From Gammaproteobacteria bacterium (GTDB lineage: Bacteria; Pseudomonadota; Gammaproteobacteria; HK1), in the NCBI GenBank assembly GCA_021773645.1, contig JAJFJU010000010.1, forward strand, positions 186,001 through 250,000: a stretch of DNA of 64,000 bases, written 5' to 3'. Shown here piece after piece: positions 1 through 64,000 of the stretch. How positions within the stretch are numbered: position 1 is the stretch's first letter; every line of letters starts with the position of its first letter. The notes under the pieces were generated by a model that saw only the letters and a program-made list of their open reading frames with translations, did not search any database and was not told where the DNA came from. A program made the translations under genes and the position numbers.

Positions 1-332
1 GTGAGATAAACGAACACGGGCACTAAAAACATACTCAGTATGCGCAAGGCAACGAACTGCTCGGCGGTCAGCAGGTAGCTAACACCGGTGCGCATCAGCC
101 GTTTTTCAGTGCGCTCCATCATCTCGTAGGGCAGAAAGGAACAGAAGAAGAAGGAAATCACCTGGATCGCGGGCCACAGGATGCGTAGTTTCCACGACAG
201 CGGATCCATATAGGCGCGCTCGTCCTCGTCCACCATGGCGTAGAGGCGATCGAAAAAGACCAGCCCCAGGATCACGCTTAGCCCAGTACACGTGGCGATC
301 ACCTTCATCAGTAAGGAGGCGAATAGTTCCAT
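1..332 (-). CDS. tadC: TadC-like inner-membrane platform protein of the Flp/Tad pilus (partial)
   Basis: Only the first 110 codons are in the window; the gene runs off the left edge. The translation starts MELFASLLMKVIA, has a hydrophobic helix near residues 5-24, a charged DEDERAYMDP stretch near residues 31-40, and a second hydrophobic block beginning around residue 48. The ATG shares its A with the TGA of tadB (TGATG), so the two are translationally coupled. Size, position and the paired arrangement with TadB match TadC, the second type II secretion F-like platform protein. The F domain itself lies outside the window, so the call rests on context and N-terminal character. Confidence 0.75.
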   Translation of the reverse strand, partial: MELFASLLMKVIATCTGLSVILGLVFFDRLYAMVDEDERAYMDPLSWKLRILWPAIQVISFFFCSFLPYEMMERTEKRLMRTGVSYLLTAEQFVALRILSMFLVPVFVYL

Positions 333-1210
333 CAGACGTCGATACTCGTGATCTTGCTGATCATCAGATAGCCCATGGTTTCCATAACGGCCACCACCGC
401 CAGGACGCCCCAACCGACAGGCGTGGTCCACAGTTTGCTCATGGCCTCGGGCTCGAGGAAGTTCAGCAACACTCCCAGCAACAGCGGCAGGCCGGTCATG
501 ACGATACCCTGCAACTTGCCCTGTGCGGTCAGGCTGCCGATCTTACCTTCCATTGTGGACTTACGGCGCAGGGTCTCGCCCAGGGATTCCACCGTCTCCG
601 CCAGATTGCCGCCCACTTCGCGGTTGATACGCAAGGCGGTGACCACGAGACTGAAGTCGGGCAATGGCAGACGTGCCTCCATGTGGCGCATGGAATCATC
701 AAAGTCCACACCGATACGCTGTTCGCGCAGTAGTAATTCAAATTCCTGGGAGATAGGTGCGGGCTGTTCTTTGACCAGACCCTCGATGGCGATATTGAGA
801 CTGGCCCCGGCGCGCATTGCGCCTGCCACCATCATCAGGCCGTCGGGCAACTGACTTTCAAAGCGTTTCAGGCGCTTGTTCCGCAGGCTTTTGTAGGCGA
901 CCCCCGGCAGCACGATGAGCAGTATCATTACGCCCAGGCTAAGAGGAACATCACCACTGATGAGCCACAACAGGATGGGCAACACCACAATTGCTGCGCC
1001 GTTAATGAGGAACAGCCGGTTGGGGTCGATGAACAGGAACATATCCGCCATATTGGCGCTAGCGGTGGTAGTGAAGGTTTCCCGGTAGCGGTCCAGATGG
1101 CCTTGGCCCTTGAGCAGCAAGATCAGCCATAACAGGGTCGCGGCGAGAAATACCGAGACCACGGTGAGCAGAAACAGTGCGTTGCCGGCGAGATTGAGCA
1201 GGATTTGCAT
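332..1210 (-). CDS. tadB: TadB-like inner-membrane platform protein (T2SS F family)
   Basis: A 292-residue protein that would form the inner-membrane platform on which the pilus ATPase acts. Hydrophobic helices are visible near residues 7-28, 65-100 (two helices) and 235-285, with a cytoplasmic type II secretion F domain between them. That domain carries the conserved run GLMMVAGAMRAGAS near residues 125-138 and ALRINREVGGNLAETVESLGETLR around 190-213. It starts 4 bp after the ATPase gene and overlaps tadC by one base, as expected in a Tad operon. Length is normal for the family. Confidence 0.92.
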   Translation of the reverse strand: MQILLNLAGNALFLLTVVSVFLAATLLWLILLLKGQGHLDRYRETFTTTASANMADMFLFIDPNRLFLINGAAIVVLPILLWLISGDVPLSLGVMILLIVLPGVAYKSLRNKRLKRFESQLPDGLMMVAGAMRAGASLNIAIEGLVKEQPAPISQEFELLLREQRIGVDFDDSMRHMEARLPLPDFSLVVTALRINREVGGNLAETVESLGETLRRKSTMEGKIGSLTAQGKLQGIVMTGLPLLLGVLLNFLEPEAMSKLWTTPVGWGVLAVVAVMETMGYLMISKITSIDV

Positions 1211-1214
1211 GGGG

Positions 1215-2918
1215 CTAGTCGAAAATACTCATATCGACTTGAAGCCCGCGTTGCCGCAAGTCTTCATAGAACTCCGGCACCGTGCCGTTGGATAGGAATT
1301 GCCCCTTGATCCGGCCTTCGCCATCGAAACCCTCCTGCTGGTAATGGAAGATGTCCTGCATTTGGACGATGCCCCCCTCCACGCCGGTGATCTCGGTAAT
1401 ATTGACCACTCGTCGGCTGCCATCGGAGAAGCGTGTCTGCTGCACAATGAGGTCCACCGCGGAGGCTACCTGCTCGCGGATCGCTTGTACTGGAAGATCC
1501 ATGCCGGACATCATCACCATCACCTCAAGGCGTGAGATCAGGTCTCTTGGCGTGTTCGCATGGGCGGTGGTTAGAGAACCGTCGTGGCCGGTATTCATGG
1601 CCTGTAGCATATCCAAGGTCTCGCCACCGCGGCACTCGCCGACGACGATGCGGTCTGGGCGCATGCGCAGGCAGTTTTTCACCAGGTCGCGAATAAACAC
1701 GGCACCCTTGCCCTCGAGGTTGGGCGGCCGTGCTTCCAGGCTTACCAGGTGGGGCTGAGCCAGTTTCAACTCTGCCGCATCTTCTACGGTTACGATGCGT
1801 TCGGTGGAGGGAATGAAGTTGGAAAGCACATTGAGCAGCGTGGTTTTGCCGCTGCCGGTACCTCCCGAGATGATGATGTTCATGCGCTGTTCCACCGCCA
1901 TCTTGAGGAAGGTCGCCATGGCCTGATTCAACGCCCCAAAGCCAATCAGATCCTCATCGGTGAGCTTCTGCTTGGCAAACTTTCGGATAGTGAGGCAGGG
2001 GCCGCGCAGCGCCAGCGGTGGAATGATGGCATTCACCCGGGAGCCATCACGCAGGCGGGCATCGACCATCGGTGAGCTTTCATCGATGCGCCGCCCTAGT
2101 GGCGAGACGATGCGCTCGATAGCCGACATCACCGCGTCATCACTGGAAAATGTAATGTCGGAGAGGGTCAGGCGTCCGGCGCGCTCGACGTATATCTCGT
2201 CGAACTTATTGACCATGATTTCGGTAACTTCTTCATCGTCGATGAGCTCCTCCAGTGGACCAAGACCTACGGCTTCGTTGAGTACCTGTAGGGCCAGTTT
2301 CTGTCGGTTCACGTCGGCCGGTAGCTTGGCCTCCATGGCCTTGAGAATTCCCTTGATCATGCCTTCTACGTGGCTGCGCAGAGCATCTTCATCCATGCTG
2401 CTGATGTCGGTGCGACGTAGATCCATTGCCGTGAGCAATTCCTCGTGAACACGGTTGCGCCACTTGAATTTTTCATCGTGTTGCAGGCGGACGATGGTCT
2501 TGCTGTGTTCTTCAGAATCCTTTAGTACGGCATGGTGGGCTACACCAAACATGGTTTGTAGCGGGTCGAAGCCTTGTTCTTCCTCGTCTTCATCCTCATC
2601 GATATTCACATTTTCATCGTCTTTCACTGCCATGCCCGCAGTGATGCGATAGCTACCGATGGTGATGATATCCGAGGTGTGGAGGGGGCCGTAGCGCTCT
2701 ATTTCATCGCCGTTGACCAAAGTTCGGCCATTGCCACTCTGATCTTCAACAAATAGCCCCTCAGGGGTACGGTGAATTTCCGCGTGGTGTGGCGCGATTT
2801 TCCAGCCGCGTAGCTTTACCAGATTATCGCGGGCCTTGCCCAGCGAACACTCGTTGGCGGTACAGTGGATGCTCTGAAGCTGCTCACCCTTATCGCTATT
2901 GACGATGATATCAAACAT
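1215..2918 (-). CDS. cpaF: FHA-domain / CpaF (TadA) pilus assembly ATPase fusion
   Basis: A 567-residue secretion ATPase (CpaF/TadA family, GspE superfamily) powering Flp pilus assembly. It carries an extra N-terminal forkhead-associated domain at about residues 1-100, with the typical [18 protein letters not shown] strand-turn and [11 protein letters not shown] region. An acidic linker (DEDEDEEE) follows. The ATPase has Walker [10 protein letters not shown] near residues 351-359 and the [14 protein letters not shown] Walker B/Asp box near 417-430. FHA domains bind phosphothreonine, so the fusion may tie assembly to Ser/Thr phosphorylation; that is inference. It starts 9 bp after the secretin gene. 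The ATPase is unrelated to the tRNA deaminase TadA encoded at 30763. Confidence 0.93.
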
Positions 2919-2927
2919 GGGAAATAC

Positions 2928-4238
2928 CTAGTCGAGAATTTTCAGGCCGGGTTCTTTAACCGCTTTCCGGAACTCCTCCAGATTGGATTTATTCCGTTCC
3001 AGATAGGCTTTATTGAGCGGTGCACTGGCATCATGGATGGTGGGGGACACGAAGATCACCAACTCGCTTTTGTTATCGCGGTATTCCTTGGAACGGAATA
3101 GTGCACCTAGCACCGGCAGGTCCCCGAGGAATTTAAGCCGATCCACGGACTTGGAGGTCTGTTGGTCCACGAGTCCGGAAAGTACCAGCGTTTCGCCCGG
3201 GCGAACGCTGATATCGGCAGTGGTTTTACGGGTACGGAAGCCGGGGATGCCCTGTACCGCATTGGCCGGGTCAATGGTGCTGACCTCGGTGGAGACATTG
3301 GCTTGGATATTGTCGTTCTGGTCAATCTCCGGCTTGATGGTCAGGGTGATGCCGAATTCCTTGAACTCCACATTGCTTGATCCGAGGCTGTTGGTCACCG
3401 GTAAGGGTATCTCGCCTCCGGCCAGGAACTGGGCCTCACCACCACTGCGTGCCACCAGTCGGGGAGAGGCGAGGATCAGGGCGTTGCCCGAATTGATCGC
3501 AAAGTTGATACGTGAGCTGATCTCGGTAGCGATACCAAAGAAGCCCTGGGGGCTGCTTTCCCGTATCGGCAGGCCTGAGAATGAGGGGGTGGGCGGAGTG
3601 ACCCGAAAGAAGTCATTGTTGATCGCGTCAAAGGAGAAGGCCGCAGCCGGGCCGCTGATGGGGTTGTCCCAGCGGATACCCAGAGTTTCCAGATAGTTAC
3701 GGTTGAATTCAGTGATCTTGATATTCATCAATACCATTTTGTGATTGGGCAGATTCAGGGCTTCCTTGCGGGTCAGGTCCATGATTTCTGTGTAGACACC
3801 TTGCACGGTCTTGAGCACTGCCTGATAGCTTTTATCAATGCGTCCCGAGAGAATGATGCGTTCTCCGATCACACGTACCTGCAATCCGGAGATATCGGAA
3901 AGCAACTGACGGACTTCCATGGAACGTGCGTCGATACTTCCCAGGCGCTTGATTTCCTTAACGTTTGCGGTGTCTATCTGCACCGTCATATCGGTTTCCC
4001 GGCCGTTCTTGTACCAGATGTGCAGGGTGGTCACCCCTTCCTGTTCGGCAATCAGGATCAGCTGCCCGTTTTTCAGCAGTGAGGTACTGAGCATGCCACC
4101 TTTACCTACGGCAACCCGCTCCACCTTCCCAACCTTGAGGATCTTGATCTCACCCACATTGAGCTCGATCACTTGTCCCGCCATACACACGCTAAAGGCG
4201 AAGCTGAGGCATAGTCCCAGTACGAGTTTTCTCATCAT
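2928..4238 (-). CDS. cpaC: CpaC/RcpA outer-membrane secretin of the Flp/Tad pilus
   Basis: Outer-membrane secretin ring for the pilus. The start at 4238 is chosen because AAAGGA lies 6 nt upstream and the protein then begins MMRKLVLGLCLSFAFSVCMAG, a clean signal peptide. An in-frame ATG 28 codons upstream would put charged residues ahead of it. After processing come the pilus-secretin N domain (VIELNVGEIKILKVGKVERVAVG), a BON-like region (LSDISGLQVRVIGERIILSG) and the secretin domain with GGEIPLPV near residue 280 and LSGLVDQQ near 360. About 436 residues, normal for CpaC. It lies 25 bp after the small repeat protein and before the ATPase. Confidence 0.92.
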   Translation of the reverse strand: MMRKLVLGLCLSFAFSVCMAGQVIELNVGEIKILKVGKVERVAVGKGGMLSTSLLKNGQLILIAEQEGVTTLHIWYKNGRETDMTVQIDTANVKEIKRLGSIDARSMEVRQLLSDISGLQVRVIGERIILSGRIDKSYQAVLKTVQGVYTEIMDLTRKEALNLPNHKMVLMNIKITEFNRNYLETLGIRWDNPISGPAAAFSFDAINNDFFRVTPPTPSFSGLPIRESSPQGFFGIATEISSRINFAINSGNALILASPRLVARSGGEAQFLAGGEIPLPVTNSLGSSNVEFKEFGITLTIKPEIDQNDNIQANVSTEVSTIDPANAVQGIPGFRTRKTTADISVRPGETLVLSGLVDQQTSKSVDRLKFLGDLPVLGALFRSKEYRDNKSELVIFVSPTIHDASAPLNKAYLERNKSNLEEFRKAVKEPGLKILD

Positions 4239-4263
4239 GCGTGTTCCTTTACGTTCAATATCG

Positions 4264-4737
4264 TCAATTTCGGATCGGTAGTGTGGTGCGCCGGGTAATG
4301 CCATCTTCACTCTGTCCGCCAATAATCATTTCAATCCCGGGTCCCTTGTAATCGGAACTGATCGCGGTCGGCTCTGTTGCACCACCCGGTGCCACGGATT
4401 GTGTTCCATTTTTGGCTATGCCCGGAATGGGAACTGTGGGCACGCCATTCCCGCCGCGTCGGGTCGGCATCTCACGCTGTCGTAAGGCGGTGCCGTCACG
4501 GGCCCGTAGTTTGCCCGAGCTGTCCACGCGCAACTCGTCGCGGGAATAAATCCGGCCGTTGGCTCCCACCACTTGGTCCCCCTGGGTTCCTGACACCTCT
4601 AGCCCCTCGGCAACCACCTCACCGCGGGTGTTGACCGCGTGGCCGTAGGGCATGATGTACACCGGTTCCGCTGCAGACACCGGCAGGGCAGAGACCGCGA
4701 GTACTAGGGAGCAGAAGCTTTCCGTACGGATGTTCAC
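4264..4737 (-). CDS. Small secreted Tad-locus protein related to the CpaB repeat tail
   Basis: A 157-residue protein with an N-terminal signal peptide (about residues 1-22, ending VSAAEP). I recognise no named family. Its body reads like a miniature of the neighbouring CpaB tail: NTRGEVV near residue 36, QVVGANGRIYSRDEL near 54-68, SSGKLRARDG near 72-82, and a C-terminal IIGGQSEDGITRRTTLPI from residue 138. CpaB has QVVIGANGSVMTKAQL and ends IIGGASEDGVAKVSQLPVG. It sits 5 bp after cpaB and 25 bp before cpaC, so it is probably made with the periplasmic and secretin parts. A role as an accessory or plug partner of CpaB is inference. Confidence 0.7.
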   Translation of the reverse strand: MNIRTESFCSLVLAVSALPVSAAEPVYIMPYGHAVNTRGEVVAEGLEVSGTQGDQVVGANGRIYSRDELRVDSSGKLRARDGTALRQREMPTRRGGNGVPTVPIPGIAKNGTQSVAPGGATEPTAISSDYKGPGIEMIIGGQSEDGITRRTTLPIRN

Positions 4738-4742
4738 TCCTA

Positions 4743-6446
4743 CTATTTTCCTACCGGCAACTGACTCACCTTGGCAACACCATCCTCACTCGCTCCGCCA
4801 ATGATGAGATCGACGACGCGGGTGCGGGGTCGACCAATGCCAGCGACGCGGGTTGGTGGCCGCCCCAGCGCATTTCCCAGGGCATCACTGGAAACCACGT
4901 TGCCATCCTTGTCCACCACTTGACCCTTGTCATTGAGCTTGAGACCGGCGGCGGCGAGCTGCTGTTTTGTTACTATCGTGCCATCCGCGGCAACTACAAT
5001 CTCGTCCGCCGAGACCACATTGCCATTGGCATCGACGATCTCGCCATTTTCGTTAACCGAGAGCCCAGCGGCGGCCAGTTGTGCTTTAGTCATCACCGAA
5101 CCGTTGGCACCAATGACCACCTGGTCCGCTGAGACCACATTCCCGCTGGCATCGACGATCTCACCGTTGGCATTGACCGAGAGACCGGCGGCAGCCAGTT
5201 GTTCCCGGGTCATGACCGAGCCGTCAGCGGCCACCACCAGTTGATCACTGTCGACGACCTTGCCGTTGGCATCCACCAGCTGTCCCTGAGCGTTTACCGA
5301 GAGGCCGGCGGCAGCGAGTTGCTCACGGGTCATTACCGTACCGTCGGCGGCTATCACCAGGCTGGCGGGATCAACCACGTTGCCATCCTTGTCCACCAAC
5401 TCGCCGTTGGCGTTTACGCTAAGCCCGGCGGCGGCCAGCTGCTCCTTGTTGAGAATGGCCTTGCCCTCGGCGTTGACCAGATTGCCGTTGGCATCCACGC
5501 CGCTTGCTACCGAAGCGGCCGCTTGGCGCAGCTTCTCGTCACGGGCCATCTTGCGGGCGTTATCGAACAGGTCCCGCGGTGACACCGTAGTGAAATCAGC
5601 ACCGCTTTTGTCCTTGCGGTTGCGCAGCAGGGCGAGGAGTTCGCCCTTGTCCTGGGCGGTGGTCAGGAGTGCCGCCTGACGCGGCGTCACCTTGAGAGTA
5701 ACCGAGGTAAAGTTTCCCTCGCGCCGTCGCTGGGGCTGGCGCAGATTGTCCAGGGTTTCGCTGTAGTCATCCTTGCCGGCGGCAAGTACCCGAACACTCT
5801 GTACCACCGGCAGGATGACGTCGGATGGGGCTGCGAGCGCTAGCACCTCTTCGGCAATTCCGGAGGCCTGGTTCAGTAGTTCAGGGGGGAGTGAATCCGC
5901 CAGTCCCGCCGGCAGAGTCTGACTCAGGCCCGCGGTAACTGCCTTGGGGCTGAAGCCGGATGCGCGGAACGGAATGTTGACGTAGATATCGATGAGATTG
6001 CCCGGACGGATATGGCCGGCGACGGAATTCACCTCGTCTACGGTGACCGTCAGAGCACGATGGCCCGCAGGAATGATGTCGGAGAAATCCACCGGGAAAT
6101 CCTCATCCATGAAACTGCGGAGCAGGGTCTTGCCGGTTTCCAGGTTCTCCACCAGTGCACGCCCGAGAAAGTGCTCGAAATCACCGGGACGCACCACGTC
6201 ACTGTGGACATAGTTTTCTGGGACCTTGCGTACCGCAAAGCCGTCCAGTGAAATGATGCTGCCCTTGGGCAGATCTTGCTTCGCCACCACCACTGAAACA
6301 TTACGAACCTCGGGGCCTTTCAAGCTGGCGAGGATGGCTGCCTCCCGGCTTTTTAGATAGAGCACTGACAACAGCGCGGCGGCAACGCCAAAACCGATTG
6401 CACCGATGAGCAGGGGCCAGGTTTTCTTATCCTTTTTTTTCGCCAT
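4743..6446 (-). CDS. cpaB: CpaB/RcpC pilus assembly protein with a long repeat tail
   Basis: Periplasmic Flp pilus assembly protein. It has one N-terminal membrane segment (about residues 8-28, LLIGAIGFGVAAALLSVLYL), a SAF/CpaB domain from about residue 45 (VSVVVAKQDLPKGSIISLDGFAVRKVPENYV) and an RcpC-type domain with HRALTVTVDEVNSVAGHIRPGNLIDI near 127-154. At 567 residues it is roughly twice a usual CpaB (about 250-300). The excess is a tail after residue 310 with four exact-length 40-residue repeats (337-496) plus degenerate flanking copies, ending in IIGGASEDG. The tail is rich in NG and DG turns. It is followed 5 bp later by the small protein that shares its motifs. Confidence 0.9.
   Translation of the reverse strand: MAKKKDKKTWPLLIGAIGFGVAAALLSVLYLKSREAAILASLKGPEVRNVSVVVAKQDLPKGSIISLDGFAVRKVPENYVHSDVVRPGDFEHFLGRALVENLETGKTLLRSFMDEDFPVDFSDIIPAGHRALTVTVDEVNSVAGHIRPGNLIDIYVNIPFRASGFSPKAVTAGLSQTLPAGLADSLPPELLNQASGIAEEVLALAAPSDVILPVVQSVRVLAAGKDDYSETLDNLRQPQRRREGNFTSVTLKVTPRQAALLTTAQDKGELLALLRNRKDKSGADFTTVSPRDLFDNARKMARDEKLRQAAASVASGVDANGNLVNAEGKAILNKEQLAAAGLSVNANGELVDKDGNVVDPASLVIAADGTVMTREQLAAAGLSVNAQGQLVDANGKVVDSDQLVVAADGSVMTREQLAAAGLSVNANGEIVDASGNVVSADQVVIGANGSVMTKAQLAAAGLSVNENGEIVDANGNVVSADEIVVAADGTIVTKQQLAAAGLKLNDKGQVVDKDGNVVSSDALGNALGRPPTRVAGIGRPRTRVVDLIIGGASEDGVAKVSQLPVGK
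4959..5438 (-). repeat. Four tandem 120-bp (40-residue) coding repeats in cpaB
   Basis: Four in-frame units of exactly 120 bp encode residues 337-376, 377-416, 417-456 and 457-496 of CpaB. Each starts LAAAGLSVN, has an NGEIVDANGNVV-like middle and ends VxAADGTVMTREQ. A degenerate unit precedes the array (DANGNLVNAEGKAILNKEQ) and another follows it (LAAAGLKLNDKGQVVDKDG). Fixed spacing with many silent differences indicates an old tandem expansion under selection for protein sequence. The coordinates are those of the four complete units. Confidence 0.9.
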
Positions 6447-6520
6447 ATCGAGTCTTCCGCTTGATGGTTTGGTTAGGGGCTTGGCAACAACCCTGTCTTT
6501 TTAATCCGGCAATGTTTTCG

Positions 6521-6895
6521 CTAGAAAAGTGACACTGCTCCGTCCAGCAGGTCCCCGGGGCCACTCGGCAACAAGTCGTCCGGGAAATCCTCCAGTGTCG
6601 GAAACTGACTGAAAATCGGCTTTTGCAATTCTGCGATTACCTGACCGGGATCCAGCTTTCCTCCCAGGACATCCGGATCGTTCAGATAGTCGTACAGGGT
6701 GTCGTGGTCGGGATATTCCGACAGCGAGACGGCGTAGGAATAACCTTCGAAATTGGACTTGATGACATCCAGCAAATCTTTGGTAACGTCGCCACCCGGT
6801 CCAGTGGTGAGGACCATCACGCCAAACACCAGCACAATGGTGTATTCCACCATGGACTGGCCCTGTTGTCTGGCGATTCTCCACGAATGCTTCAT
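6521..6895 (-). CDS. Small pseudopilin-like (TadE/Flp-type) protein
   Basis: A 124-residue protein with a short basic N-terminus, then GQSMVEYTIVLVFGVMVLTT, which looks like a class III prepilin signal (cleavage after Gly before QSMVEY) followed by a short hydrophobic stretch. The rest is acidic and proline-rich (LEDFPDDLLPSGPGDLLDG) and lacks Cys. It is longer than a normal Flp subunit and shorter than TadE. It is probably a minor pilin or pseudopilin processed by a TadV-type peptidase, which is not in this window. It sits between the secreted protein and cpaB in the operon. Confidence 0.7.
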   Translation of the reverse strand: MKHSWRIARQQGQSMVEYTIVLVFGVMVLTTGPGGDVTKDLLDVIKSNFEGYSYAVSLSEYPDHDTLYDYLNDPDVLGGKLDPGQVIAELQKPIFSQFPTLEDFPDDLLPSGPGDLLDGAVSLF

Positions 6896-6907
6896 CCCAT
6901 CTCCCCG

Positions 6908-7621
6908 TTACAGGATATCCCGCGCCACCGCATTGATCACCACTCGTGTCTGCTGATGGTCGCCCATGATCATGATGCGCACTTGTCGCAGCCTGCGCTT
7001 GAAGGCCAGCATGTGCATGGAGGCACCGTCTAGCGAGCGCTCTATGTCCAGGGTCCAGCCATCATTGAGATAGTGGTTGCGGTAGAAGTTGATGTTGCTG
7101 CTCAGCGAATGACGGTTGGCAATGAGCACGGTACGACCCTTTTGTCCTGGGTCCCGGGTCTTGACGTCATTCATCACTCGGCTGCCACGCATGCTCGGGA
7201 CATTCTCGCCCATGGCCGGCAGATCCTTTGGATTAGGCAGCTTGCTACGTGCTAGGTATCCCCAGGAGCCGCCCCGATCTGCTTTTTGTACCTGCATGGT
7301 CATCAGGTAGCCGTCCTCCACCCGGGTAAGCAGTAGCCACGGCTTCATGGCATCGGTTTCGGTGAAGCCTGGGCCACCTTTTTCACCCTTTGCCCAGGTA
7401 CGTCGATAGAATTTTCTGACTTCCTTTACCGACTGACGACTATAGAAGGCACGCACCTCCGAAGGGATGCCGTTGATTTCCATATCACGGGATACCCACT
7501 CCACCCGCGCTTCTGGCGGGGATGGAAAGTCCGGTGCCCGGGCCGCCAGAGCGGCCATGGCGCAGGTGCTTAGCAGCAAGGCAGCAAACAGCCGCAACAA
7601 TGATTCGGTACTACGGATCAC
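6908..7621 (-). CDS. Secreted protein of the Tad locus, unknown function
   Basis: A 237-residue protein beginning with GTG whose TGA-overlapping GTGA joins it to the TadE-like gene upstream. It has a signal peptide (LLRLFAALLLSTCAMAALAARAP, residues about 8-30) and no other clear membrane segment. The mature part has no motif I recognise; it is basic and rich in aromatic residues (KFYRRTWAKGEKGG near residues 70-83, NINFYRNHYLNDGWTLDIER near 175-194). Strict coupling in the operon implies an accessory periplasmic role in pilus assembly. That is inference only. Confidence 0.65.
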   Translation of the reverse strand: MIRSTESLLRLFAALLLSTCAMAALAARAPDFPSPPEARVEWVSRDMEINGIPSEVRAFYSRQSVKEVRKFYRRTWAKGEKGGPGFTETDAMKPWLLLTRVEDGYLMTMQVQKADRGGSWGYLARSKLPNPKDLPAMGENVPSMRGSRVMNDVKTRDPGQKGRTVLIANRHSLSSNINFYRNHYLNDGWTLDIERSLDGASMHMLAFKRRLRQVRIMIMGDHQQTRVVINAVARDIL

Positions 7622-8682
7622 GGGATACAGTCCTTAGGGGGTGGCGGGACGTTGGGTTCGAAGACGCAGATGCCAGCATCATCGCACGTATGGGTGCCGC
7701 CTTCCGAGAGCCGGTCTGGATGGACTGCGTCGATATCAATATGGCCGAGCCACAGGCTGCCCTTATCGTCAGGGAAATCCGGATTACCGAAAGGAGGTAG
7801 TGCTGGAATGCTCGGATGGCAACGGCGCAGCTCTGGCGCCAGGATAGCGATGACATCCCACACCTGGGCGAGGCCGGGCAGGGTGAGGAGTTCCTTGAGC
7901 ATCACCGAGGGCACGGTGCCACCCGCCTGATTATAGGTGTGCTTTACACCCCCCGCATTCCAGCCATCGGTGAGCACACCAGCGCTGGCGGTGAATATCA
8001 GATTGTTGGGAAAAAACGGCTGGGCATCGCCATAGAGGGTTTTGGTGTTGATAAAGGCGGGCGAGGTGGCCACCGGAACCGCCACTGTCGCCTTGGCGTA
8101 GCCATCGGTATTGATGGCGCTAAAACCCACGTTGCTGCCCAAAAACTGGAGCAGACTGCCGATGGCACTGAAGGCGAAATCCAGCACATCAAGCATGATA
8201 TTCAACACATCACCGATGATCGGCACCGTAGGCGTTGGTGCCGCGGTATTAAGAGAGGCACCGGCAGCCTCGCTTCCGTCGTAAAGCGGTAGGCCTCGAT
8301 GGTCGTGCCAGAACTGGTTTTTCACATCGCTTTGCCAGCCCACGCCGCCGTCACTGGCGGTAATTTCCAGGGTGTTTTTTTCGCTGAAATCACTGAAGAA
8401 GCGCCTGCGGGCCTCTTTGCGCGTGGCGATGGCTGATTTTATCGGTGTCGCGCTGACGGCATTGAAATTATCAAGAATGTCGTTGTTATCCGCGTCGTTG
8501 TACCAGACGGTATATTCCCAGGCCTGGTAGCGGGCTGCCTGGATGGTGGCATGCTTGATGTCGATATATTTTGCCAACAGTGGAATGCCGAGAAATAGGG
8601 GAATAAGTACAAAGGTGGCGCAGATTAGGAATTCAGTCATGGCCTGACCCGGCACCGGGCAAGATCCGATGCCACGATCCAT
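7618..8682 (-). CDS. tadE: TadE-like pseudopilin, large variant
   Basis: The start is taken at the ATG at 8682, which overlaps the TGA of the upstream gene as TGATG; a GTG one codon earlier is possible. The N-terminus has PGQAMTEFLICATFVLIPLFLG, a TadE-type processing site and hydrophobic helix at about residues 11-37. The following KYIDIKHATIQAARYQAWEYTVW is typical of TadE/TadG-like proteins. The long C-terminal part (about 300 residues) has a hydrophobic mid-section and Cys residues near the end (CHPSIP, CDDAGICVFEP, DCIP) that may form disulfides. It is about twice the usual TadE length. Confidence 0.75.
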   Translation of the reverse strand: MDRGIGSCPVPGQAMTEFLICATFVLIPLFLGIPLLAKYIDIKHATIQAARYQAWEYTVWYNDADNNDILDNFNAVSATPIKSAIATRKEARRRFFSDFSEKNTLEITASDGGVGWQSDVKNQFWHDHRGLPLYDGSEAAGASLNTAAPTPTVPIIGDVLNIMLDVLDFAFSAIGSLLQFLGSNVGFSAINTDGYAKATVAVPVATSPAFINTKTLYGDAQPFFPNNLIFTASAGVLTDGWNAGGVKHTYNQAGGTVPSVMLKELLTLPGLAQVWDVIAILAPELRRCHPSIPALPPFGNPDFPDDKGSLWLGHIDIDAVHPDRLSEGGTHTCDDAGICVFEPNVPPPPKDCIP

Positions 8683-10544
8683 CACGGTGCCCCACCCGGC
8701 AGATAACTCATGAGGTTATTGAATAGCAGGTTGAAGGAGGCACCAAGATTTAGGAAATCCTGTTTCTGCTGGACTAGCAGCGCAAGCACCCGATCGGTAT
8801 AGCTGGTTTCCACCAGACGCGCCTGCCAGTAGGGATTGAAACCGCTGCCGTACTCCTCTTGGCCGTCGGCACGCCAGAAGTGAGTGGCCTTGTTGTCCGT
8901 TGGTCGGCTGAAATAGACCTCCGATTTGGCCACCACGGCAAGTTCCTGATCGGCAATCTTTTCGGTGAGTGCAAGGCGTCCTACCGGCTCATTTTCTTTG
9001 GTGCCGTCCCGTCCCAGATCGTAATCGGATTCATCCAGCACCAGACCAATGATCAGATACGGTGCACCGATACCAAGGAAGGATTCATTGCCGGTGGTAT
9101 CTACGAAGTGGGGCAGGCCGGCATAGCTCTTGTTGACCCGGTGAGCGGAGTCGTTATTGGGCAGGGTGCTGGCGGCGATACCCAGCGGCGGGAAGGGCAC
9201 ACCTTCCTGGCCCGGCGACATCCAGGCAAGGAGATTATTTGCGGCTTCACCGTAATGCTTGGTCTCAATTGAGCCCGCCGGGTCGATAAGCATGTCCTTA
9301 TATTTCAGCGCGGCATTGGGTTTGCTGCCAATCCCCTTTTTACCCGCCTGAACGAAACCGGCGCCAAAGGGGGCAGAGGTGGGAAAGGGAACATCGACAA
9401 TGGTGACATCAAATTCCTTAAAGCCGGTATCCACTCGGACCACGATCTTGAGCCGTGAGTTACCAACGCTGAGATCGCCACCAGCACTGAAAACCTCAGC
9501 TCCGAGCAGATAGGCCCAGAGGTCAAAGCCCCCGGCGAGTTCCAGAAAGAGTCCGGTGGCATCGGCGCTGGACCAGTTGAAATTGCGTGCGGAAATATCA
9601 CCACTGGCCGGAATCACGATGCGCAGTTCGCTCCCCCCCTTGCGTTCCAGCGAAAGGTCAAAGAAAAAGCGCATTTCCCATTCAATGCCGGTACCGAGGA
9701 CAGTCCATTTGTCTCCCACCTTGACGTTGATGGGAAAGCCTGGTGGCCGCAGTTCCCAGCCACGACCCTTGGTGAACGGATCCCGGGATTCGGCCACCAG
9801 CGCTGCGAGGCGACCATAGCCACCCTCCTTGAATTCATCGACAGGCACCTTTTTGGTAGGACTATAGCCAATGCTGAATTGCTGCCCCGGCAGCAGTGGC
9901 AAGGCACCATAGGTCGTCATGTGAGTGATCAGGCTTAGCAGGCCAAAATCTGAAAGTTTGGTGTGCTCTGGGCCATTTTGTTTGAGCATCTCATCCAGGG
10001 TGCCGACCACAAATACCAAGCTGACGATATGGTGGCCGTACTCCGCCAGTCCGTAGGCCTTGTTAATGTTATGCAGTACCGAAGTACTGATGTTGGCAAC
10101 TGGTGAAAGCACCTTGATGAAGGCATTGCCGGGAATGCGCCAGGCAACGTTGGTGATGCCCTGCATGATGGGCGTAGAGATACCCAGGGTGGCCGGGCCG
10201 AGGATAAGGGTGTCGTAGGCCATCAGGAAGTCGGCGAAGGAACGCCAGTGATAGGCCCAGGAGGCGAGTCCCACCATCTGGCCAATGGCTACCTCGTTGG
10301 CGACGATGGCACGGTTCATATAGGCCGCGAAATTAAGATCGCGGGCCTCGACCAGGGACGCGCTGTAGGCTGCGGCATCGGCCGCGTTTTGTAGCTGGAT
10401 CTTGTCGCTGGTGAGTTTGCCGGCCTTGTAGAGAAACAGCAGGGAAACAACCAGGACCGCAAGGAACAGATAAACGTAGACTGCCGCCTGCCCTTGCTGC
10501 AGACGGCGGTTGCGGGCGAAGTGTGCTCTGTTGGCAAACGGCAT
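8682..10544 (-). CDS. tadG: TadG-like pilus assembly protein
   Basis: A 620-residue protein with the TadG/TadE-like N-terminus: basic leader, QQGQAAVYVYLFLAVLVVSLLFLYKAG (about residues 16-42), then LTSDKIQLQNAADAAAYSASLVEARDLNFAAYMNRAIVAN. The last motif, with AADAAAYS, is the hallmark of the putative Flp pilus-assembly TadE/G family. The remainder is a large predicted periplasmic domain without a von Willebrand factor motif that I can see. It follows the pilin gene by 47 bp and overlaps the TadE-like gene by one base. Confidence 0.8.
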   Translation of the reverse strand: MPFANRAHFARNRRLQQGQAAVYVYLFLAVLVVSLLFLYKAGKLTSDKIQLQNAADAAAYSASLVEARDLNFAAYMNRAIVANEVAIGQMVGLASWAYHWRSFADFLMAYDTLILGPATLGISTPIMQGITNVAWRIPGNAFIKVLSPVANISTSVLHNINKAYGLAEYGHHIVSLVFVVGTLDEMLKQNGPEHTKLSDFGLLSLITHMTTYGALPLLPGQQFSIGYSPTKKVPVDEFKEGGYGRLAALVAESRDPFTKGRGWELRPPGFPINVKVGDKWTVLGTGIEWEMRFFFDLSLERKGGSELRIVIPASGDISARNFNWSSADATGLFLELAGGFDLWAYLLGAEVFSAGGDLSVGNSRLKIVVRVDTGFKEFDVTIVDVPFPTSAPFGAGFVQAGKKGIGSKPNAALKYKDMLIDPAGSIETKHYGEAANNLLAWMSPGQEGVPFPPLGIAASTLPNNDSAHRVNKSYAGLPHFVDTTGNESFLGIGAPYLIIGLVLDESDYDLGRDGTKENEPVGRLALTEKIADQELAVVAKSEVYFSRPTDNKATHFWRADGQEEYGSGFNPYWQARLVETSYTDRVLALLVQQKQDFLNLGASFNLLFNNLMSYLPGGAP

Positions 10545-10550
10545 GGCGCA

Positions 10551-10572
10551 GGCCGGGCTTCCTATCCCGGCC
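10551..10572 (-). promoter_or_regulatory. Stem-loop between the flp pilin gene and tadG
   Basis: A perfect 7-bp GGCCGGG/CCCGGCC stem with an 8-nt loop lies in the 47-bp gap after the pilin stop and just before the tadG ATG. It has no run of T after it, so it is not a classic terminator. The only Shine-Dalgarno-like run (AGGAAG) is in or next to the loop. Such hairpins often stabilise an upstream pilin message or damp the next gene; that role is inferred. Confidence 0.4.
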
Positions 10573-10591
10573 CCAAATGGCCTACCGCAAA

Positions 10592-10861
10592 TTATTTCTT
10601 GTCAGCGGAGCCGGCGTAGTCGGAAAGGCCCTTGTGCTTGACCTCCTCGCCTACCTTGCCGGCCTGGGTGCCGGCCTGGGTAACCTCGGCGGTGCCGCTC
10701 TGCCCGGAAAGCTCTTTGGTCATGGCGCCCATCTGGCTGCGCAGGGTATCGCCAAAGAAGGAATAGACGGCGATCGCTGCAATAGCGATAAGCGCAACGA
10801 TAATAATGTACTCGGTCATGCCCTGACCGGTGATCTTCCGCAGGCTACGTACATTCCCCAT
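10592..10861 (-). CDS. flp: Flp family type IVc major pilin
   Basis: An 89-residue prepilin: basic leader RSLRKITG, processing site at Gly before QGMTEY, then the hydrophobic helix IIIVALIAIAAIAVYSFFG with the conserved Glu at position +5. The C-terminal 45 residues are hydrophilic and rich in Gly, Ala, Thr and Lys. It is the first gene of the Tad operon, preceded by AGGGGAG 6 nt before the ATG, which agrees with the high expression expected of a major subunit. A TadV prepilin peptidase to process it is not in the window. Confidence 0.9.
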   Translation of the reverse strand: MGNVRSLRKITGQGMTEYIIIVALIAIAAIAVYSFFGDTLRSQMGAMTKELSGQSGTAEVTQAGTQAGKVGEEVKHKGLSDYAGSADKK

Positions 10862-11073
10862 GATTCTCTCCCCTCGTATGACGGTTATAGTTTTGGCACG
10901 GAAAAAATAGTGACTTTGTGAATGTACTTGATTCCCATTTTGAATGCATCACAGGTGGGGTCTTGCCGGGGAAAGGACTTGCCTGCGATGACGATTCATG
11001 TCCTTTGGGGATCCGGGTGAAGCCATGCCACAATGCTAAATTTACCGTAGTATCAGAAGGGAGTTGAGTAGCC

Positions 11074-12030
11074 ATGAAGCGTCTACCGGGTGCCGTGGGT
11101 CCTATCGTTGTCGTCCTTATTGCCGCCGTCTTGCTGGCGCTCAATTCTGTTTACACCATCAATAGCGGCACGGTGGGTGTGCTTGCTACCTTCGGTAAAT
11201 TTGGCGATGACGTACAGTCGCCGGGCCTGCATTTCAAGATACCCATGATGCAGACGGTCCGTATTTTCGATATCAAATTGCAGACTGTCACTTATCAGGG
11301 CAGGAAAAGTCAGCCAGGCATGGGGGGCGTTATCAACAAGCCCTATATTCAGGTGCTGGATAACAAGAACTTGCCCATCGGTATTGAGATGTCGATCCAA
11401 TTCACCCCGGTGGCCGCCCAAGCGAACAAGATCCTGGAGCGCTATGGCTATGGTTATTACGACAAGCTAATTAACCCGCAGATTCGCGACATCATTCGCA
11501 ATGTCATCGGCAAATATTACGCCGAGCAGATTGCCGACAAACGCTCTGAGATCAGCGTGGAAATTCGTACTCAGCTGGCCGAACGATTGAAAGAATTGCC
11601 CTTTGTGCTCAATGAAGTTTCCATGCGCAACGTGAAGTTGCCGCCCATCGTGTTGAAGAAGATCGAAGAGGTGCAGATAGCCAAGCAGGAAGAGCAGCGC
11701 CTGGCCATGGTGCAGAAACAGGCCACCAAAGAGCAGCAAATCAAGACCATTCAGGCTACCACCAAGCTTATCGAGGTAACCACCAACGCCAAGGCGCAGG
11801 CGGAGCAGGAGCGTATCAAGGCGGATGCCAAGGCCTATCAGATCACCAAGGAGGCCGAGGCCGTTGCCGCCGCGAACCAGCGCATTGCTGCCTCTCTGAC
11901 CAGTACGTTGATTCGATACAAAAGTATTGAACGCTGGAACGGCAGCTATCCGCAAACCCTCATGGGGGGTGATGGCCGTGGCGGGGTGATCTTATCTTTG
12001 CCGCCGATGCCGAGGGCCTCGGGGAAGTAG
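11074..12030 (+). CDS. Prohibitin family (SPFH/Band 7) membrane protein
   Basis: A 318-residue protein with one N-terminal membrane anchor (about residues 9-27, IVVVLIAAVLLALNSVYTI), a Band 7 domain starting INSGTVGVLATFGKFGDDVQSPGLHFKIP, and a long Lys/Gln/Glu-rich coiled coil from about 185 to 270 (EEVQIAKQEEQRLAMVQKQ). These proteins form large oligomeric cages at the inner membrane, often with FtsH or proteases. GGGAG lies about 10 nt upstream of the ATG. It is divergent from the pilus operon; the 212-bp gap must hold both promoters. It is followed by an inverted repeat shared with other sites. Confidence 0.85.
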   Translation: MKRLPGAVGPIVVVLIAAVLLALNSVYTINSGTVGVLATFGKFGDDVQSPGLHFKIPMMQTVRIFDIKLQTVTYQGRKSQPGMGGVINKPYIQVLDNKNLPIGIEMSIQFTPVAAQANKILERYGYGYYDKLINPQIRDIIRNVIGKYYAEQIADKRSEISVEIRTQLAERLKELPFVLNEVSMRNVKLPPIVLKKIEEVQIAKQEEQRLAMVQKQATKEQQIKTIQATTKLIEVTTNAKAQAEQERIKADAKAYQITKEAEAVAAANQRIAASLTSTLIRYKSIERWNGSYPQTLMGGDGRGGVILSLPPMPRASGK

Positions 12031-12043
12031 GCGGTGCGGCTGA

Positions 12044-12134
12044 GGCGGACATGGTCCGCCCCACGAGAATTACAGGGGCTGAGGTGGTGGACATGGTTCG
12101 CCCAACTGATCTCGTAGGGCGGACCATGTCCGCC
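12044..12134. repeat. GGCGGACATGGTCCGCC repeat cluster (family D) at the prohibitin 3' end
   Basis: Two arms, 12044-12067 and 12111-12134, are reverse complements over 24 bp with one mismatch (CGGACATGGTCCGCCC core). A third, weaker unit (GTGGACATGGTTCGCCC) sits between them. The cluster lies between the convergent prohibitin and YajD genes, starting 13 bp after the prohibitin stop, and could terminate transcription from both sides. A GC-shifted relative is at 18623-18705. Confidence 0.8.
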
Positions 12135-12160
12135 GGCTGACCTTCCGTCCGCCTAAATAC

Positions 12161-12520
12161 TCAGTCGGATTTTTTCAGCAGACCCTTCAGATCGGCGAAG
12201 GGATTGTGAGTGGCCACCTCGGCCTTGGTCTCATCAGATCCGAAGCCGTGCTCTAGCTGGCGCTGGTGTTCGTTGTCGTGGCAGTAGAGGCACAGGTTTT
12301 CCCAGTTACTGCCATCGGCGGGGTTGTTATCGTGGTTGTGGTCCTTGTGGTGGACCGTTAGCTCATGGAGATTGGCGCGGGTGAATTCCCGACTGCAGCG
12401 GCCGCAGATCCAAGGGTGAATTTTCAGCGATTGTTCGCGATATCCTAGGGCGCGTTCATCCATTGCCCGCCGGGCTTTGGCGACCACTTCATCCAGACGA
12501 CCTTTGGTTTTGGGGGGCAT
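12161..12520 (-). CDS. yajD: YajD-like HNH nuclease family protein
   Basis: A 119-residue protein with the HNH core. It has CGRCSREF (two Cys of a zinc site) near residues 39-46, LTVHHKDHNHDNNPADGSNWENL near 54-76, and CLYCHDNEHQ near 77-86, giving two CxxC pairs and the H-N-H residues. This is the arrangement of YajD, a conserved proteobacterial HNH protein of uncertain role. The C-terminus ends NPFADLKGLLKKSD, also usual for the family. It is convergent with the prohibitin gene. Confidence 0.88.
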   Translation of the reverse strand: MPPKTKGRLDEVVAKARRAMDERALGYREQSLKIHPWICGRCSREFTRANLHELTVHHKDHNHDNNPADGSNWENLCLYCHDNEHQRQLEHGFGSDETKAEVATHNPFADLKGLLKKSD

Positions 12521-12548
12521 GGCTTACTCCGCGTCAGTTAAGTCCAAG

Positions 12549-12578
12549 CTTAGCAGAGGGTTTTCAACAGTCTGCTAG
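12549..12578. repeat. Collapsed family-A repeat (solo terminal repeat)
   Basis: TTTTCAACAGTCTGCTAG (12561-12578) matches the right end of the 192-bp element at 24477-24668. Here CTTAGCAGA and TCTGCTAG form a short hairpin with nothing else between, so this is an end-to-end remnant. Its terminal TAG, read on the minus strand, is the stop codon of the 71-residue gene at 12575. Confidence 0.65.
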
Positions 12579-12790
12579 CCACAGGCGCAGGCCCGAACGA
12601 TGTCATCGTAGCAGCCACAAAAATGGGCGTTTTGCCAAGTACGCCATTCGGCAATGTCTTCGGGGGAGTCGACACCGATCTCCTCCAGCACCTCTTCCAT
12701 GTCTTCCAGCAGGCGTTCGCGCAGCTCAACGCTCTTCCACACTTCTTCTACTAATTGTTGCAGTCGTTCAGTCACTAAGAATGCTACCAT
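12575..12790 (-). CDS. Small Cys-rich-tailed protein, unknown (RiPP-leader-like)
   Basis: A 71-residue protein with an amphipathic, acidic helical front (LVEEVWKSVELRERLLEDMEEVLEEIGV, residues about 13-40) and a C-terminus holding four Cys in 18 residues (HFCGCYDDIVRACACG). The layout, a helical acidic leader followed by a short Cys-rich tail, resembles leader-plus-core peptides of the nitrile-hydratase-like or Nif11 type, but there is no modification enzyme nearby. It could equally be a small metal-binding protein. No convincing Shine-Dalgarno is seen; a GTG five codons in is an alternative start. The stop codon is provided by a repeat end. Confidence 0.5.
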   Translation of the reverse strand: MVAFLVTERLQQLVEEVWKSVELRERLLEDMEEVLEEIGVDSPEDIAEWRTWQNAHFCGCYDDIVRACACG

Positions 12791-12902
12791 TTGGCCGATT
12801 AAATTCAGCGGGGGAGTATAGGGGAAGTAAACAGTAATTTCTCTAAACCCCTTGTTTCATAAGGTTATCGGGCCTATGACAGGTCCCTACGGAGATTGAA
12901 AA

Positions 12903-13184
12903 ATGGCAAGTGCATGCGCGCGACACATACTGGTAGACAACGAAGAGAAATGTGAGGAGCTGAAACAGGAGATCCTCGCTGGTGCCGATTTTGCTGAGGT
13001 AGCAGAAAAGCACTCCACCTGCCCCTCAGGGAAAAGTGGTGGCAGTCTCGGCAAGTTTGGGCCAGGGCAGATGGTCTCTGAGTTCGACAAAGTGGTCTTT
13101 AGTGGCGAGCTGAATACCGTGCACGGACCCATAAAGACCCAGTTTGGTTATCACCTGTTGGAAGTGACCGAGCGCGAGGATTAG
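12903..13184 (+). CDS. ppiC: Parvulin-type peptidyl-prolyl isomerase
   Basis: A 93-residue single-domain parvulin. It starts ACARHILVDNEEKCEELKQEI and has the conserved AEKHSTCPSGKSGGSLGKFGPGQMVSEFDKVVF block and ends GPIKTQFGYHLLEVTERED. All secondary-structure landmarks of E. coli PpiC (93 residues) are present, including the catalytic-site His and Cys region. No signal peptide, so cytoplasmic. GGAG precedes the ATG by about 9 nt. It catalyses cis-trans proline isomerisation in folding clients. Confidence 0.93.
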   Translation: MASACARHILVDNEEKCEELKQEILAGADFAEVAEKHSTCPSGKSGGSLGKFGPGQMVSEFDKVVFSGELNTVHGPIKTQFGYHLLEVTERED

Positions 13185-13241
13185 GCAACCCCTGATTTAT
13201 TCGGGAGTAGCTATAACCAGCACAAGGATGTGAGGGGGGCG

Positions 13242-13676
13242 ATGGAAAGGGTCTGCTATCGGGCGTTACACCGCTACAAGTACCAGTTGGTTGCGCCCTA
13301 TGAACACGGGGTGGGAATCAGCAAGCAGGCGATCGATACGCCCTTCCTTAGCCTGGATGCAGAGGGTGTACTTAGAATTGCGCCCAATTACGCTTGGGAC
13401 GGCCCCAGTGGACCTACCATCGACACCCTCAACTTTATGCGTGGGGCGCTGGTACATGATGCTCTCTATCAGCTGATGCGCATGGGAAAACTCCCGTTTT
13501 CGTACCGTGACCAAGTTGATCGATTATTGCGTTCCATTTGCCTGGAGGACGGCATGTCCAGATTTCGGGCCTGGTATGTGTATCAGGCGGTGAAGGTATT
13601 CGGTAGCAAGAACGCAGCATCGGGTACAGACACACCGGATGAAATTATTTGCGTGCCACCAGAGGCTGAAGTGTGA
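13242..13676 (+). CDS. DUF1353 family protein
   Basis: About 144 residues. The start at 13242 has GAGGGGGG just upstream; a GTG at 13230 would add four residues. The family core is clear: FLSLDAEGVLRIAPNYAWDGPSGPTIDTLNFMRGALVHDALYQLMR, with the DGPSG and HDALY motifs, then RAWYVYQAVKVFGSK. DUF1353 proteins are found in phages and bacteria; function is unknown. The TGA overlaps the ATG of the SGNH hydrolase gene, so the two are co-translated. Confidence 0.85.
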   Translation: MERVCYRALHRYKYQLVAPYEHGVGISKQAIDTPFLSLDAEGVLRIAPNYAWDGPSGPTIDTLNFMRGALVHDALYQLMRMGKLPFSYRDQVDRLLRSICLEDGMSRFRAWYVYQAVKVFGSKNAASGTDTPDEIICVPPEAEV

Positions 13677-14272
13677 TGCCGGTGGATCATCGTATCTGTT
13701 TCGTCGGCGATTCCTTCGTGCAGGGCGCCGGGGATCCGCAGTGCCTGGGTTGGGCCGGTCGGGTTACCGCAACGGCGCGCGCGCGTGGTTACGATCTCAG
13801 TCACTACAATCTCGGCATACGCGGTGATACCAGCAGCGATGTGCTGGATCGGTGGCAGCAAGAGTGTCGCATCCGCTTGCCCTCAACGACACAAGATTAC
13901 CTGCTATTTTCCTTCGGCGTGAACGACACCGTGCTGGAAAATGGAGAGCGGAGAGTGCCGGTGGAGGCAAGTGTGGCGTGCTTTCGCCATATTCTGAGTG
14001 ATGCCCAGTCACAGTATCAAACCGCCTTTATCGGCCCGCCACCGGTAAACGATGCGGTACAGAATCAACGTATTCAGGAACTGTGCGGGAATTTTCAGTC
14101 GGCGGCCCGCACCGTGGGGGTGCCTTATCTCCCAGTCTATGCGGCACTTCAGCAAGATACGGTATGGATGCAGGAGGTCTCGGTGGGGGATGGTAGCCAT
14201 CCTGGTGCAGCGGGTTATGAGCGCCTTAGCCAGTTGGTTTTGGGCGCAGATTTCTGGTGGTTCAAGGGCTAG
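13676..14272 (+). CDS. SGNH/GDSL-type lipase or esterase
   Basis: A 198-residue hydrolase with all four SGNH blocks: GDS at residues 11-13 (nucleophile Ser), IRGDT with the block II Gly near residue 45, GVND near 80 (block III Asn), and DGSHPGAAGY near residue 175 (block V Asp and His). No signal peptide, so probably a cytoplasmic esterase or thioesterase-like enzyme. The ATG overlaps the upstream TGA (TGATG). The substrate cannot be told. Confidence 0.9.
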   Translation: MPVDHRICFVGDSFVQGAGDPQCLGWAGRVTATARARGYDLSHYNLGIRGDTSSDVLDRWQQECRIRLPSTTQDYLLFSFGVNDTVLENGERRVPVEASVACFRHILSDAQSQYQTAFIGPPPVNDAVQNQRIQELCGNFQSAARTVGVPYLPVYAALQQDTVWMQEVSVGDGSHPGAAGYERLSQLVLGADFWWFKG

Positions 14273-14458
14273 GCGGCTTCCATATCCGGCCTCGGCTCGA
14301 TTTTCGTGCAAAAACAAGCGAAAATAGCTGCTTACAACGGATTTGGTTGTTTCTAAACGAACATTCCCCATTTGTCCCGCGTATCTCAAAGCCAGTGGTT
14401 AAGGCTAATTCAGGCATGACAGACAGCCGGTTATCCGGCCTATTTTCAGGAGTTTTCA

Positions 14459-14941
14459 ATGGTTATCGGTGGTAAATGCGTAGTATCGATGCAGTTCAAA
14501 TTGACCAACAGCGAGGGTGAGGAGCTGGATGCCTCCACCCCTGATCAACCCCTCGTCTATCTGCACGGTACCGAGAGCCTGATTCCAGGGCTTGAGAACG
14601 CGCTGGAAGGCAAAGAGGCGGGTGACGACTTGCAGGTGACTATTAAGCCAGAGGAAGCCTACGGCATGGTCAACCCGGAGATGATTCAGATCGTTCCGCG
14701 CAGCGCCTTTCAAGAGGTAAAAGATATCGAGGCCGGCATGCAGTTCGAGGCCCGCGACGCCGAGGGCAACGCCCAGCGCGTTCTCGTCCAGGCAGTGAGC
14801 GGTGACAACGTAACCATCAATGCCAACCACCCTTTGGCTGGCCAGACGCTGAACTTTGATGTCACGGTGGAAGAAGTGCGCGAAGCCAGTGCCGAGGAGC
14901 TCGACCACGGGCATGTGCATGGTGCTGACCACGTGCACTAA
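14459..14941 (+). CDS. slyD: SlyD-like FKBP-type peptidyl-prolyl isomerase
   Basis: A 160-residue FKBP with an insert-in-flap domain. It has YLHGTESLIPGLENALEGKEAGD near residues 35-57, the SlyD-type KPEEAYGMVNPEMIQIVPRSAF insert start, and NHPLAGQTLNFDVTVEEVREAS near the end. The tail DHGHVHGADHVH is a short His-rich segment, a reduced form of the metal-binding tail in E. coli SlyD. CAGGAG is 6 nt before the ATG. Function: proline isomerase/chaperone with possible nickel handling. Confidence 0.93.
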   Translation: MVIGGKCVVSMQFKLTNSEGEELDASTPDQPLVYLHGTESLIPGLENALEGKEAGDDLQVTIKPEEAYGMVNPEMIQIVPRSAFQEVKDIEAGMQFEARDAEGNAQRVLVQAVSGDNVTINANHPLAGQTLNFDVTVEEVREASAEELDHGHVHGADHVH

Positions 14942-14964
14942 GACTGGTTTGATAGTTGTATAAG

Positions 14965-14989
14965 AAGGGGGCGGAAGCCCCCTTTTTTT
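14965..14989 (+). terminator. Rho-independent terminator after slyD
   Basis: A GGGGGC/GCCCCC stem closed by a GGAA tetraloop and extended by AA/TT pairs is followed by seven T, 24 bp after the slyD stop. It is a textbook intrinsic terminator. Confidence 0.93.
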
Positions 14990-15174
14990 ATGCTTGGGAA
15001 AAAGCACTCGAGTGGGTGTAATGTAGGCAGTAACCATACGACAGTCCTTATAGAGTACGGCTGTTATCCCGGTAAACGGCATCAAGGAATGAACCGCACA
15101 TGACATTGGCCTCACACGAAATCTATCGAGTCTGATCCCATTGTTCACTTGACACTTTAATGGCTTATTAACCT

Positions 15175-15423
15175 ATGAAATTGATAATTCGTAATCTTTC
15201 TCGTAGCACTACCGAAGAAGAGGTAAAAGCTCTTTTTCAGGAATATGGCACAGTGCAATATTGTGATTTAGTGACAGACAAGAGCTCCGGTGGATCCAAG
15301 GGGTTTGCGTTTGTGGAAATGCCGAAACCAGGAGAAGCCAAGGCAGCAACGAAAAACTTGAATAATATGACTGTTGGTGGCAACAAGATTCGTGTCAAAA
15401 GAGCTGAATACAAAACGGAGTAA
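15175..15423 (+). CDS. RRM-domain RNA-binding protein
   Basis: An 82-residue single RNA recognition motif. RNP2 is LIIRNL (residues 3-8) and RNP1 is KGFAFVEM near residues 42-49, with a short basic tail RVKRAEYKTE. Small stand-alone RRM proteins of this type occur in cyanobacteria and many proteobacteria and are often cold-induced. Cold regulation here is not shown by the sequence. No clear Shine-Dalgarno precedes the ATG, and the 233-bp upstream gap after the slyD terminator holds no other gene. Confidence 0.92.
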   Translation: MKLIIRNLSRSTTEEEVKALFQEYGTVQYCDLVTDKSSGGSKGFAFVEMPKPGEAKAATKNLNNMTVGGNKIRVKRAEYKTE

Positions 15424-15515
15424 TGTGGCCATTAAAAGTGACGCTGTAAACGGCGCCTTTTATCTTCGCGTTATCGATCAAAAATACTCAGCATAATGTC
15501 GGCGCATCGTAAGTT

Positions 15516-15761
15516 ATGAGTAGTGAACAACCAAATAACCCCTTGCATGGCCTTACGCTCGCGAAAGTTTTAACGAGGTTAGTCGAGCGTTACGGTTGGG
15601 ATGGAATGGCTCAGAGAATCAACATAAATTGTTTCAAGAGCGATCCATCAGAGAAATCATCATTGAAGTTTTTGCGTAAAACCCAATGGGCCAGAGATAA
15701 GGTGGAAGATTTGTATGTTTCAACATTTGAAAAGCAATCTCCCTGGGGTAATGTCAAATAA
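15516..15761 (+). CDS. VF530 family protein (DUF2132)
   Basis: An 81-residue protein with the family signature [61 protein letters not shown]530 from Vibrio has a known solution fold that suggests nucleic-acid binding; function is otherwise unproven. It stands alone on the plus strand between the RRM gene and convergent pepN. Confidence 0.9.
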
Positions 15762-15890
15762 AAGGTGCTGAGTTACCCGTATGGTGGTTGTTGAAATTGC
15801 CAGCATCTTGCGCACATTAGAGGGTCTTGTGTTGTGCCTGGCTCATAAGTCGATAGCTTAAATCCTTTTTTGTTCCGGGGTTTTTCAGGC

Positions 15891-18578
15891 TCAAGAATTC
15901 CCAAGTGTTCTGGATGCAATTTCGTAGCTATCACGAGACAGGCCCTTAGTTTTCAGAATTATTCCAAGTTCTCCACGGATGTGTTGCTGTCCTTTCCCAC
16001 CGAGTTTTCGCCAGCGGCCGAAGGCACCGAGCAGGCGGGCGGCGAGTTGTGGGTTGCGCGGGTCGAGTTCCAGAATCCTTTCCCTTAGAAACACATAACC
16101 ACTGCCGTCGGCGGCGTGAAATTGTGCCGGGTTGGCGTGGCTGAAGGCGCCGATGAGGGCACGGATGCGGTTGGGGTTACTTCTATTGTAGGCGGCGTGC
16201 TGCATGAGCTCTTTCACCTTTTCCAGGGTGCCGGGCAGTCGAGAGGTCGCTTGTAGGCTGAACCATTTATCCATCACCAGTGGTTCTGATTGCCAGCGGG
16301 TTTCAAATTCCGCCAGCGCGATAGCGCGTTCTTCGCAGTCGTGTTGGCTGAGGCTGGCTAAGGCTCCGAGAGCATCGGTCATGTTATCTGCATCGCGGAA
16401 CTGAGTGAGGCAGCGGCCGCGGATTTCCGAATCTTCTAATTCCATCAGATAGCTCAACACAACGTTTTTCAGGCTGCGTCGGCCCACGGCATCCTGTGTG
16501 TAGCGGTAGGCTTCTTGGCGCGTGTTCTCCTGATAGGTGTGCTCGAATTTTTCGCGCAGCGAGCGGGCAAGCGTAAGGCGCAGGAAGCAGCGGGCTTGAT
16601 GAATAGATGCCGGGTCCATCACCTCCATGCGCTGGGCGATATAACCCTCTCCGGGCAAGACGAAGACCTCGGCGATGAAGGCCGGATCCAAATCGGGGTT
16701 GCCGAGGGTTTGGCCCATCGCATGGGCGAAATCTGAATTCAGACGCAGTATTTCGCCATGTTGTATTTGTTCCACCAGTCGGAGAGTCAGGCGCACGGCC
16801 AGTTCCTGGCTTGCCTCCCAACGATTAAATGAGTCGGAATCATGGGCGAGCAGGAAGGCTAATTCGTTATCGCTGGCCCCGCTTTCCAGTTGTACCGGTG
16901 CGGAGAAGCCCCGCAACAGCGAGGGGGTGGGTGGTGTGTCGATATTTTCGAAGCGGAAGGTCTCGCTTTCCTTTCGCAGGCTTAATACTCGGATGGTGGC
17001 CGCTGCTGTTTCTCCGCTAATTTGCAGAGGCAGATCGTGGCCGTTGCTATCCAGCAGACCCATTGCTACCGGGATGTGAAAGGGTGCCTTGGTCTCTTGT
17101 TCCGGGGTCGGTGGGCAGGATTGGGTGAGCTTTAGTTCATAGCTATTATTTTTTGCATCATGATGGCCTTCGGCATGAATGACCGGAGTACCAGCCTGAC
17201 TGTACCAACGGCGGAACTGCTCCAGATCCGCGCCGCTGGCATCCGCAATAGCCTGCAGGAAATCGTCGGTGGTCACCGCTTGGCCGTCATGACGCTTGAG
17301 ATAGAGCCGGACTCCGGCACGGAAGGCCTCCGTACCCACCAGCGCCTCATACATGTGGATCACCTCTGCGCCCTTGTTGTAGACGGTGGCGGTGTAGAAA
17401 TTATTGATCTCGATGTAGGAGGCCGGGCGCACTGGGTGGGCCATGGGGCCAGCGTCCTCAGGGAATTGGGCGTTACGCAGTACGCGTACGTCACCGATGC
17501 GCTGCACCGGGCGTGAGCCCATATCGGCGGAAAACTCCTGGTCGCGGTATACCGTCAGCCCTTCCTTGAGGCTTAACTGGAACCAGTCCCGGCAGGTGAC
17601 GCGGTTGCCGGTCCAGTTGTGGAAGTACTCGTGGGCGATGACACTTTCTACGCCATTGAAATCGGCATCGGTGGCGGTGTCGGCATCGGCAAGCACGTAT
17701 TTGGAGTTAAAGACGTTGAGGCCCTTGTTCTCCATCGCCCCCATGTTGAAGTCATCCACCGCGACAATCATGTAAATGTCCAGATCGTATTCGAGGCCAA
17801 ACACCTCCTCATCCCAGCGCATGGCCTTTTTCAGTGAGGCCATGGCGTGGTCGCAGCGTGTGGCATTGTGAGATTCTACATAGATGCGAAGCGCTACTTC
17901 TCGCCCCGAGGTGGTGGTGTATTGATCCTCGATACAGGCCAGATCTCCGGCCACCAGCGCAAACAGATAAGCGGGTTTGGGGTAGGGGTCCTGCCAACGT
18001 ATCCAGTGGCGATTATTTTCTAACTCCCCGCGTTCTACCGGATTGCCGTTGGAGAGCAGCACCGGGCAGGTTTTTTGGTCTGCCACCACGGTGGTGGTGT
18101 AGCGGGCCATGACATCGGGGCGGTCGAGGAAATAGGTGATGCGACGAAAACCCTCGGCCTCGCACTGGGTGCAGAAGGTACCGCTGGAGAGATACAGGCC
18201 TTGCAGCGCGGTGTTGGCTTCTGGTTGTAGGCGGGTTGTTACTTCCAGGGTGAAACGCTCTGGTGGCGCGATGATGAGTAGCCCGGTACTGGAGCAGATA
18301 TAACGATCGGCGCCAAGGGTGATGCCATCCATCTTGAGCGACAGTAATTCCATGTTTTCGCCATCAAGGCGCAGCGGGCCGAGCCCACGGGCCTCGGCTT
18401 GAGAATTACGCACGAAGGCTATGCGTGCATTTACCCGGGTGGCCATGGGCTCCAGCTCAAAGCGGAGATCCACGGTCTCAATGAGATATTCCGAGGGTTG
18501 GTAGTCTTGGAGGCGGTGGGTTTTCGGGGGCTGTAGGGGCATTGTCGAGTGTCTGGCTATAAGAGGATGGACGGGCAT
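15891..18578 (-). CDS. pepN: Aminopeptidase N (M1 family)
   Basis: An 895-residue gluzincin aminopeptidase. It has the substrate-binding GAMEN motif near residue 280 (NMGAMENKGLNVF) and the zinc motif HEYFHNWTGN near 316-325 (HExxH with the downstream Glu in LKEGLTVYRDQEF). The start shown has GGTGAG upstream; an ATG 12 codons further in is an alternative. The length is close to the E. coli enzyme (870). It degrades cytosolic peptides. The C-terminal ERAP1-like helical half is complete to the stop. Confidence 0.96.
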   Translation of the reverse strand: MPVHPLIARHSTMPLQPPKTHRLQDYQPSEYLIETVDLRFELEPMATRVNARIAFVRNSQAEARGLGPLRLDGENMELLSLKMDGITLGADRYICSSTGLLIIAPPERFTLEVTTRLQPEANTALQGLYLSSGTFCTQCEAEGFRRITYFLDRPDVMARYTTTVVADQKTCPVLLSNGNPVERGELENNRHWIRWQDPYPKPAYLFALVAGDLACIEDQYTTTSGREVALRIYVESHNATRCDHAMASLKKAMRWDEEVFGLEYDLDIYMIVAVDDFNMGAMENKGLNVFNSKYVLADADTATDADFNGVESVIAHEYFHNWTGNRVTCRDWFQLSLKEGLTVYRDQEFSADMGSRPVQRIGDVRVLRNAQFPEDAGPMAHPVRPASYIEINNFYTATVYNKGAEVIHMYEALVGTEAFRAGVRLYLKRHDGQAVTTDDFLQAIADASGADLEQFRRWYSQAGTPVIHAEGHHDAKNNSYELKLTQSCPPTPEQETKAPFHIPVAMGLLDSNGHDLPLQISGETAAATIRVLSLRKESETFRFENIDTPPTPSLLRGFSAPVQLESGASDNELAFLLAHDSDSFNRWEASQELAVRLTLRLVEQIQHGEILRLNSDFAHAMGQTLGNPDLDPAFIAEVFVLPGEGYIAQRMEVMDPASIHQARCFLRLTLARSLREKFEHTYQENTRQEAYRYTQDAVGRRSLKNVVLSYLMELEDSEIRGRCLTQFRDADNMTDALGALASLSQHDCEERAIALAEFETRWQSEPLVMDKWFSLQATSRLPGTLEKVKELMQHAAYNRSNPNRIRALIGAFSHANPAQFHAADGSGYVFLRERILELDPRNPQLAARLLGAFGRWRKLGGKGQQHIRGELGIILKTKGLSRDSYEIASRTLGNS

Positions 18579-18622
18579 TATCCATTCTCACCAGTCCTCC
18601 CGCCACCGAACCGTCACTATCC

Positions 18623-18705
18623 GTGGGCATGGCCCCGTGGTGCGGGCCATGGCCGGCGCATACCCTACCTCCGACATCCGTTGAACGGTGGGCATGGCCC
18701 GCCCT
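18623..18705. repeat. GGTGGGCATGGCCCGCC repeats (GC-shifted family D) upstream of pyrG
   Basis: Three related near-palindromic units (GTGGGCATGGCCCC, GCGGGCCATGGCCGGC, GGTGGGCATGGCCCGCCC) lie in the 265-bp gap between divergent pepN and pyrG. The outer unit matches the family D core GGCGGACATGGTCCGCC after A-to-G and T-to-C changes. They can fold into alternative hairpins in a pyrG leader transcript. Nothing else is evident in the gap. Confidence 0.6.
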
Positions 18706-18756
18706 GCGCAAGGAATTTGTCATTCAGGCTACCGGCTTCCAGATGGGCGGCTGTGA

Positions 18757-21307
<2,551 letters not shown>

Positions 21308-21314
<7 letters not shown>

Positions 21315-21445
21315 AAAGCTTCATACGGCACAATACTGCGTTAAAAAGCGGCTCAAAATGCTCACTTACTCTATGTAAGCTGCGCTTTTTCGCCAATTTT
21401 TGCCTTGTCTTGTACTCGCCTGAAACTCTTTCAACACCCTGCTAG
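21308..21445. repeat. Family-A inverted-end element at the kdsA stop
   Basis: This shares CGGCACAATACTGCGTTAAA and nearby blocks, and the right half TGCCTTGTCTTGTACTCGCC, with the element at 24477-24668. The right end TTCAACACCCTGCTAG is 1 base different from the other copy. The left end is worn and merges with the final kdsA codons (TGTTTAAAAAG). It lacks about 50 bp of the interior found in the second copy. The remaining gap to eno (21446-21536) contains only the eno ribosome binding site. Confidence 0.85.
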
Positions 21446-21524
21446 AGGCATAATGCCTGGTTCGGGATTATTACCGCGGGGGCTTAAGCAGCATCCCGCC
21501 ATTTCATTACACACTGAAGATTAG

Positions 21525-22829
<1,305 letters not shown>

Positions 22830-22832
22830 TAG

Positions 22833-22993
22833 GGAGCCTGTCGGACTTAGGGCTGCTCTGCTGCGGGCAATCTATTTTGGCCATATTTCCCGATCCTTTT
22901 CGTCTAATAGCTTGGTTATTATCCTCAAATGATCGAAAAATCTGTCTCAAAATGGCTTTCCCTCGCTACGAGCGCCTAAGTCAGACAGGCTCC
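22833..22993. repeat. Family-B 161-bp inverted-end element, copy 1
   Basis: The ends GGAGCCTGTCGGACTTAGG (22833-22851) and its complement (22975-22993) match over 19 bp with one mismatch. The reverse complement of the whole element aligns with copy 2 at 25761-25921, which is exactly the same length (161 bp), including CCATTTTGAGACAG and GACGAAAAGGATCGG. It begins 3 bp after the eno stop. There is no coding capacity, so it is MITE-like. Confidence 0.88.
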
Positions 22994-23006
22994 TAGCTGG
23001 GTCACC

Positions 23007-23291
23007 ATGAGCCGGTTACTGCTCTTTGTGCTGCTAGCAACTCTGGCAGTCTTGCAGTACCGGCTCTGGGTGGGTGACAGCAGTTTGGCGGAGGTCTCTC
23101 GGCGTGAACGCGCGGTGGCCGAGCAGCAACAGGAAAATGCCCGGTTACGCGAGCGCAATGCCTTGCTTGATGCTGAGGTTGGAGATCTGAAACAGGGGCT
23201 GGAATCCATCGAGGATCGAGCGCGTCACGATCTCGGCATGATTCATAAGGATGAGATTTTCTTCCAGCAGGTAGAGGAGCTACCCGAGTGA
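23007..23291 (+). CDS. ftsB: Cell division protein FtsB
   Basis: A 94-residue bitopic divisome protein. It has a membrane helix at about residues 4-20 (LLLFVLLATLAVLQYRLW) and then a heptad-rich coiled coil (SLAEVSRRERAVAEQQQENARLRERNALLDAEV). The C-terminus DLKQGLESIEDRARHDLGMIHKDEIFFQ is the FtsB/DivIC signature. It acts with FtsL and FtsQ to activate septal wall synthesis. It precedes ispD with a GTGA overlap, the standard gammaproteobacterial order. Confidence 0.95.
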   Translation: MSRLLLFVLLATLAVLQYRLWVGDSSLAEVSRRERAVAEQQQENARLRERNALLDAEVGDLKQGLESIEDRARHDLGMIHKDEIFFQQVEELPE

Positions 23292-24007
23292 GCGCGGAAA
23301 GTAGGACGCCAAAGCGCATTTGGGCAGTGGTGCCAGCGGCTGGTGCCGGTCAGCGTATGGGCGCACCTGTTCCCAAACAATATCTGCCATTGCTTGGGCG
23401 TCCTGTTATTGCCCATACCCTGGAACGGTTAGCTAATCACCCGCGTATCGACGGCGTGGTGGTAGTACTTTCTGCCGATGATGAGTGGTGGCAAGACAGC
23501 GGTATATCGACTGCTAAACCACCGCTACGAGCAGTGGGTGGTGTCGAGCGTTGTGATTCGGTATTAAATGGCCTGCAACAGCTGGCTGAAATCGCTGCTC
23601 CGGGAGATTGGGTGCTGGTGCATGATGCCGCCCGCCCCTGCCTGCGCGATGAGGACATCGATAGGCTCATTGAGGCGGTCACCAAAGCGGGCGATGGCGG
23701 GTTATTGGGTATCCCGGTACGCGACACCATGAAGCGTACCGATGCTTTTGGACAGATTGTGGAGACCGTTGAGCGTGAGGCTTTATGGCATGCGCTGACG
23801 CCACAGATGTTTATTCTTGCCGATTTGCAGCGGGCATTAGGCCGGGCTAGGGAGCAGGGAATTACTGTGACCGATGAGGCTCAAGCGATGGAACTCTCTG
23901 GCGTGCGTCCACACATGGTTAAAGGCCATGCCGATAACATCAAAATTACCCGTCCGGAAGATCTTTCCCTAGCGGAATACTATTTGCGGAGTAACGCATG
24001 CGCATAG
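23288..24007 (+). CDS. ispD: 2-C-methyl-D-erythritol 4-phosphate cytidylyltransferase
   Basis: A 239-residue enzyme of the MEP isoprenoid pathway, making CDP-ME from MEP and CTP. The start is a GTG overlapping the ftsB stop. It has the nucleotide-binding start VVPAAGAGQRMGAPVPKQYLPL, a VHDAARPCLRDEDI motif near residue 115, and TDEAQAMELSG near 198. It overlaps ispF by 10 bp, so the two steps are co-translated. Confidence 0.96.
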   Translation: MSAESRTPKRIWAVVPAAGAGQRMGAPVPKQYLPLLGRPVIAHTLERLANHPRIDGVVVVLSADDEWWQDSGISTAKPPLRAVGGVERCDSVLNGLQQLAEIAAPGDWVLVHDAARPCLRDEDIDRLIEAVTKAGDGGLLGIPVRDTMKRTDAFGQIVETVEREALWHALTPQMFILADLQRALGRAREQGITVTDEAQAMELSGVRPHMVKGHADNIKITRPEDLSLAEYYLRSNACA

Positions 24008-24468
24008 GCCACGGATACGACGCTCATCGCTTTGCCAGCGGACGCCCTTTGGTTCTTGGTGGCGTTACCATTCCCCATGGTGAAGGTTTGGCCGCGCATT
24101 CTGATGGTGATGTGGTTGTCCATGCGCTGTGTGATGCGCTGCTTGGCGCGGCGGCACTGGGTGACATTGGCAAGTTGTTTCCGGATTCCAGCGAGGAATA
24201 TCGCAATATTGATAGCCGCATCCTGCTGCGCGAAGTAGTCGAACGCCTGACTGACGCGGCCTTACGGGTTTCCTCGGTGGATATCAGCATGGTCGCCCAG
24301 CGCCCACGATTGGCGTCTCATATCGCGGATATGGTGGAGATCTTGAGCAGCGATCTGGAGCTTGCCAGCGATCGCCTTAACGTCAAAGCGACCACCACCG
24401 AGGGCATGGGTTTTACTGGCCGCGGCGAGGGTATTGCGGTCCATGCGGTGGTTTTGCTGGAAGAGTAA
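23998..24468 (+). CDS. ispF: 2-C-methyl-D-erythritol 2,4-cyclodiphosphate synthase
   Basis: A 156-residue enzyme closing the cyclodiphosphate ring in the MEP pathway. It starts MRIGHGYDAHRF with the zinc ligands D8 and H10, then GGVTIPHGEGLAAHSDGDVVVHALCDALLGAAALGDIGKLFPD and ends with the conserved TTTEGMGFTGRGEGIAVHAVVLL. Length matches E. coli IspF (159). It overlaps the ispD end by 10 bp. Confidence 0.97.
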   Translation: MRIGHGYDAHRFASGRPLVLGGVTIPHGEGLAAHSDGDVVVHALCDALLGAAALGDIGKLFPDSSEEYRNIDSRILLREVVERLTDAALRVSSVDISMVAQRPRLASHIADMVEILSSDLELASDRLNVKATTTEGMGFTGRGEGIAVHAVVLLEE

Positions 24469-24476
24469 GGCGGCCT

Positions 24477-24668
24477 CTAGCAGGCTGTTGAAAATCCCTC
24501 ATGCGGCACAATACTGCGTTAAAAATCGGCTCAAAATACTCACTTACTAATATGGGCCGCTCTCGCACATCCTTGTGCTTTGCGACCTAAGGTCATCCAT
24601 GGCCAAAGTTTTTTCGCATAGTTTGCCTTGTCTTGTGCTCGCCTGAGCCTTCTTCAACAGCCTGCTAG
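24477..24668. repeat. Family-A 192-bp inverted-end element
   Basis: A perfect 16-bp terminal inverted repeat, CTAGCAGGCTGTTGAA and TTCAACAGCCTGCTAG, bounds a 192-bp non-coding unit that starts 8 bp after the ispF stop and ends 23 bp before truD. The interior shares blocks with 21308-21445 and has about 50 bp more. There is no open frame of note and no obvious target-site duplication. It is MITE-like, probably mobilised in trans if at all. Confidence 0.88.
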
Positions 24669-24691
24669 GGTTTTCTCCTAGAGATACAACC

Positions 24692-25753
24692 ATGAGTGAT
24701 ATTTTCCCTTCCGAATTGAAGTTTGATTCCCTGCCCTATGCCCTGGGAAAGCCCTTGGCGAGTGCTCGCCTGCGCACCTTTCCCGAGGATTTCCAGGTCG
24801 ATGAACACTTGGGGTATCCATTGACAGGAGAAGGTGAACACGCCTGGCTGCATCTGCGTAAACGCAATACCAATACCGCCTGGGCGGCCGGTTTAATTGC
24901 AGATTTGGCCAAGGTAGCACGCCGAGACGTGGGCTATGCCGGACTCAAGGATCGCAATGCGGTCACCAGCCAGTGGTTCAGCATAGGCCTAGCGGGGCGG
25001 CCAGAGCCGGACTGGGAGCAATTAAATAGTGACGAACTCACTGTGCTGGAGGCCACTCGACACCAGAAGAAATTGCGTCGGGGCGGGCTTGCGGGTAATC
25101 ACTTTCAACTGATCCTGCGCGAGTTCAATGGTGACAAAGCGCTACTTGAGCAGCGCCTACAGCGGCTAAAGGAAATCGGGGCCCCCAATTGGTTTGGCTC
25201 CCAACGCTTTGGTCATGACTACGGCAATCTCGCCGCCGCTACCGCGCTGTTTCGAGGTCGCCGCGAGCGCGATCGGCAAAAACGCGGGCTTTATCTTTCC
25301 GCCGCCCGTTCTCTACTCTTCAATGCGGTGCTCGCTCGCCGACTGCTAGACGGCAACTGGAATCAGGCATTGGCTGGCGAGATGATGGCGCTGGAGGGTA
25401 GCCAGAGCGTCTTTGCAGTGGAGACCCCGGACGCCGAACTATCCGCTCGTCTGGCAGCGTTGGATGTCCACCCTACTGGTCCGCTGTGGGGCCGTGGTCG
25501 GCCACCGGTGAGCGCTGTCGCCCTTGCTATGGAAAGCGAAACTCTCGAATCCTTCGCAGAGTTTCGCGAGGGGTTGGAGATGGCGGGCCTGAAGCAGGCG
25601 CGCAGGGCGTTACGGATCTGTCTGCGCGACCTGGAATGGTGTTTTCCAGAGGATGATGTTTTACAACTGGCTTTCAGCCTACCTGCTGGAAGTTATGCCA
25701 CCGCTGTGGTGCGGGAAATCCTCGATTCAGAAATAGCGCCGCGGAATGAGTAA
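24692..25753 (+). CDS. truD: tRNA pseudouridine(13) synthase TruD
   Basis: A 353-residue enzyme modifying U13 of tRNA-Glu. Motifs include FPEDFQVDEHLGY near residue 30, the catalytic Asp at residue 87 in GYAGLKDRNAVTSQWFS, RGGLAGNHFQLILREF, and the NWFGSQRFGHDYGN block. Length matches E. coli TruD (349). In E. coli it also follows ispD-ispF, so the order is conserved. The expected following gene surE is absent here; guaB comes next after a family-B repeat. Confidence 0.96.
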   Translation: MSDIFPSELKFDSLPYALGKPLASARLRTFPEDFQVDEHLGYPLTGEGEHAWLHLRKRNTNTAWAAGLIADLAKVARRDVGYAGLKDRNAVTSQWFSIGLAGRPEPDWEQLNSDELTVLEATRHQKKLRRGGLAGNHFQLILREFNGDKALLEQRLQRLKEIGAPNWFGSQRFGHDYGNLAAATALFRGRRERDRQKRGLYLSAARSLLFNAVLARRLLDGNWNQALAGEMMALEGSQSVFAVETPDAELSARLAALDVHPTGPLWGRGRPPVSAVALAMESETLESFAEFREGLEMAGLKQARRALRICLRDLEWCFPEDDVLQLAFSLPAGSYATAVVREILDSEIAPRNE

Positions 25754-25760
25754 GTGCCCA

Positions 25761-25921
25761 GGAGTCTGTCGGATTTAGGCGTCCGTAGCGAGGGGAAGCC
25801 ATTTTGAGACAGGTTTTTCGGTCGTTTGAGGATAATAGTCGTTCTATTAGACGAAAAGGATCGGAAAAGATGGCCAAAAGGGCTTTGCCGCAGTAGGGCA
25901 GTCCTAAACCCGACAGACTCC
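25761..25921. repeat. Family-B 161-bp inverted-end element, copy 2
   Basis: The ends are GGAGTCTGTCGGATTTAGG (25761-25779) and CCTAAACCCGACAGACTCC (25903-25921), 19 bp with one mismatch. It is the inverted counterpart of 22833-22993 and has the same length. The centre AATAGTCGTTCTATT (25833-25847) is shared base for base with the family-C element at 33902-34060. It starts 7 bp after the truD stop. Confidence 0.88.
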
Positions 25922-25944
25922 TAGGTGTTGTGGTGGCCCGGACA

Positions 25945-27472
<1,528 letters not shown>

Positions 27473-27535
27473 AGCCTGTAGCTGAATCATCCTGGGGGTC
27501 GCTAGCGCGGATTCCCGTCAGTCGGAATAAATGCC

Positions 27536-29122
27536 TTGAGCCATAACGAGCTGGATATCCATGCCGACCGAATCCTGATTCTGGACTTCGGTTCCCAATA
27601 CACCCAACTGATCGCCCGGCGGATACGCGAGGCCGGGGTGTATTCCGAAATCCGTGCCTACGACATGGCCATTGAAGCGGTGCGCGAATTTCGGCCCCAC
27701 GGCATCATTCTTTCCGGTGGCCCTGAATCGGTTGCCGGTGATTTAGGCTTTGTGCCACCGGCTGGTTTGTTTGAACTGGGAGTGCCGGTGCTGGGCATTT
27801 GCTACGGCATGCAGATCATGACTACCGAGCTGGGCGGCACGGTGGAATCCGGCTCTGATGGTGAATTTGGTTTTGCCCAAGTCCGTGCCCGCTCCCATTC
27901 AACCCTGCTGCGAGATATCGAAGACCATGCCTCGGATGAGGGCTACGGCCTGCTCGACGTGTGGATGAGTCATGGGGATCGAGTGGCGAGCCTACCCCCG
28001 GGTTTCAATCGCATTGCCGAGACCTCCGGCGCACCGATTGCTGGTATGGCCGATGAGGCGCGTGGTTTTTACGCGCTTCAGTTCCACCCGGAAGTGACCC
28101 ATACCCGCCAGGGGCAGCGGATTATCGAGCGCTTCGTGCACGAGATCTGTGGCTGCGGCAATCTCTGGAACCCAGCCAATATCATTCGTGACAACATTGA
28201 ACGAGTGCGCCAGGAGGTGGGTGATGCGCCGGTGCTACTAGGGCTTTCTGGCGGGGTGGATTCCTCGGTGGTCGCCGCCCTGCTACATCAGGCCATCGGT
28301 GATCAGCTGCTGTGTATTTTTGTGGACAATGGTTTGTTGCGTCTGCACGAGGGTGACCAAGTGATGGCCACCTTCGGCGACAATATGGGTATCAAGGTGC
28401 TGCGGGTGGATGCGGAACAGCGCTTTCTCGATGCCCTTGCCGGGGTGAGTGACCCGGAGGAAAAACGCAAACATATTGGCCGTTTGTTCATCGAGATCTT
28501 CGAAGAAGAGGCGAACAAGCTCGATGGCGCCCACTATCTGGCCCAAGGCACTATCTACCCGGATGTGATCGAATCCGCGGGGGCCGGTACTGGCAAGGCC
28601 CATGTCATCAAGTCGCATCACAATGTTGGTGGTTTGCCGGATCGGATGAAACTCAAGTTGGTAGAGCCATTACGTGAGCTGTTCAAGGATGAGGTACGCA
28701 CTCTCGGCCTGGAACTGGGCCTGCCCTACGACATGGTCTACCGTCACCCCTTTCCGGGGCCCGGCCTTGGTGTGCGGATACTGGGGGAGGTGCGCAAGGA
28801 TTATGCCGATACCCTGCGTTTGGCGGATGCCATTTTTCTGGAAGAATTACATGCTCACGACTGGTATCAGAAGACCAGTCAGGCCTTTGCGGTATTTCTC
28901 CCGGTGCGTTCCGTGGGGGTGATGGGGGACCAGCGCCATTACGAGCACGTCATCGCCCTGCGTGCTGTTGAGACCCTGGATTTCATGACCGCCCACTGGG
29001 CGCATCTGCCCTACGAATTACTGGGGAAGGTCTCTAATCGGATCATCAACGAAGTGCCGGGTGTTTCCCGCGTTACCTACGATATCTCTGGCAAGCCGCC
29101 AGCGACTATTGAATGGGAATAG
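27536..29122 (+). CDS. guaA: GMP synthase (glutamine-hydrolysing)
   Basis: A 528-residue enzyme converting XMP to GMP. The start is TTG; the only nearby ATG is out of frame, and the protein aligns from [15 protein letters not shown]. The amidotransferase Cys is in GICYGMQ near residue 89, with [11 protein letters not shown] near 182. The PP-loop ATPase motif [15 protein letters not shown] is near residue 236. The dimerisation end [28 protein letters not shown] is intact. It is convergent with the next gene over only 12 bp, with no terminator visible. Confidence 0.97.
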
Positions 29123-29134
29123 GGCGGAGGTTTC

Positions 29135-30637
29135 TTAGAACTCCATCGAGACACTAAGGCTGAAGACATTGCTGGACAGATTTTTGCGTGTCTTGACGGT
29201 GTGATACTCCAGTGTTCCGGTGACTCCCTGTTTGCCTACATAGCGAACTCCCGCGCCCAGTTGTAACTCTGTACGGTCATTAGATGGCTGGGCTTGGGAG
29301 GCGGCAACCTGCACCTTGGTGGTTTTCAGGTCGTAGACATAATAGGCGTTGGCAAAAGGCTCAAAATTCCCCACTGGATAAGCGACATTGCCACCAATAC
29401 GCGCCTGTCCAAGGCGGATGATTTGCGAGGAATTGACCAAGCCGTTGCTTTCGGTAAATGAATCCAGCTTGTCGCGTGCATAGAGAAAGCCGATTGACGT
29501 ATCCACCGACCAGTTTCCTATTTCCTGAAAATGATTCAGGTTGCTGGCAAGGAACCAACGCTTGGCATCTTGTGAACCGGAGACCGGGGTGCCGAGTTGC
29601 AAGCGGGTCTGATCGATATCGATGCGGGTATGGCCCACCACCAGATCCGCGCTCAGATTATCTGTGAACAAATAGCCCAGATACGGTGCCACCGTATAGC
29701 TGTTGGATTTCTGAGTGCCGCTATTAAAAAAAGTATCGATCTTCTGGCGTTCGTAGCCAAGGGTGACACCGACGAGCAGCCGATCATCAAGCAGGGTATC
29801 GAGACCGCCCATGAGCATCCTGACATCGGCGCTGAATGCGGTGCTGCTAAAGTTATTCTTGATGCTGTTGGTGGCGATATTGCCCCAGGCATTCCAGGCC
29901 CTGGTTTCTTCATCACCCGCAGAAAGGCCTGATTGTGGTGCCCGTCCGGTATCCATCCCCAGGACCTTTATCTGACCGCTGCGCTGATAGCCGCGCAAAC
30001 GACCACCGATGCGCTGCTCGATAATCACCGATTGCTGGGCCATGCCCTGCTTTTGGACTTCCGGGGTGACTGTGGGGCTGCTGGCTTTCAATTCCGTGGT
30101 TTCAGCAACCACATCGGTGCCCGGTGTTACGACGGAAGGCAAGACACCTCCACCCAGGTGTGACAGATCACCAAAAAAACTCCCGGCGGAGGTTTGAATC
30201 CAGCCAGTGGCGTTGCTAGCAAAGGGGGGGGATGTTAATTCGGGTAGCAGACCTGGGGTCAAAATCTCAAAGCCGGACAGGGTTGTCCCTGGCGCTATTG
30301 AGCCGTTTTCCCAGATGATGTTCTGGGATCCTCTGGTTGTCCATCCGGCGGGAATATTGACGGTATAGGCGAGGTTGTTCGGATTTCCCACCCGAAATAA
30401 AGTGACGGCATTTGCGGATAGATTTTGGACCGAATACAGATACGAATTGTCGGGGCCGCCGAGTTCTGCGGCAGTAGTAAATACTTCGGTAATCTTGAAC
30501 TGACCCCAGTCATTATTGGTAACGGTGGGCACTGAAAGTACGGTGGGGCTAGTGAGCACCGCTCCCAGCACGGCAATCCATGCGGCGGCGTTACCTTCCA
30601 GCTTTGCGAGCGAAAGATGCATACGACAGAAATCCAT
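29135..30637 (-). CDS. Autotransporter beta-domain outer-membrane protein
   Basis: About 500 residues. The start is uncertain: ATG 30637 is preferred over a TTG 11 codons upstream, and ATG 30622 is also possible. A signal-like segment (AAWIAVLGAVLTSPTVLS) is followed by a short passenger of about 150 residues containing NDWGQFKITEVF and GFEILTPGLLPEL. From about residue 230 comes a C-terminal autotransporter barrel with the family start AWNAWGNIATN and alternating strands, ending SLSVSMEF. The terminal Phe is the outer-membrane assembly signal. The passenger resembles no adhesin or protease I know. Confidence 0.8.
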   Translation of the reverse strand: MDFCRMHLSLAKLEGNAAAWIAVLGAVLTSPTVLSVPTVTNNDWGQFKITEVFTTAAELGGPDNSYLYSVQNLSANAVTLFRVGNPNNLAYTVNIPAGWTTRGSQNIIWENGSIAPGTTLSGFEILTPGLLPELTSPPFASNATGWIQTSAGSFFGDLSHLGGGVLPSVVTPGTDVVAETTELKASSPTVTPEVQKQGMAQQSVIIEQRIGGRLRGYQRSGQIKVLGMDTGRAPQSGLSAGDEETRAWNAWGNIATNSIKNNFSSTAFSADVRMLMGGLDTLLDDRLLVGVTLGYERQKIDTFFNSGTQKSNSYTVAPYLGYLFTDNLSADLVVGHTRIDIDQTRLQLGTPVSGSQDAKRWFLASNLNHFQEIGNWSVDTSIGFLYARDKLDSFTESNGLVNSSQIIRLGQARIGGNVAYPVGNFEPFANAYYVYDLKTTKVQVAASQAQPSNDRTELQLGAGVRYVGKQGVTGTLEYHTVKTRKNLSSNVFSLSVSMEF

Positions 30638-30762
30638 TCTTAGGGAACAACGAGTTTCAGAGCCATCCAAGGCAGTTATTTTTATTATTCAGAGCCTTAG
30701 CGAATGAAGGTAACATAAGACGTGGCGGAACAAAATGAGTTGGGGATTCCATCGCTTAGCAC

Positions 30763-31275
30763 ATGAAAACGAAAATCAACGACGACGGCAAAAATACATT
30801 ATCTCAGCATCGATCCGATGAGCACTGGATGCGCCGAGCACTGGAATTGGCATCCTGCGCCGAGGCTCGGGGAGAGGTTCCGGTGGGCGCAGTGCTGGTA
30901 CGGGATGGTGAGGTGCTTGGCGAGGGTTGGAATCGACCCATAGGCGCTCATGATCCCAGTGCTCATGCAGAAATTATTACTTTACGGGCGGCAGCCAAGG
31001 CTATCGGGAATTATCGTCTGCTCGATACCACTCTCTATGTCACCCTTGAACCCTGCGTGATGTGTGCCGGTGCCATCATGCATGCCCGGGTTGCGCGGGT
31101 GGTCTACGCCGCGACGGACCCCAAGGCGGGTGCGGCGGGCAGCGTGTTTGATGTGCTGGGTTCGGAACGCCTCAATCATCGCTTGCAGTACGAGGGTGGT
31201 TTGCTCGCCGAAGAAGCCGGGGCTCAGCTCAGGGCCTTCTTTCGAGCGCGGCGCAAGCAGGGGTCCTTTCAATGA
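30763..31275 (+). CDS. tadA: tRNA-specific adenosine deaminase TadA
   Basis: A 170-residue deaminase making inosine 34 in tRNA-Arg(ACG). The zinc-dependent motif is HAEI near residues 68-71 (His ligand and catalytic Glu), with PCVMCAGAI near 96-104 supplying the two Cys ligands. EVPVGAVLVRDGEVLGEGWNRPIG is typical. Its substrate gene, tRNA-Arg(ACG), is in the same window at 38574. It shares only a name with the Tad pilus ATPase. It overlaps pncC by 4 bp (ATGA). Confidence 0.95.
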   Translation: MKTKINDDGKNTLSQHRSDEHWMRRALELASCAEARGEVPVGAVLVRDGEVLGEGWNRPIGAHDPSAHAEIITLRAAAKAIGNYRLLDTTLYVTLEPCVMCAGAIMHARVARVVYAATDPKAGAAGSVFDVLGSERLNHRLQYEGGLLAEEAGAQLRAFFRARRKQGSFQ

Positions 31276-31760
31276 ATGCTGATTTAGAAAGCCTGTCTCG
31301 ACAGGTGGGTGAGGCGCTGGCGGCCGAGGGGCTGACATTGGTCACCGCCGAGTCTTGTACCGGGGGTGCAATAGCTACGGCAATTACCGATATTGCTGGC
31401 AGTTCGGGGTGGTTTGAGCGCGGTTTTGTCACCTACAGTAATGGTGCTAAGGAGGTCTTGCTGGGAGTGGGCGCAGATACGCTAGCTCGCCACGGGGCGG
31501 TGAGTCGAGAAGTAGTGCTGGAAATGGCCGCCGGTGCATTGGCGCACAGTCCGGCAGATATCAGCGTGGCCATCAGCGGTATAGCGGGTCCTGAAGGTGG
31601 AACATCGGATAAGCCGGTAGGGACCGTATGGATCGCATGGGGGCGGCGAGAAGCTGGTGCCAGCGTCCGCTGCCTGTACTTCAAGGGTGATCGTCTGGAG
31701 GTGCGGGTGCAGGCAGTGACTTGTGCGCTGGAGGGCGTTCTCGCCCAGTTGGCAGAATGA
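31272..31760 (+). CDS. pncC: Nicotinamide-nucleotide amidohydrolase (CinA C-terminal family)
   Basis: A 162-residue stand-alone CinA C-domain, deamidating NMN to NaMN in pyridine nucleotide recycling. It has LVTAESCTGGAIATAITDIAGSSGWFERGFVTYSN near residues 21-56 and SGIAGPEGGTSDKPVGTVWIAWG near 102-124. Length matches E. coli PncC (165). It sits directly before thpR and recA; pncC next to recA is common in Gammaproteobacteria. It overlaps both neighbours by 4 bp. Confidence 0.94.
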   Translation: MNADLESLSRQVGEALAAEGLTLVTAESCTGGAIATAITDIAGSSGWFERGFVTYSNGAKEVLLGVGADTLARHGAVSREVVLEMAAGALAHSPADISVAISGIAGPEGGTSDKPVGTVWIAWGRREAGASVRCLYFKGDRLEVRVQAVTCALEGVLAQLAE

Positions 31761-32317
31761 GTGCTGAGCAGCACCCCCGTTCATCGAAGTTGTTCTTTGC
31801 CCTGATACCAGACCGGGCCACTGCTCAAGTGTTGCACACACTAGCGGTGAGTCGGGCTCCGTCGAGGGCGCGGATAGTGCCTTCGGAAAATGTCCACCTC
31901 ACCCTGTTATTCCTGGGTCCTACCGAGCCGGAACAGGAGCGTTGTTTGCTGAAGATGGCCGAGAGTATTAAGGGCTCACCTATCTCTTTGCTACTTGAAC
32001 GTCTTGGCAGTTGGCGTCGAGCACAGGTCATGTGGTCGGCTCCGGACACCATGCCGTTGCCGTTGCTGAATCTGGTTAGCAGGCTGGAGCAGGGGGTGGA
32101 GGCCTGTGGATTGGCACGAGAGACTCGCCCCTATCGTCCGCATATCACCCTTGCACGGCGGGTGCGCAGGCGTTTGCAAACAGGTTCTCATCCTCCCATC
32201 AATTGGCAGGCAAAGGCTTTCCAGTTACTCGCCTCGGTCCCCGTGGATGGGGGTGTGCGTTATGAAAGTCGGGGCCTATGGCCGCTTGAGGCCAGCGCCT
32301 TGGGAGCCAGCGGCTAA
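31757..32317 (+). CDS. thpR: RNA 2',3'-cyclic phosphodiesterase
   Basis: A 186-residue 2H phosphoesterase (ThpR/LigT family) opening 2',3'-cyclic phosphates on RNA. The two catalytic motifs are HLTLLFLG near residue 46 and HITLARRV near residue 129. The start at 31757 is chosen because ATGA overlaps the pncC stop; an in-frame ATG 12 codons upstream lies inside pncC. The 3' end overlaps the -35 box of the putative recA promoter. Confidence 0.93.
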   Translation: MSAEQHPRSSKLFFALIPDRATAQVLHTLAVSRAPSRARIVPSENVHLTLLFLGPTEPEQERCLLKMAESIKGSPISLLLERLGSWRRAQVMWSAPDTMPLPLLNLVSRLEQGVEACGLARETRPYRPHITLARRVRRRLQTGSHPPINWQAKAFQLLASVPVDGGVRYESRGLWPLEASALGASG

Positions 32318-32329
32318 CTGTGGGATAAT
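32300..32329 (+). promoter_or_regulatory. Putative recA promoter
   Basis: TTGGGA (32300-32305), an 18-bp spacer and GATAAT (32324-32329) with a TG-like extension (TGGGATAAT) lie about 80 bp before recA and overlap the thpR stop. A GGGGC/GCCCC hairpin (32370-32388) follows in the leader. No LexA box of the CTGT-N8-ACAG type is seen between here and recA. Confidence 0.45.
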
Positions 32330-32409
32330 GCCGCGCTTTGTTAGCGACGTTGTTTATCATTTAATCGCCGGGGCAAGGGACAAGCCCCTGGATTTGCTGG
32401 GAGGAAGAC

Positions 32410-33444
32410 ATGGACGAAAACAAGAAGCGGGCCTTGAGTGCGGCCCTTAGCCAGATAGAACGCCAGTTCGGTAAGGGCGCTGTCATGCGTATGGGTGATC
32501 GGCCGTCGTTGGGCGAGATGGATGTTGTTCCCACTGGTTCCCTGGGGCTCGATGTTGCCTTGGGTATAGGTGGTTTGCCGCGGGGTCGGGTAGTAGAGAT
32601 CTACGGCCCGGAATCATCGGGCAAGACCACGCTGACCCTTGAGGTGCTGGCACAGGCGCAGAAGTTGGGCGGTACGGTAGCTTTTGTGGATGCAGAACAT
32701 GCGTTGGATCCCGGCTATGCCGGCAAGATTGGGGTCAATGTGGACGAGCTGCTCATGTCCCAGCCCGATACCGGTGAGCAAGCGCTGGAGATCACCGACA
32801 TGTTGGTGCGATCCGGTGCGGTAGAAGTCGTGGTCGTAGACTCGGTGGCGGCACTGACGCCCAAGGCAGAACTGGAAGGGGAGATGGGCGACCATCATGT
32901 GGGCCTACAGGCGCGCTTGATGTCCCAGGCGCTACGCAAGCTTACCGCCAATATCAAGCGTTCCAACACTCTGGTTATCTTTATCAACCAGATTCGCATG
33001 AAGATCGGCGTCATGTTTGGTAGTCCGGAGACCACTACCGGTGGCAATGCCCTGAAATTCTATTCCTCGGTGCGTCTCGATATTCGTCGCATTGGTGCCC
33101 TCAAGAAGGGCGACGAGATTATCGGCAACCAGACCCGGGTCAAGGTAGTGAAGAACAAGGTAGCGCCGCCATTTCGCCAGGTGGAATTCGATATTCTCTA
33201 TGGTGAAGGTTTCTCCTATTTTGGTGAGTTAATCTCCCTGGGGGTTGAGCACGGTCTGGTTGATAAAGCGGGCGCCTGGTACAGCTACAAGGGCGATCGC
33301 ATTGGTCAGGGCAAAGACAAAGCGCGTCTGTTCCTCAAGGAAAACCCCAAACTGGCAAAGGAAATCGATGGTGAGTTACGCAGCCGTCTGCTGACGAGTT
33401 CCTCCGAGCCTAAGGTCGAGGAAGCTGTGGAGGCCGAGGCCTGA
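32410..33444 (+). CDS. recA: Recombinase RecA
   Basis: A 344-residue recombinase for homologous recombination and SOS induction. It starts [30 protein letters not shown], has Walker [10 protein letters not shown] near residues 66-74, [21 protein letters not shown] (Walker B and loop L1 region), and [37 protein letters not shown] (L2 region). GGGAGGAAG lies just before the ATG. The tail is acidic ([12 protein letters not shown]), as usual. A GGAGG inside the last codons serves recX. Confidence 0.98.
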
Positions 33445-33896
33445 GCGAAGAACTGGCCCAAGTCCGTGACAAGGCCCTGCTGTTACTGAGCCGGCGTGAG
33501 CATTCGGTGTGGGAATTGGCCGAGAAGCTCAGGAGCAGGGGTTTTGAGGCAGCGCTGATAAGCCAGGTACTTGATGATCTGCAACAAAAAGATCTGCTTT
33601 CGGAGCGGCGTTTCACCGAGATGATCGTTCACTATCGTTCAGAACGGGGTCAGGGGCCGGTGAAAATCCGTGCGGAACTGAGAAATAAAGGCATCGAGGA
33701 TGTCCTGATAGAGGCGTTTCTCGACCCTAACGATCGACAATGGCGGCAACGTGCAGTGGCGGTCAAAAATAAGCGTTTTGGCCCCGCCAGCCCGCAGGAC
33801 TATCAGGAAAAGGCGCGACAGATGAAATTCCTAAACTATCGCGGCTTTACTGCCGAACAGATCCGTAGCGCCTTGGGCGATGCAGATGATGATTAA
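33441..33896 (+). CDS. recX: Regulatory protein RecX, probable CTG start
   Basis: RecX inhibits and modulates RecA filaments. Family sequence begins well before the first GTG (33507): the frame from 33441 reads [30 protein letters not shown], the expected first RecX helices. In that frame there is no ATG, GTG or TTG between a stop at 33411 and 33507. A CTG at 33441 overlaps the recA TGA (CTGA) and has GGAGG at 33429-33433, 7 nt upstream. From CTG the protein is 151 residues, within family range; from GTG it loses 22 conserved residues. The C-terminus [20 protein letters not shown] is typical. Confidence 0.88.
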
Positions 33897-33901
33897 TCAG
33901 G

Positions 33902-34060
33902 GGAGCTCTGATTTATTCTGGGCGAAGTAGATTGCGATTCAAAATGTTCAGCTTTGAGGCGCTGATTGCACGTAATAGTCGTTCTATTGCGAAGATCAGC
34001 AACGATAAAGACGGACATTTTGGACGCAAGATGCGAGTTCACGAATAGATTAGAGATTCC
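33902..34060. repeat. Family-C 159-bp inverted-end element after recX
   Basis: Imperfect ends GGAGCTCTGATTTATTC (33902-33918) and GAATAGATTAGAGATTCC (34043-34060) bound a non-coding unit 5 bp after the recX stop. Its centre AATAGTCGTTCTATT (33973-33987) is identical to that of family-B copy 2 and lies at the same distance from the left end (71 against 72 bp). The gap to alaS holds nothing else recognisable. Confidence 0.7.
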
Positions 34061-34083
34061 TTAGCAAAGGCTGTTTTATAGCA

Positions 34084-36690
34084 ATGAGTATGCGAACGAG
34101 CGAGATTCGCCAGACCTTTCTGGATTTTTTTAGTGCCCGCGGCCATACCGTGGTGCCCAGCAGTTCGCTGGTGCCTGGAGATGATCCCACCCTGCTATTT
34201 ACCAACGCGGGCATGGTGCAGTTTAAGGACGTGTTCCTAGGTGCCGAGAAGCGCCCCTATAACCGGGCGGTCTCCAGCCAGCGCTGTGTGCGCGCCGGTG
34301 GCAAGCACAATGATCTGGAAAATGTGGGCTATACCGCTCGCCATCACACCTTCTTTGAGATGCTGGGCAACTTCAGCTTTGGCGACTACTTCAAGCGTGA
34401 AGCGATTGCCTACGCCTGGGAGTTGCTTACCGAGGAATATGGCCTGGAGCCAGAACGCCTCTGGGTGACGGTTTTTGATGACGATGATGAGTCGGCGGAT
34501 ATCTGGATTAAAGAAATCGGCATCAGTCCTGAACGTTTCTCACGCTGTGGCGAAAAGGATAATTTCTGGTCCATGGGCGAGACGGGTCCCTGCGGGCCCT
34601 GTTCGGAGATTTTTTATGATCATGGTCCGGAGATTGCCGGTGGTCCTCCGGGCAGCCCGGATGAGGACGGTGATCGCTACATTGAGATCTGGAACCTCGT
34701 TTTCATGCAGTACAACCGGGATGCGAAAGGCAATCTGGAGCCGCTGCCCAAGCCTTCGGTAGATACCGGCATGGGGCTTGAACGTCTCGCTGCAGTGCTT
34801 CAAGGGCAGCACAATAATTATGAGATCGATCTGTTTCGAGACTTGATCGAAAGTACTGGCGATATCACTGGCACCTTGGCGCGAGATAACCAATCTTTAC
34901 GGGTCATTGCAGACCATATTCGTTCCTGTGCTTTTCTCGTGGCCGATGGGGTCATTCCCTCTAATGAGGGCCGTGGTTATGTGCTGCGGCGCATCATTCG
35001 GCGTGCCATCCGGCATGGACACAAGTTGGGTGCCGAGGGCACTTTTTTCCATCATCTCGTTGCGCCGTTGGCGAAGGAGATGGGGCATGCCTTTCCCGAT
35101 CTCCGTGAGCAACGTGCGCTGGTGGAAAAGGTGCTGTTGCAGGAAGAGGAGCGCTTTGCCGAGACCCTGGAGCAGGGCATGCGCATGCTCGATCAGGCGG
35201 TGGACGAACTGGATGGCAAGGTGCTGTCGGGCGAAACTGTATTTCGCCTCTATGACACCTTTGGTTTCCCCGCGGATTTGACCGCCGATGTGGCCAGGGA
35301 ACGGGGTTTAAGCCTTGATATGGCCGGTTTCGAGCGCGAGATGGAGGCCCAGCGTGAACGCGCGCGGGCGGCCAGTCGCTTCGGTGACAGTACCACCCCC
35401 TTGGTGGAGTGCGCTGAAGAGAGCCAATTCACCGGTTATGAGAATCTGGAGGCTAAATCACGGGTTGTGGCGCTGTATATGGATGGGGGCGCGGCTAAGG
35501 TGATGCATCCGGAGGATCATGGGTTAGTGGTGCTTGAACACACGCCTTTTTATGCGGAATCCGGGGGCCAGGTGGGTGATCACGGCCTGCTTACTGCCCG
35601 CGGAATACGCTTCAAAGTAACCGATACCCAGCGCCAGAGCCGAGCGGTGATGCATGCTGGAGTGCTGACCGATGGGGAGTTGCGGGTCGGTGACGAGCTA
35701 AAGGCGAGTGTCTATCCTGAGCAGCGGCTGGCAACGGCACGTAACCATTCTGCTACCCATCTGCTGCACGCAGCCTTACGCGAGGTGCTAGGTAGCCACG
35801 TCTCCCAGAAGGGTTCACGAGTGAGTCCGGATCGGCTGCGCTTTGATTTTTCTCACTTCGAACCGGTATCCAGCGAGCAGATGCAGGCGATCGAGCAGCA
35901 GGTTAATTACTGGATCATCGAAAATGCAGAGATTTCCACGGTGCTGATGTCTCGAGATGAGGCCATGGAAAGTGGTGCCCAAGCCCTGTTTGGAGAGAAA
36001 TATGATGAGGTGGTACGGGTGTTGAGTATCGGTGAGCATTCCACTGAATTGTGTGGTGGCATCCATGCGAATCGCGCCGGAGATATTGGCCTGTTCAAGC
36101 TCACTGGTGAGACCGGGGTGGCCGCGGGGGTGCGCCGTATTGAGGCGATCACGGGTACCGAGGCGCTGGCTTGGGTCAGCGAGGCCGAGAGCCGTCAGGT
36201 TCACTTGGCGGCTATGCTGAAGAGCGATACCGATTCTCTGGAGGATAAGCTCGGGCAGATTCTTGTACGTAATCACGAGATGGAAAAGGAGCTGGCGCGC
36301 ATCAAGACGCGCATGGCGAGTAATCAGGGTGAACAACTGGCTGACCAGGCGATTGAGGTAAATGGTCTAAAGGTGTTGGCTGCGGTGTTTGAGGGCGAGG
36401 ATCGCAATGCTCTGCGCAATACAGTTGATCAGTTGAAAAACAAGCTGGGTACCGCGGTGGTGGTGTTGGCAGCGGTGAGCGGCGATAAGCTGAGTTTGGT
36501 GGCGGGCGTGACCGCTGATGCGACGGACCGCATTCAGGCGGGTCCGTTGGTAAATCACGTGGCCAAACAGGTGGGTGGTAAGGGCGGCGGACGTCCAGAC
36601 ATGGCCCAAGCCGGTGGCAGTGAGCCGGCCAAGTTAGACCAGGCACTTGCTTCAGTGCATTCCTGGGTTGAGCAACAGCTTTTGTCCTAA
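34084..36690 (+). CDS. alaS: Alanyl-tRNA synthetase
   Basis: An 868-residue class II synthetase. It starts [44 protein letters not shown] (motif 1 region), with [19 protein letters not shown] (motif 2) and [13 protein letters not shown] (motif 3). The editing domain has zinc ligands HSATHLLH near residue 555 and CGGIHANR near 656. The C-terminal DHHA1 domain ends [23 protein letters not shown]. Length matches E. coli (876). It lies between recX and lysC as in many relatives. Confidence 0.98.
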
Positions 36691-36742
36691 AACAGATTTT
36701 ATTCAGGAGATGCGGCGTTTATGAAGGGCGCTGCGATTAGAT

Positions 36743-37972
36743 ATGGCTTTAATGGTAAAGAAATACGGCGGCACTTCGGTGGCGGATCTGGAGCGCATCC
36801 GGGTCGTGGCCGAGCAGGCCCAAGAGGATCGTCGTCAGGGGCATGACGTGGTGATTGTGGTCTCCGCTATGAGTGGAGAGACCAATCGCCTCATGGGCTT
36901 GGCCCTGGAGGCCTCGGATAATCCCAACCCGCGCGAGCTGGACGTACTGCTTTCCACCGGTGAGCAGGTCACCATTGCCCTGCTTAGCATGTGTCTGGCT
37001 GAGTGGAACTGCCCGGCGGTTTCCTACACCGGAGCACAGGTGCATATCCGTACCGATAGTGCCTTTAACAAGGCGCGCATCCTGGATATCGATCAGCGCC
37101 GCATCCGTCGGGATTTGGAAAAGGGGCGGGTGGTCGTGGTCGCTGGTTTTCAGGGGGTTGATGAAGAAGGCAATATCACCACCCTCGGACGGGGTGGTTC
37201 CGATACCACCGCAGTGGCCCTTGCTGCGGCTCAGGGTGCCAAAGAGTGCCAGATCTATACCGATGTGGATGGCGTATATACCACCGACCCTAGGGTTGTT
37301 CCCAAGGCTCGTAAGCTCGATCGGCTGACCTTTGAGGAAATGCTGGAACTCGCCAGCCTGGGTGCCAAGGTGCTACAAATTCGGGCAGTGGAATTTGCCA
37401 GCAAATACAACGTGCCGATCCGCGTTTTATCATCTTTTGAAGCAGGAGAGGGCACTTTGATTGCCCCCGAGGAAGCAGAAATGGAACAACCTTTAATTTC
37501 CGGCATCGCTTTTACCCGTGATGAGGCCAAAATTACGGTACAAGGCGTACCTGACAAGCCGGGCATCGCATACCAGATTCTGGATGCGGTTGCTGATGCC
37601 AACATAGAAGTGGACATGATTTTGCAGAACATCAGCAATGAGAGTGCCACCGATTTCACTTTTACCGTGCATCGTAATGACCATGAACGCGCCTTGGGGC
37701 TGCTGGAGACCACCTGTGGTGAACTCGGCGCGCAATCCGTGACCGGAGACGCGAGTATTGTTAAAATCTCGCTGGTAGGTGTAGGGATGCGCTCCCATGC
37801 CGGGATTGCCAGCACCATGTTTGGTGCTCTGGCTGCTGAAGGAATTAATATTCAGATGATCTCTACCTCGGAGATCAAGATCTCCGTCGTAGTGGATGAG
37901 AAGTATCTCGAATTGGCAGTGCGCGCACTGCACACCGCCTTTGGCTTGGACCAGGACTCGGAAGAAGACTGA
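36743..37972 (+). CDS. lysC: Aspartate kinase (monofunctional)
   Basis: A 409-residue kinase for the first step of the aspartate amino-acid family. It starts MALMVKKYGGTSVADLERIR, has the VAGFQGVDEEGNITTLGRGGSDTTAVALA block near residues 134-162 and the CQIYTDVDGVYTTDPR substrate region near 172. Two ACT domains follow from about 260 (ITVQGVPDKPGIAYQILDAV and VKISLVGVGMRSHAGIASTMFGAL), suggesting feedback control by Lys/Thr. It is single-domain, not fused to homoserine dehydrogenase. The Shine-Dalgarno is weak. Confidence 0.96.
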   Translation: MALMVKKYGGTSVADLERIRVVAEQAQEDRRQGHDVVIVVSAMSGETNRLMGLALEASDNPNPRELDVLLSTGEQVTIALLSMCLAEWNCPAVSYTGAQVHIRTDSAFNKARILDIDQRRIRRDLEKGRVVVVAGFQGVDEEGNITTLGRGGSDTTAVALAAAQGAKECQIYTDVDGVYTTDPRVVPKARKLDRLTFEEMLELASLGAKVLQIRAVEFASKYNVPIRVLSSFEAGEGTLIAPEEAEMEQPLISGIAFTRDEAKITVQGVPDKPGIAYQILDAVADANIEVDMILQNISNESATDFTFTVHRNDHERALGLLETTCGELGAQSVTGDASIVKISLVGVGMRSHAGIASTMFGALAAEGINIQMISTSEIKISVVVDEKYLELAVRALHTAFGLDQDSEED

Positions 37973-38057
37973 GTTTGTCTGGTTAGAGGTTCCATATAGA
38001 TAGATTGAGGGTTTGGGCCGCTCCATAGCGACCGCCCTCCGTGAGGAAGGTATTCAA

Positions 38058-38264
38058 ATGCTAATTTTAACCAGAAGAATAGGTGAGTCGCTGATGATAG
38101 GCGATGAGGTCACGGTGACCGTTCTGGGTGTGAAGGGTAACCAGGTGCGGATAGGCGTTAATGCTCCGCGGGAAGTGTCTGTGCACCGCGAAGAAATTTA
38201 CGAGCGGATTCGTAAAGAACAGGAAGCGGGTGAAGATCACGAGGATAATGTGGGTAACGTATAA
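38058..38264 (+). CDS. csrA: Carbon storage regulator CsrA
   Basis: A 68-residue RNA-binding translational regulator. It starts [37 protein letters not shown] and has the [10 protein letters not shown] helix; the key Arg of the VHREE segment is present. The start is set by GAGGAAGG 7 nt upstream. The AGGA within that Shine-Dalgarno is the type of site CsrA itself binds, so autoregulation is plausible. In this window CsrA is relevant because several GGDEF/EAL genes are classic CsrA targets in other species. It precedes tRNA-Ser as in many Gammaproteobacteria. Confidence 0.97.
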
Positions 38265-38340
38265 GTTGCCAGGACAGGCTCTTATCAGACCCTTTGACGC
38301 GAGTGGATTACGTCGGTATGCTCCGCGCTCGCAACAGTCT

Positions 38341-38431
38341 GGAGAGGTGGCCGAGCGGCTGAAGGCGCTCCCCTGCTAAGGGAGTATGGGTTAATCGCCC
38401 ATCGAGGGTTCGAATCCCTCCCTCTCCGCCA
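38341..38431 (+). tRNA. tRNA-Ser (GCU anticodon)
   Basis: A 91-nt class II tRNA with acceptor GGAGAGG/CCTCTCC, discriminator G and encoded CCA. The anticodon loop CTGCTAA reads GCT. A long variable arm (TATGGGTTAATCGCCCAT) and the T-loop GGTTCGAATCC are intact. Confidence 0.97.
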
Positions 38432-38573
38432 AAAGTTGTGTTAGGAAGGACCTTTGCTACGGCAAAGTGGTGGTAAGGGCAGATTCGAAACCTTGATGTA
38501 TTAAAACATTTGGTTCGACCAACGGTGAAGCCGGCCCCGTAGGAAGTTTGTATCTGTTGTAACTAGTTTTATT

Positions 38574-38650
38574 GCGCCCGTAGCTCAGCTGGATAGAGTA
38601 CCTGGCTACGAACCAGGCGGTCGGGAGTTCGAATCTCTCCGGGCGCGCCA
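38574..38650 (+). tRNA. tRNA-Arg (ACG anticodon)
   Basis: A 77-nt tRNA with acceptor GCGCCCG/CGGGCGC, discriminator G and encoded CCA. The anticodon stem CCTGG/CCAGG holds loop CTACGAA, anticodon ACG. A34 would be deaminated to inosine by TadA, encoded at 30763. It is followed by an intrinsic terminator and a tyrosine recombinase remnant. Confidence 0.97.
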
Positions 38651-38669
38651 TTAAAGTGTTATCAATCAA

Positions 38670-38703
38670 GCGGTTATCGGGTTATCCGGTAACCGCTTTT
38701 TTT
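38670..38703 (+). terminator. Rho-independent terminator after tRNA-Arg
   Basis: GCGGTTATCGG and CCGGTAACCGC form an 11-bp stem with one mismatch and a GTTAT loop, followed by seven T. It lies 19 bp after the CCA of tRNA-Arg and ends the tRNA transcript. Confidence 0.93.
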
Positions 38704-38754
38704 GTGTCTGCAGTATAGATTGGCAATTGCATTATAGAATGTGGCAAACATACT

Positions 38755-38973
38755 CTATCGGAGGGGCTGAACCCGCTCTGGTTTGCGTCTGTACCAGCGC
38801 TTGGTAGTCCGGTCATCAGCGTGTGCCAGGAGCTTTTTTGCCCGTTCTAGGCTGGGGGAGTCAGTGGCGCATTTTGCTCGTAAATCCCGCCCCTGGAATC
38901 GCTCTGATACCTTGGTTTCTTTCAGGAGCCGGGTCATAAATCTGCCCCACAGGGAGTCAAAGCCGCTCCTACT
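38755..38973 (-). pseudogene. C-terminal remnant of a tyrosine recombinase (phage-type integrase)
   Basis: The minus-strand frame reads SGFDSLWGRFMTRLLKET, then FQGRDLRAKCATDSPSLERAKKLLAHADDRTTKRWYRRKPERVQPLR and stops. This is the end of a tyrosine recombinase: the RDLRAK (HDLR-like) region, a LLAHADDRTT helix (LGH-like) and the W-Y-RR nucleophile segment. The frame closes upstream at a TGA (38974-38976), so the N-terminal and core parts are gone. It lies 104 bp past tRNA-Arg, a typical integration site. The remaining DNA to 39106 shows no gene. Confidence 0.75.
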
Positions 38974-39106
38974 TCATTTGTGCAGTCTGCATCGCTGTGT
39001 CTTCCAATATAAAATCGGCCTCTAGATTCCGCGTCGCCGCGATATGTGATGGCCTCGATTGCTGCCACCATGCTTTGTAATGGGGGCCCGTGCAGGTTTT
39101 TATTAT

Positions 39107-40834
39107 TTATATGCTGTAGTCAAGATTTGCCTTCTTCCATTCCGACGGTATCTGGTAGCTATCCATCCAGGCCGGAAGATCGCCTGCTGGCATCGGGCGA
39201 GCAATACCGTATCCCTGGGCCAGTTCACAGCCCAGTTTTAGTAATAAAGTACCGTGCTCTATGGTTTCTACGCCTTCAGCCACCACCGTGCGCTGAAAGG
39301 CCTGGGTGAGGCCTAATATGCCTTTGGTGATAGCGAGATCCTCTGGATCACTGAGCAGGTCACGTATAAAACTCTGGTCTATTTTGAGCACCTGTGTGGG
39401 AAGGCGTCGCAGGTAGGTTAGCGACGAATAACCAGTGCCAAAGTCGTCAAGGGCAAATTGCACCCCCAGCTCAGCACATTGGGCAATGATTTTGCTGACG
39501 GCGTTTATATCTTGCAGCGCAGCCGTTTCCAGAATCTCCAGTTGCAGACGTGAAGCGGGAACATCCGGGAACTCGGCTAACAGGGCTTTCAGTGAGGGAA
39601 CAAAATCTACTCGTTGCAGTTGCAGTGCCGCAATGTTGACACTGACCTCCAGTTCAATTCCCTCCATTTTCCAGGCTCGCATCTGGGTGAGTGCCTGACG
39701 TAGCACCCAGTGGCCCAGGTCGAAGATTAACTCGCTGTGCTCAATGGCAGGCAGGAAGGCATCGGGTGTCAGCAGCCCCTTTTCAGGGTGTTGCCATCGG
39801 ATGAGGGCTTCCACCCCCGCCATTGCTCCCGAGGCCATATTGACCTTGGGCTGGTAGTACAGGCGTAGCTGCTCCCTTGCCAGCGCGATCTGAATTTCAC
39901 GCTGTATGGAGTTGATGGTTACTGCCTTTTGTTCTTCACTCGGGTCAAAAAAGGCGTAGCGGTTCTTGCCGCTCTGTTTGGCGGCATACATAGCCTGGTC
40001 GGCATGGCGCAGCAGGGTGTCGGCTTCCTCGGAGTCCGGTGGATGCGTAGCGATACCGATACTGGCGAAGAGGGTGAGCGTTGTGTCCTGCAGGGCATAA
40101 GGCTCGGCAATGGTCTTCAGAACCCGAGCCAGCAGTTGTTCCAGCTCGGAAGTGCTTCGGATATCGAGCATTAACAAGACAAACTCATCGCCACCCAGGC
40201 GCGCCACCGTATCACCGGTACGCAAGTTTTGTTGGAGTCGCCGCGCAACCTCGATCAGGATTTGGTCACCAGCCTGATGGCCATGGTTATCATTGACGGG
40301 TTTGAAGCCATCCAGATCGAGGTAACAGACGGCTATCTGCTTTCCCTGGCGTTTTGCGTGGCTTAAGGCCTGCTGCATACGGTCTTGTAACAGCAGGCGA
40401 TTGGGCAATCCGGTGAGAGCATCGTTATAGGCGATTTCCTTGAGTGCCATTGCGTGTTCTTTGAGATAGCTAATATCCGAGAAGGCCGCCACATAATGTT
40501 GTAGATTTCCGTCCCGGTCGGATACCACGTCAATACTTAGTTGTTCGGTGTAAAACTCGCCTGATTTCTTGCGATTCTGGATTTCACCCTGCCAGTGACC
40601 GAATTCATTTATTGCCTTCCACATGGTGGTATAGAAACTCCGGGGATGATTGCCGGAACTGAACATGCGGGGATCTTTGCCTAACACCTCTTCCCGGGAG
40701 TAGCCGCTCAGTCTAAGGCTCGCCGGGTTGGCATCAATAATGTGGTTATACATATCGGTAACAACAATGCCTTCCTGTGAGTGCTTGAAGACGCTGGCCG
40801 CGAGTCGTTCAAATCGTTGCGCACGTTTGCGCAC
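39107..40834 (-). CDS. PAS-GGDEF-EAL protein, downstream part of an amber-split gene
   Basis: A 575-residue segment with PAS (about residues 8-130, SQEGIVVTDMYNHIIDANPASLRLSGYSREEV), GGDEF (RLGGDEFVLLML, with an RTGD inhibitory-site motif five residues before) and EAL (EALIRWQHPEKGLL, DDFGTGYSSLTYLRRLP, AEGVET). Both catalytic domains look intact, so it could make or break cyclic di-GMP. It is in the same frame as the membrane sensor upstream, separated by a single TAG (40841-40843) and two codons. The GTG at 40834 has no well-placed Shine-Dalgarno. It is probably the C-terminal part of one 834-codon gene. It is a close paralogue of the gene at 42747. Confidence 0.85.
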   Translation of the reverse strand: MRKRAQRFERLAASVFKHSQEGIVVTDMYNHIIDANPASLRLSGYSREEVLGKDPRMFSSGNHPRSFYTTMWKAINEFGHWQGEIQNRKKSGEFYTEQLSIDVVSDRDGNLQHYVAAFSDISYLKEHAMALKEIAYNDALTGLPNRLLLQDRMQQALSHAKRQGKQIAVCYLDLDGFKPVNDNHGHQAGDQILIEVARRLQQNLRTGDTVARLGGDEFVLLMLDIRSTSELEQLLARVLKTIAEPYALQDTTLTLFASIGIATHPPDSEEADTLLRHADQAMYAAKQSGKNRYAFFDPSEEQKAVTINSIQREIQIALAREQLRLYYQPKVNMASGAMAGVEALIRWQHPEKGLLTPDAFLPAIEHSELIFDLGHWVLRQALTQMRAWKMEGIELEVSVNIAALQLQRVDFVPSLKALLAEFPDVPASRLQLEILETAALQDINAVSKIIAQCAELGVQFALDDFGTGYSSLTYLRRLPTQVLKIDQSFIRDLLSDPEDLAITKGILGLTQAFQRTVVAEGVETIEHGTLLLKLGCELAQGYGIARPMPAGDLPAWMDSYQIPSEWKKANLDYSI

Positions 40835-40840
40835 CTTGAT

Positions 40841-40843
40841 CTA
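40841..40843 (-). other. In-frame amber codon splitting a sensor-GGDEF-EAL gene
   Basis: Reading the minus strand, EALIQ is followed by TAG, then Ile-Lys and the GTG-encoded start of the PAS-GGDEF-EAL protein, all in one frame. Removing this codon joins HAMP to PAS with a coiled coil across the joint (REALIQ-IKVRKRAQRFERLAAS). It could be a nonsense mutation, a sequencing error or a readthrough site. Confidence 0.85.
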
Positions 40844-41611
40844 TTGAATAAGTGCCTCCCTGCTGACCATGGTCTCCCGCAGCTTTCTGGCAACCCTGTT
40901 AAATGCGCTTGCTACGTCTCCAATTTCATCATCGCGTTCTTTCTTAATGCGATAACTCATGTCTATTCCAAATGCGTGGATATCTGCGCCCAGCGCCCGA
41001 ATAGGCAAGATAATGCGCACAACGATCATGATCCAAAGGCTCACGAGGAGCCATATCAGCAATAGCACAAGACCCGTGAGCAACCATTGAGCATCGCTGG
41101 TCGCCACATTATGGGCCTTCTTGTTATGCGAAATTAATATCGAAGTTTGGGAAACCATGGCTTGTGTGGCAGCCAGCAATCCACTGATCAGCCGTTTATG
41201 ATGGAAGGTCATGGACTTGTCTTCACTCCCGTTTTTGAGCGCCAAAGGGTGGTTCTGGAGGTGCTCAAATAACTTCAGAGACCTGGTGTGATGGCCGCGC
41301 AGGCGCTCTATAGTCAGCTTTGTGCTCTTGCTGAGGTATTGTGAATCCTGTAGCAACCTTCCCAGGGTTTCGTGCCTTTGAAGCCATTGGACCCTTGCTC
41401 GTTCCTCGCGGTAAAGCCCATATTCTCCGGCCAGGATTGAGAGTTGATAGGCTGCATCGGTAACCAAGCGGGCGAATTGCTCACGTTTGATGACCTCGTT
41501 GTGGTCCTGGTTGGTACTGTACAGGCTGTTTACGATTATCAGAGTGACGACAATCGAAGCCACCATTCCAGCTATGGTGAGGGATAGTATTTTAAATCCG
41601 TGTTTAGCCAT
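40841..41611 (-). CDS. Membrane sensor with HAMP domain, upstream part of an amber-split gene
   Basis: A 256-residue segment: membrane helix about residues 9-30 (SLTIAGMVASIVVTLIIVNSLY), a helical periplasmic domain of about 145 residues, a second membrane helix about 177-202 (WLLTGLVLLLIWLLVSLWIMIVV) and a HAMP domain (IILPIRALGADI, DEIGDVASAFNRVARKLRE) to the end. A HAMP domain ending at a stop without an output domain is unusual; the PAS-GGDEF-EAL output follows in the same frame after one TAG. The start is ATG 41611, preceded by TTG 41614. The substrate-binding protein gene ends 33 bp upstream. Confidence 0.82.
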   Translation of the reverse strand: MAKHGFKILSLTIAGMVASIVVTLIIVNSLYSTNQDHNEVIKREQFARLVTDAAYQLSILAGEYGLYREERARVQWLQRHETLGRLLQDSQYLSKSTKLTIERLRGHHTRSLKLFEHLQNHPLALKNGSEDKSMTFHHKRLISGLLAATQAMVSQTSILISHNKKAHNVATSDAQWLLTGLVLLLIWLLVSLWIMIVVRIILPIRALGADIHAFGIDMSYRIKKERDDEIGDVASAFNRVARKLRETMVSREALIQ

Positions 41612-41644
41612 CAATGGCCCCCGATCCGGTATGGCATTCAGACT

Positions 41645-42679
41645 CTAGTGAAACACCGTTAGTGCTTCTGGATGGATCCGCTCCAGGGTATCCAGATAAA
41701 GAAATTCCAAGTAGTTGGGAGATTTACTGCTGGCAACTAACTTTAGTTCAAGAGCCCAGCGTGCCTGCTCTTCCAGGGTGGACAGAAGCCACTGATGAAG
41801 GCTGATACCAAAGTCGAAATCTTTCCATATTGCCCTTATGAAATTAATATCTTTGTTAATGCGCCGGGAGACGATGAGCTGAGATTCCTCTGGATGAGTA
41901 TTGATGAATGCCGTTGCCTGTATAAGCGACCGTACAAACTTGTCCATAATCTCTGGATTCTTGTTTGCATATTCCCGCAGCACAATCGAATTGAAGGTTT
42001 CTGTATAAACATGATCGTGGGAAAGCTCAACTGCATTTTCAGCAAGTGCCTTTTTAGTCAGGTAGGCGAGGGGCTCCCATACGACGATGGCATCGACATC
42101 ACCGTTGGCCAATGCGGATGGGGAATCCTCTGGATTAACATGCACTACCTCGACCATAGAGGGGTCAACACCAGCCATCGCCAGGGTTTCATCTAGAAAG
42201 AACTGAGCTGACGCACCCGTTACAGTGCCAATCCGACGGCCCATAAAATGATCTAATTTTCGGATGCCTGTATCCACACGGGTGAGGATCTTGATGTCGT
42301 TATTAGAGGTGACGAAGGTATTCACAATGGCGAAATCGGAGCGCTTGAAGCTATTAAACATGACCACGACTTCTGAGGACGTGGCGACGTCGACTTCACC
42401 TGCAAACAGGGCTTTGATTGCACGGTTGCCCCCGATGACATCTTTTAGAGAGACATCAAGGCCGTTTTTGGCGAAATATCCTTGATGTTTGGCGATGATG
42501 ATTGGGGATGACAGCGGCGTCAGGGACATGGCTACCGTTAGTGGTTTTAACTCCTGCGCTTGTACCGGGAGGGGTATGAAAACTGCGCACAAACCGATGC
42601 TGATGGTGACAACTGTGACGGCCAGTACGGTGGCGTGTGCCAATAGCCTAGTGAACAGTTTATGGGCTAACAATTTCAT
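41645..42679 (-). CDS. NMT1/THI5-like periplasmic substrate-binding protein
   Basis: A 344-residue protein with a long signal peptide (to about residue 42, FIPLPVQAQ) and the ABC-type aliphatic sulfonate/nitrate/thiamine-precursor binding fold. Typical segments are LTVAMSLTPLSSPIIIAKHQGYFAKNGLDVSL, VIGGNRAIKALFAGEVDVATSSEVVVM, GRRIGTVTGASAQFFLDETL and ANGDVDAIVVWEPLAYL. There is no permease or ATPase gene nearby. It lies 33 bp before the HAMP sensor gene, so it probably presents a ligand to that sensor rather than to a transporter. The ligand cannot be told. Confidence 0.85.
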   Translation of the reverse strand: MKLLAHKLFTRLLAHATVLAVTVVTISIGLCAVFIPLPVQAQELKPLTVAMSLTPLSSPIIIAKHQGYFAKNGLDVSLKDVIGGNRAIKALFAGEVDVATSSEVVVMFNSFKRSDFAIVNTFVTSNNDIKILTRVDTGIRKLDHFMGRRIGTVTGASAQFFLDETLAMAGVDPSMVEVVHVNPEDSPSALANGDVDAIVVWEPLAYLTKKALAENAVELSHDHVYTETFNSIVLREYANKNPEIMDKFVRSLIQATAFINTHPEESQLIVSRRINKDINFIRAIWKDFDFGISLHQWLLSTLEEQARWALELKLVASSKSPNYLEFLYLDTLERIHPEALTVFH

Positions 42680-42746
42680 CTAAACCTCCCGTGAAGGGTT
42701 TAAACATTCGCTGCATACCCGCAAGTCAGCATTGAGTCTAGTCCAT

Positions 42747-45311
42747 TTATATCATGTAGTCGGGGACCGTCTTTTTCCATTCGGATGGTATTTGGTAGCT
42801 TTCCAGCCAAGCGGCCAGATCGTGAGCTGGCATCGGGCGGGCGATGCCGTATCCCTGAGTCAGTTCACAGCCTAATTCCAACAGTAGGGTACCGTGCTCT
42901 ACGGTTTCTACGCCTTCGGCTACGGGGGTGCGATTAAAGGCTTTGGCCAAGCCTAATATGCCTTTGGTAATGGCCAGATCCTCAGCGTCGTCGAGCAGGT
43001 TGCGGATGAAGCTACGATCGATTTTGAGCACTTGTGCGGGGAGGCGCTTTAGATAGGTTAGTGAGGAATATCCGGTGCCAAAGTCATCGAGGGAAAATTG
43101 CACGCCCAGTGCAGCACATTCGGTAATGGTTTTGCTGACATGATCGATATCGTGCAAGGCAGCTGTTTCCAGAATTTCCAACTCAAGGCGTGAGGAGGAA
43201 ATATCGGGAAACTCATCCAACAGGGATTTCAGTGAGGATATGAAATTTGTTTGTTGAAGTTGTAGCGCGGCGATATTGACGCTGACATCCAGTTCAATAC
43301 CCTCTGCCTTCCAAGTGCGTATTTGAGCTAGTGCCTGGCGTAGCACCCAGCGGCCTAAATCAATGATCAGCTCGCTGTGCTCAATGGTTGGCAGAAAGCT
43401 ATCCGGTGCCAGCAGCCCCTTTTTTGGATGTTGCCAACGCACTAGGGCTTCTACGCCTACAACCAGCCCCGAGCGCATGTTGACCTTGGGTTGGTAGTAC
43501 AGGCGTAGTTGCTGTTCGTCCAGTGCAGTCTCAATTTCACGCTGTATGGAGCTGTTGGCCATCGACCTTTGTTCTTCACTGGAGTCGAAAAAGTGGTAAC
43601 GGTTTTTACCCGCTCGTTTGGCGGTATACATGGCTTGATCTGCGTGGCGTAGCAGGGTATCTGCCTCGGTATGGTCTTTGGGATAAATGGCAATGCCGAT
43701 GGTGGCAGAAAGGGTCATCTTGGTGCCGTTAAGGGGATAGGGTTTGGCTATGCACTCCAGTATTCGGTCCAGCAATTGCTCCAGCTCAGCTATTTCCTGG
43801 AAATCGGGTATTAGCAGAATAAATTCATCGCCACCCAGTCGGGCTACCGTGTCGCTATTTCGCAGCTTGTGCTGAAGTCGACGGGCGACCTCTATCAGGA
43901 TCTGATCTCCCGTCTGATGACCATGGATATCGTTGATGGGTTTGAAGCTGTCCAGATCGAGATAACAGATGGCCACCAAGGTGTTATGACGTTTTGCCTG
44001 GATCAGCGCCTGCGCCATCCGATCTTGCAACAAGCGTCGGTTGGGCAGTCCGGTTAGGCTGTCATTAAAGGCGATGCGCTCGAGCTCAAAGGCGTGTTCC
44101 TTAAGATAGGTGATATCTGAAAAAACACCGACATAGTGTTGCAGCTTTCCGCTTTGATCATGTACGGCATCGACACTGAGTCGTTCTGTATAAAGCTCTC
44201 CGGACTTCTTGCGATTCTGAATTTCACCCTGCCAGTGCCCCTGTTCAGCGAGTGTTTTCCACATTGAGGTATAAAATTTCGGGGGCTGATTACCGGAACT
44301 AAACAGTCTGGGATTTTCCCCACGCATTTCTTCCCGGCTATATCCGGTTAGCTTAAAGCTGGCGGGGTTCGCGTCTATGATGCGATTACGGGCATCGGTG
44401 ACAATAATCCCATCCTGAGAATGGACGAAAACACTGGCTGCAAGCCGCTGGCTTTCCTCTGCCTGTTTGCGATCAGTGATATCGAGCATGAAACCAACTA
44501 ATTCGTATGGCTTTCCATGCTTATCTTTCAACAGCGTGACTATGTCGCGAATCCAGACAATTTTCCCGCTGGCGGATATACATCGGTATTCGAAATCATG
44601 ATCCTCGCCGGCCTCCGTTGATAGGCTGCAATAGGTTATGGAAGGGTGGCGATCATCGGGGTGGATACTGTTTGACCACGATTCTAAATCTGTCCAGGTA
44701 TCAGTTGTAAAGCCGAGCATTGCCTCTATCTGGGCACCCACAAAGGTAAATCGGCCCTCCTTCAGATTGTATTTCCACGGCAGAATCTGTGCGGCTTCCA
44801 CCAGTGATCTGAATTTATGTTCACTCTCAATTAGCTTTGTTTCCATCACTCGGCGCTGGCTGATATCTGTATGGGTGCCGATCATCTGCAGTGGTTCGTT
44901 ATCTTTAGTCCACGAAATTATTTTTCCGCGGTCCAGTATCCATTTATAGGAGCCGTCCTTGCATAGCACGCGATGTTCGTTTTCGTAGTAGGGGGTTTCA
45001 CCGGCGAAATGCCGATTCACATCGACAAGGGTTTGTTCCTTGTCATCTGGATGAATGCGTTTATCCCATTCATCCAGGCTGTTGCCAATTTCAGCATCGG
45101 CGTAGCCGAGCATCTCTTTCCAGCGTGTGGAAAAGAAAACCTCATTGGTGGCCATATTCCAATCCCATACGCCATCTCGATTACCCTCCAAGGCCAGTAG
45201 CCAGCGCTGGTCACTTTCTCGCAATTGTCGGCGTGCTTGCCATTGCAGATAGATGGGGAGCCCAAGGAGGAGAAGGGAAAGGGCTATGGCGCTGGTTATC
45301 ATCCAGTTCAT
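42747..45311 (-). CDS. Membrane-anchored PAS(3)-GGDEF-EAL protein
   Basis: An 854-residue signalling protein. It has one N-terminal helix (residues 4-22), PAS/PAC domains at about 35-155 (WDWNMATNEVFFSTRWKEMLGY), 165-285 (FTFVGAQIEAMLGFTTDTW) and 290-405 (SQDGIIVTDARNRIIDANPAS). GGDEF follows (RLGGDEFILLI with RNSD inhibitory site), then EAL (EALVRWQHPKKGLL, DDFGTGYSSLTYLKRLP, AEGVET). Both active sites look complete. Its last about 560 residues match the gene at 39107 closely, down to the end SYQIPSEWKK. It is 67 bp upstream of the substrate-binding gene on the same strand. Confidence 0.93.
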   Translation of the reverse strand: MNWMITSAIALSLLLLGLPIYLQWQARRQLRESDQRWLLALEGNRDGVWDWNMATNEVFFSTRWKEMLGYADAEIGNSLDEWDKRIHPDDKEQTLVDVNRHFAGETPYYENEHRVLCKDGSYKWILDRGKIISWTKDNEPLQMIGTHTDISQRRVMETKLIESEHKFRSLVEAAQILPWKYNLKEGRFTFVGAQIEAMLGFTTDTWTDLESWSNSIHPDDRHPSITYCSLSTEAGEDHDFEYRCISASGKIVWIRDIVTLLKDKHGKPYELVGFMLDITDRKQAEESQRLAASVFVHSQDGIIVTDARNRIIDANPASFKLTGYSREEMRGENPRLFSSGNQPPKFYTSMWKTLAEQGHWQGEIQNRKKSGELYTERLSVDAVHDQSGKLQHYVGVFSDITYLKEHAFELERIAFNDSLTGLPNRRLLQDRMAQALIQAKRHNTLVAICYLDLDSFKPINDIHGHQTGDQILIEVARRLQHKLRNSDTVARLGGDEFILLIPDFQEIAELEQLLDRILECIAKPYPLNGTKMTLSATIGIAIYPKDHTEADTLLRHADQAMYTAKRAGKNRYHFFDSSEEQRSMANSSIQREIETALDEQQLRLYYQPKVNMRSGLVVGVEALVRWQHPKKGLLAPDSFLPTIEHSELIIDLGRWVLRQALAQIRTWKAEGIELDVSVNIAALQLQQTNFISSLKSLLDEFPDISSSRLELEILETAALHDIDHVSKTITECAALGVQFSLDDFGTGYSSLTYLKRLPAQVLKIDRSFIRNLLDDAEDLAITKGILGLAKAFNRTPVAEGVETVEHGTLLLELGCELTQGYGIARPMPAHDLAAWLESYQIPSEWKKTVPDYMI

Positions 45312-45469
45312 TGAAGTCGGTTGCTCATGGGTGAAGAGAGTAATGGCAAGGCAATGCCCGTGTTGAGATTATAGCGGGCGCCACAAGTGGAGGGTATGAG
45401 TCTGGTGCGCCTATCCTCCATCGTGTAAGATCAGAGTTCAGAACATCGTCGTATTTTAAATAAAAACAA

Positions 45470-45505
45470 ATGCTTATGCGGTTTTATCCTAGCCATAAGC
45501 GATGA
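45470..45505 (+). CDS. Possible 11-residue leader peptide before ybiT
   Basis: ATG CTT ATG CGG TTT TAT CCT AGC CAT AAG CGA TGA encodes [11 protein letters not shown]. Its codons are covered by a hairpin (GCTTATG 45472-45478 / CATAAGC 45494-45500) and its stop is 1 bp from a terminator stem. The arrangement resembles a translated attenuator. No obvious Shine-Dalgarno is present (AAATAAAAACAA upstream). Confidence 0.4.
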
Positions 45506-45506
45506 T

Positions 45507-45531
45507 GACCCGCTGCTGGCGGGTCTTTTTT
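45507..45531 (+). terminator. Intrinsic terminator inside the ybiT leader
   Basis: GACCCGC/GCGGGTC with a 5-nt loop followed by six T. No plus-strand gene ends upstream (the neighbour at 45311 is divergent), so it must end a leader transcript or a small RNA, not an upstream gene. Confidence 0.8.
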
Positions 45532-45579
45532 GTTGTAGCTGCCGATTTATCCATAACCCTCATATCTGGAAGAAGTCTC

Positions 45580-47193
45580 TTGATTACTACCGCCAATATC
45601 ACCATGCAATTCGGTGCCAAGCCCCTGTTTGAAAACATCTCCTCCAAGTTTGGTGACGGTAATCGTTACGGATTGATCGGTGCTAACGGTTGTGGAAAAT
45701 CCACTCTGATCAAAATTCTCGGGGGCGACCTTGAGGCTAGTTCGGGAAACGTCTCCATCGATAGCAATGAACGGGTGGGGAAGCTGAGTCAGGACCAGTT
45801 TGCCTTTGAGGAATACAGCGTCATCGACGCGGTGATCATGGGGTACGCCGAGCTGTGGGAGGTGAAAAGCGAGCGTGATCGTATCTACAGCCTGCCGGCG
45901 ATGAGTGAGGAGGAGGGCATGCAGGTGGCGGAGCTGGAGAATGCCTTCGCCGAGATGGATGGATATACCGCGGAATCCCGTGCCGGGGAGTTGTTGCTGG
46001 GGCTGGACATTCCGCTGGAGCAGCATGAGGGACCCATGAGCGCGGTGGCGCCGGGGTGGAAGCTGCGTGTACTGCTGGCCCAGGCGCTGTTCTCGGATCC
46101 TGATATTCTGCTGCTGGACGAGCCCACCAATAACCTGGATATCAACGCTATTCGCTGGCTGGAGGAGGTGCTGAGCAAGCGCAATAGCACCATGATTATC
46201 ATTTCCCATGATCGGCATTTCCTCAATAGTGTCTGCACCCATATGGCAGATCTTGATTACGGCGAGTTGCGGGTCTATCCGGGTAATTATGATGAATACA
46301 TGATCGCCTCCACGCGGGTGCGGGAGCGCCAGCAGGGCGATAATGCCCGCAAGAAAAAGCAGATCGCTGAATTACAGGCCTTCGTCAGCCGTTTTTCGGC
46401 TAATGCCTCGAAAGCTCGGCAAGCTACCTCACGGGCCCGGCGGATCGAAAAGATAGAGCTGGAGGATATCAAGCCATCCAGCCGTGTGAGTCCATATATT
46501 CTTTTTGAGCAGGACAAAAAGCTCTATCGCTTAGCGGTGGAAATAAAGGGCCTGACCAAGGGCTATGGCGAGGAGCCATTATTTTCCAAATTGGATTTGC
46601 TGGTGGAGACTGGTGAGCGGATTGCCATCATCGGTCCCAATGGCATCGGTAAAACGACCCTGCTGCGCACCCTGTGTGGTGACCTTGAAAAGGATTCGGG
46701 GCGTTTGAAGTGGTCGGAAAATGCTCGGCTTGGCTACTATCCTCAGGATAATACCGAGGATTTCGCCGAGGATATGACGCTATTTGACTGGATGAGCCAG
46801 TGGCGTCAGAAGAGTGATGATGAGCAGAGCCTGCGTGGGACTTTGGGGCGCTTGTTATTTTCCAAGGATGACATTAACAAGTCGGTCAAGATTCTCTCTG
46901 GTGGCGAGCGCGGACGCATGCTATTTGGCAAGTTGATGCTGCAAAAGCCCAATGTCTTGTTGATGGACGAGCCCACCAATCATATGGATATGGAGACCAT
47001 TGAGGCGCTGAATCTGGCGCTGGAAAACTATCCTGGCACGCTGATATTCGTCAGCCATGACCGTGAGGTCGTGTCATCGCTGGCCACCCGCATCATCGAA
47101 ATGAATCGGGATGGATTGGTGAACTTCAGTGGTTCCTACGATGAATATCTAAAGGTGCAGGAGATAGAATCTCGGCTGGCGAAATCGGCCTAG
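45580..47193 (+). CDS. ybiT: ABC-F family ATPase YbiT
   Basis: A 537-residue ABC-F translation factor. Start is TTG 45580 ([21 protein letters not shown]), since the longer frame to 45502 runs through the terminator. Two ABC domains: Walker [10 protein letters not shown] and GPNGIGKTT, signature-helix and Walker B blocks [11 protein letters not shown] and [11 protein letters not shown], and a linker with [22 protein letters not shown]. Length and sequence fit YbiT (530 in E. coli). ABC-F proteins act at the ribosomal E site. The leader has a terminator hairpin, pointing to attenuation control. Confidence 0.94.
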
Positions 47194-47202
47194 TTTCAGC
47201 CC

Positions 47203-47270
47203 GTAGCCTGGATGAAACGAAGTGGAATCCAGGAAGACAGCATTTACCGCTATCGCTGCATCTGGGCTAC
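47203..47270. repeat. Family-E repeat (GTAGCCTGGATG ends) after ybiT
   Basis: GTAGCCTGGATG (47203-47214) and CATCTGGGCTAC (47259-47270) are inverted with two mismatches, enclosing GAAACGAAGTGGAATCCAGG. This GTAGCCTGGAT...AATCC type is a common dispersed repeat in Gammaproteobacteria. It starts 9 bp after the ybiT stop. A compact copy is at 57992-58026. Confidence 0.75.
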
Positions 47271-47308
47271 TAGGTTTCTGCCTAGCCTAGGCCGCCTCAC
47301 CTACGGAG

Positions 47309-47692
47309 TCAGGAGAGCAGTTCTTTTACCGCTGCCTTGAACTCGTCAAAGCCATCGGGCGTCTTGTTGGTGCCGTGGCTGTGCAGGGATTTGTCGCCTA
47401 GCTCAAGCTTCACTTCCCACTGGATGCCATCGCACATGTCGGTCTGAAAATACTGTGGCTCCCAGTGCCAGACTTTGAGTTCTTCCAGGCAGGTCATAAA
47501 GGCTGCCCATTTTTCCGCATTAGGCGTTTCCCACTTGGTGGTATTTTTTTCACCGGGATAGAACCATGAGATGCCGGCATTACCACTTTCGATAATGAGC
47601 GCTCCGTTTTCTTCAAGTTCCAGACTCTGGCGATCGCCGAATCCGCCTAACTGAAAGTAGAGATGGTCGGGCATGCTGTGTGTTTTGCTCAT
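47309..47692 (-). CDS. Conserved-looking hypothetical protein
   Basis: A 127-residue soluble protein I do not recognise. It has no signal peptide or membrane segment. Visible features are a Trp-rich middle (ISWFYPGEKNTTKWETPNAEKWAAF, then VWHWEPQYF) and a strand-rich DGIQWEVKLELGDKSLHSHG segment with a helical end (FDEFKAAVKELL). Codon use looks like its neighbours. An ATG six codons in is an alternative start. It is convergent with ybiT. Confidence 0.7.
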   Translation of the reverse strand: MSKTHSMPDHLYFQLGGFGDRQSLELEENGALIIESGNAGISWFYPGEKNTTKWETPNAEKWAAFMTCLEELKVWHWEPQYFQTDMCDGIQWEVKLELGDKSLHSHGTNKTPDGFDEFKAAVKELLS

Positions 47693-47876
47693 AGTGGCGG
47701 AAATCCATGTGATTTTTGGGGTGGCACTGGCGGCAGGCCGTGGACCGGTGCCATGTTATATCTCCGGATAGATTAGCTCCAGCGGGACGTCAGATCTTTC
47801 CGCCATTCCAGCTAGACTTTCATTCAATACTATTCAATGTCCTGATTAGGCTGGGCAACCGCTTGGGAGAAATAAC

Positions 47877-48557
47877 ATGGCCTTCAAGAGTGCTATTACC
47901 CGCCTGTTCGCACCTTCACCGGTACGACCACTGCAACAGCATATGGAGCGGGTGCAGCTCTGTGTGCAGGAGCTGGAACCTTTTTTCCAGGCGGTGGCGG
48001 CGGGAAATATGGCGCGTGCCACCGAGATACAAAAGGAGATCGCGGTGCGGGAGAACGCAGCGGATGATCTCAAGCACAAACTGCGCGGTCGCTTGCCCCG
48101 GGGCCTGCTCATGCCTATGTCCCGGGAGCAGGTGTTGGAGGTGCTCACCATGCAGGACAAGATTGCCAATATGGCACGGGATATTGCCGGTGTGGTCGTG
48201 GGGCGAGAAATGAAACTCCCCGAACCTCTGGCCAAACCGCTAGCCCGATTTGTTCGGCGTTGTGTGGAGACCTCGGCCCAGGCCCGTGGCGTCGTGGATC
48301 AACTGGATGAGTTGGTATCGGCAGGTTTTCGCGGTGGTGCCGTGCAACGGGTGGAAAAAATGATCGATGAACTGCATCAGATCGAGCGTGAAACCGACAA
48401 GCTCGAGCGCCGTTTGCGCCGCAGCCTGTTTGCCATCGAGGCGGATTATTCTCCCGTGGATGTGGTTTTCTGGTACCGGATTATTGATTGGATTGGTGAA
48501 ATTGCGGATCTTGGCGAGCGTGTGGGCAACCGTTTGCAGTTGATGCTCGCACGCTAA
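47877..48557 (+). CDS. DUF47 PhoU-like protein, phosphate transporter accessory
   Basis: A 226-residue all-helical protein of the TIGR00153/DUF47 family. It starts FKSAITRLFAPSPVRPLQQHMERVQLCVQELEPFF and has the ENAADDLKHKLRGRLPRGLLMPMSREQVLEVLTMQDKIANMARDIAG block and the end DVVFWYRIIDWIGEIADLGERVGNRLQLML. These proteins are encoded with Pit transporters and probably regulate them. GGGAGA precedes the ATG. It is 21-27 bp before the transporter gene. Confidence 0.92.
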   Translation: MAFKSAITRLFAPSPVRPLQQHMERVQLCVQELEPFFQAVAAGNMARATEIQKEIAVRENAADDLKHKLRGRLPRGLLMPMSREQVLEVLTMQDKIANMARDIAGVVVGREMKLPEPLAKPLARFVRRCVETSAQARGVVDQLDELVSAGFRGGAVQRVEKMIDELHQIERETDKLERRLRRSLFAIEADYSPVDVVFWYRIIDWIGEIADLGERVGNRLQLMLAR

Positions 48558-48584
48558 TCGGCGGCCATTCGAGCACTTGTGCTG

Positions 48585-49838
48585 ATGGAATTTGGAACAC
48601 TTTATCTTGGCCTTGCCGTGGTCTTCGGGCTCTTCATGGCCTGGGGTATTGGCGCCAATGATGTGGCCAATGCCATGGGGACCTCAGTGGGTTCAGGGGC
48701 CATCCGTTTCCGCCAGGCAATTATCATTGCCGCGGTATTTGAGATGGCCGGGGCCATTCTTGCTGGCGGCGAGGTCACACGGACTATTCGCAAAGATATC
48801 GTCGATGTCTCCTCCCTGTCGGGGACTCCAGAGCTGTTGGTCTACGGCATGCTTTCCTCGCTGCTGGCCGCGGCCATCTGGTTGCTGCTGGCGACGCGCA
48901 GGGGATGGCCGGTTTCCACCACCCATTCCATCATCGGTGCGATGGTTGGCTTCAGTATTGCTGGTATCGGTGTTGATGCCGTCAACTGGGGAAAGGTGGG
49001 CACCATAACCTTGAGTTGGATCGTCTCCCCGGTATTTGCGGGCACAATTGCCTATGCACTATTTAGCAGCGTGCAATGGTTGGTGATCGATACTCCCGAT
49101 CCCGTTGCCAAGGCTCGAAAATACGTACCCGGCTACATTTTTTTGGTGGGTTTTGTCATCTCTATGGTGACCCTTGTTAAAGGTCTGAAGCACGTTGGTC
49201 TGGAGCTTTCGGTAATGCAGTCAGTAGTGATTGCTATCGGGATCGGTGTTGGTATTGCCGTTGTAGGTGCTTGGTTAATCCATAGGCTGACGCCAGGAAC
49301 TGGCGATGACCCGGATGTTCACCATGTCAGCATGGAACAAATCTTTGCGATATTGATGGTTTTCACGGCTATCGGCATGGCTTTCGCTCATGGTTCCAAT
49401 GATGTGGCCAACGCCATTGGTCCGGTTGCCGCGGTGATTGGTATTGTGCAGTCCGGGGGAGATATTGCGGTGCATTCGGCGACGCCGATCTGGGTTTTAC
49501 TTCTTGGTGGCGTGGGCATCGTCATTGGCCTTGCTACCTTTGGTCACCGGGTGATGGCTACCATTGGTCGCGGTATTACCGAGCTTACTCCCAGCCGTGG
49601 CTTTGCCGCGGAACTGGGTGCTGCCAGTACACTGGTATTAGCCTCGGGAACGGGGCTGCCGATCTCAGCCACCCAGACTCTGGTGGGTGCCGTGCTGGGG
49701 GTGGGTTTTGCCCGTGGAATTGGTGCCCTGCGGCTTGATGTCGTACGCACCATTTTTCTCTCTTGGGCTGTTACCCTGCCGGCCGGCGCGGTGCTTTCCA
49801 TCACCTTCTTCTTTTTATTTCAGTTAGTACTCGGCTAA
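48585..49838 (+). CDS. pit: Inorganic phosphate transporter, PiT family
   Basis: A 417-residue multi-pass membrane protein with about ten helices. The two PiT signatures are GANDVANAMGTSVGSGAI near residues 24-41 and GSNDVANAIGPVAAVIG near 272-288, with WPVSTTHSIIGAMVGF and GLPISATQTLVGAVLGVGFARG repeats marking the inverted halves. A GTG two codons upstream is an alternative start. It transports phosphate (as metal phosphate in E. coli Pit) with protons or sodium. It is paired with the DUF47 gene. Confidence 0.93.
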   Translation: MEFGTLYLGLAVVFGLFMAWGIGANDVANAMGTSVGSGAIRFRQAIIIAAVFEMAGAILAGGEVTRTIRKDIVDVSSLSGTPELLVYGMLSSLLAAAIWLLLATRRGWPVSTTHSIIGAMVGFSIAGIGVDAVNWGKVGTITLSWIVSPVFAGTIAYALFSSVQWLVIDTPDPVAKARKYVPGYIFLVGFVISMVTLVKGLKHVGLELSVMQSVVIAIGIGVGIAVVGAWLIHRLTPGTGDDPDVHHVSMEQIFAILMVFTAIGMAFAHGSNDVANAIGPVAAVIGIVQSGGDIAVHSATPIWVLLLGGVGIVIGLATFGHRVMATIGRGITELTPSRGFAAELGAASTLVLASGTGLPISATQTLVGAVLGVGFARGIGALRLDVVRTIFLSWAVTLPAGAVLSITFFFLFQLVLG

Positions 49839-49844
49839 GAATTC

Positions 49845-50762
49845 ATGGCAGATTCAAGTGCAGGCGGTCAGCCTGAGGAACAGGCACTATCGCCAGCGGG
49901 AATTTTCTTTGCCCTAGGCGCTTACGCTATCTGGGGGCTGTTTCCGCTCTATTTCAAGCTGCTGACGATGGTGCCGGCCCTGGAGGTACTCGCTCACCGG
50001 GTGATCTGGTCGGTGGTGTTTGTCTCTTTGTTGGTGAGCTTGTTACGGCGTTGGGAACAAATTGTGCGGATATTCCTCAATCGTCGGCTGCTGGGAACCA
50101 TGCTATTTTCCGGCCTGGCTATTAGCCTTAACTGGGGCATATTCATCTGGGCCGTTGCCCATGATCGGGTGTTGGAATCGAGCCTGGGCTACTTTATCAG
50201 CCCCCTGGTTTCGGTGGTGTTTGGCTTTATATTTCTGGGTGAGCGTCTGCGGCCCTGGCAACTATTTGCCGTTGGCCTGGCAACGGCTGGTGTACTCAAT
50301 CAGACTTTGCAGCTAGGCACCTTTCCGTGGGTGGCCTTGGGGCTGGCTTTTTCCTTTGGGGTTTATGGGCTGATCCGCAAGCTGGCACCGGTGGATGCCA
50401 TCAGTGGGCAGTTGGTGGAGACCATGCTTTTATTAGTCGCGGCTCTGCCCTATCTGGCCTGGCTACAGGCCACGGGAAGTGGTGTATTTGGCGCTGGTGA
50501 TGTGCGGCTAGATAGCTATCTAATCCTGGCTGGGCTGGCAACGGCTGCACCTCTCATCCTCTTTGCTCAGGCCGCCAAACGTTTGACGCTAGCCACCGTG
50601 GGTTTATTGCAATACATCGTACCCACCAGCCATTTTGTACTGGCAGTCTTTATATTTGGTGAACCATTTTCCTTGGCTCATGGCCTAAGTTTTGTGCTGA
50701 TCTGGGTAGCCCTGTCGATCTATGTGCTGAAAGGTCGGCCAGCGCACAGCAGCAAAGTATAA
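49845..50762 (+). CDS. rarD: RarD family EamA transporter
   Basis: A 305-residue drug/metabolite superfamily permease with about ten helices. RarD-specific features include GIFFALGAYAIWGLFPLYFKLL near residues 16-37, HRVIWSVVFV, NWGIFIWAVAHDRVLESSLGYFISPLVSVVFGFIFLGERL near 100-140 and YIVPTSHFVLAVFIFGEPF near the end. E. coli RarD is linked to chloramphenicol sensitivity; the natural substrate is unknown. It follows pit after only 6 bp. Confidence 0.92.
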   Translation: MADSSAGGQPEEQALSPAGIFFALGAYAIWGLFPLYFKLLTMVPALEVLAHRVIWSVVFVSLLVSLLRRWEQIVRIFLNRRLLGTMLFSGLAISLNWGIFIWAVAHDRVLESSLGYFISPLVSVVFGFIFLGERLRPWQLFAVGLATAGVLNQTLQLGTFPWVALGLAFSFGVYGLIRKLAPVDAISGQLVETMLLLVAALPYLAWLQATGSGVFGAGDVRLDSYLILAGLATAAPLILFAQAAKRLTLATVGLLQYIVPTSHFVLAVFIFGEPFSLAHGLSFVLIWVALSIYVLKGRPAHSSKV

Positions 50763-50817
50763 TTGGCACTATAATTGCTACAGTGTTGTATAGATCGCCT
50801 ATGAGGATTTTGTTTGG

Positions 50818-51597
50818 ATGTTGAAGGTTTCTCCTATCACCGCGTTTGCGGATAACTATATTTGGTTGCTTTCAAGAGAAGGTAGTTCCAGCGCTGTGGT
50901 CGTGGACCCTGGGGATGCTCCGCCCGTGATTGCCGTTCTCGAGCAGAAGGGGCTTGAGCTCTCGGCCATTCTGATTACCCATCACCATATGGATCACACC
51001 GGGGGCATCCGTCGTTTACTGCTGCATTATCCCGATGCAACTATCTATGGCCCCGCAGGAGAACATATTCCAGCCAACGATCAAAAGCTTCAGGAGGGCG
51101 ATCGGGTATGTCTGGAGGAGCTGGGCGTGAATTTTGAGGTGCTGGATGTGCCGGGACATACCACCGGACATATCGCTTATTTTGGCGCGGGCGCACTGTT
51201 TTGTGGCGATGCGCTGTTTAGCGTGGGCTGCGGTCGTTTATTTGGAGGCACACCGGAGCAAATGAGTGCGTCCTTAGCGAAGATGGCGGCACTGCCGAGT
51301 GACACCAAAGTCTACTGTGCCCATGAGTACACTCTGGATAACATCGGTTTTGCCAAGTGGGTGGAGGCTGATAATCCCGATTTACTGGCGCGGGAGACCG
51401 AGGCCAAAGCGCTACGGCAGCGTGGAGAACCTACGGTGCCTTCCAGCCTGGAACAGGAATTACGGGTTAATCCCTTTCTGCGTGGCCACGTGTTGGGAGT
51501 CAAACAGTCGGCAGAGGAGTTTGCTGGTCGGAAACTGGATTCAGCGGCGGAGATATTCGGAGCGGTACGTGAGTGGAAGGATTCACGCTACGATTAA
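50818..51597 (+). CDS. gloB: Hydroxyacylglutathione hydrolase (glyoxalase II)
   Basis: A 259-residue metallo-beta-lactamase-fold enzyme that hydrolyses S-lactoylglutathione. The metal motif is THHHMDHTGG near residues 55-64, with the DVPGHTTGHIAYF, FCGDALFSVGCGRLFGGTPEQM and CAHEYTLDNIGFAK blocks of glyoxalase II. Family length is normal (E. coli 251). It implies glutathione-dependent methylglyoxal detoxification. AGGA lies about 11 nt before the ATG. It is convergent with the next gene with 3 bp between. Confidence 0.95.
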   Translation: MLKVSPITAFADNYIWLLSREGSSSAVVVDPGDAPPVIAVLEQKGLELSAILITHHHMDHTGGIRRLLLHYPDATIYGPAGEHIPANDQKLQEGDRVCLEELGVNFEVLDVPGHTTGHIAYFGAGALFCGDALFSVGCGRLFGGTPEQMSASLAKMAALPSDTKVYCAHEYTLDNIGFAKWVEADNPDLLARETEAKALRQRGEPTVPSSLEQELRVNPFLRGHVLGVKQSAEEFAGRKLDSAAEIFGAVREWKDSRYD

Positions 51598-51600
51598 TAT

Positions 51601-52365
51601 TTAAATTTCGAAGATGTCGCCACCCTTGAGGGGAGCGATATCAAAGCCCGTATTCAAGGCCTCACATTCCTGCATGATCAGCTCCTCATCTCCCGGTTGC
51701 AGGTGGGAGATGACTATCCGGGGGCGATGCTTGAGCTTTTTCAAATCCGTCATCAATAGTTCGGGGCAGTAGTGCTTGGCTAGCTCCGCAATCGGGTGAT
51801 CTCGCTCGGCAAAGGCACATTCCACTAACAGCAGATCTAGGGTCTTCTGCTGGTTCAGTCGCTCCCATAACGAGTCATTGGTGGTGGTGTCACCGCTAAA
51901 GCAAAAGCTCTTTTCCCCGCGGGAAACCAGATAGCCCACCCCCGGCACAATGTGGTTAACCGGAATCATCTCCAGCGTGTTGCTGGCGATGGTTACGGAT
52001 TCCCCGGGAGACATGGGGACGTATTTCATCACTGGAGCGTGTTGATTGGGAAGCACCGCAAAGTCTGGCCAGATGGTCCAGTTAAAAATGTGGGTGGTGA
52101 GGGCCTCGATGGTTTCCGGTTGCGCGTGGACCTGGATGGGATCTTCAATATCGGTAAACAGGGTGTCGAGGATCTTTGGAATCGAGGCGACGTGATCCAG
52201 ATGCGAGTGGGTTATGAAGATATGGCGCACGCGGCGCATTTCGTCCAATGTAAGGTCGCCGACGCCCGTGCCGGCATCAATGAGGATTTCATCATCCAGT
52301 AAAAATGAGGTGGTGCGTAGCCCGGCACTGATGCCACCACTACAACCCAGAATCCTCAGACGCAT
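51601..52365 (-). CDS. Metallo-beta-lactamase-fold phosphodiesterase-like protein
   Basis: About 254 residues. The start at 52365 has CAGGA 7 nt upstream and begins MRLRILGCSGGISAG; a longer frame to 52419 is unlikely. Metal motif THSHLDHVASIPKILDTLF near residue 60 resembles class II cyclic-nucleotide phosphodiesterases. Also present are FCFSGDTTTNDSLWERL, LLVECAFAERDH and PRIVISHLQPGDEELI. The activity is likely a phosphodiesterase, perhaps on cyclic AMP; the substrate is not certain. It diverges from a large GGDEF gene. Confidence 0.8.
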   Translation of the reverse strand: MRLRILGCSGGISAGLRTTSFLLDDEILIDAGTGVGDLTLDEMRRVRHIFITHSHLDHVASIPKILDTLFTDIEDPIQVHAQPETIEALTTHIFNWTIWPDFAVLPNQHAPVMKYVPMSPGESVTIASNTLEMIPVNHIVPGVGYLVSRGEKSFCFSGDTTTNDSLWERLNQQKTLDLLLVECAFAERDHPIAELAKHYCPELLMTDLKKLKHRPRIVISHLQPGDEELIMQECEALNTGFDIAPLKGGDIFEI

Positions 52366-52583
52366 AAGCAATTCCTGTGCAATACCCCGCGGGCCATCCC
52401 GCGCTCGCGACCTTAGCATAAAAGAATCCCTGAACGCCTGCTATGGCATCACTCTTTGGGGAATTGGCGGGCACCAGGGGGGAGGTCTGTTTCCGTGTGT
52501 AATACAGGGTGGAAAAATCAATCAAAAGGGCATATAACGTAGATGCGGTATGCATCATTTTTCGTTAGTCGCAGAGGTTGAAA

Positions 52584-55500
52584 GTGCGCTCATTGGGTAA
52601 AGGCTCGCTGCCCTTTTCGGTAGCAGCTTGGCGCACAGGGATGGTGCCATTTGTTTTAGTGGTTGCCTTGGCCGCCGGGGCTGCCTATAGCCTCGATCTT
52701 TACCATTTCCTCGCCGAATTCTTCGGTATCGTACTGGCGGCGATGATTGCAGTGGTGGGTTGGCACAGCTTCTCTTTGTCACAAAACCGTCTGGTGCTAT
52801 TCCTCTCCCTTGGCCTCTTTTGGACGGCTGTTCTTCAGTTGACACACATCCTGTTGGATCTTGAGGTAGGTGTTAGTGGTGTGGCCAAGAGTGATGTATT
52901 CATCCGTTTTGGCATGGTTCCGGCGCTGTTTTCAAGCTTTGTGATGTTCGCTGCTCCGGGAGCTATGGGACAGGCGGTTGGACGAGGAAAAGTATTTGCC
53001 GCTCACGGTTTATGTGCGGGTTTGCTGGCTGTGCTCATCTTGGGCGAGCTGTTTTTATTGGTCGGGAGCCTAGAGGCTTTTCGCTTTGCCGTGACCAGCA
53101 CAACGGTTGTGTTGTTGTTGGCTGCCGGGTATCGCTTCTGGGGTCTACGCGAGAGTCTTGAAGGTGGATTCCTGGCCTGGATATTAAGCGCTCTGGGGCT
53201 GGCCCTGTTTGCTGGAATTGGTGGCTTTAGTTACGGGACAGGCAGTGGCTTGGGCTACTTGAGTCACGTTTTTACCCTGTTGTCCCTGTGGTGCATTTAC
53301 CACCTGATTGTGGCGGGTGGTTTGCGTCAGCCTTTGCAGCTGCTCAAAAAACGGCAGCAGCAATTGCATTTGCTATCTGCCGCCGTGCGCGAAATCAATA
53401 CGGTACTGGAGAGCCCTTCAATTTTGCGCGCGCTGGTTTCCAATGCCATGCAGCTCACCGATGCCACCTCCGGGGCCGCAGGGCGTATGGAAGGAAGCCA
53501 AATGGTTTTCCGTGAGTATCATCGGGGCACCGAGGTGATGCCCATCGACTATCGCTTTAGTGAAGGCGAGGGCGTGCCGGGGGAGGTGATGCGCACCGCC
53601 AAGCCATATCTGTCTGAGGATGCATGCACAGACCCGCATGTGGTTCAGGAAATCCGGCAGAAACTCGGCTTTTTGAATCTGATTGATGTTCCGATCCTTT
53701 CCCGTGATGGTGCCTTGTTGGGTTGTTTTGAGCTGCACGACAAATGCGATGGCCCCTTTACGTCGCAAGATGTGGAGTTATTGGAGGGCCTGGCGGCGGG
53801 TGCAGCAGTGGCGTTGGAAAATGCCCAAATCCTTCGTGAGCGCAGCGAAATGGAGCAGCGTTTGCGGCAGTCCCGGAGTCTCTACGAAAACAGTAGCGAA
53901 GGGATGGTTATCGCCTCTACAGAGCCACGGATTCTTGCGGTTAATCCGGCCTTTACCCGGATCACTGGTTATAGCGAGGCCGAGGTTCTGGGCAGAAATC
54001 CACGCATTTTGCAGTCGGGGCGCCATAACCAGGCTTTCTATGTGGAGATGTGGCGTGCACTGACAGAGGATGGTGTGTGGCGTGGTGAGATCTGGAATCG
54101 GCGCAAGAGCGGGGAGGTTTACCCCGAGTGGCTGACTATTAGTGCGGTGCGGAATTCGGCGGGGGAGACCAGCCATTACGTCAGTGTGCTGTCGGATATC
54201 ACGGCACTTAAGCGCTCTCAGGAACGGATGGAATATCTCGCTCACCACGATGCCCTGACCGGCTTGCCCAACCGTCTGTTGTGCCGAATAAGGCTGAATC
54301 ATGCGCTCGAGCGAGCACAGCGGAACGAGCTGCAAGTGGGGGTGATTTTCCTGGATCTGGATGCTTTCAAGGATGTGAACGACAGCCTGGGGCATCCCAT
54401 TGGTGATGAGTTGTTAAAACAGGTGGCCCGGCGTCTTGAAGAACGGATGCGTAAGGAAGATACCGTTTCCCGGCTCGGTGGCGATGAATTTCTACTTATC
54501 CTGGAAGAGATCAATGAGCCTCAGGCGGTGGCGTTGGCGGCGGAAAGTATCCTCTGCACCCTCAATGAGGCCTTCATGTTGGAGAGGCACGAGGTGTTCA
54601 TTGGGGCCAGCCTGGGCGTTAGCCTTTATCCGCAAGATGGCACGGATGCCACGGTGCTGATGAAGCATGCGGATCTGGCCCTCTACCGGGCCAAGGCAGA
54701 GGGTAAGAACAATTACCAATTCTTCAGTTCATCCTTGGCGGCCGGGATAGGCGAGCGGGTGAGCCTGGAGGCGGCGTTACGCCATGCTCTGGAACGTGAT
54801 GAACTGAGCCTCATTTACCAACCCCTGGTGAATGTCGTGAGCGGTGAAGTGATTGCGCTGGAGGCCATGTTGCGCTGGCAACATCCCGAATATGGTGTGG
54901 TGTCGCCGGAGCGCTTTATTCCCATCGCGGAGCAGACCGGATTGATCGTACCCATGGGTGAATGGGCACTGGGTCAGGCCTGTCGTCAGTTACAGCAGTT
55001 GCATGCCACGGGCTATGGTGGCTTGCGCATGGCGGTGAATGTGAGCGAGCGGCAATTAAAGCGTGGCCGCATCGCTGAGGTAATCCCGGAAATTCTGGAA
55101 CACACCGGGCTACACCCTGGGGATTTGATTATGGAGCTGAATGAGCCGGCTTTTTTCGAGCAAACGAGGGTCGCCACAGAGGCGCTGGCAGAGTTGCGGA
55201 ATCGCGGCGTACATCTGACCGTCGATACCTTTGGTACCGGGTTTGCGTCTATCGCTCACCTTCAACGTCACCTGGCCGACGGGCTCAAACTTGATTGCTC
55301 GCTGGTGGCCAAGGTGGCCACTGATGAGAAAAGACGTTGTCTGGTGGGCGGTATGTTGTCTATTGGCAAGGGCCTGGGTTACCAGGTGCAGGCGAAGGGG
55401 GTGGAGACTCGGGCGCAACTTGCCTTTTTACGCAAGGCGGGTTGCGATATTGCCCAGGGTTATCTCTATAGTCCGGCACTGACGGCGACGGATATCAGCG

Positions 55501-55646
55501 CCTTATTGGCCCAGGCGGTGGCGGAAAATGGCCTGGGAAGTGGTGGGTTGCCATGCCTTAGACCCGATGGTGAACTGGAAACAATATCGGGGTCCGGTCC
55601 AGCGCCGATCAAGGACGACAACGGTGGGAGTACGTCTTTACACTAG
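52584..55646 (+). CDS. Membrane GAF-PAS-GGDEF protein with degenerate EAL
   Basis: A protein of about 1020 residues. The start is GTG 52584, with AGAGG 6 nt upstream; a TTG two codons earlier is possible. About eight membrane helices fill residues 15-255 (a MASE-like sensor). GAF follows at about 280-415, PAS at about 430-545, GGDEF near 632 (RLGGDEFLLIL, RKED inhibitory site intact) and an EAL domain. The EAL part is altered: EAMLR for EALxR, VDTFGTG in place of DDFGTG, and AKGVET in place of AEGVET, so metal ligands are lost. Likely a cyclase with a non-catalytic EAL. It overlaps convergent pabB by 9 bp. Confidence 0.92.
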   Translation: MRSLGKGSLPFSVAAWRTGMVPFVLVVALAAGAAYSLDLYHFLAEFFGIVLAAMIAVVGWHSFSLSQNRLVLFLSLGLFWTAVLQLTHILLDLEVGVSGVAKSDVFIRFGMVPALFSSFVMFAAPGAMGQAVGRGKVFAAHGLCAGLLAVLILGELFLLVGSLEAFRFAVTSTTVVLLLAAGYRFWGLRESLEGGFLAWILSALGLALFAGIGGFSYGTGSGLGYLSHVFTLLSLWCIYHLIVAGGLRQPLQLLKKRQQQLHLLSAAVREINTVLESPSILRALVSNAMQLTDATSGAAGRMEGSQMVFREYHRGTEVMPIDYRFSEGEGVPGEVMRTAKPYLSEDACTDPHVVQEIRQKLGFLNLIDVPILSRDGALLGCFELHDKCDGPFTSQDVELLEGLAAGAAVALENAQILRERSEMEQRLRQSRSLYENSSEGMVIASTEPRILAVNPAFTRITGYSEAEVLGRNPRILQSGRHNQAFYVEMWRALTEDGVWRGEIWNRRKSGEVYPEWLTISAVRNSAGETSHYVSVLSDITALKRSQERMEYLAHHDALTGLPNRLLCRIRLNHALERAQRNELQVGVIFLDLDAFKDVNDSLGHPIGDELLKQVARRLEERMRKEDTVSRLGGDEFLLILEEINEPQAVALAAESILCTLNEAFMLERHEVFIGASLGVSLYPQDGTDATVLMKHADLALYRAKAEGKNNYQFFSSSLAAGIGERVSLEAALRHALERDELSLIYQPLVNVVSGEVIALEAMLRWQHPEYGVVSPERFIPIAEQTGLIVPMGEWALGQACRQLQQLHATGYGGLRMAVNVSERQLKRGRIAEVIPEILEHTGLHPGDLIMELNEPAFFEQTRVATEALAELRNRGVHLTVDTFGTGFASIAHLQRHLADGLKLDCSLVAKVATDEKRRCLVGGMLSIGKGLGYQVQAKGVETRAQLAFLRKAGCDIAQGYLYSPALTATDISALLAQAVAENGLGSGGLPCLRPDGELETISGSGPAPIKDDNGGSTSLH

Positions 55647-57023
55647 CAGCCTAAACAGGGCCTCGGCTTTGTCCAGGATCTCTGCATACTCGGCATCGGC
55701 ATTGGAATCTGCCACCAGCCCGCCGCCCGCGCAGTAATAGGCCCTATCGCGGTGAATCACCAGAGTGCGGATAGCGATGTTGGTGTCCATGCCACCGTCA
55801 AAGCCAAGATAGCCGATGGCACCGCAATACACCCCGCGGCGGTACGGCTCCAGTTCCTCAATGATCTCCATGGCACGCAGTTTCGGGGCACCTGTGATCG
55901 AGCCGCCAGGGAAGCAGCCACGGAGTAGGTCGGTGGCATGCTTTCCTGCTTTCAGATGGCCAGTAACGCTGCTTACCAGATGGTGAACCAAAGCAAAGGA
56001 TTGCAGCTCAAAAAGCTGTGGTACTTGGATGCTGCCCGGGCGGCAGTTTTTGCCCAGATCATTGCGCAGCAGATCGACGATCATCAGATTTTCCGCCTGA
56101 TCCTTGGGGCTGTTTCGTAGCGCCTGGGCCAACTGTTCGTCCTCCCGCATATCGGCACTACGCGGACGGGTGCCCTTGATGGGCGTGGTCAGCACTTCAT
56201 CTCCCTGTAGCCGCAGAAAGCGTTCGGGGGAGTTGGATAGAATCACCCCGTCGCTGGTCTCAAGATAGGCGGCGAAGGGGGCGGGGCTCAACCTGCGCAG
56301 GCGTTGATACAAGGCCCAGGGATCGCCGGAAAAATCTACCTCGAAGCGCCGCGCCAGATTGACCTGATAGCAATCACCATCGTGTATATAAGCCTGTACC
56401 CGTTGGAAGGCCCGCTGGTATTGGGCCTGATCCATATTGCTACGGACTTGATTGCCCAAGGTATAGCGCCCCGGGGCTGGCGCTGACTTTGCTTGTAGGC
56501 ACTCCACGATATGGGCCGGGGTCTTGCCCGCCAGCACGGCCCTTTTTTCTTGATGATCGATGACCACCACCCAGTCATAGATCCCCACATCCATTTCCGG
56601 CATGCCGAGGTCGTCATGAGCGATGCTTGGCAAGTATTCGTTGCAACGACCGAGATCGTAGCCAAAGTAACCCATGGCTCCCCCCGTGAAGGGCAGCCCG
56701 GGGATGGCGGCTTGGGGTGTTCCCAGCGCCTCGCGCAATAGTTTCAGGGGATGCGTGCTGGCCTGTTGCACACTGTGGGCATCCTGAATCGTTGTGATGC
56801 CGCGACGGGTACTGAGCACCACGCGTGGTTCGGCTGCAAACAGACTGTAGCGCGTATCCGCATAGTGCGAATGGCAGCTATCGAGGAAAACGGGTCGCGG
56901 CAAAGGCTGGATGCGGGCAAACAGCGCCGCTGCATCTTGCGGATAGGGCAACTCCAGGAGCTCGGTTTGGGACGGGGGTTGAGAGTTTTTGGGAGGCACG
57001 TTTTCCAGACACTTTGGGCGCAT
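55638..57023 (-). CDS. pabB: Aminodeoxychorismate synthase component I
   Basis: A 461-residue chorismate-using enzyme for p-aminobenzoate and folate synthesis. The diagnostic Lys in PIKGTRPRSADMREDEQLA (near residue 283) marks PabB; anthranilate synthase has Ala there. The conserved LMIVDLLRNDLGKNCRPGSIQVPQLFELQSFALVHHLVSSV, CFPGGSITGAPKLRAMEIIEELEPYRRGVYCGAIGYLGFDGGMDTNIAIRTL blocks complete the chorismate-binding domain. GGAMGYFGYDLGRCNEYLP is the N-terminal domain feature. The 3' end overlaps the GGDEF gene by 9 bp. Confidence 0.95.
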   Translation of the reverse strand: MRPKCLENVPPKNSQPPSQTELLELPYPQDAAALFARIQPLPRPVFLDSCHSHYADTRYSLFAAEPRVVLSTRRGITTIQDAHSVQQASTHPLKLLREALGTPQAAIPGLPFTGGAMGYFGYDLGRCNEYLPSIAHDDLGMPEMDVGIYDWVVVIDHQEKRAVLAGKTPAHIVECLQAKSAPAPGRYTLGNQVRSNMDQAQYQRAFQRVQAYIHDGDCYQVNLARRFEVDFSGDPWALYQRLRRLSPAPFAAYLETSDGVILSNSPERFLRLQGDEVLTTPIKGTRPRSADMREDEQLAQALRNSPKDQAENLMIVDLLRNDLGKNCRPGSIQVPQLFELQSFALVHHLVSSVTGHLKAGKHATDLLRGCFPGGSITGAPKLRAMEIIEELEPYRRGVYCGAIGYLGFDGGMDTNIAIRTLVIHRDRAYYCAGGGLVADSNADAEYAEILDKAEALFRLLV

Positions 57024-57133
57024 TCGGCAGGGGGATTATCCCTTAAAGTTCCGATGAGAGCGTATCCCTGATGCAATAGCCCTCAAGTGCAGTATGATTC
57101 GGATTCCATTGGGGATCACAGGAAGGGCGAAAC

Positions 57134-57574
57134 ATGAGTGAAGTGGCGACATCTCAGGACCGTAGATTACGTACCCGTGAGTTGATTGAACATATGCTGA
57201 CCGAGCGCAGCCATGTGCTGGCGCTATTGTGCCGTGCCGGTGGCTTGGAGCCCTTCAAGGATGAACAGCCAGTGCAGGCGTTACTCAAAGAGTTTTGTGA
57301 GCTGCTGGTGGACTATATCGCCGTCGGCCATTTTGGGCTTTACGAGCGTATTGGTGATGGCCGCGAGCGACGTCATGGCGTGCGCAAATTGGCAGAAGAA
57401 CTTTATCCAGAGATTTCCGATACTACCGAGTCGGTGGTTGCCTTTAATAGTAAGTACGAGGGCGGAAACGCGGTGTTGCCCAATGAACTTTCCGTGGATC
57501 TTTCCCAGCTAGGGGAACAGTTGGCCAACCGCATTGAGTTGGAAGATCGTTTAATCGAACGCCTGCAGGCCTAG
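57134..57574 (+). CDS. rsd: Rsd/AlgQ family sigma-70 anti-sigma factor
   Basis: A 146-residue all-helical protein. It matches Rsd/AlgQ with ELIEHMLTERSHVLALLCRAGGLEPF near residues 16-41, LKEFCELLVDYIAVGHFGLYERIGDGRERR near 51-80, ISDTTESVVAFNSKYE and LGEQLANRIELEDRLIERL. It binds the housekeeping sigma factor in stationary phase; the Pseudomonas member also affects alginate and pyoverdine. AGGAAG precedes the ATG. Its TAG stop is the first TAG of a family-B terminal repeat. Confidence 0.93.
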   Translation: MSEVATSQDRRLRTRELIEHMLTERSHVLALLCRAGGLEPFKDEQPVQALLKEFCELLVDYIAVGHFGLYERIGDGRERRHGVRKLAEELYPEISDTTESVVAFNSKYEGGNAVLPNELSVDLSQLGEQLANRIELEDRLIERLQA

Positions 57575-57592
57575 GAGTCTGTCGGATTTAGG
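57574..57592. repeat. Solo family-B terminal repeat between convergent genes
   Basis: GGAGTCTGTCGGATTTAGG is identical to the left end of family-B copy 2 (25761-25779). Only the 19-bp end is present. It supplies the end of the rsd TAG on the plus strand and the TAA (57588-57590) of the minus-strand gene at 57588. Confidence 0.85.
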
Positions 57593-57896
57593 CTTGTAGA
57601 TTGAGTGTTGGCTCGCGTGGCGTAAGGATCCGTGCGGTGGCACGGTAGGCCGCGATAGCGGCTTCGGGAGATATTCTGCGAGGTGCTTGTTTCTCTATGG
57701 CACCGGAGACTGCATTCAGCAAGCGTAGGCTCTGTGCGCTTTGCCCCAATAGGCCGCCGTCAGTTGCCGGGCGCTCCAGTAACTCACCCTGAACGACACG
57801 TTCTTCCGGAAGCTGGCGGGAAGGCTGCTCACGCGCACTTCCCGCGGCCTGAAACGCGATGACGTTGGCGTGGTTTGTAGCCGCAAGGAGTTGCAT
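57588..57896 (-). CDS. Small hypothetical protein ending in a repeat
   Basis: A 102-residue protein I do not recognise. It has no signal peptide or membrane helix. A Gln/Arg-rich middle (SAREQPSRQLPEERVVQGELLERPATDGG) is followed by LGQSAQSLRLLNAVSGAIEK and RRISPEAAIAAYRATARI, which look helical. The final codons (PTLNLQA then TAA) run into the solo family-B repeat, so the native C-terminus may have been altered. It stands alone, convergent with rsd. It may be a real small gene or a remnant. Confidence 0.5.
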   Translation of the reverse strand: MQLLAATNHANVIAFQAAGSAREQPSRQLPEERVVQGELLERPATDGGLLGQSAQSLRLLNAVSGAIEKQAPRRISPEAAIAAYRATARILTPREPTLNLQA

Positions 57897-57991
57897 GGCG
57901 GGTACCGATCAGGGCAATGCAATCGTTAAAGATAGCACATGCGTGGGCCCCTACTTTTCTCTACATCTCGCCTCATAATCTACGAAAGTGA

Positions 57992-58026
57992 GTAGCCTGG
58001 ATTCCGCTGCGCTTCATCTAGGCTAC
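57992..58026. repeat. Compact family-E hairpin after the CoA-transferase gene
   Basis: GTAGCCTGGAT (57992-58002) and ATCTAGGCTAC (58016-58026) form an 11-bp inverted repeat with one mismatch around TCCGCTGCGCTTC. It lies 8 bp beyond the stop of the minus-strand CoA-transferase and matches the repeat at 47203-47270. It could act as a transcript end. The rest of the 57897-58034 gap shows nothing clear. Confidence 0.75.
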
Positions 58027-58034
58027 AAGCTTCC

Positions 58035-59249
58035 TCAGGCGACTTGAATGACGCCTTCCCCCGCCAATTCATCCACTTCCATCGAGCTATAACCCAATTC
58101 CTGTTCCATGAGTTCGCGGGTGTGGGCGCCGAGTGCTGGTGCTGGTTCATGTGCCTTCTCTGGCGCGCCGGAAAGCATGGGGGCGGTACTGGAGAAGCGG
58201 TATTCACCAATTTCCGGATCATCCACGGGGAGCAACATGCCCCGGGCCGCCACTTGGGGGCAGCTGAAGATGTCTTCCGCGGTGTGCACGGGGCCTGTGG
58301 GTACGCCGGCGGCGTTGAGTTTATCCACTGCCTGTTCTCGGGTGAGACTTGCGAAAAGCGCCTCGATAATCGGATCGAGGTATTCCCGGTTAGCGACTCG
58401 CGCGGTAACGCTGTTGCTCCTCGGATCCTCCGCCAGTTCCGGCCGACCCATGGCCACACACAGGCGTTTCCAGATACGTTCATCAGGCACGTTCACCGCG
58501 ATATAACCGTCCTGGGTGCGGAACGCGCCCCGGGGATAGGTATTTTGTAGCCGGCCCCGATGCGGTGACTGGCCGGCCACGGAGTGCAGGGTGACCATGC
58601 TTTCATTAAGCGAAAGCATATTGTCGTACATGGCGGAGTCCACTATCTGACCCTCGCCGGTGCGCTCGCGCATGTAGAGCGCCTGCATGATGCCAAAGGC
58701 AGTGACCATGCCCGAGTAAATATCGGCCATGCCGTAGATGGTCCAGGAGGGCGGTTTATCCTCAAAGCCCACCAGATGCATGATTCCGCTCATGGCCTCG
58801 GCGACGATGTCGAAGGCGGGGCGGTCACCGTAGGGTCCTTCAAATCCAGGCAGACGGCCGAAGCCGGAGATCATGGCGTAGATGAGGCGGGGATTTAGTT
58901 TGCGCATGGCCTCGCAGCCGATGCCGCGTCGATCAAGTGAGCCGGGTCGCAGGTTCTCCACCACCACGTCGGCGCTGGCCACCAGCCGGCGATAAACTTC
59001 CTTGCCGCTATCGCCCCGCAAATCCAGAGCGATGCTTTTCTTGTTGCGGTTGTAGGCCATGAAACCGGCGGCCTTGCGATTGTCCCCGCGCTCTGCGAAA
59101 GGCGGCATGGAGCGACGCGGATCGCCGCTACCAGGGCGCTCCACCTTGATTACCTCGGCGCCAGCGTCTGCCAGCAATAGTGAGCAATAGGGGCCGGCCA
59201 TGTACTGCTCCATGCCGATAACGCGGATACCTTCCAGCGGGCGCTTCAT
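58035..59249 (-). CDS. Class III CoA-transferase (CaiB/BaiF family)
   Basis: A 404-residue enzyme moving CoA between carboxylic acids. It starts RPLEGIRVIGMEQYMAGPYCSLLLADAGAEVIKVERPGSGDPRR. It has FMAYNRNKKSIALDLRGDSGKE near residue 65, VVENLRPGSLDRRGIG, and YGDRPAFDIVAEAMSGIMHL, where the Asp of PAFD (near residue 166) fits the family catalytic position. PTGPVHTAEDIFSCPQVAARGML is also typical. The substrate is unknown. It starts 3 nt after the thiolase gene, so they form an operon, probably for acyl-CoA breakdown. Confidence 0.92.
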   Translation of the reverse strand: MKRPLEGIRVIGMEQYMAGPYCSLLLADAGAEVIKVERPGSGDPRRSMPPFAERGDNRKAAGFMAYNRNKKSIALDLRGDSGKEVYRRLVASADVVVENLRPGSLDRRGIGCEAMRKLNPRLIYAMISGFGRLPGFEGPYGDRPAFDIVAEAMSGIMHLVGFEDKPPSWTIYGMADIYSGMVTAFGIMQALYMRERTGEGQIVDSAMYDNMLSLNESMVTLHSVAGQSPHRGRLQNTYPRGAFRTQDGYIAVNVPDERIWKRLCVAMGRPELAEDPRSNSVTARVANREYLDPIIEALFASLTREQAVDKLNAAGVPTGPVHTAEDIFSCPQVAARGMLLPVDDPEIGEYRFSSTAPMLSGAPEKAHEPAPALGAHTRELMEQELGYSSMEVDELAGEGVIQVA

Positions 59250-59252
59250 TAA

Positions 59253-60500
59253 CTAGTCTCCAATCCATTCAATAACAGTGGCAACACCCATACCAACCCC
59301 GACACACAGGGTGGCAAGGCCGTAGAAGGGGCGGGGTTGAGTGGGTGCGCGGCGGGCCATTTCATGCAGCAGGGTGACGAGGATGCGCGCCCCTGAGCAA
59401 CCGGTGGGATGGCCGAGGGCAATGGCGCCGCCGTTGACGTTGGTAATGGCGGGGTCGATGCCCAGTTCCCGCATGCAGCCGATGGTTTGAGCTGCAAAGG
59501 CCTCATTAATTTCCACCAGACCGATTTCTTCGATACCAATGCCGAGACGTTTGAGCAATTTTCGAGTCGCCGGCACTGGGCCCAGGCCCATGACCCCGGG
59601 GTCGACGCCGGCTACGGCCGAGCCGAGCCAGCGTGCCTTCGCCTTTAGCCCCAGGGCTTCGGCACGCTCGCCCTCCATCAGCAGCAGGGCCGCAGCACCA
59701 TCATTGATGCCGCTGGAATTCCCCGCAGTGACTGTTCCGCCTTTACGGAAGGCAGGTCGCAGTTTCCCGAGTTGTTCCACCGTGGTGCCTAGTTCAAAGC
59801 CCCCGTCCACCTCGCGATAACGCGGATGCTCGTCTAGCGTGATGGTCTGGGTCTTGCCCCGCCTGGTAGGTGCCTCTACAGGCACGATCTGGGTCTGAAA
59901 ATGGCCTTTGTTCATAGCCTCTACGGTGCGGCGATGACTCTCCAGCGCGTAGGCATCCTGCTCCTCGCGGCTGATATCCATCAGTTCAGCTACATTTTCT
60001 GCGGTTTCCCCCAGGCTGATAATGGGATAGAGGGCATCAAGGCGGGGGTTGTTGTAGCGCCAACCGACAGTGGTATCCCACATTTTCGGTGCTTCTGTGC
60101 TCGGTGAGCGACTGGGTTTGGGGAGGCTCCAGGGGGCGCGACTCATGGATTCTACGCCGCTACCAATATAAACATCTCCTTCGCCCACCAGGATCGCCTT
60201 GGCTGCCTGATTCACGGCCTCTAAGGCTGAGGAACAATTGCGATTGAGCGTTACCCCGGGAACCTCCACCGGGAAACCGGCAAGCAGTGCCGCCATGCGT
60301 GCTACGTCGCGGTTGTCTTCACCTGCTTGATTGCCACAGCCGGCGTAAACATCCTCTATCAGTGCAGGATCGACCCCGGTTTTCTCCATTAGCGCTGCCA
60401 GCACGTGGGCGAGCAGATCATCCGGCCGCACCGTGGAAAGCCCGCCACCGAATTTTCCTATGGGGCTACGTACTCCTTCAACAATCATGACTTCACGCAT
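59253..60500 (-). CDS. Acetyl-CoA acetyltransferase (thiolase)
   Basis: A 415-residue thiolase. The start at 60500 ([19 protein letters not shown]) is preferred because GGAG lies 11 nt upstream; an ATG eight codons earlier overlaps that site. Active-site residues are Cys89 in [16 protein letters not shown], His in [17 protein letters not shown] and Cys in [15 protein letters not shown]. Whether it acts in biosynthesis or in fatty/aromatic acid degradation is not clear. The paired CoA-transferase suggests catabolism of an organic acid. Confidence 0.93.
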
Positions 60501-60640
60501 GGTGCTTGCTTCTCCTGAATACAAGGCAGGTAAAGGGTATAGACGCTAATGCCCAGAATGTAAACGCAAGGGTGCTTATTGCTTGTCTTCGAATGTCGGG
60601 AGGGGTTATAGTTCGTTTTCATAGTTCAATAAGTATAAAA

Positions 60641-60973
60641 ATGAATTCAATTAAAGTAATTGCTGCATTATCTGCCCTGGCTCAGGAAACTCGTCTGGCA
60701 ATATTCCGTTTACTGGTTCGTGCGGGTGAGGAGGGGTTGGCTGCGGGGGAGATCGCAAGTCGCCTCGGGGTTGCCGCACCCACGCTTTCCTTTCATTTGA
60801 AGGATCTGCAGCACGCCGGATTGCTACTGTCTGAGCGTCACGGTCGGCAGATCGTCTATCGTGCTGATTTCACCGAGATGCAGGGCCTGATGCAGTTTCT
60901 CTACGAAGACTGCTGTGGTGGGCACCCAGGTTTGTGTATGCCGGTGTGCCAACCGCTTTCTAATGCCTCATAA
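60641..60973 (+). CDS. arsR: ArsR family metalloregulator
   Basis: A 110-residue winged-helix repressor. The start at 60641 aligns with the family (MNSIKVIAALSALAQETRLAIFRLLV); the longer frame to 60506 has no family sequence. DNA-binding helix: LAAGEIASRLGVAAPTLSFHLKDLQHAGLL. The C-terminus has Cys91, Cys92, Cys99 and Cys103 (DCCGGHPGLCMPVC), like the C-terminal arsenite site known in Acidithiobacillus ArsR, and unlike the CxC helix of E. coli ArsR. It is 36 bp before the aquaporin gene and probably controls it. Confidence 0.88.
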   Translation: MNSIKVIAALSALAQETRLAIFRLLVRAGEEGLAAGEIASRLGVAAPTLSFHLKDLQHAGLLLSERHGRQIVYRADFTEMQGLMQFLYEDCCGGHPGLCMPVCQPLSNAS

Positions 60974-61009
60974 CCCGGTTTGTTTAGGACCCTTTTGGGA
61001 AATATTGTA

Positions 61010-61684
61010 ATGACTGATCAATGTCTTCGACGAGCGCTCTTTGCAGAATGGCTGGGGACGGCCTTTTTACTCGCCACGGTGGTGGGTTCGGGCATCATGG
61101 GGGACCGCCTGGCGGGGGGGAATGAGGCCATCGCGCTGTTGGCGAATACCCTTTCTACCGGCGCCATTCTGGTGGTGTTAATTCTGATCTTCGGGGTTTT
61201 TTCTGGTGCACACTTTAACCCCGCGGTGACGTTGTCCTGCTTGCTGATGAAGAAAATCACCTGGGGGCGAGGCCTGGGTTATGTACTGGCCCAAGTGGCG
61301 GGTGCTGTGTGTGGGGTGCTGGCAGCCCATTTGATGTTTGGTGAGCCGCTGTTGATGAGTTCGACTACCGTGCGTACTGGAGTTGGGCAATGGGCTGGGG
61401 AGTTTATCGCAACCTTTGGTTTGTTGGCCGCTATCTTGGGTTGTTTGCGCAGCCGACCTGAGGCGGTGCCCTATGCGGTGGGGCTGTTTATTACCTCGGC
61501 ATACTGGTTTACCTCGTCCACCTCTTTTGCCAATCCAGCAGTGACCATCGGCCGTACCCTGACGGACACCTTTACCGGCATTCAGCCAGTTGATGCGCCA
61601 GCTTTTATCGGCGTGCAGTTAGTGGCTGCGGTATGTGTTACCGGAGTGTTCTTGTGGCTTAACCAAACGCCACAGGCTGACTAG
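61010..61684 (+). CDS. aqpS: Aquaglyceroporin (MIP family), ars-linked
   Basis: A 224-residue six-helix channel. The NPA boxes are HFNPAV (NPA at 70-72) and FANPAVTIGRTLTDTFTGI, with the pore Arg after the second. The start at 61010 is chosen over an ATG ten codons upstream because the protein then begins with family sequence (RRALFAEWLGTAFLLATVVGSGIMGDRLAGG). The arsR-aqpS pairing is known from Sinorhizobium, where AqpS exports arsenite made by ArsC. No arsC is next to it here. Confidence 0.88.
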   Translation: MTDQCLRRALFAEWLGTAFLLATVVGSGIMGDRLAGGNEAIALLANTLSTGAILVVLILIFGVFSGAHFNPAVTLSCLLMKKITWGRGLGYVLAQVAGAVCGVLAAHLMFGEPLLMSSTTVRTGVGQWAGEFIATFGLLAAILGCLRSRPEAVPYAVGLFITSAYWFTSSTSFANPAVTIGRTLTDTFTGIQPVDAPAFIGVQLVAAVCVTGVFLWLNQTPQAD

Positions 61685-61951
61685 CTACTGCCCAGGGCAG
61701 TTTTCCATTTTGAGGATGTAGTAGCCGCTGTTGCCGATTTCAGTCTCTATTGCGGGCTCCGCCTGTTCGATGTGGCAGAAACGGCACTCAGTGGTACTAA
61801 GGGGTTGCCCTTCTTGATCTACGCTGGCCAGATATTCCAGGCCATAGGTAAATACCTTCGCTTCATCAGTGCCCTCGGCCACGAGGATATCGAAGTGCAT
61901 GGTCTGGCCGTCTTTCTTCGGCACGTACGTATCAAATACCGCAACTTTCAT
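61685..61951 (-). CDS. DUF2024 family protein
   Basis: An 88-residue soluble protein with MKVAVFDTYVPKKDGQTMHFDILVAEG, VFTYGLEYLASVDQEGQPLSTTECRFCHIEQAEP and a C-terminal strand GYYILKMENC. This matches DUF2024, a small conserved family of unknown function. CRFCH is a possible metal or redox site. It is convergent with the aquaporin gene with no gap. Confidence 0.85.
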   Translation of the reverse strand: MKVAVFDTYVPKKDGQTMHFDILVAEGTDEAKVFTYGLEYLASVDQEGQPLSTTECRFCHIEQAEPAIETEIGNSGYYILKMENCPGQ

Positions 61952-61970
61952 TATCGTTTTCTCCAGCTGA

Positions 61971-62927
61971 TTAGTTCTCAGACTCCTTCCATAAGGCCGC
62001 GTAATTCTCCATTCGTTCCCGGCTAATTAGGCCTTCCTCGACCGCTGCTTGTACCGCGCAATCAGGTTCAGTGAGATGGCTGCAATCGCGAAAACGGCAG
62101 TTGATGATATGCGGTCGGAACTCGATGAATTGTCTCGCTAGCTCCCGCTGTGGCACGTGCCAGAGGCCGAAGTCACGCACCCCGGGGGAGTCGATAAGAA
62201 AACCGCCTTCAGCCTCGTGCAACGGGTAGAGGCTACCAGAGCTGGTGGTGTGACGGCCTAAGCCATGATAATCGCTTAGCGCTCCAACGGCAGTTTTAAC
62301 CTCGGGTAGCAAACGCATGGTGAGGGAGGATTTGCCGACCCCGGATTGACCCACGAGGATGCTGCAGTGCCCTGCCAGCGCTTGTTGTAGCGCATTCAGA
62401 TTGTCACCACTGTAGGCACTGCAAAAGATCAGTGGATAGCCGATGGCGGCGTAGTGGGCGTAGCGAGCCTCCAGTGCGGCGCGCTCGGTCTCATCCAGCA
62501 ATTCTGCTTTATTCACCACCAATCCAGGGCTGATACCGAGATATTCCGCATTCGCCAGATAGGAATCTATTTCCTTGAGGGAGGGCTGCGGTTGGGGGGC
62601 AATCACCACCAGGATGAGGTCAAGATTGGCCGCTACCGGGCGTAATACGCCCGAGGGTGAGGGGCGGGCGAGCAGGGTGTCGCGCGGTATTAGCGATTCC
62701 ACCACTCCCAGCCGCCCAGTTTCCGCTGGCAACCAGCGCACCCGGTCACCACAGACCAGCGGTGGCACATCGCTGCGCACGGCACAGCGCCGTGTTTTGC
62801 CTTTTACGTCTCGCAGTTTCAGGCGCCGTCCGTGACTGCTAATAACCAGTCCATCGTGTGTTGCGGATTTTTTGCCACGCTTGTGACTTGGGCGGCTCGT
62901 ACGTCCTGCGGAACGATTTTGGCTCAT
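61971..62927 (-). CDS. rsgA: Ribosome small subunit-dependent GTPase A
   Basis: A 318-residue circularly permuted GTPase that matures the 30S subunit. Order: OB-fold (about 30-95), then G4 VVNKAELL, then G1 GQSGVGKSSLTMRLL near residue 200 and G3 DSPGVRDFGL near 245. The C-terminal zinc domain has CRFRDCSHLTEPDCAVQAAV, with Cys-Cys-His-Cys ligands. The basic N-terminus (SQNRSAGRTSRPSHKRGKKS) is usual. It is the standard YjeQ/RsgA type. Confidence 0.96.
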   Translation of the reverse strand: MSQNRSAGRTSRPSHKRGKKSATHDGLVISSHGRRLKLRDVKGKTRRCAVRSDVPPLVCGDRVRWLPAETGRLGVVESLIPRDTLLARPSPSGVLRPVAANLDLILVVIAPQPQPSLKEIDSYLANAEYLGISPGLVVNKAELLDETERAALEARYAHYAAIGYPLIFCSAYSGDNLNALQQALAGHCSILVGQSGVGKSSLTMRLLPEVKTAVGALSDYHGLGRHTTSSGSLYPLHEAEGGFLIDSPGVRDFGLWHVPQRELARQFIEFRPHIINCRFRDCSHLTEPDCAVQAAVEEGLISRERMENYAALWKESEN

Positions 62928-62964
62928 CCGGCTCCAGGGGTGTTTGTGGTCGGCGGAAACGTGC

Positions 62965-63318
62965 TCATATCAACAGGGCATCCACTTTTGCTGCGCAGAT
63001 AAAGTCATTCTCTGATAGCCCACCCACTGCATGGGTTTGGTAATGCACCACCACCCGCGCGTAACCTACCTCCAAGTCGGGATGGTGATCTTCCTGATGG
63101 GCAATCCAGGCCAATGCGTTAACAAAGGCCATGGTTTCGTGAAAGTTAGAGAAGGTGAAGCTTCGCTGCATTTTTAAACAATGGTTATCCAACCCCCAGT
63201 CCGGGAGTATGGTGGCGAGCGCCGCTGCTTCTTCGGGGGTGAGAGGGACAGTGCCACTTTCGCATGCCTTGCAATGACTTTGGAGCAGTTCTGATAGTGC
63301 GTTCATAGGCGGTCCCAA
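62965..63318 (-). CDS. phhB: Pterin-4a-carbinolamine dehydratase
   Basis: A 117-residue enzyme recycling tetrahydropterin cofactor. Family motifs: LTPEEAAALATILPDWGLDN near residues 22-41, FSNFHETMAFVNALAWIAHQEDHHPDLEVGYARVVVHYQTHAVGGLSENDF (the EDHHPD signature and the H-to-GGL segment). Length is normal (118 in Pseudomonas). No phenylalanine hydroxylase gene is nearby; the enzyme may serve other pterin roles. Confidence 0.95.
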   Translation of the reverse strand: MGPPMNALSELLQSHCKACESGTVPLTPEEAAALATILPDWGLDNHCLKMQRSFTFSNFHETMAFVNALAWIAHQEDHHPDLEVGYARVVVHYQTHAVGGLSENDFICAAKVDALLI

Positions 63319-63339
63319 CGGGGTTTAACTGAATAAAGC

Positions 63340-64000
63340 CTAGTCCAGTTTGCTCTCTAAATGGGCAATCCGTAGCGGTGCTGGCGGATGAGTCTCATGG
63401 AAAGCGGAATACAGCGGGTCCGGGGTCAGGGTGTTGGCATTGTCTCGATAGAGTTTCACCAGGGCCTGGATGAGGGGAGCTGCCCCCGTCTGGTGCGCGG
63501 CAAAGTCATCGGCTTCGTATTCGTGACGGCGGGAAAACCAGGCCAGCAGCGGGCTGAGGAAAAAGCTGAACGAGGGTGAGACAAAGAGAAATAGCACCAG
63601 GGCCATGGCGAGGGAGGGTTCTGGCACCCCGAGCCCGTGGTAGAACCAATTTTGTGGGATCAGCCAGCCCAGCATGCTGAAGGCTATCAGGCCAAAACCC
63701 ATGCCCATCGCCATCTGCTTGCGGATGTGGCCACGGCGGAAATGCCCCAGTTCATGGGCCAGCACGGCCTCGGTTTCCTCGGGCTCCAGGCTGCCCAACA
63801 GGGTGTCGTAGAGAACGATACGTTTTTGCGCACCAAAGCCGCTGAAAAAGGCATTGCCGTGGCTGCTTCGCTTCGAACCATCGGCGACAAAGATGCCATT
63901 GGGGGCAAAACCGTTGCGTTCCAGCAGGCCCTCCAGTCGGGATTTGAGCGCCTCATCGTCGAGCGCTGTGAATTTATTGAAAAGTGGGGCAATGAAGGCG
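63340..64000 (-). CDS. M48 family (Ste24-like) membrane metallopeptidase, C-terminal part
   Basis: About 219 C-terminal residues; the N-terminus is beyond the right edge. The zinc motif HELGH (VLAHELGHFRRGHIRK) is present with the second-region Glu in RRHEYEADDFAA. GIFVADGSKRSSHGNAFFSGFGAQKRIVLYDTLLGSLEPEE is the Ste24-type active-site approach. Two membrane segments lie between (GMGFGLIAFSMLGWLI, LAMALVLFLFVSPSFSFFLSPLLAWF). It probably cleaves membrane or prenylated-like proteins in quality control. The order M48-phhB-rsgA is shared with relatives. Confidence 0.9.
   Translation of the reverse strand, partial: AFIAPLFNKFTALDDEALKSRLEGLLERNGFAPNGIFVADGSKRSSHGNAFFSGFGAQKRIVLYDTLLGSLEPEETEAVLAHELGHFRRGHIRKQMAMGMGFGLIAFSMLGWLIPQNWFYHGLGVPEPSLAMALVLFLFVSPSFSFFLSPLLAWFSRRHEYEADDFAAHQTGAAPLIQALVKLYRDNANTLTPDPLYSAFHETHPPAPLRIAHLESKLD

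Follow-up and report, generated by a model that had tools for sequence, protein, structure and literature searches.

Stop codons and frameshifts in genes of c-di-GMP turnover are a known route to altered set points of biofilm formation and motility. A natural in-frame TAG is known from the GGDEF-EAL gene yciR of E. coli (strain B-11870), the rest of which is intact, and work on this allele showed that it changes the gene's effect (PMC5635171). The stimulation of transmembrane receptors by periplasmic binding proteins is likewise an established theme that includes c-di-GMP enzymes (PMC9602780), its model case being NspS-MbaA of Vibrio cholerae, also present in Sinorhizobium meliloti, in which the binding-protein gene lies directly upstream of that for a transmembrane GGDEF-EAL receptor (PMC8079147). 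HAMP and PAS domains are expected to be connected by an unbroken signalling helix (the S-helix concept, PMC1592074).

The locus described here, in a window of 64,000 nucleotides of gammaproteobacterial DNA, bears comparison with both systems. The yciR stop removes the EAL domain, whereas the stop in the window falls between HAMP and PAS and severs the whole output from the sensor. As in NspS-MbaA a binding-protein gene lies directly upstream, but its product is NMT1/SsuA-like and not a polyamine-binding PotD-like protein, a PAS domain precedes GGDEF and the TAG interrupts the receptor; the likeness is one of gene arrangement. By analogy, the window system would work like NspS-MbaA without being a member of that type. 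The features concerned are:

39107-40834, minus strand: PAS-GGDEF-EAL half, 575 aa, with intact catalytic motifs and under purifying selection
40832-40834, minus strand: GTG, candidate restart codon 6 nt past the stop, without a Shine-Dalgarno sequence at normal spacing
40841-40843, minus strand: in-frame amber TAG, read directly from the sequence, within the HAMP-PAS signalling helix
40855-40860, minus strand: Shine-Dalgarno-like GGGAGG, lying 20 nt ahead of the GTG
40841-41611, minus strand: sensor half, 256 aa, recognised by its ORF, a HAMP match below cut-off, a predicted helical domain and profile relatives
41645-42679, minus strand: NMT1/SsuA-TauA-like periplasmic solute-binding protein, the proposed ligand-presenting partner, forming a conserved pair with the sensor
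42747-45311, minus strand: paralogous PAS-PAS-PAS-GGDEF-EAL gene, intact, upstream of the binding-protein gene

The sensor and PAS-GGDEF-EAL ORFs are in the identical frame, and the TAG is the sole stop in 835 codons. It is followed by ATC AAG GTG, the GTG opening the second ORF, and the ORF coordinates thus bear out an earlier sequence-only reading of the locus as a 256-aa sensor ending in HAMP and a same-frame PAS-GGDEF-EAL protein with a TAG and two codons between them. That reading named base 40842, which is the middle base of the stop codon spanning 40841-40843. The sensor half starts at ATG 41611 (alternative TTG 41614, minus strand) and comprises two transmembrane helices, a helical periplasmic domain and a HAMP domain before terminating at the amber codon. 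Pfam models recover PAS, GGDEF and EAL from the split gene, and of HAMP the C-terminal part only, slightly below cut-off. In the enzyme half an RTGD of the RxxD inhibitory-site pattern ahead of GGDEF, and the GGDEF and EAL motifs themselves, are intact by eye, as had been claimed, and solved GGDEF-EAL proteins align with it end to end. The locus therefore has the PAS, GGDEF and EAL domains of a HAMP-PAS-GGDEF-EAL receptor, with intact catalytic motifs, but its sensor, HAMP and output are kept out of a single open frame by the TAG (40843-40841).

That the two halves once formed one gene is indicated by the junction, by the relatives of the sensor and by the match of the enzyme half to a G002 protein that starts at the junction (below). 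The linker across the stop, SREALIQ*IKVRKRAQRFERL, aligns without gaps, and beyond what chance would give, to HAMP-to-PAS linkers of two genomes of the same genus, G001 and G002, an example of their intact linkers aligning across the TAG being SRDELNQEINARKKAEKGLRL. The TAG column is occupied by Glu in the three genus proteins listed, encoded on G001:C38, G002:C5 and G002:C3, the last a kinase (L109:6767-9202), and likewise in the binding-protein-linked kinase of G002:C3 in a separate alignment. An AlphaFold2 model of the read-through form, built with ten sequences and of only moderate confidence at the helix (block means roughly 50 to 90), shows one helix from residue 229 to residue 277, with the stop at residue 257. 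If the stop is ignored, alignments and predicted helix thus agree on a continuous, in-register HAMP-PAS helix. A profile search with the sensor recovered full-length relatives in six genomes besides this one; there are seven of them, and in each the sensor ORF goes on to encode a histidine kinase, so that none terminates after HAMP. Because the linker aligns gap-free, with Glu at the stop, and all seven sensor relatives are fused to an output, the fused form was almost certainly the ancestor, and the proposal that an amber codon cut one gene inside a continuous helix holds up well. No relative with an uninterrupted fusion of this sensor to GGDEF-EAL was found in the searched genomes, which numbered one per species. 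In a structure search the sensor-to-PAS model drew mainly PAS/LOV matches and gave no information on the sensor.

In the window the binding-protein gene lies 33 nt upstream of the sensor ORF, no ABC permease or ATPase gene adjoins it among the surrounding ORFs, and its product resembles the SsuA/TauA group below those models' cut-offs. Each of the seven sensor relatives, which occur in G002 (contig C3), G117, G123 (twice), G147, G199 and G253, is likewise preceded, 2-35 nt upstream, by an NMT1-type gene homologous to 41645-42679. Four of the eight pairs, the window's own included, went into the profile behind this comparison, so only the other four are independent confirmations. The two-gene unit, in which an NMT1-type binding-protein gene precedes one for a sensor-HAMP protein, is conserved at L109, L175, L181, L217, L218, L219 and L220 and at 40841-42679 in the window. 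The kinase pairs share with the window homologous binding proteins and sensors in the same gene order, but differ in that their output is HisKA/HATPase (in some with REC or Hpt) in a single uninterrupted ORF; among the pairs found, GGDEF-EAL is the output only in the window. Since the pair is conserved seven times and the binding-protein/receptor theme is known, with NspS-MbaA as its model, in the working form a ligand-loaded binding protein would contact the helical sensor, HAMP and helix would transmit the signal, and PAS-GGDEF-EAL would shift the balance between synthesis and breakdown of c-di-GMP. These surroundings may prove more useful than the stop itself, in that a binding-protein/sensor pair usually wired to kinases is here wired to c-di-GMP, a rewiring that shows how such modules change outputs.

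The enzyme half is 79% identical to the last 579 residues of a G002 REC-PAS-GGDEF-EAL protein (C24:133340-136591) encoded at the same chromosomal place, beside lysC and alaS, and this similarity begins at the sensor/enzyme junction; the G002 protein differs in its N-terminus, which consists of a receiver and additional PAS domains and lacks a membrane sensor. The PAS-GGDEF-EAL part of the paralogue at 42747-45311 is 72% identical to the enzyme half of the interrupted gene. This paralogue starts with a single transmembrane helix, whereas its G002 counterpart (C24:125908-128700) has a periplasmic SBP_bac_3 domain in front; the copy in the window has apparently lost its sensing domain. In the corresponding region of G002:C24 (L106, 13748-16898) an unrelated SBP_bac_8 binding protein and HAMP-kinase pair lies between two PAS-GGDEF-EAL genes. 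Because the pair at the G002 place is a different one, the locus appears to exchange sensing modules, and the comparison suggests a hotspot for such swapping. It is possible that a kinase-plus-receiver circuit has here collapsed into a single fused protein.

We consider it probable that a recent natural nonsense mutation uncoupled the sensor from the c-di-GMP enzyme in a once-fused gene. The locus would have held one gene for a transmembrane c-di-GMP enzyme, consisting of a periplasmic helical sensor, HAMP, signalling helix, PAS, GGDEF and EAL, to which the solute-binding protein encoded upstream presented ligand as NspS does to MbaA. This gene would have arisen when a binding-protein/sensor pair, normally kinase-fused, became linked in frame to a PAS-GGDEF-EAL unit already at the locus, and would then have been split when one recent nonsense substitution hit the signalling helix. 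Its present products would be an output-less sensor, perhaps a little soluble, unregulated PAS-GGDEF-EAL protein through reinitiation at GTG 40834, and a trace of full-length protein from background readthrough. Recent loss, one of three options first put forward from the sequence, is favoured as the most economical. The locus would then illustrate cleanly how a single codon, placed exactly at the signalling helix, can detach a sensor from its enzyme when both are otherwise intact.

Selection was measured on the enzyme half only, the sensor half having no close relative. For the enzyme-half branch a codon model over six sequences puts omega at 0.179 (approximate 95% range 0.125-0.265), the background value being 0.16, and omega = 1 is rejected for it (likelihood-ratio statistic 46); both alternative topologies score more than 60 log units below the assumed one. 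The enzyme half is thus under purifying selection, as the sequence-only reading had supposed of both parts, and each half has the appearance of a genuine gene. By simple interpolation the neutral share of the branch is at most about 13%, and the codon model, in which a recent lesion would leave no trace, detects no relaxation of selection on this half. Nor is any lesion present besides the TAG. Given purifying selection and no other lesion, either the stop is recent or the enzyme half is still made; it may indeed still be made and useful, there being no visible decay past the stop.

A sequencing error is less likely than a recent mutation. More broadly, the stop could be an artefact of sequencing, assembly or strain mixture, the organism itself having a sense codon and a normal full-length gene, which we regard as unlikely. 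In its favour, only a single codon of 835 is affected while selection is intact, the genome is a draft in 28 contigs, and the frameshift beside a five-C run in a paralogue (below) may be a homopolymer error. However, the TAG is a substitution, not a homopolymer indel, and the surrounding genes common to G002 have intact reading frames of near-equal length.

It is doubtful that the split is itself functional, with ribosomes restarting at GTG 40834 so that the cell gains a membrane sensor plus an independent soluble PAS-GGDEF-EAL enzyme, both of them useful and perhaps still associating. Strong selection has been kept on the enzyme half and the gap to the GTG is short enough for reinitiation, as termination-reinitiation coupling works over very short gaps (PMC10666635), so that weak restart across the 6 nt is plausible. 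Against this, the GTG is, as first noted, without a properly placed ribosome binding site: no Shine-Dalgarno pairing precedes it at spacings 4-13, and the GGGAGG further upstream is probably incidental, because the same bases encode part of the conserved S-R-E linker motif. The GTG also lies inside a small predicted hairpin that begins within a few bases of the TAG. Moreover, an output-less HAMP occurs in none of the full-length sensor relatives, and the linker sequence before and after the stop is still compatible with a continuous helix. A promoter scan, a weak test, found no internal promoter before the second ORF.

Programmed amber readthrough or recoding, which would set a controlled amount of full-length receptor beside the short one, is very improbable. 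In its favour, reading frame, helix register and selection all carry through the stop, the small hairpin starts a few bases past the TAG, and stop-codon readthrough does occur in E. coli, in the order TGA > TAG > TAA (PMC11126739). But the check for suppressor-tRNA or pyrrolysine decoding was negative: none of the 46 tRNA genes in the genome has a CUA anticodon, no match to PylS exceeds the cut-off (matches below it occur also in 13 of 14 control genomes) and RF1 is present. An RNA recoding signal was rejected as well, since there is no Rfam element at the junction and the RNA structure around the stop is not significant (fold z -0.91). Conservation of the TAG is seen in no relative, no close relative of the joint having been found and the linker relatives carrying Glu. 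We give equally little credence to the amber codon as a maintained switch, in which translation would mostly stop, or restart at the GTG, to yield a decoupled sensor and free enzyme, and a regulated readthrough fraction would yield the ligand-controlled full-length receptor.

An origin without fusion, in which a sensor gene that already had a stop landed beside an enzyme gene, would suit the separate origins of sensor family and enzyme and the onset of G002 similarity at the junction, but is extremely improbable given the same frame, the exact helix register, a two-codon gap fitting the linker length and the fact that no full-length sensor relative ends here.

In the same genome another PAS-GGDEF-EAL gene (G000:C4:189500-195000, L114, about 1310-3100, minus strand) has a single-base frameshift, with the break near 1940, at the start of the EAL domain beside a five-C run, the remaining EAL being intact in another frame. 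Three further candidates for stop-bearing paralogues, G000:C4:417994, G000:C19:112123 and G002:C4:222610, were rejected, as the match merely overruns the natural gene end. Of the listed paralogues whose match contains a stop, only that at G000:C4:191419 is truly interrupted, by frameshift. Broken c-di-GMP genes are common, and partial EAL domains are present in both G001 and G002.
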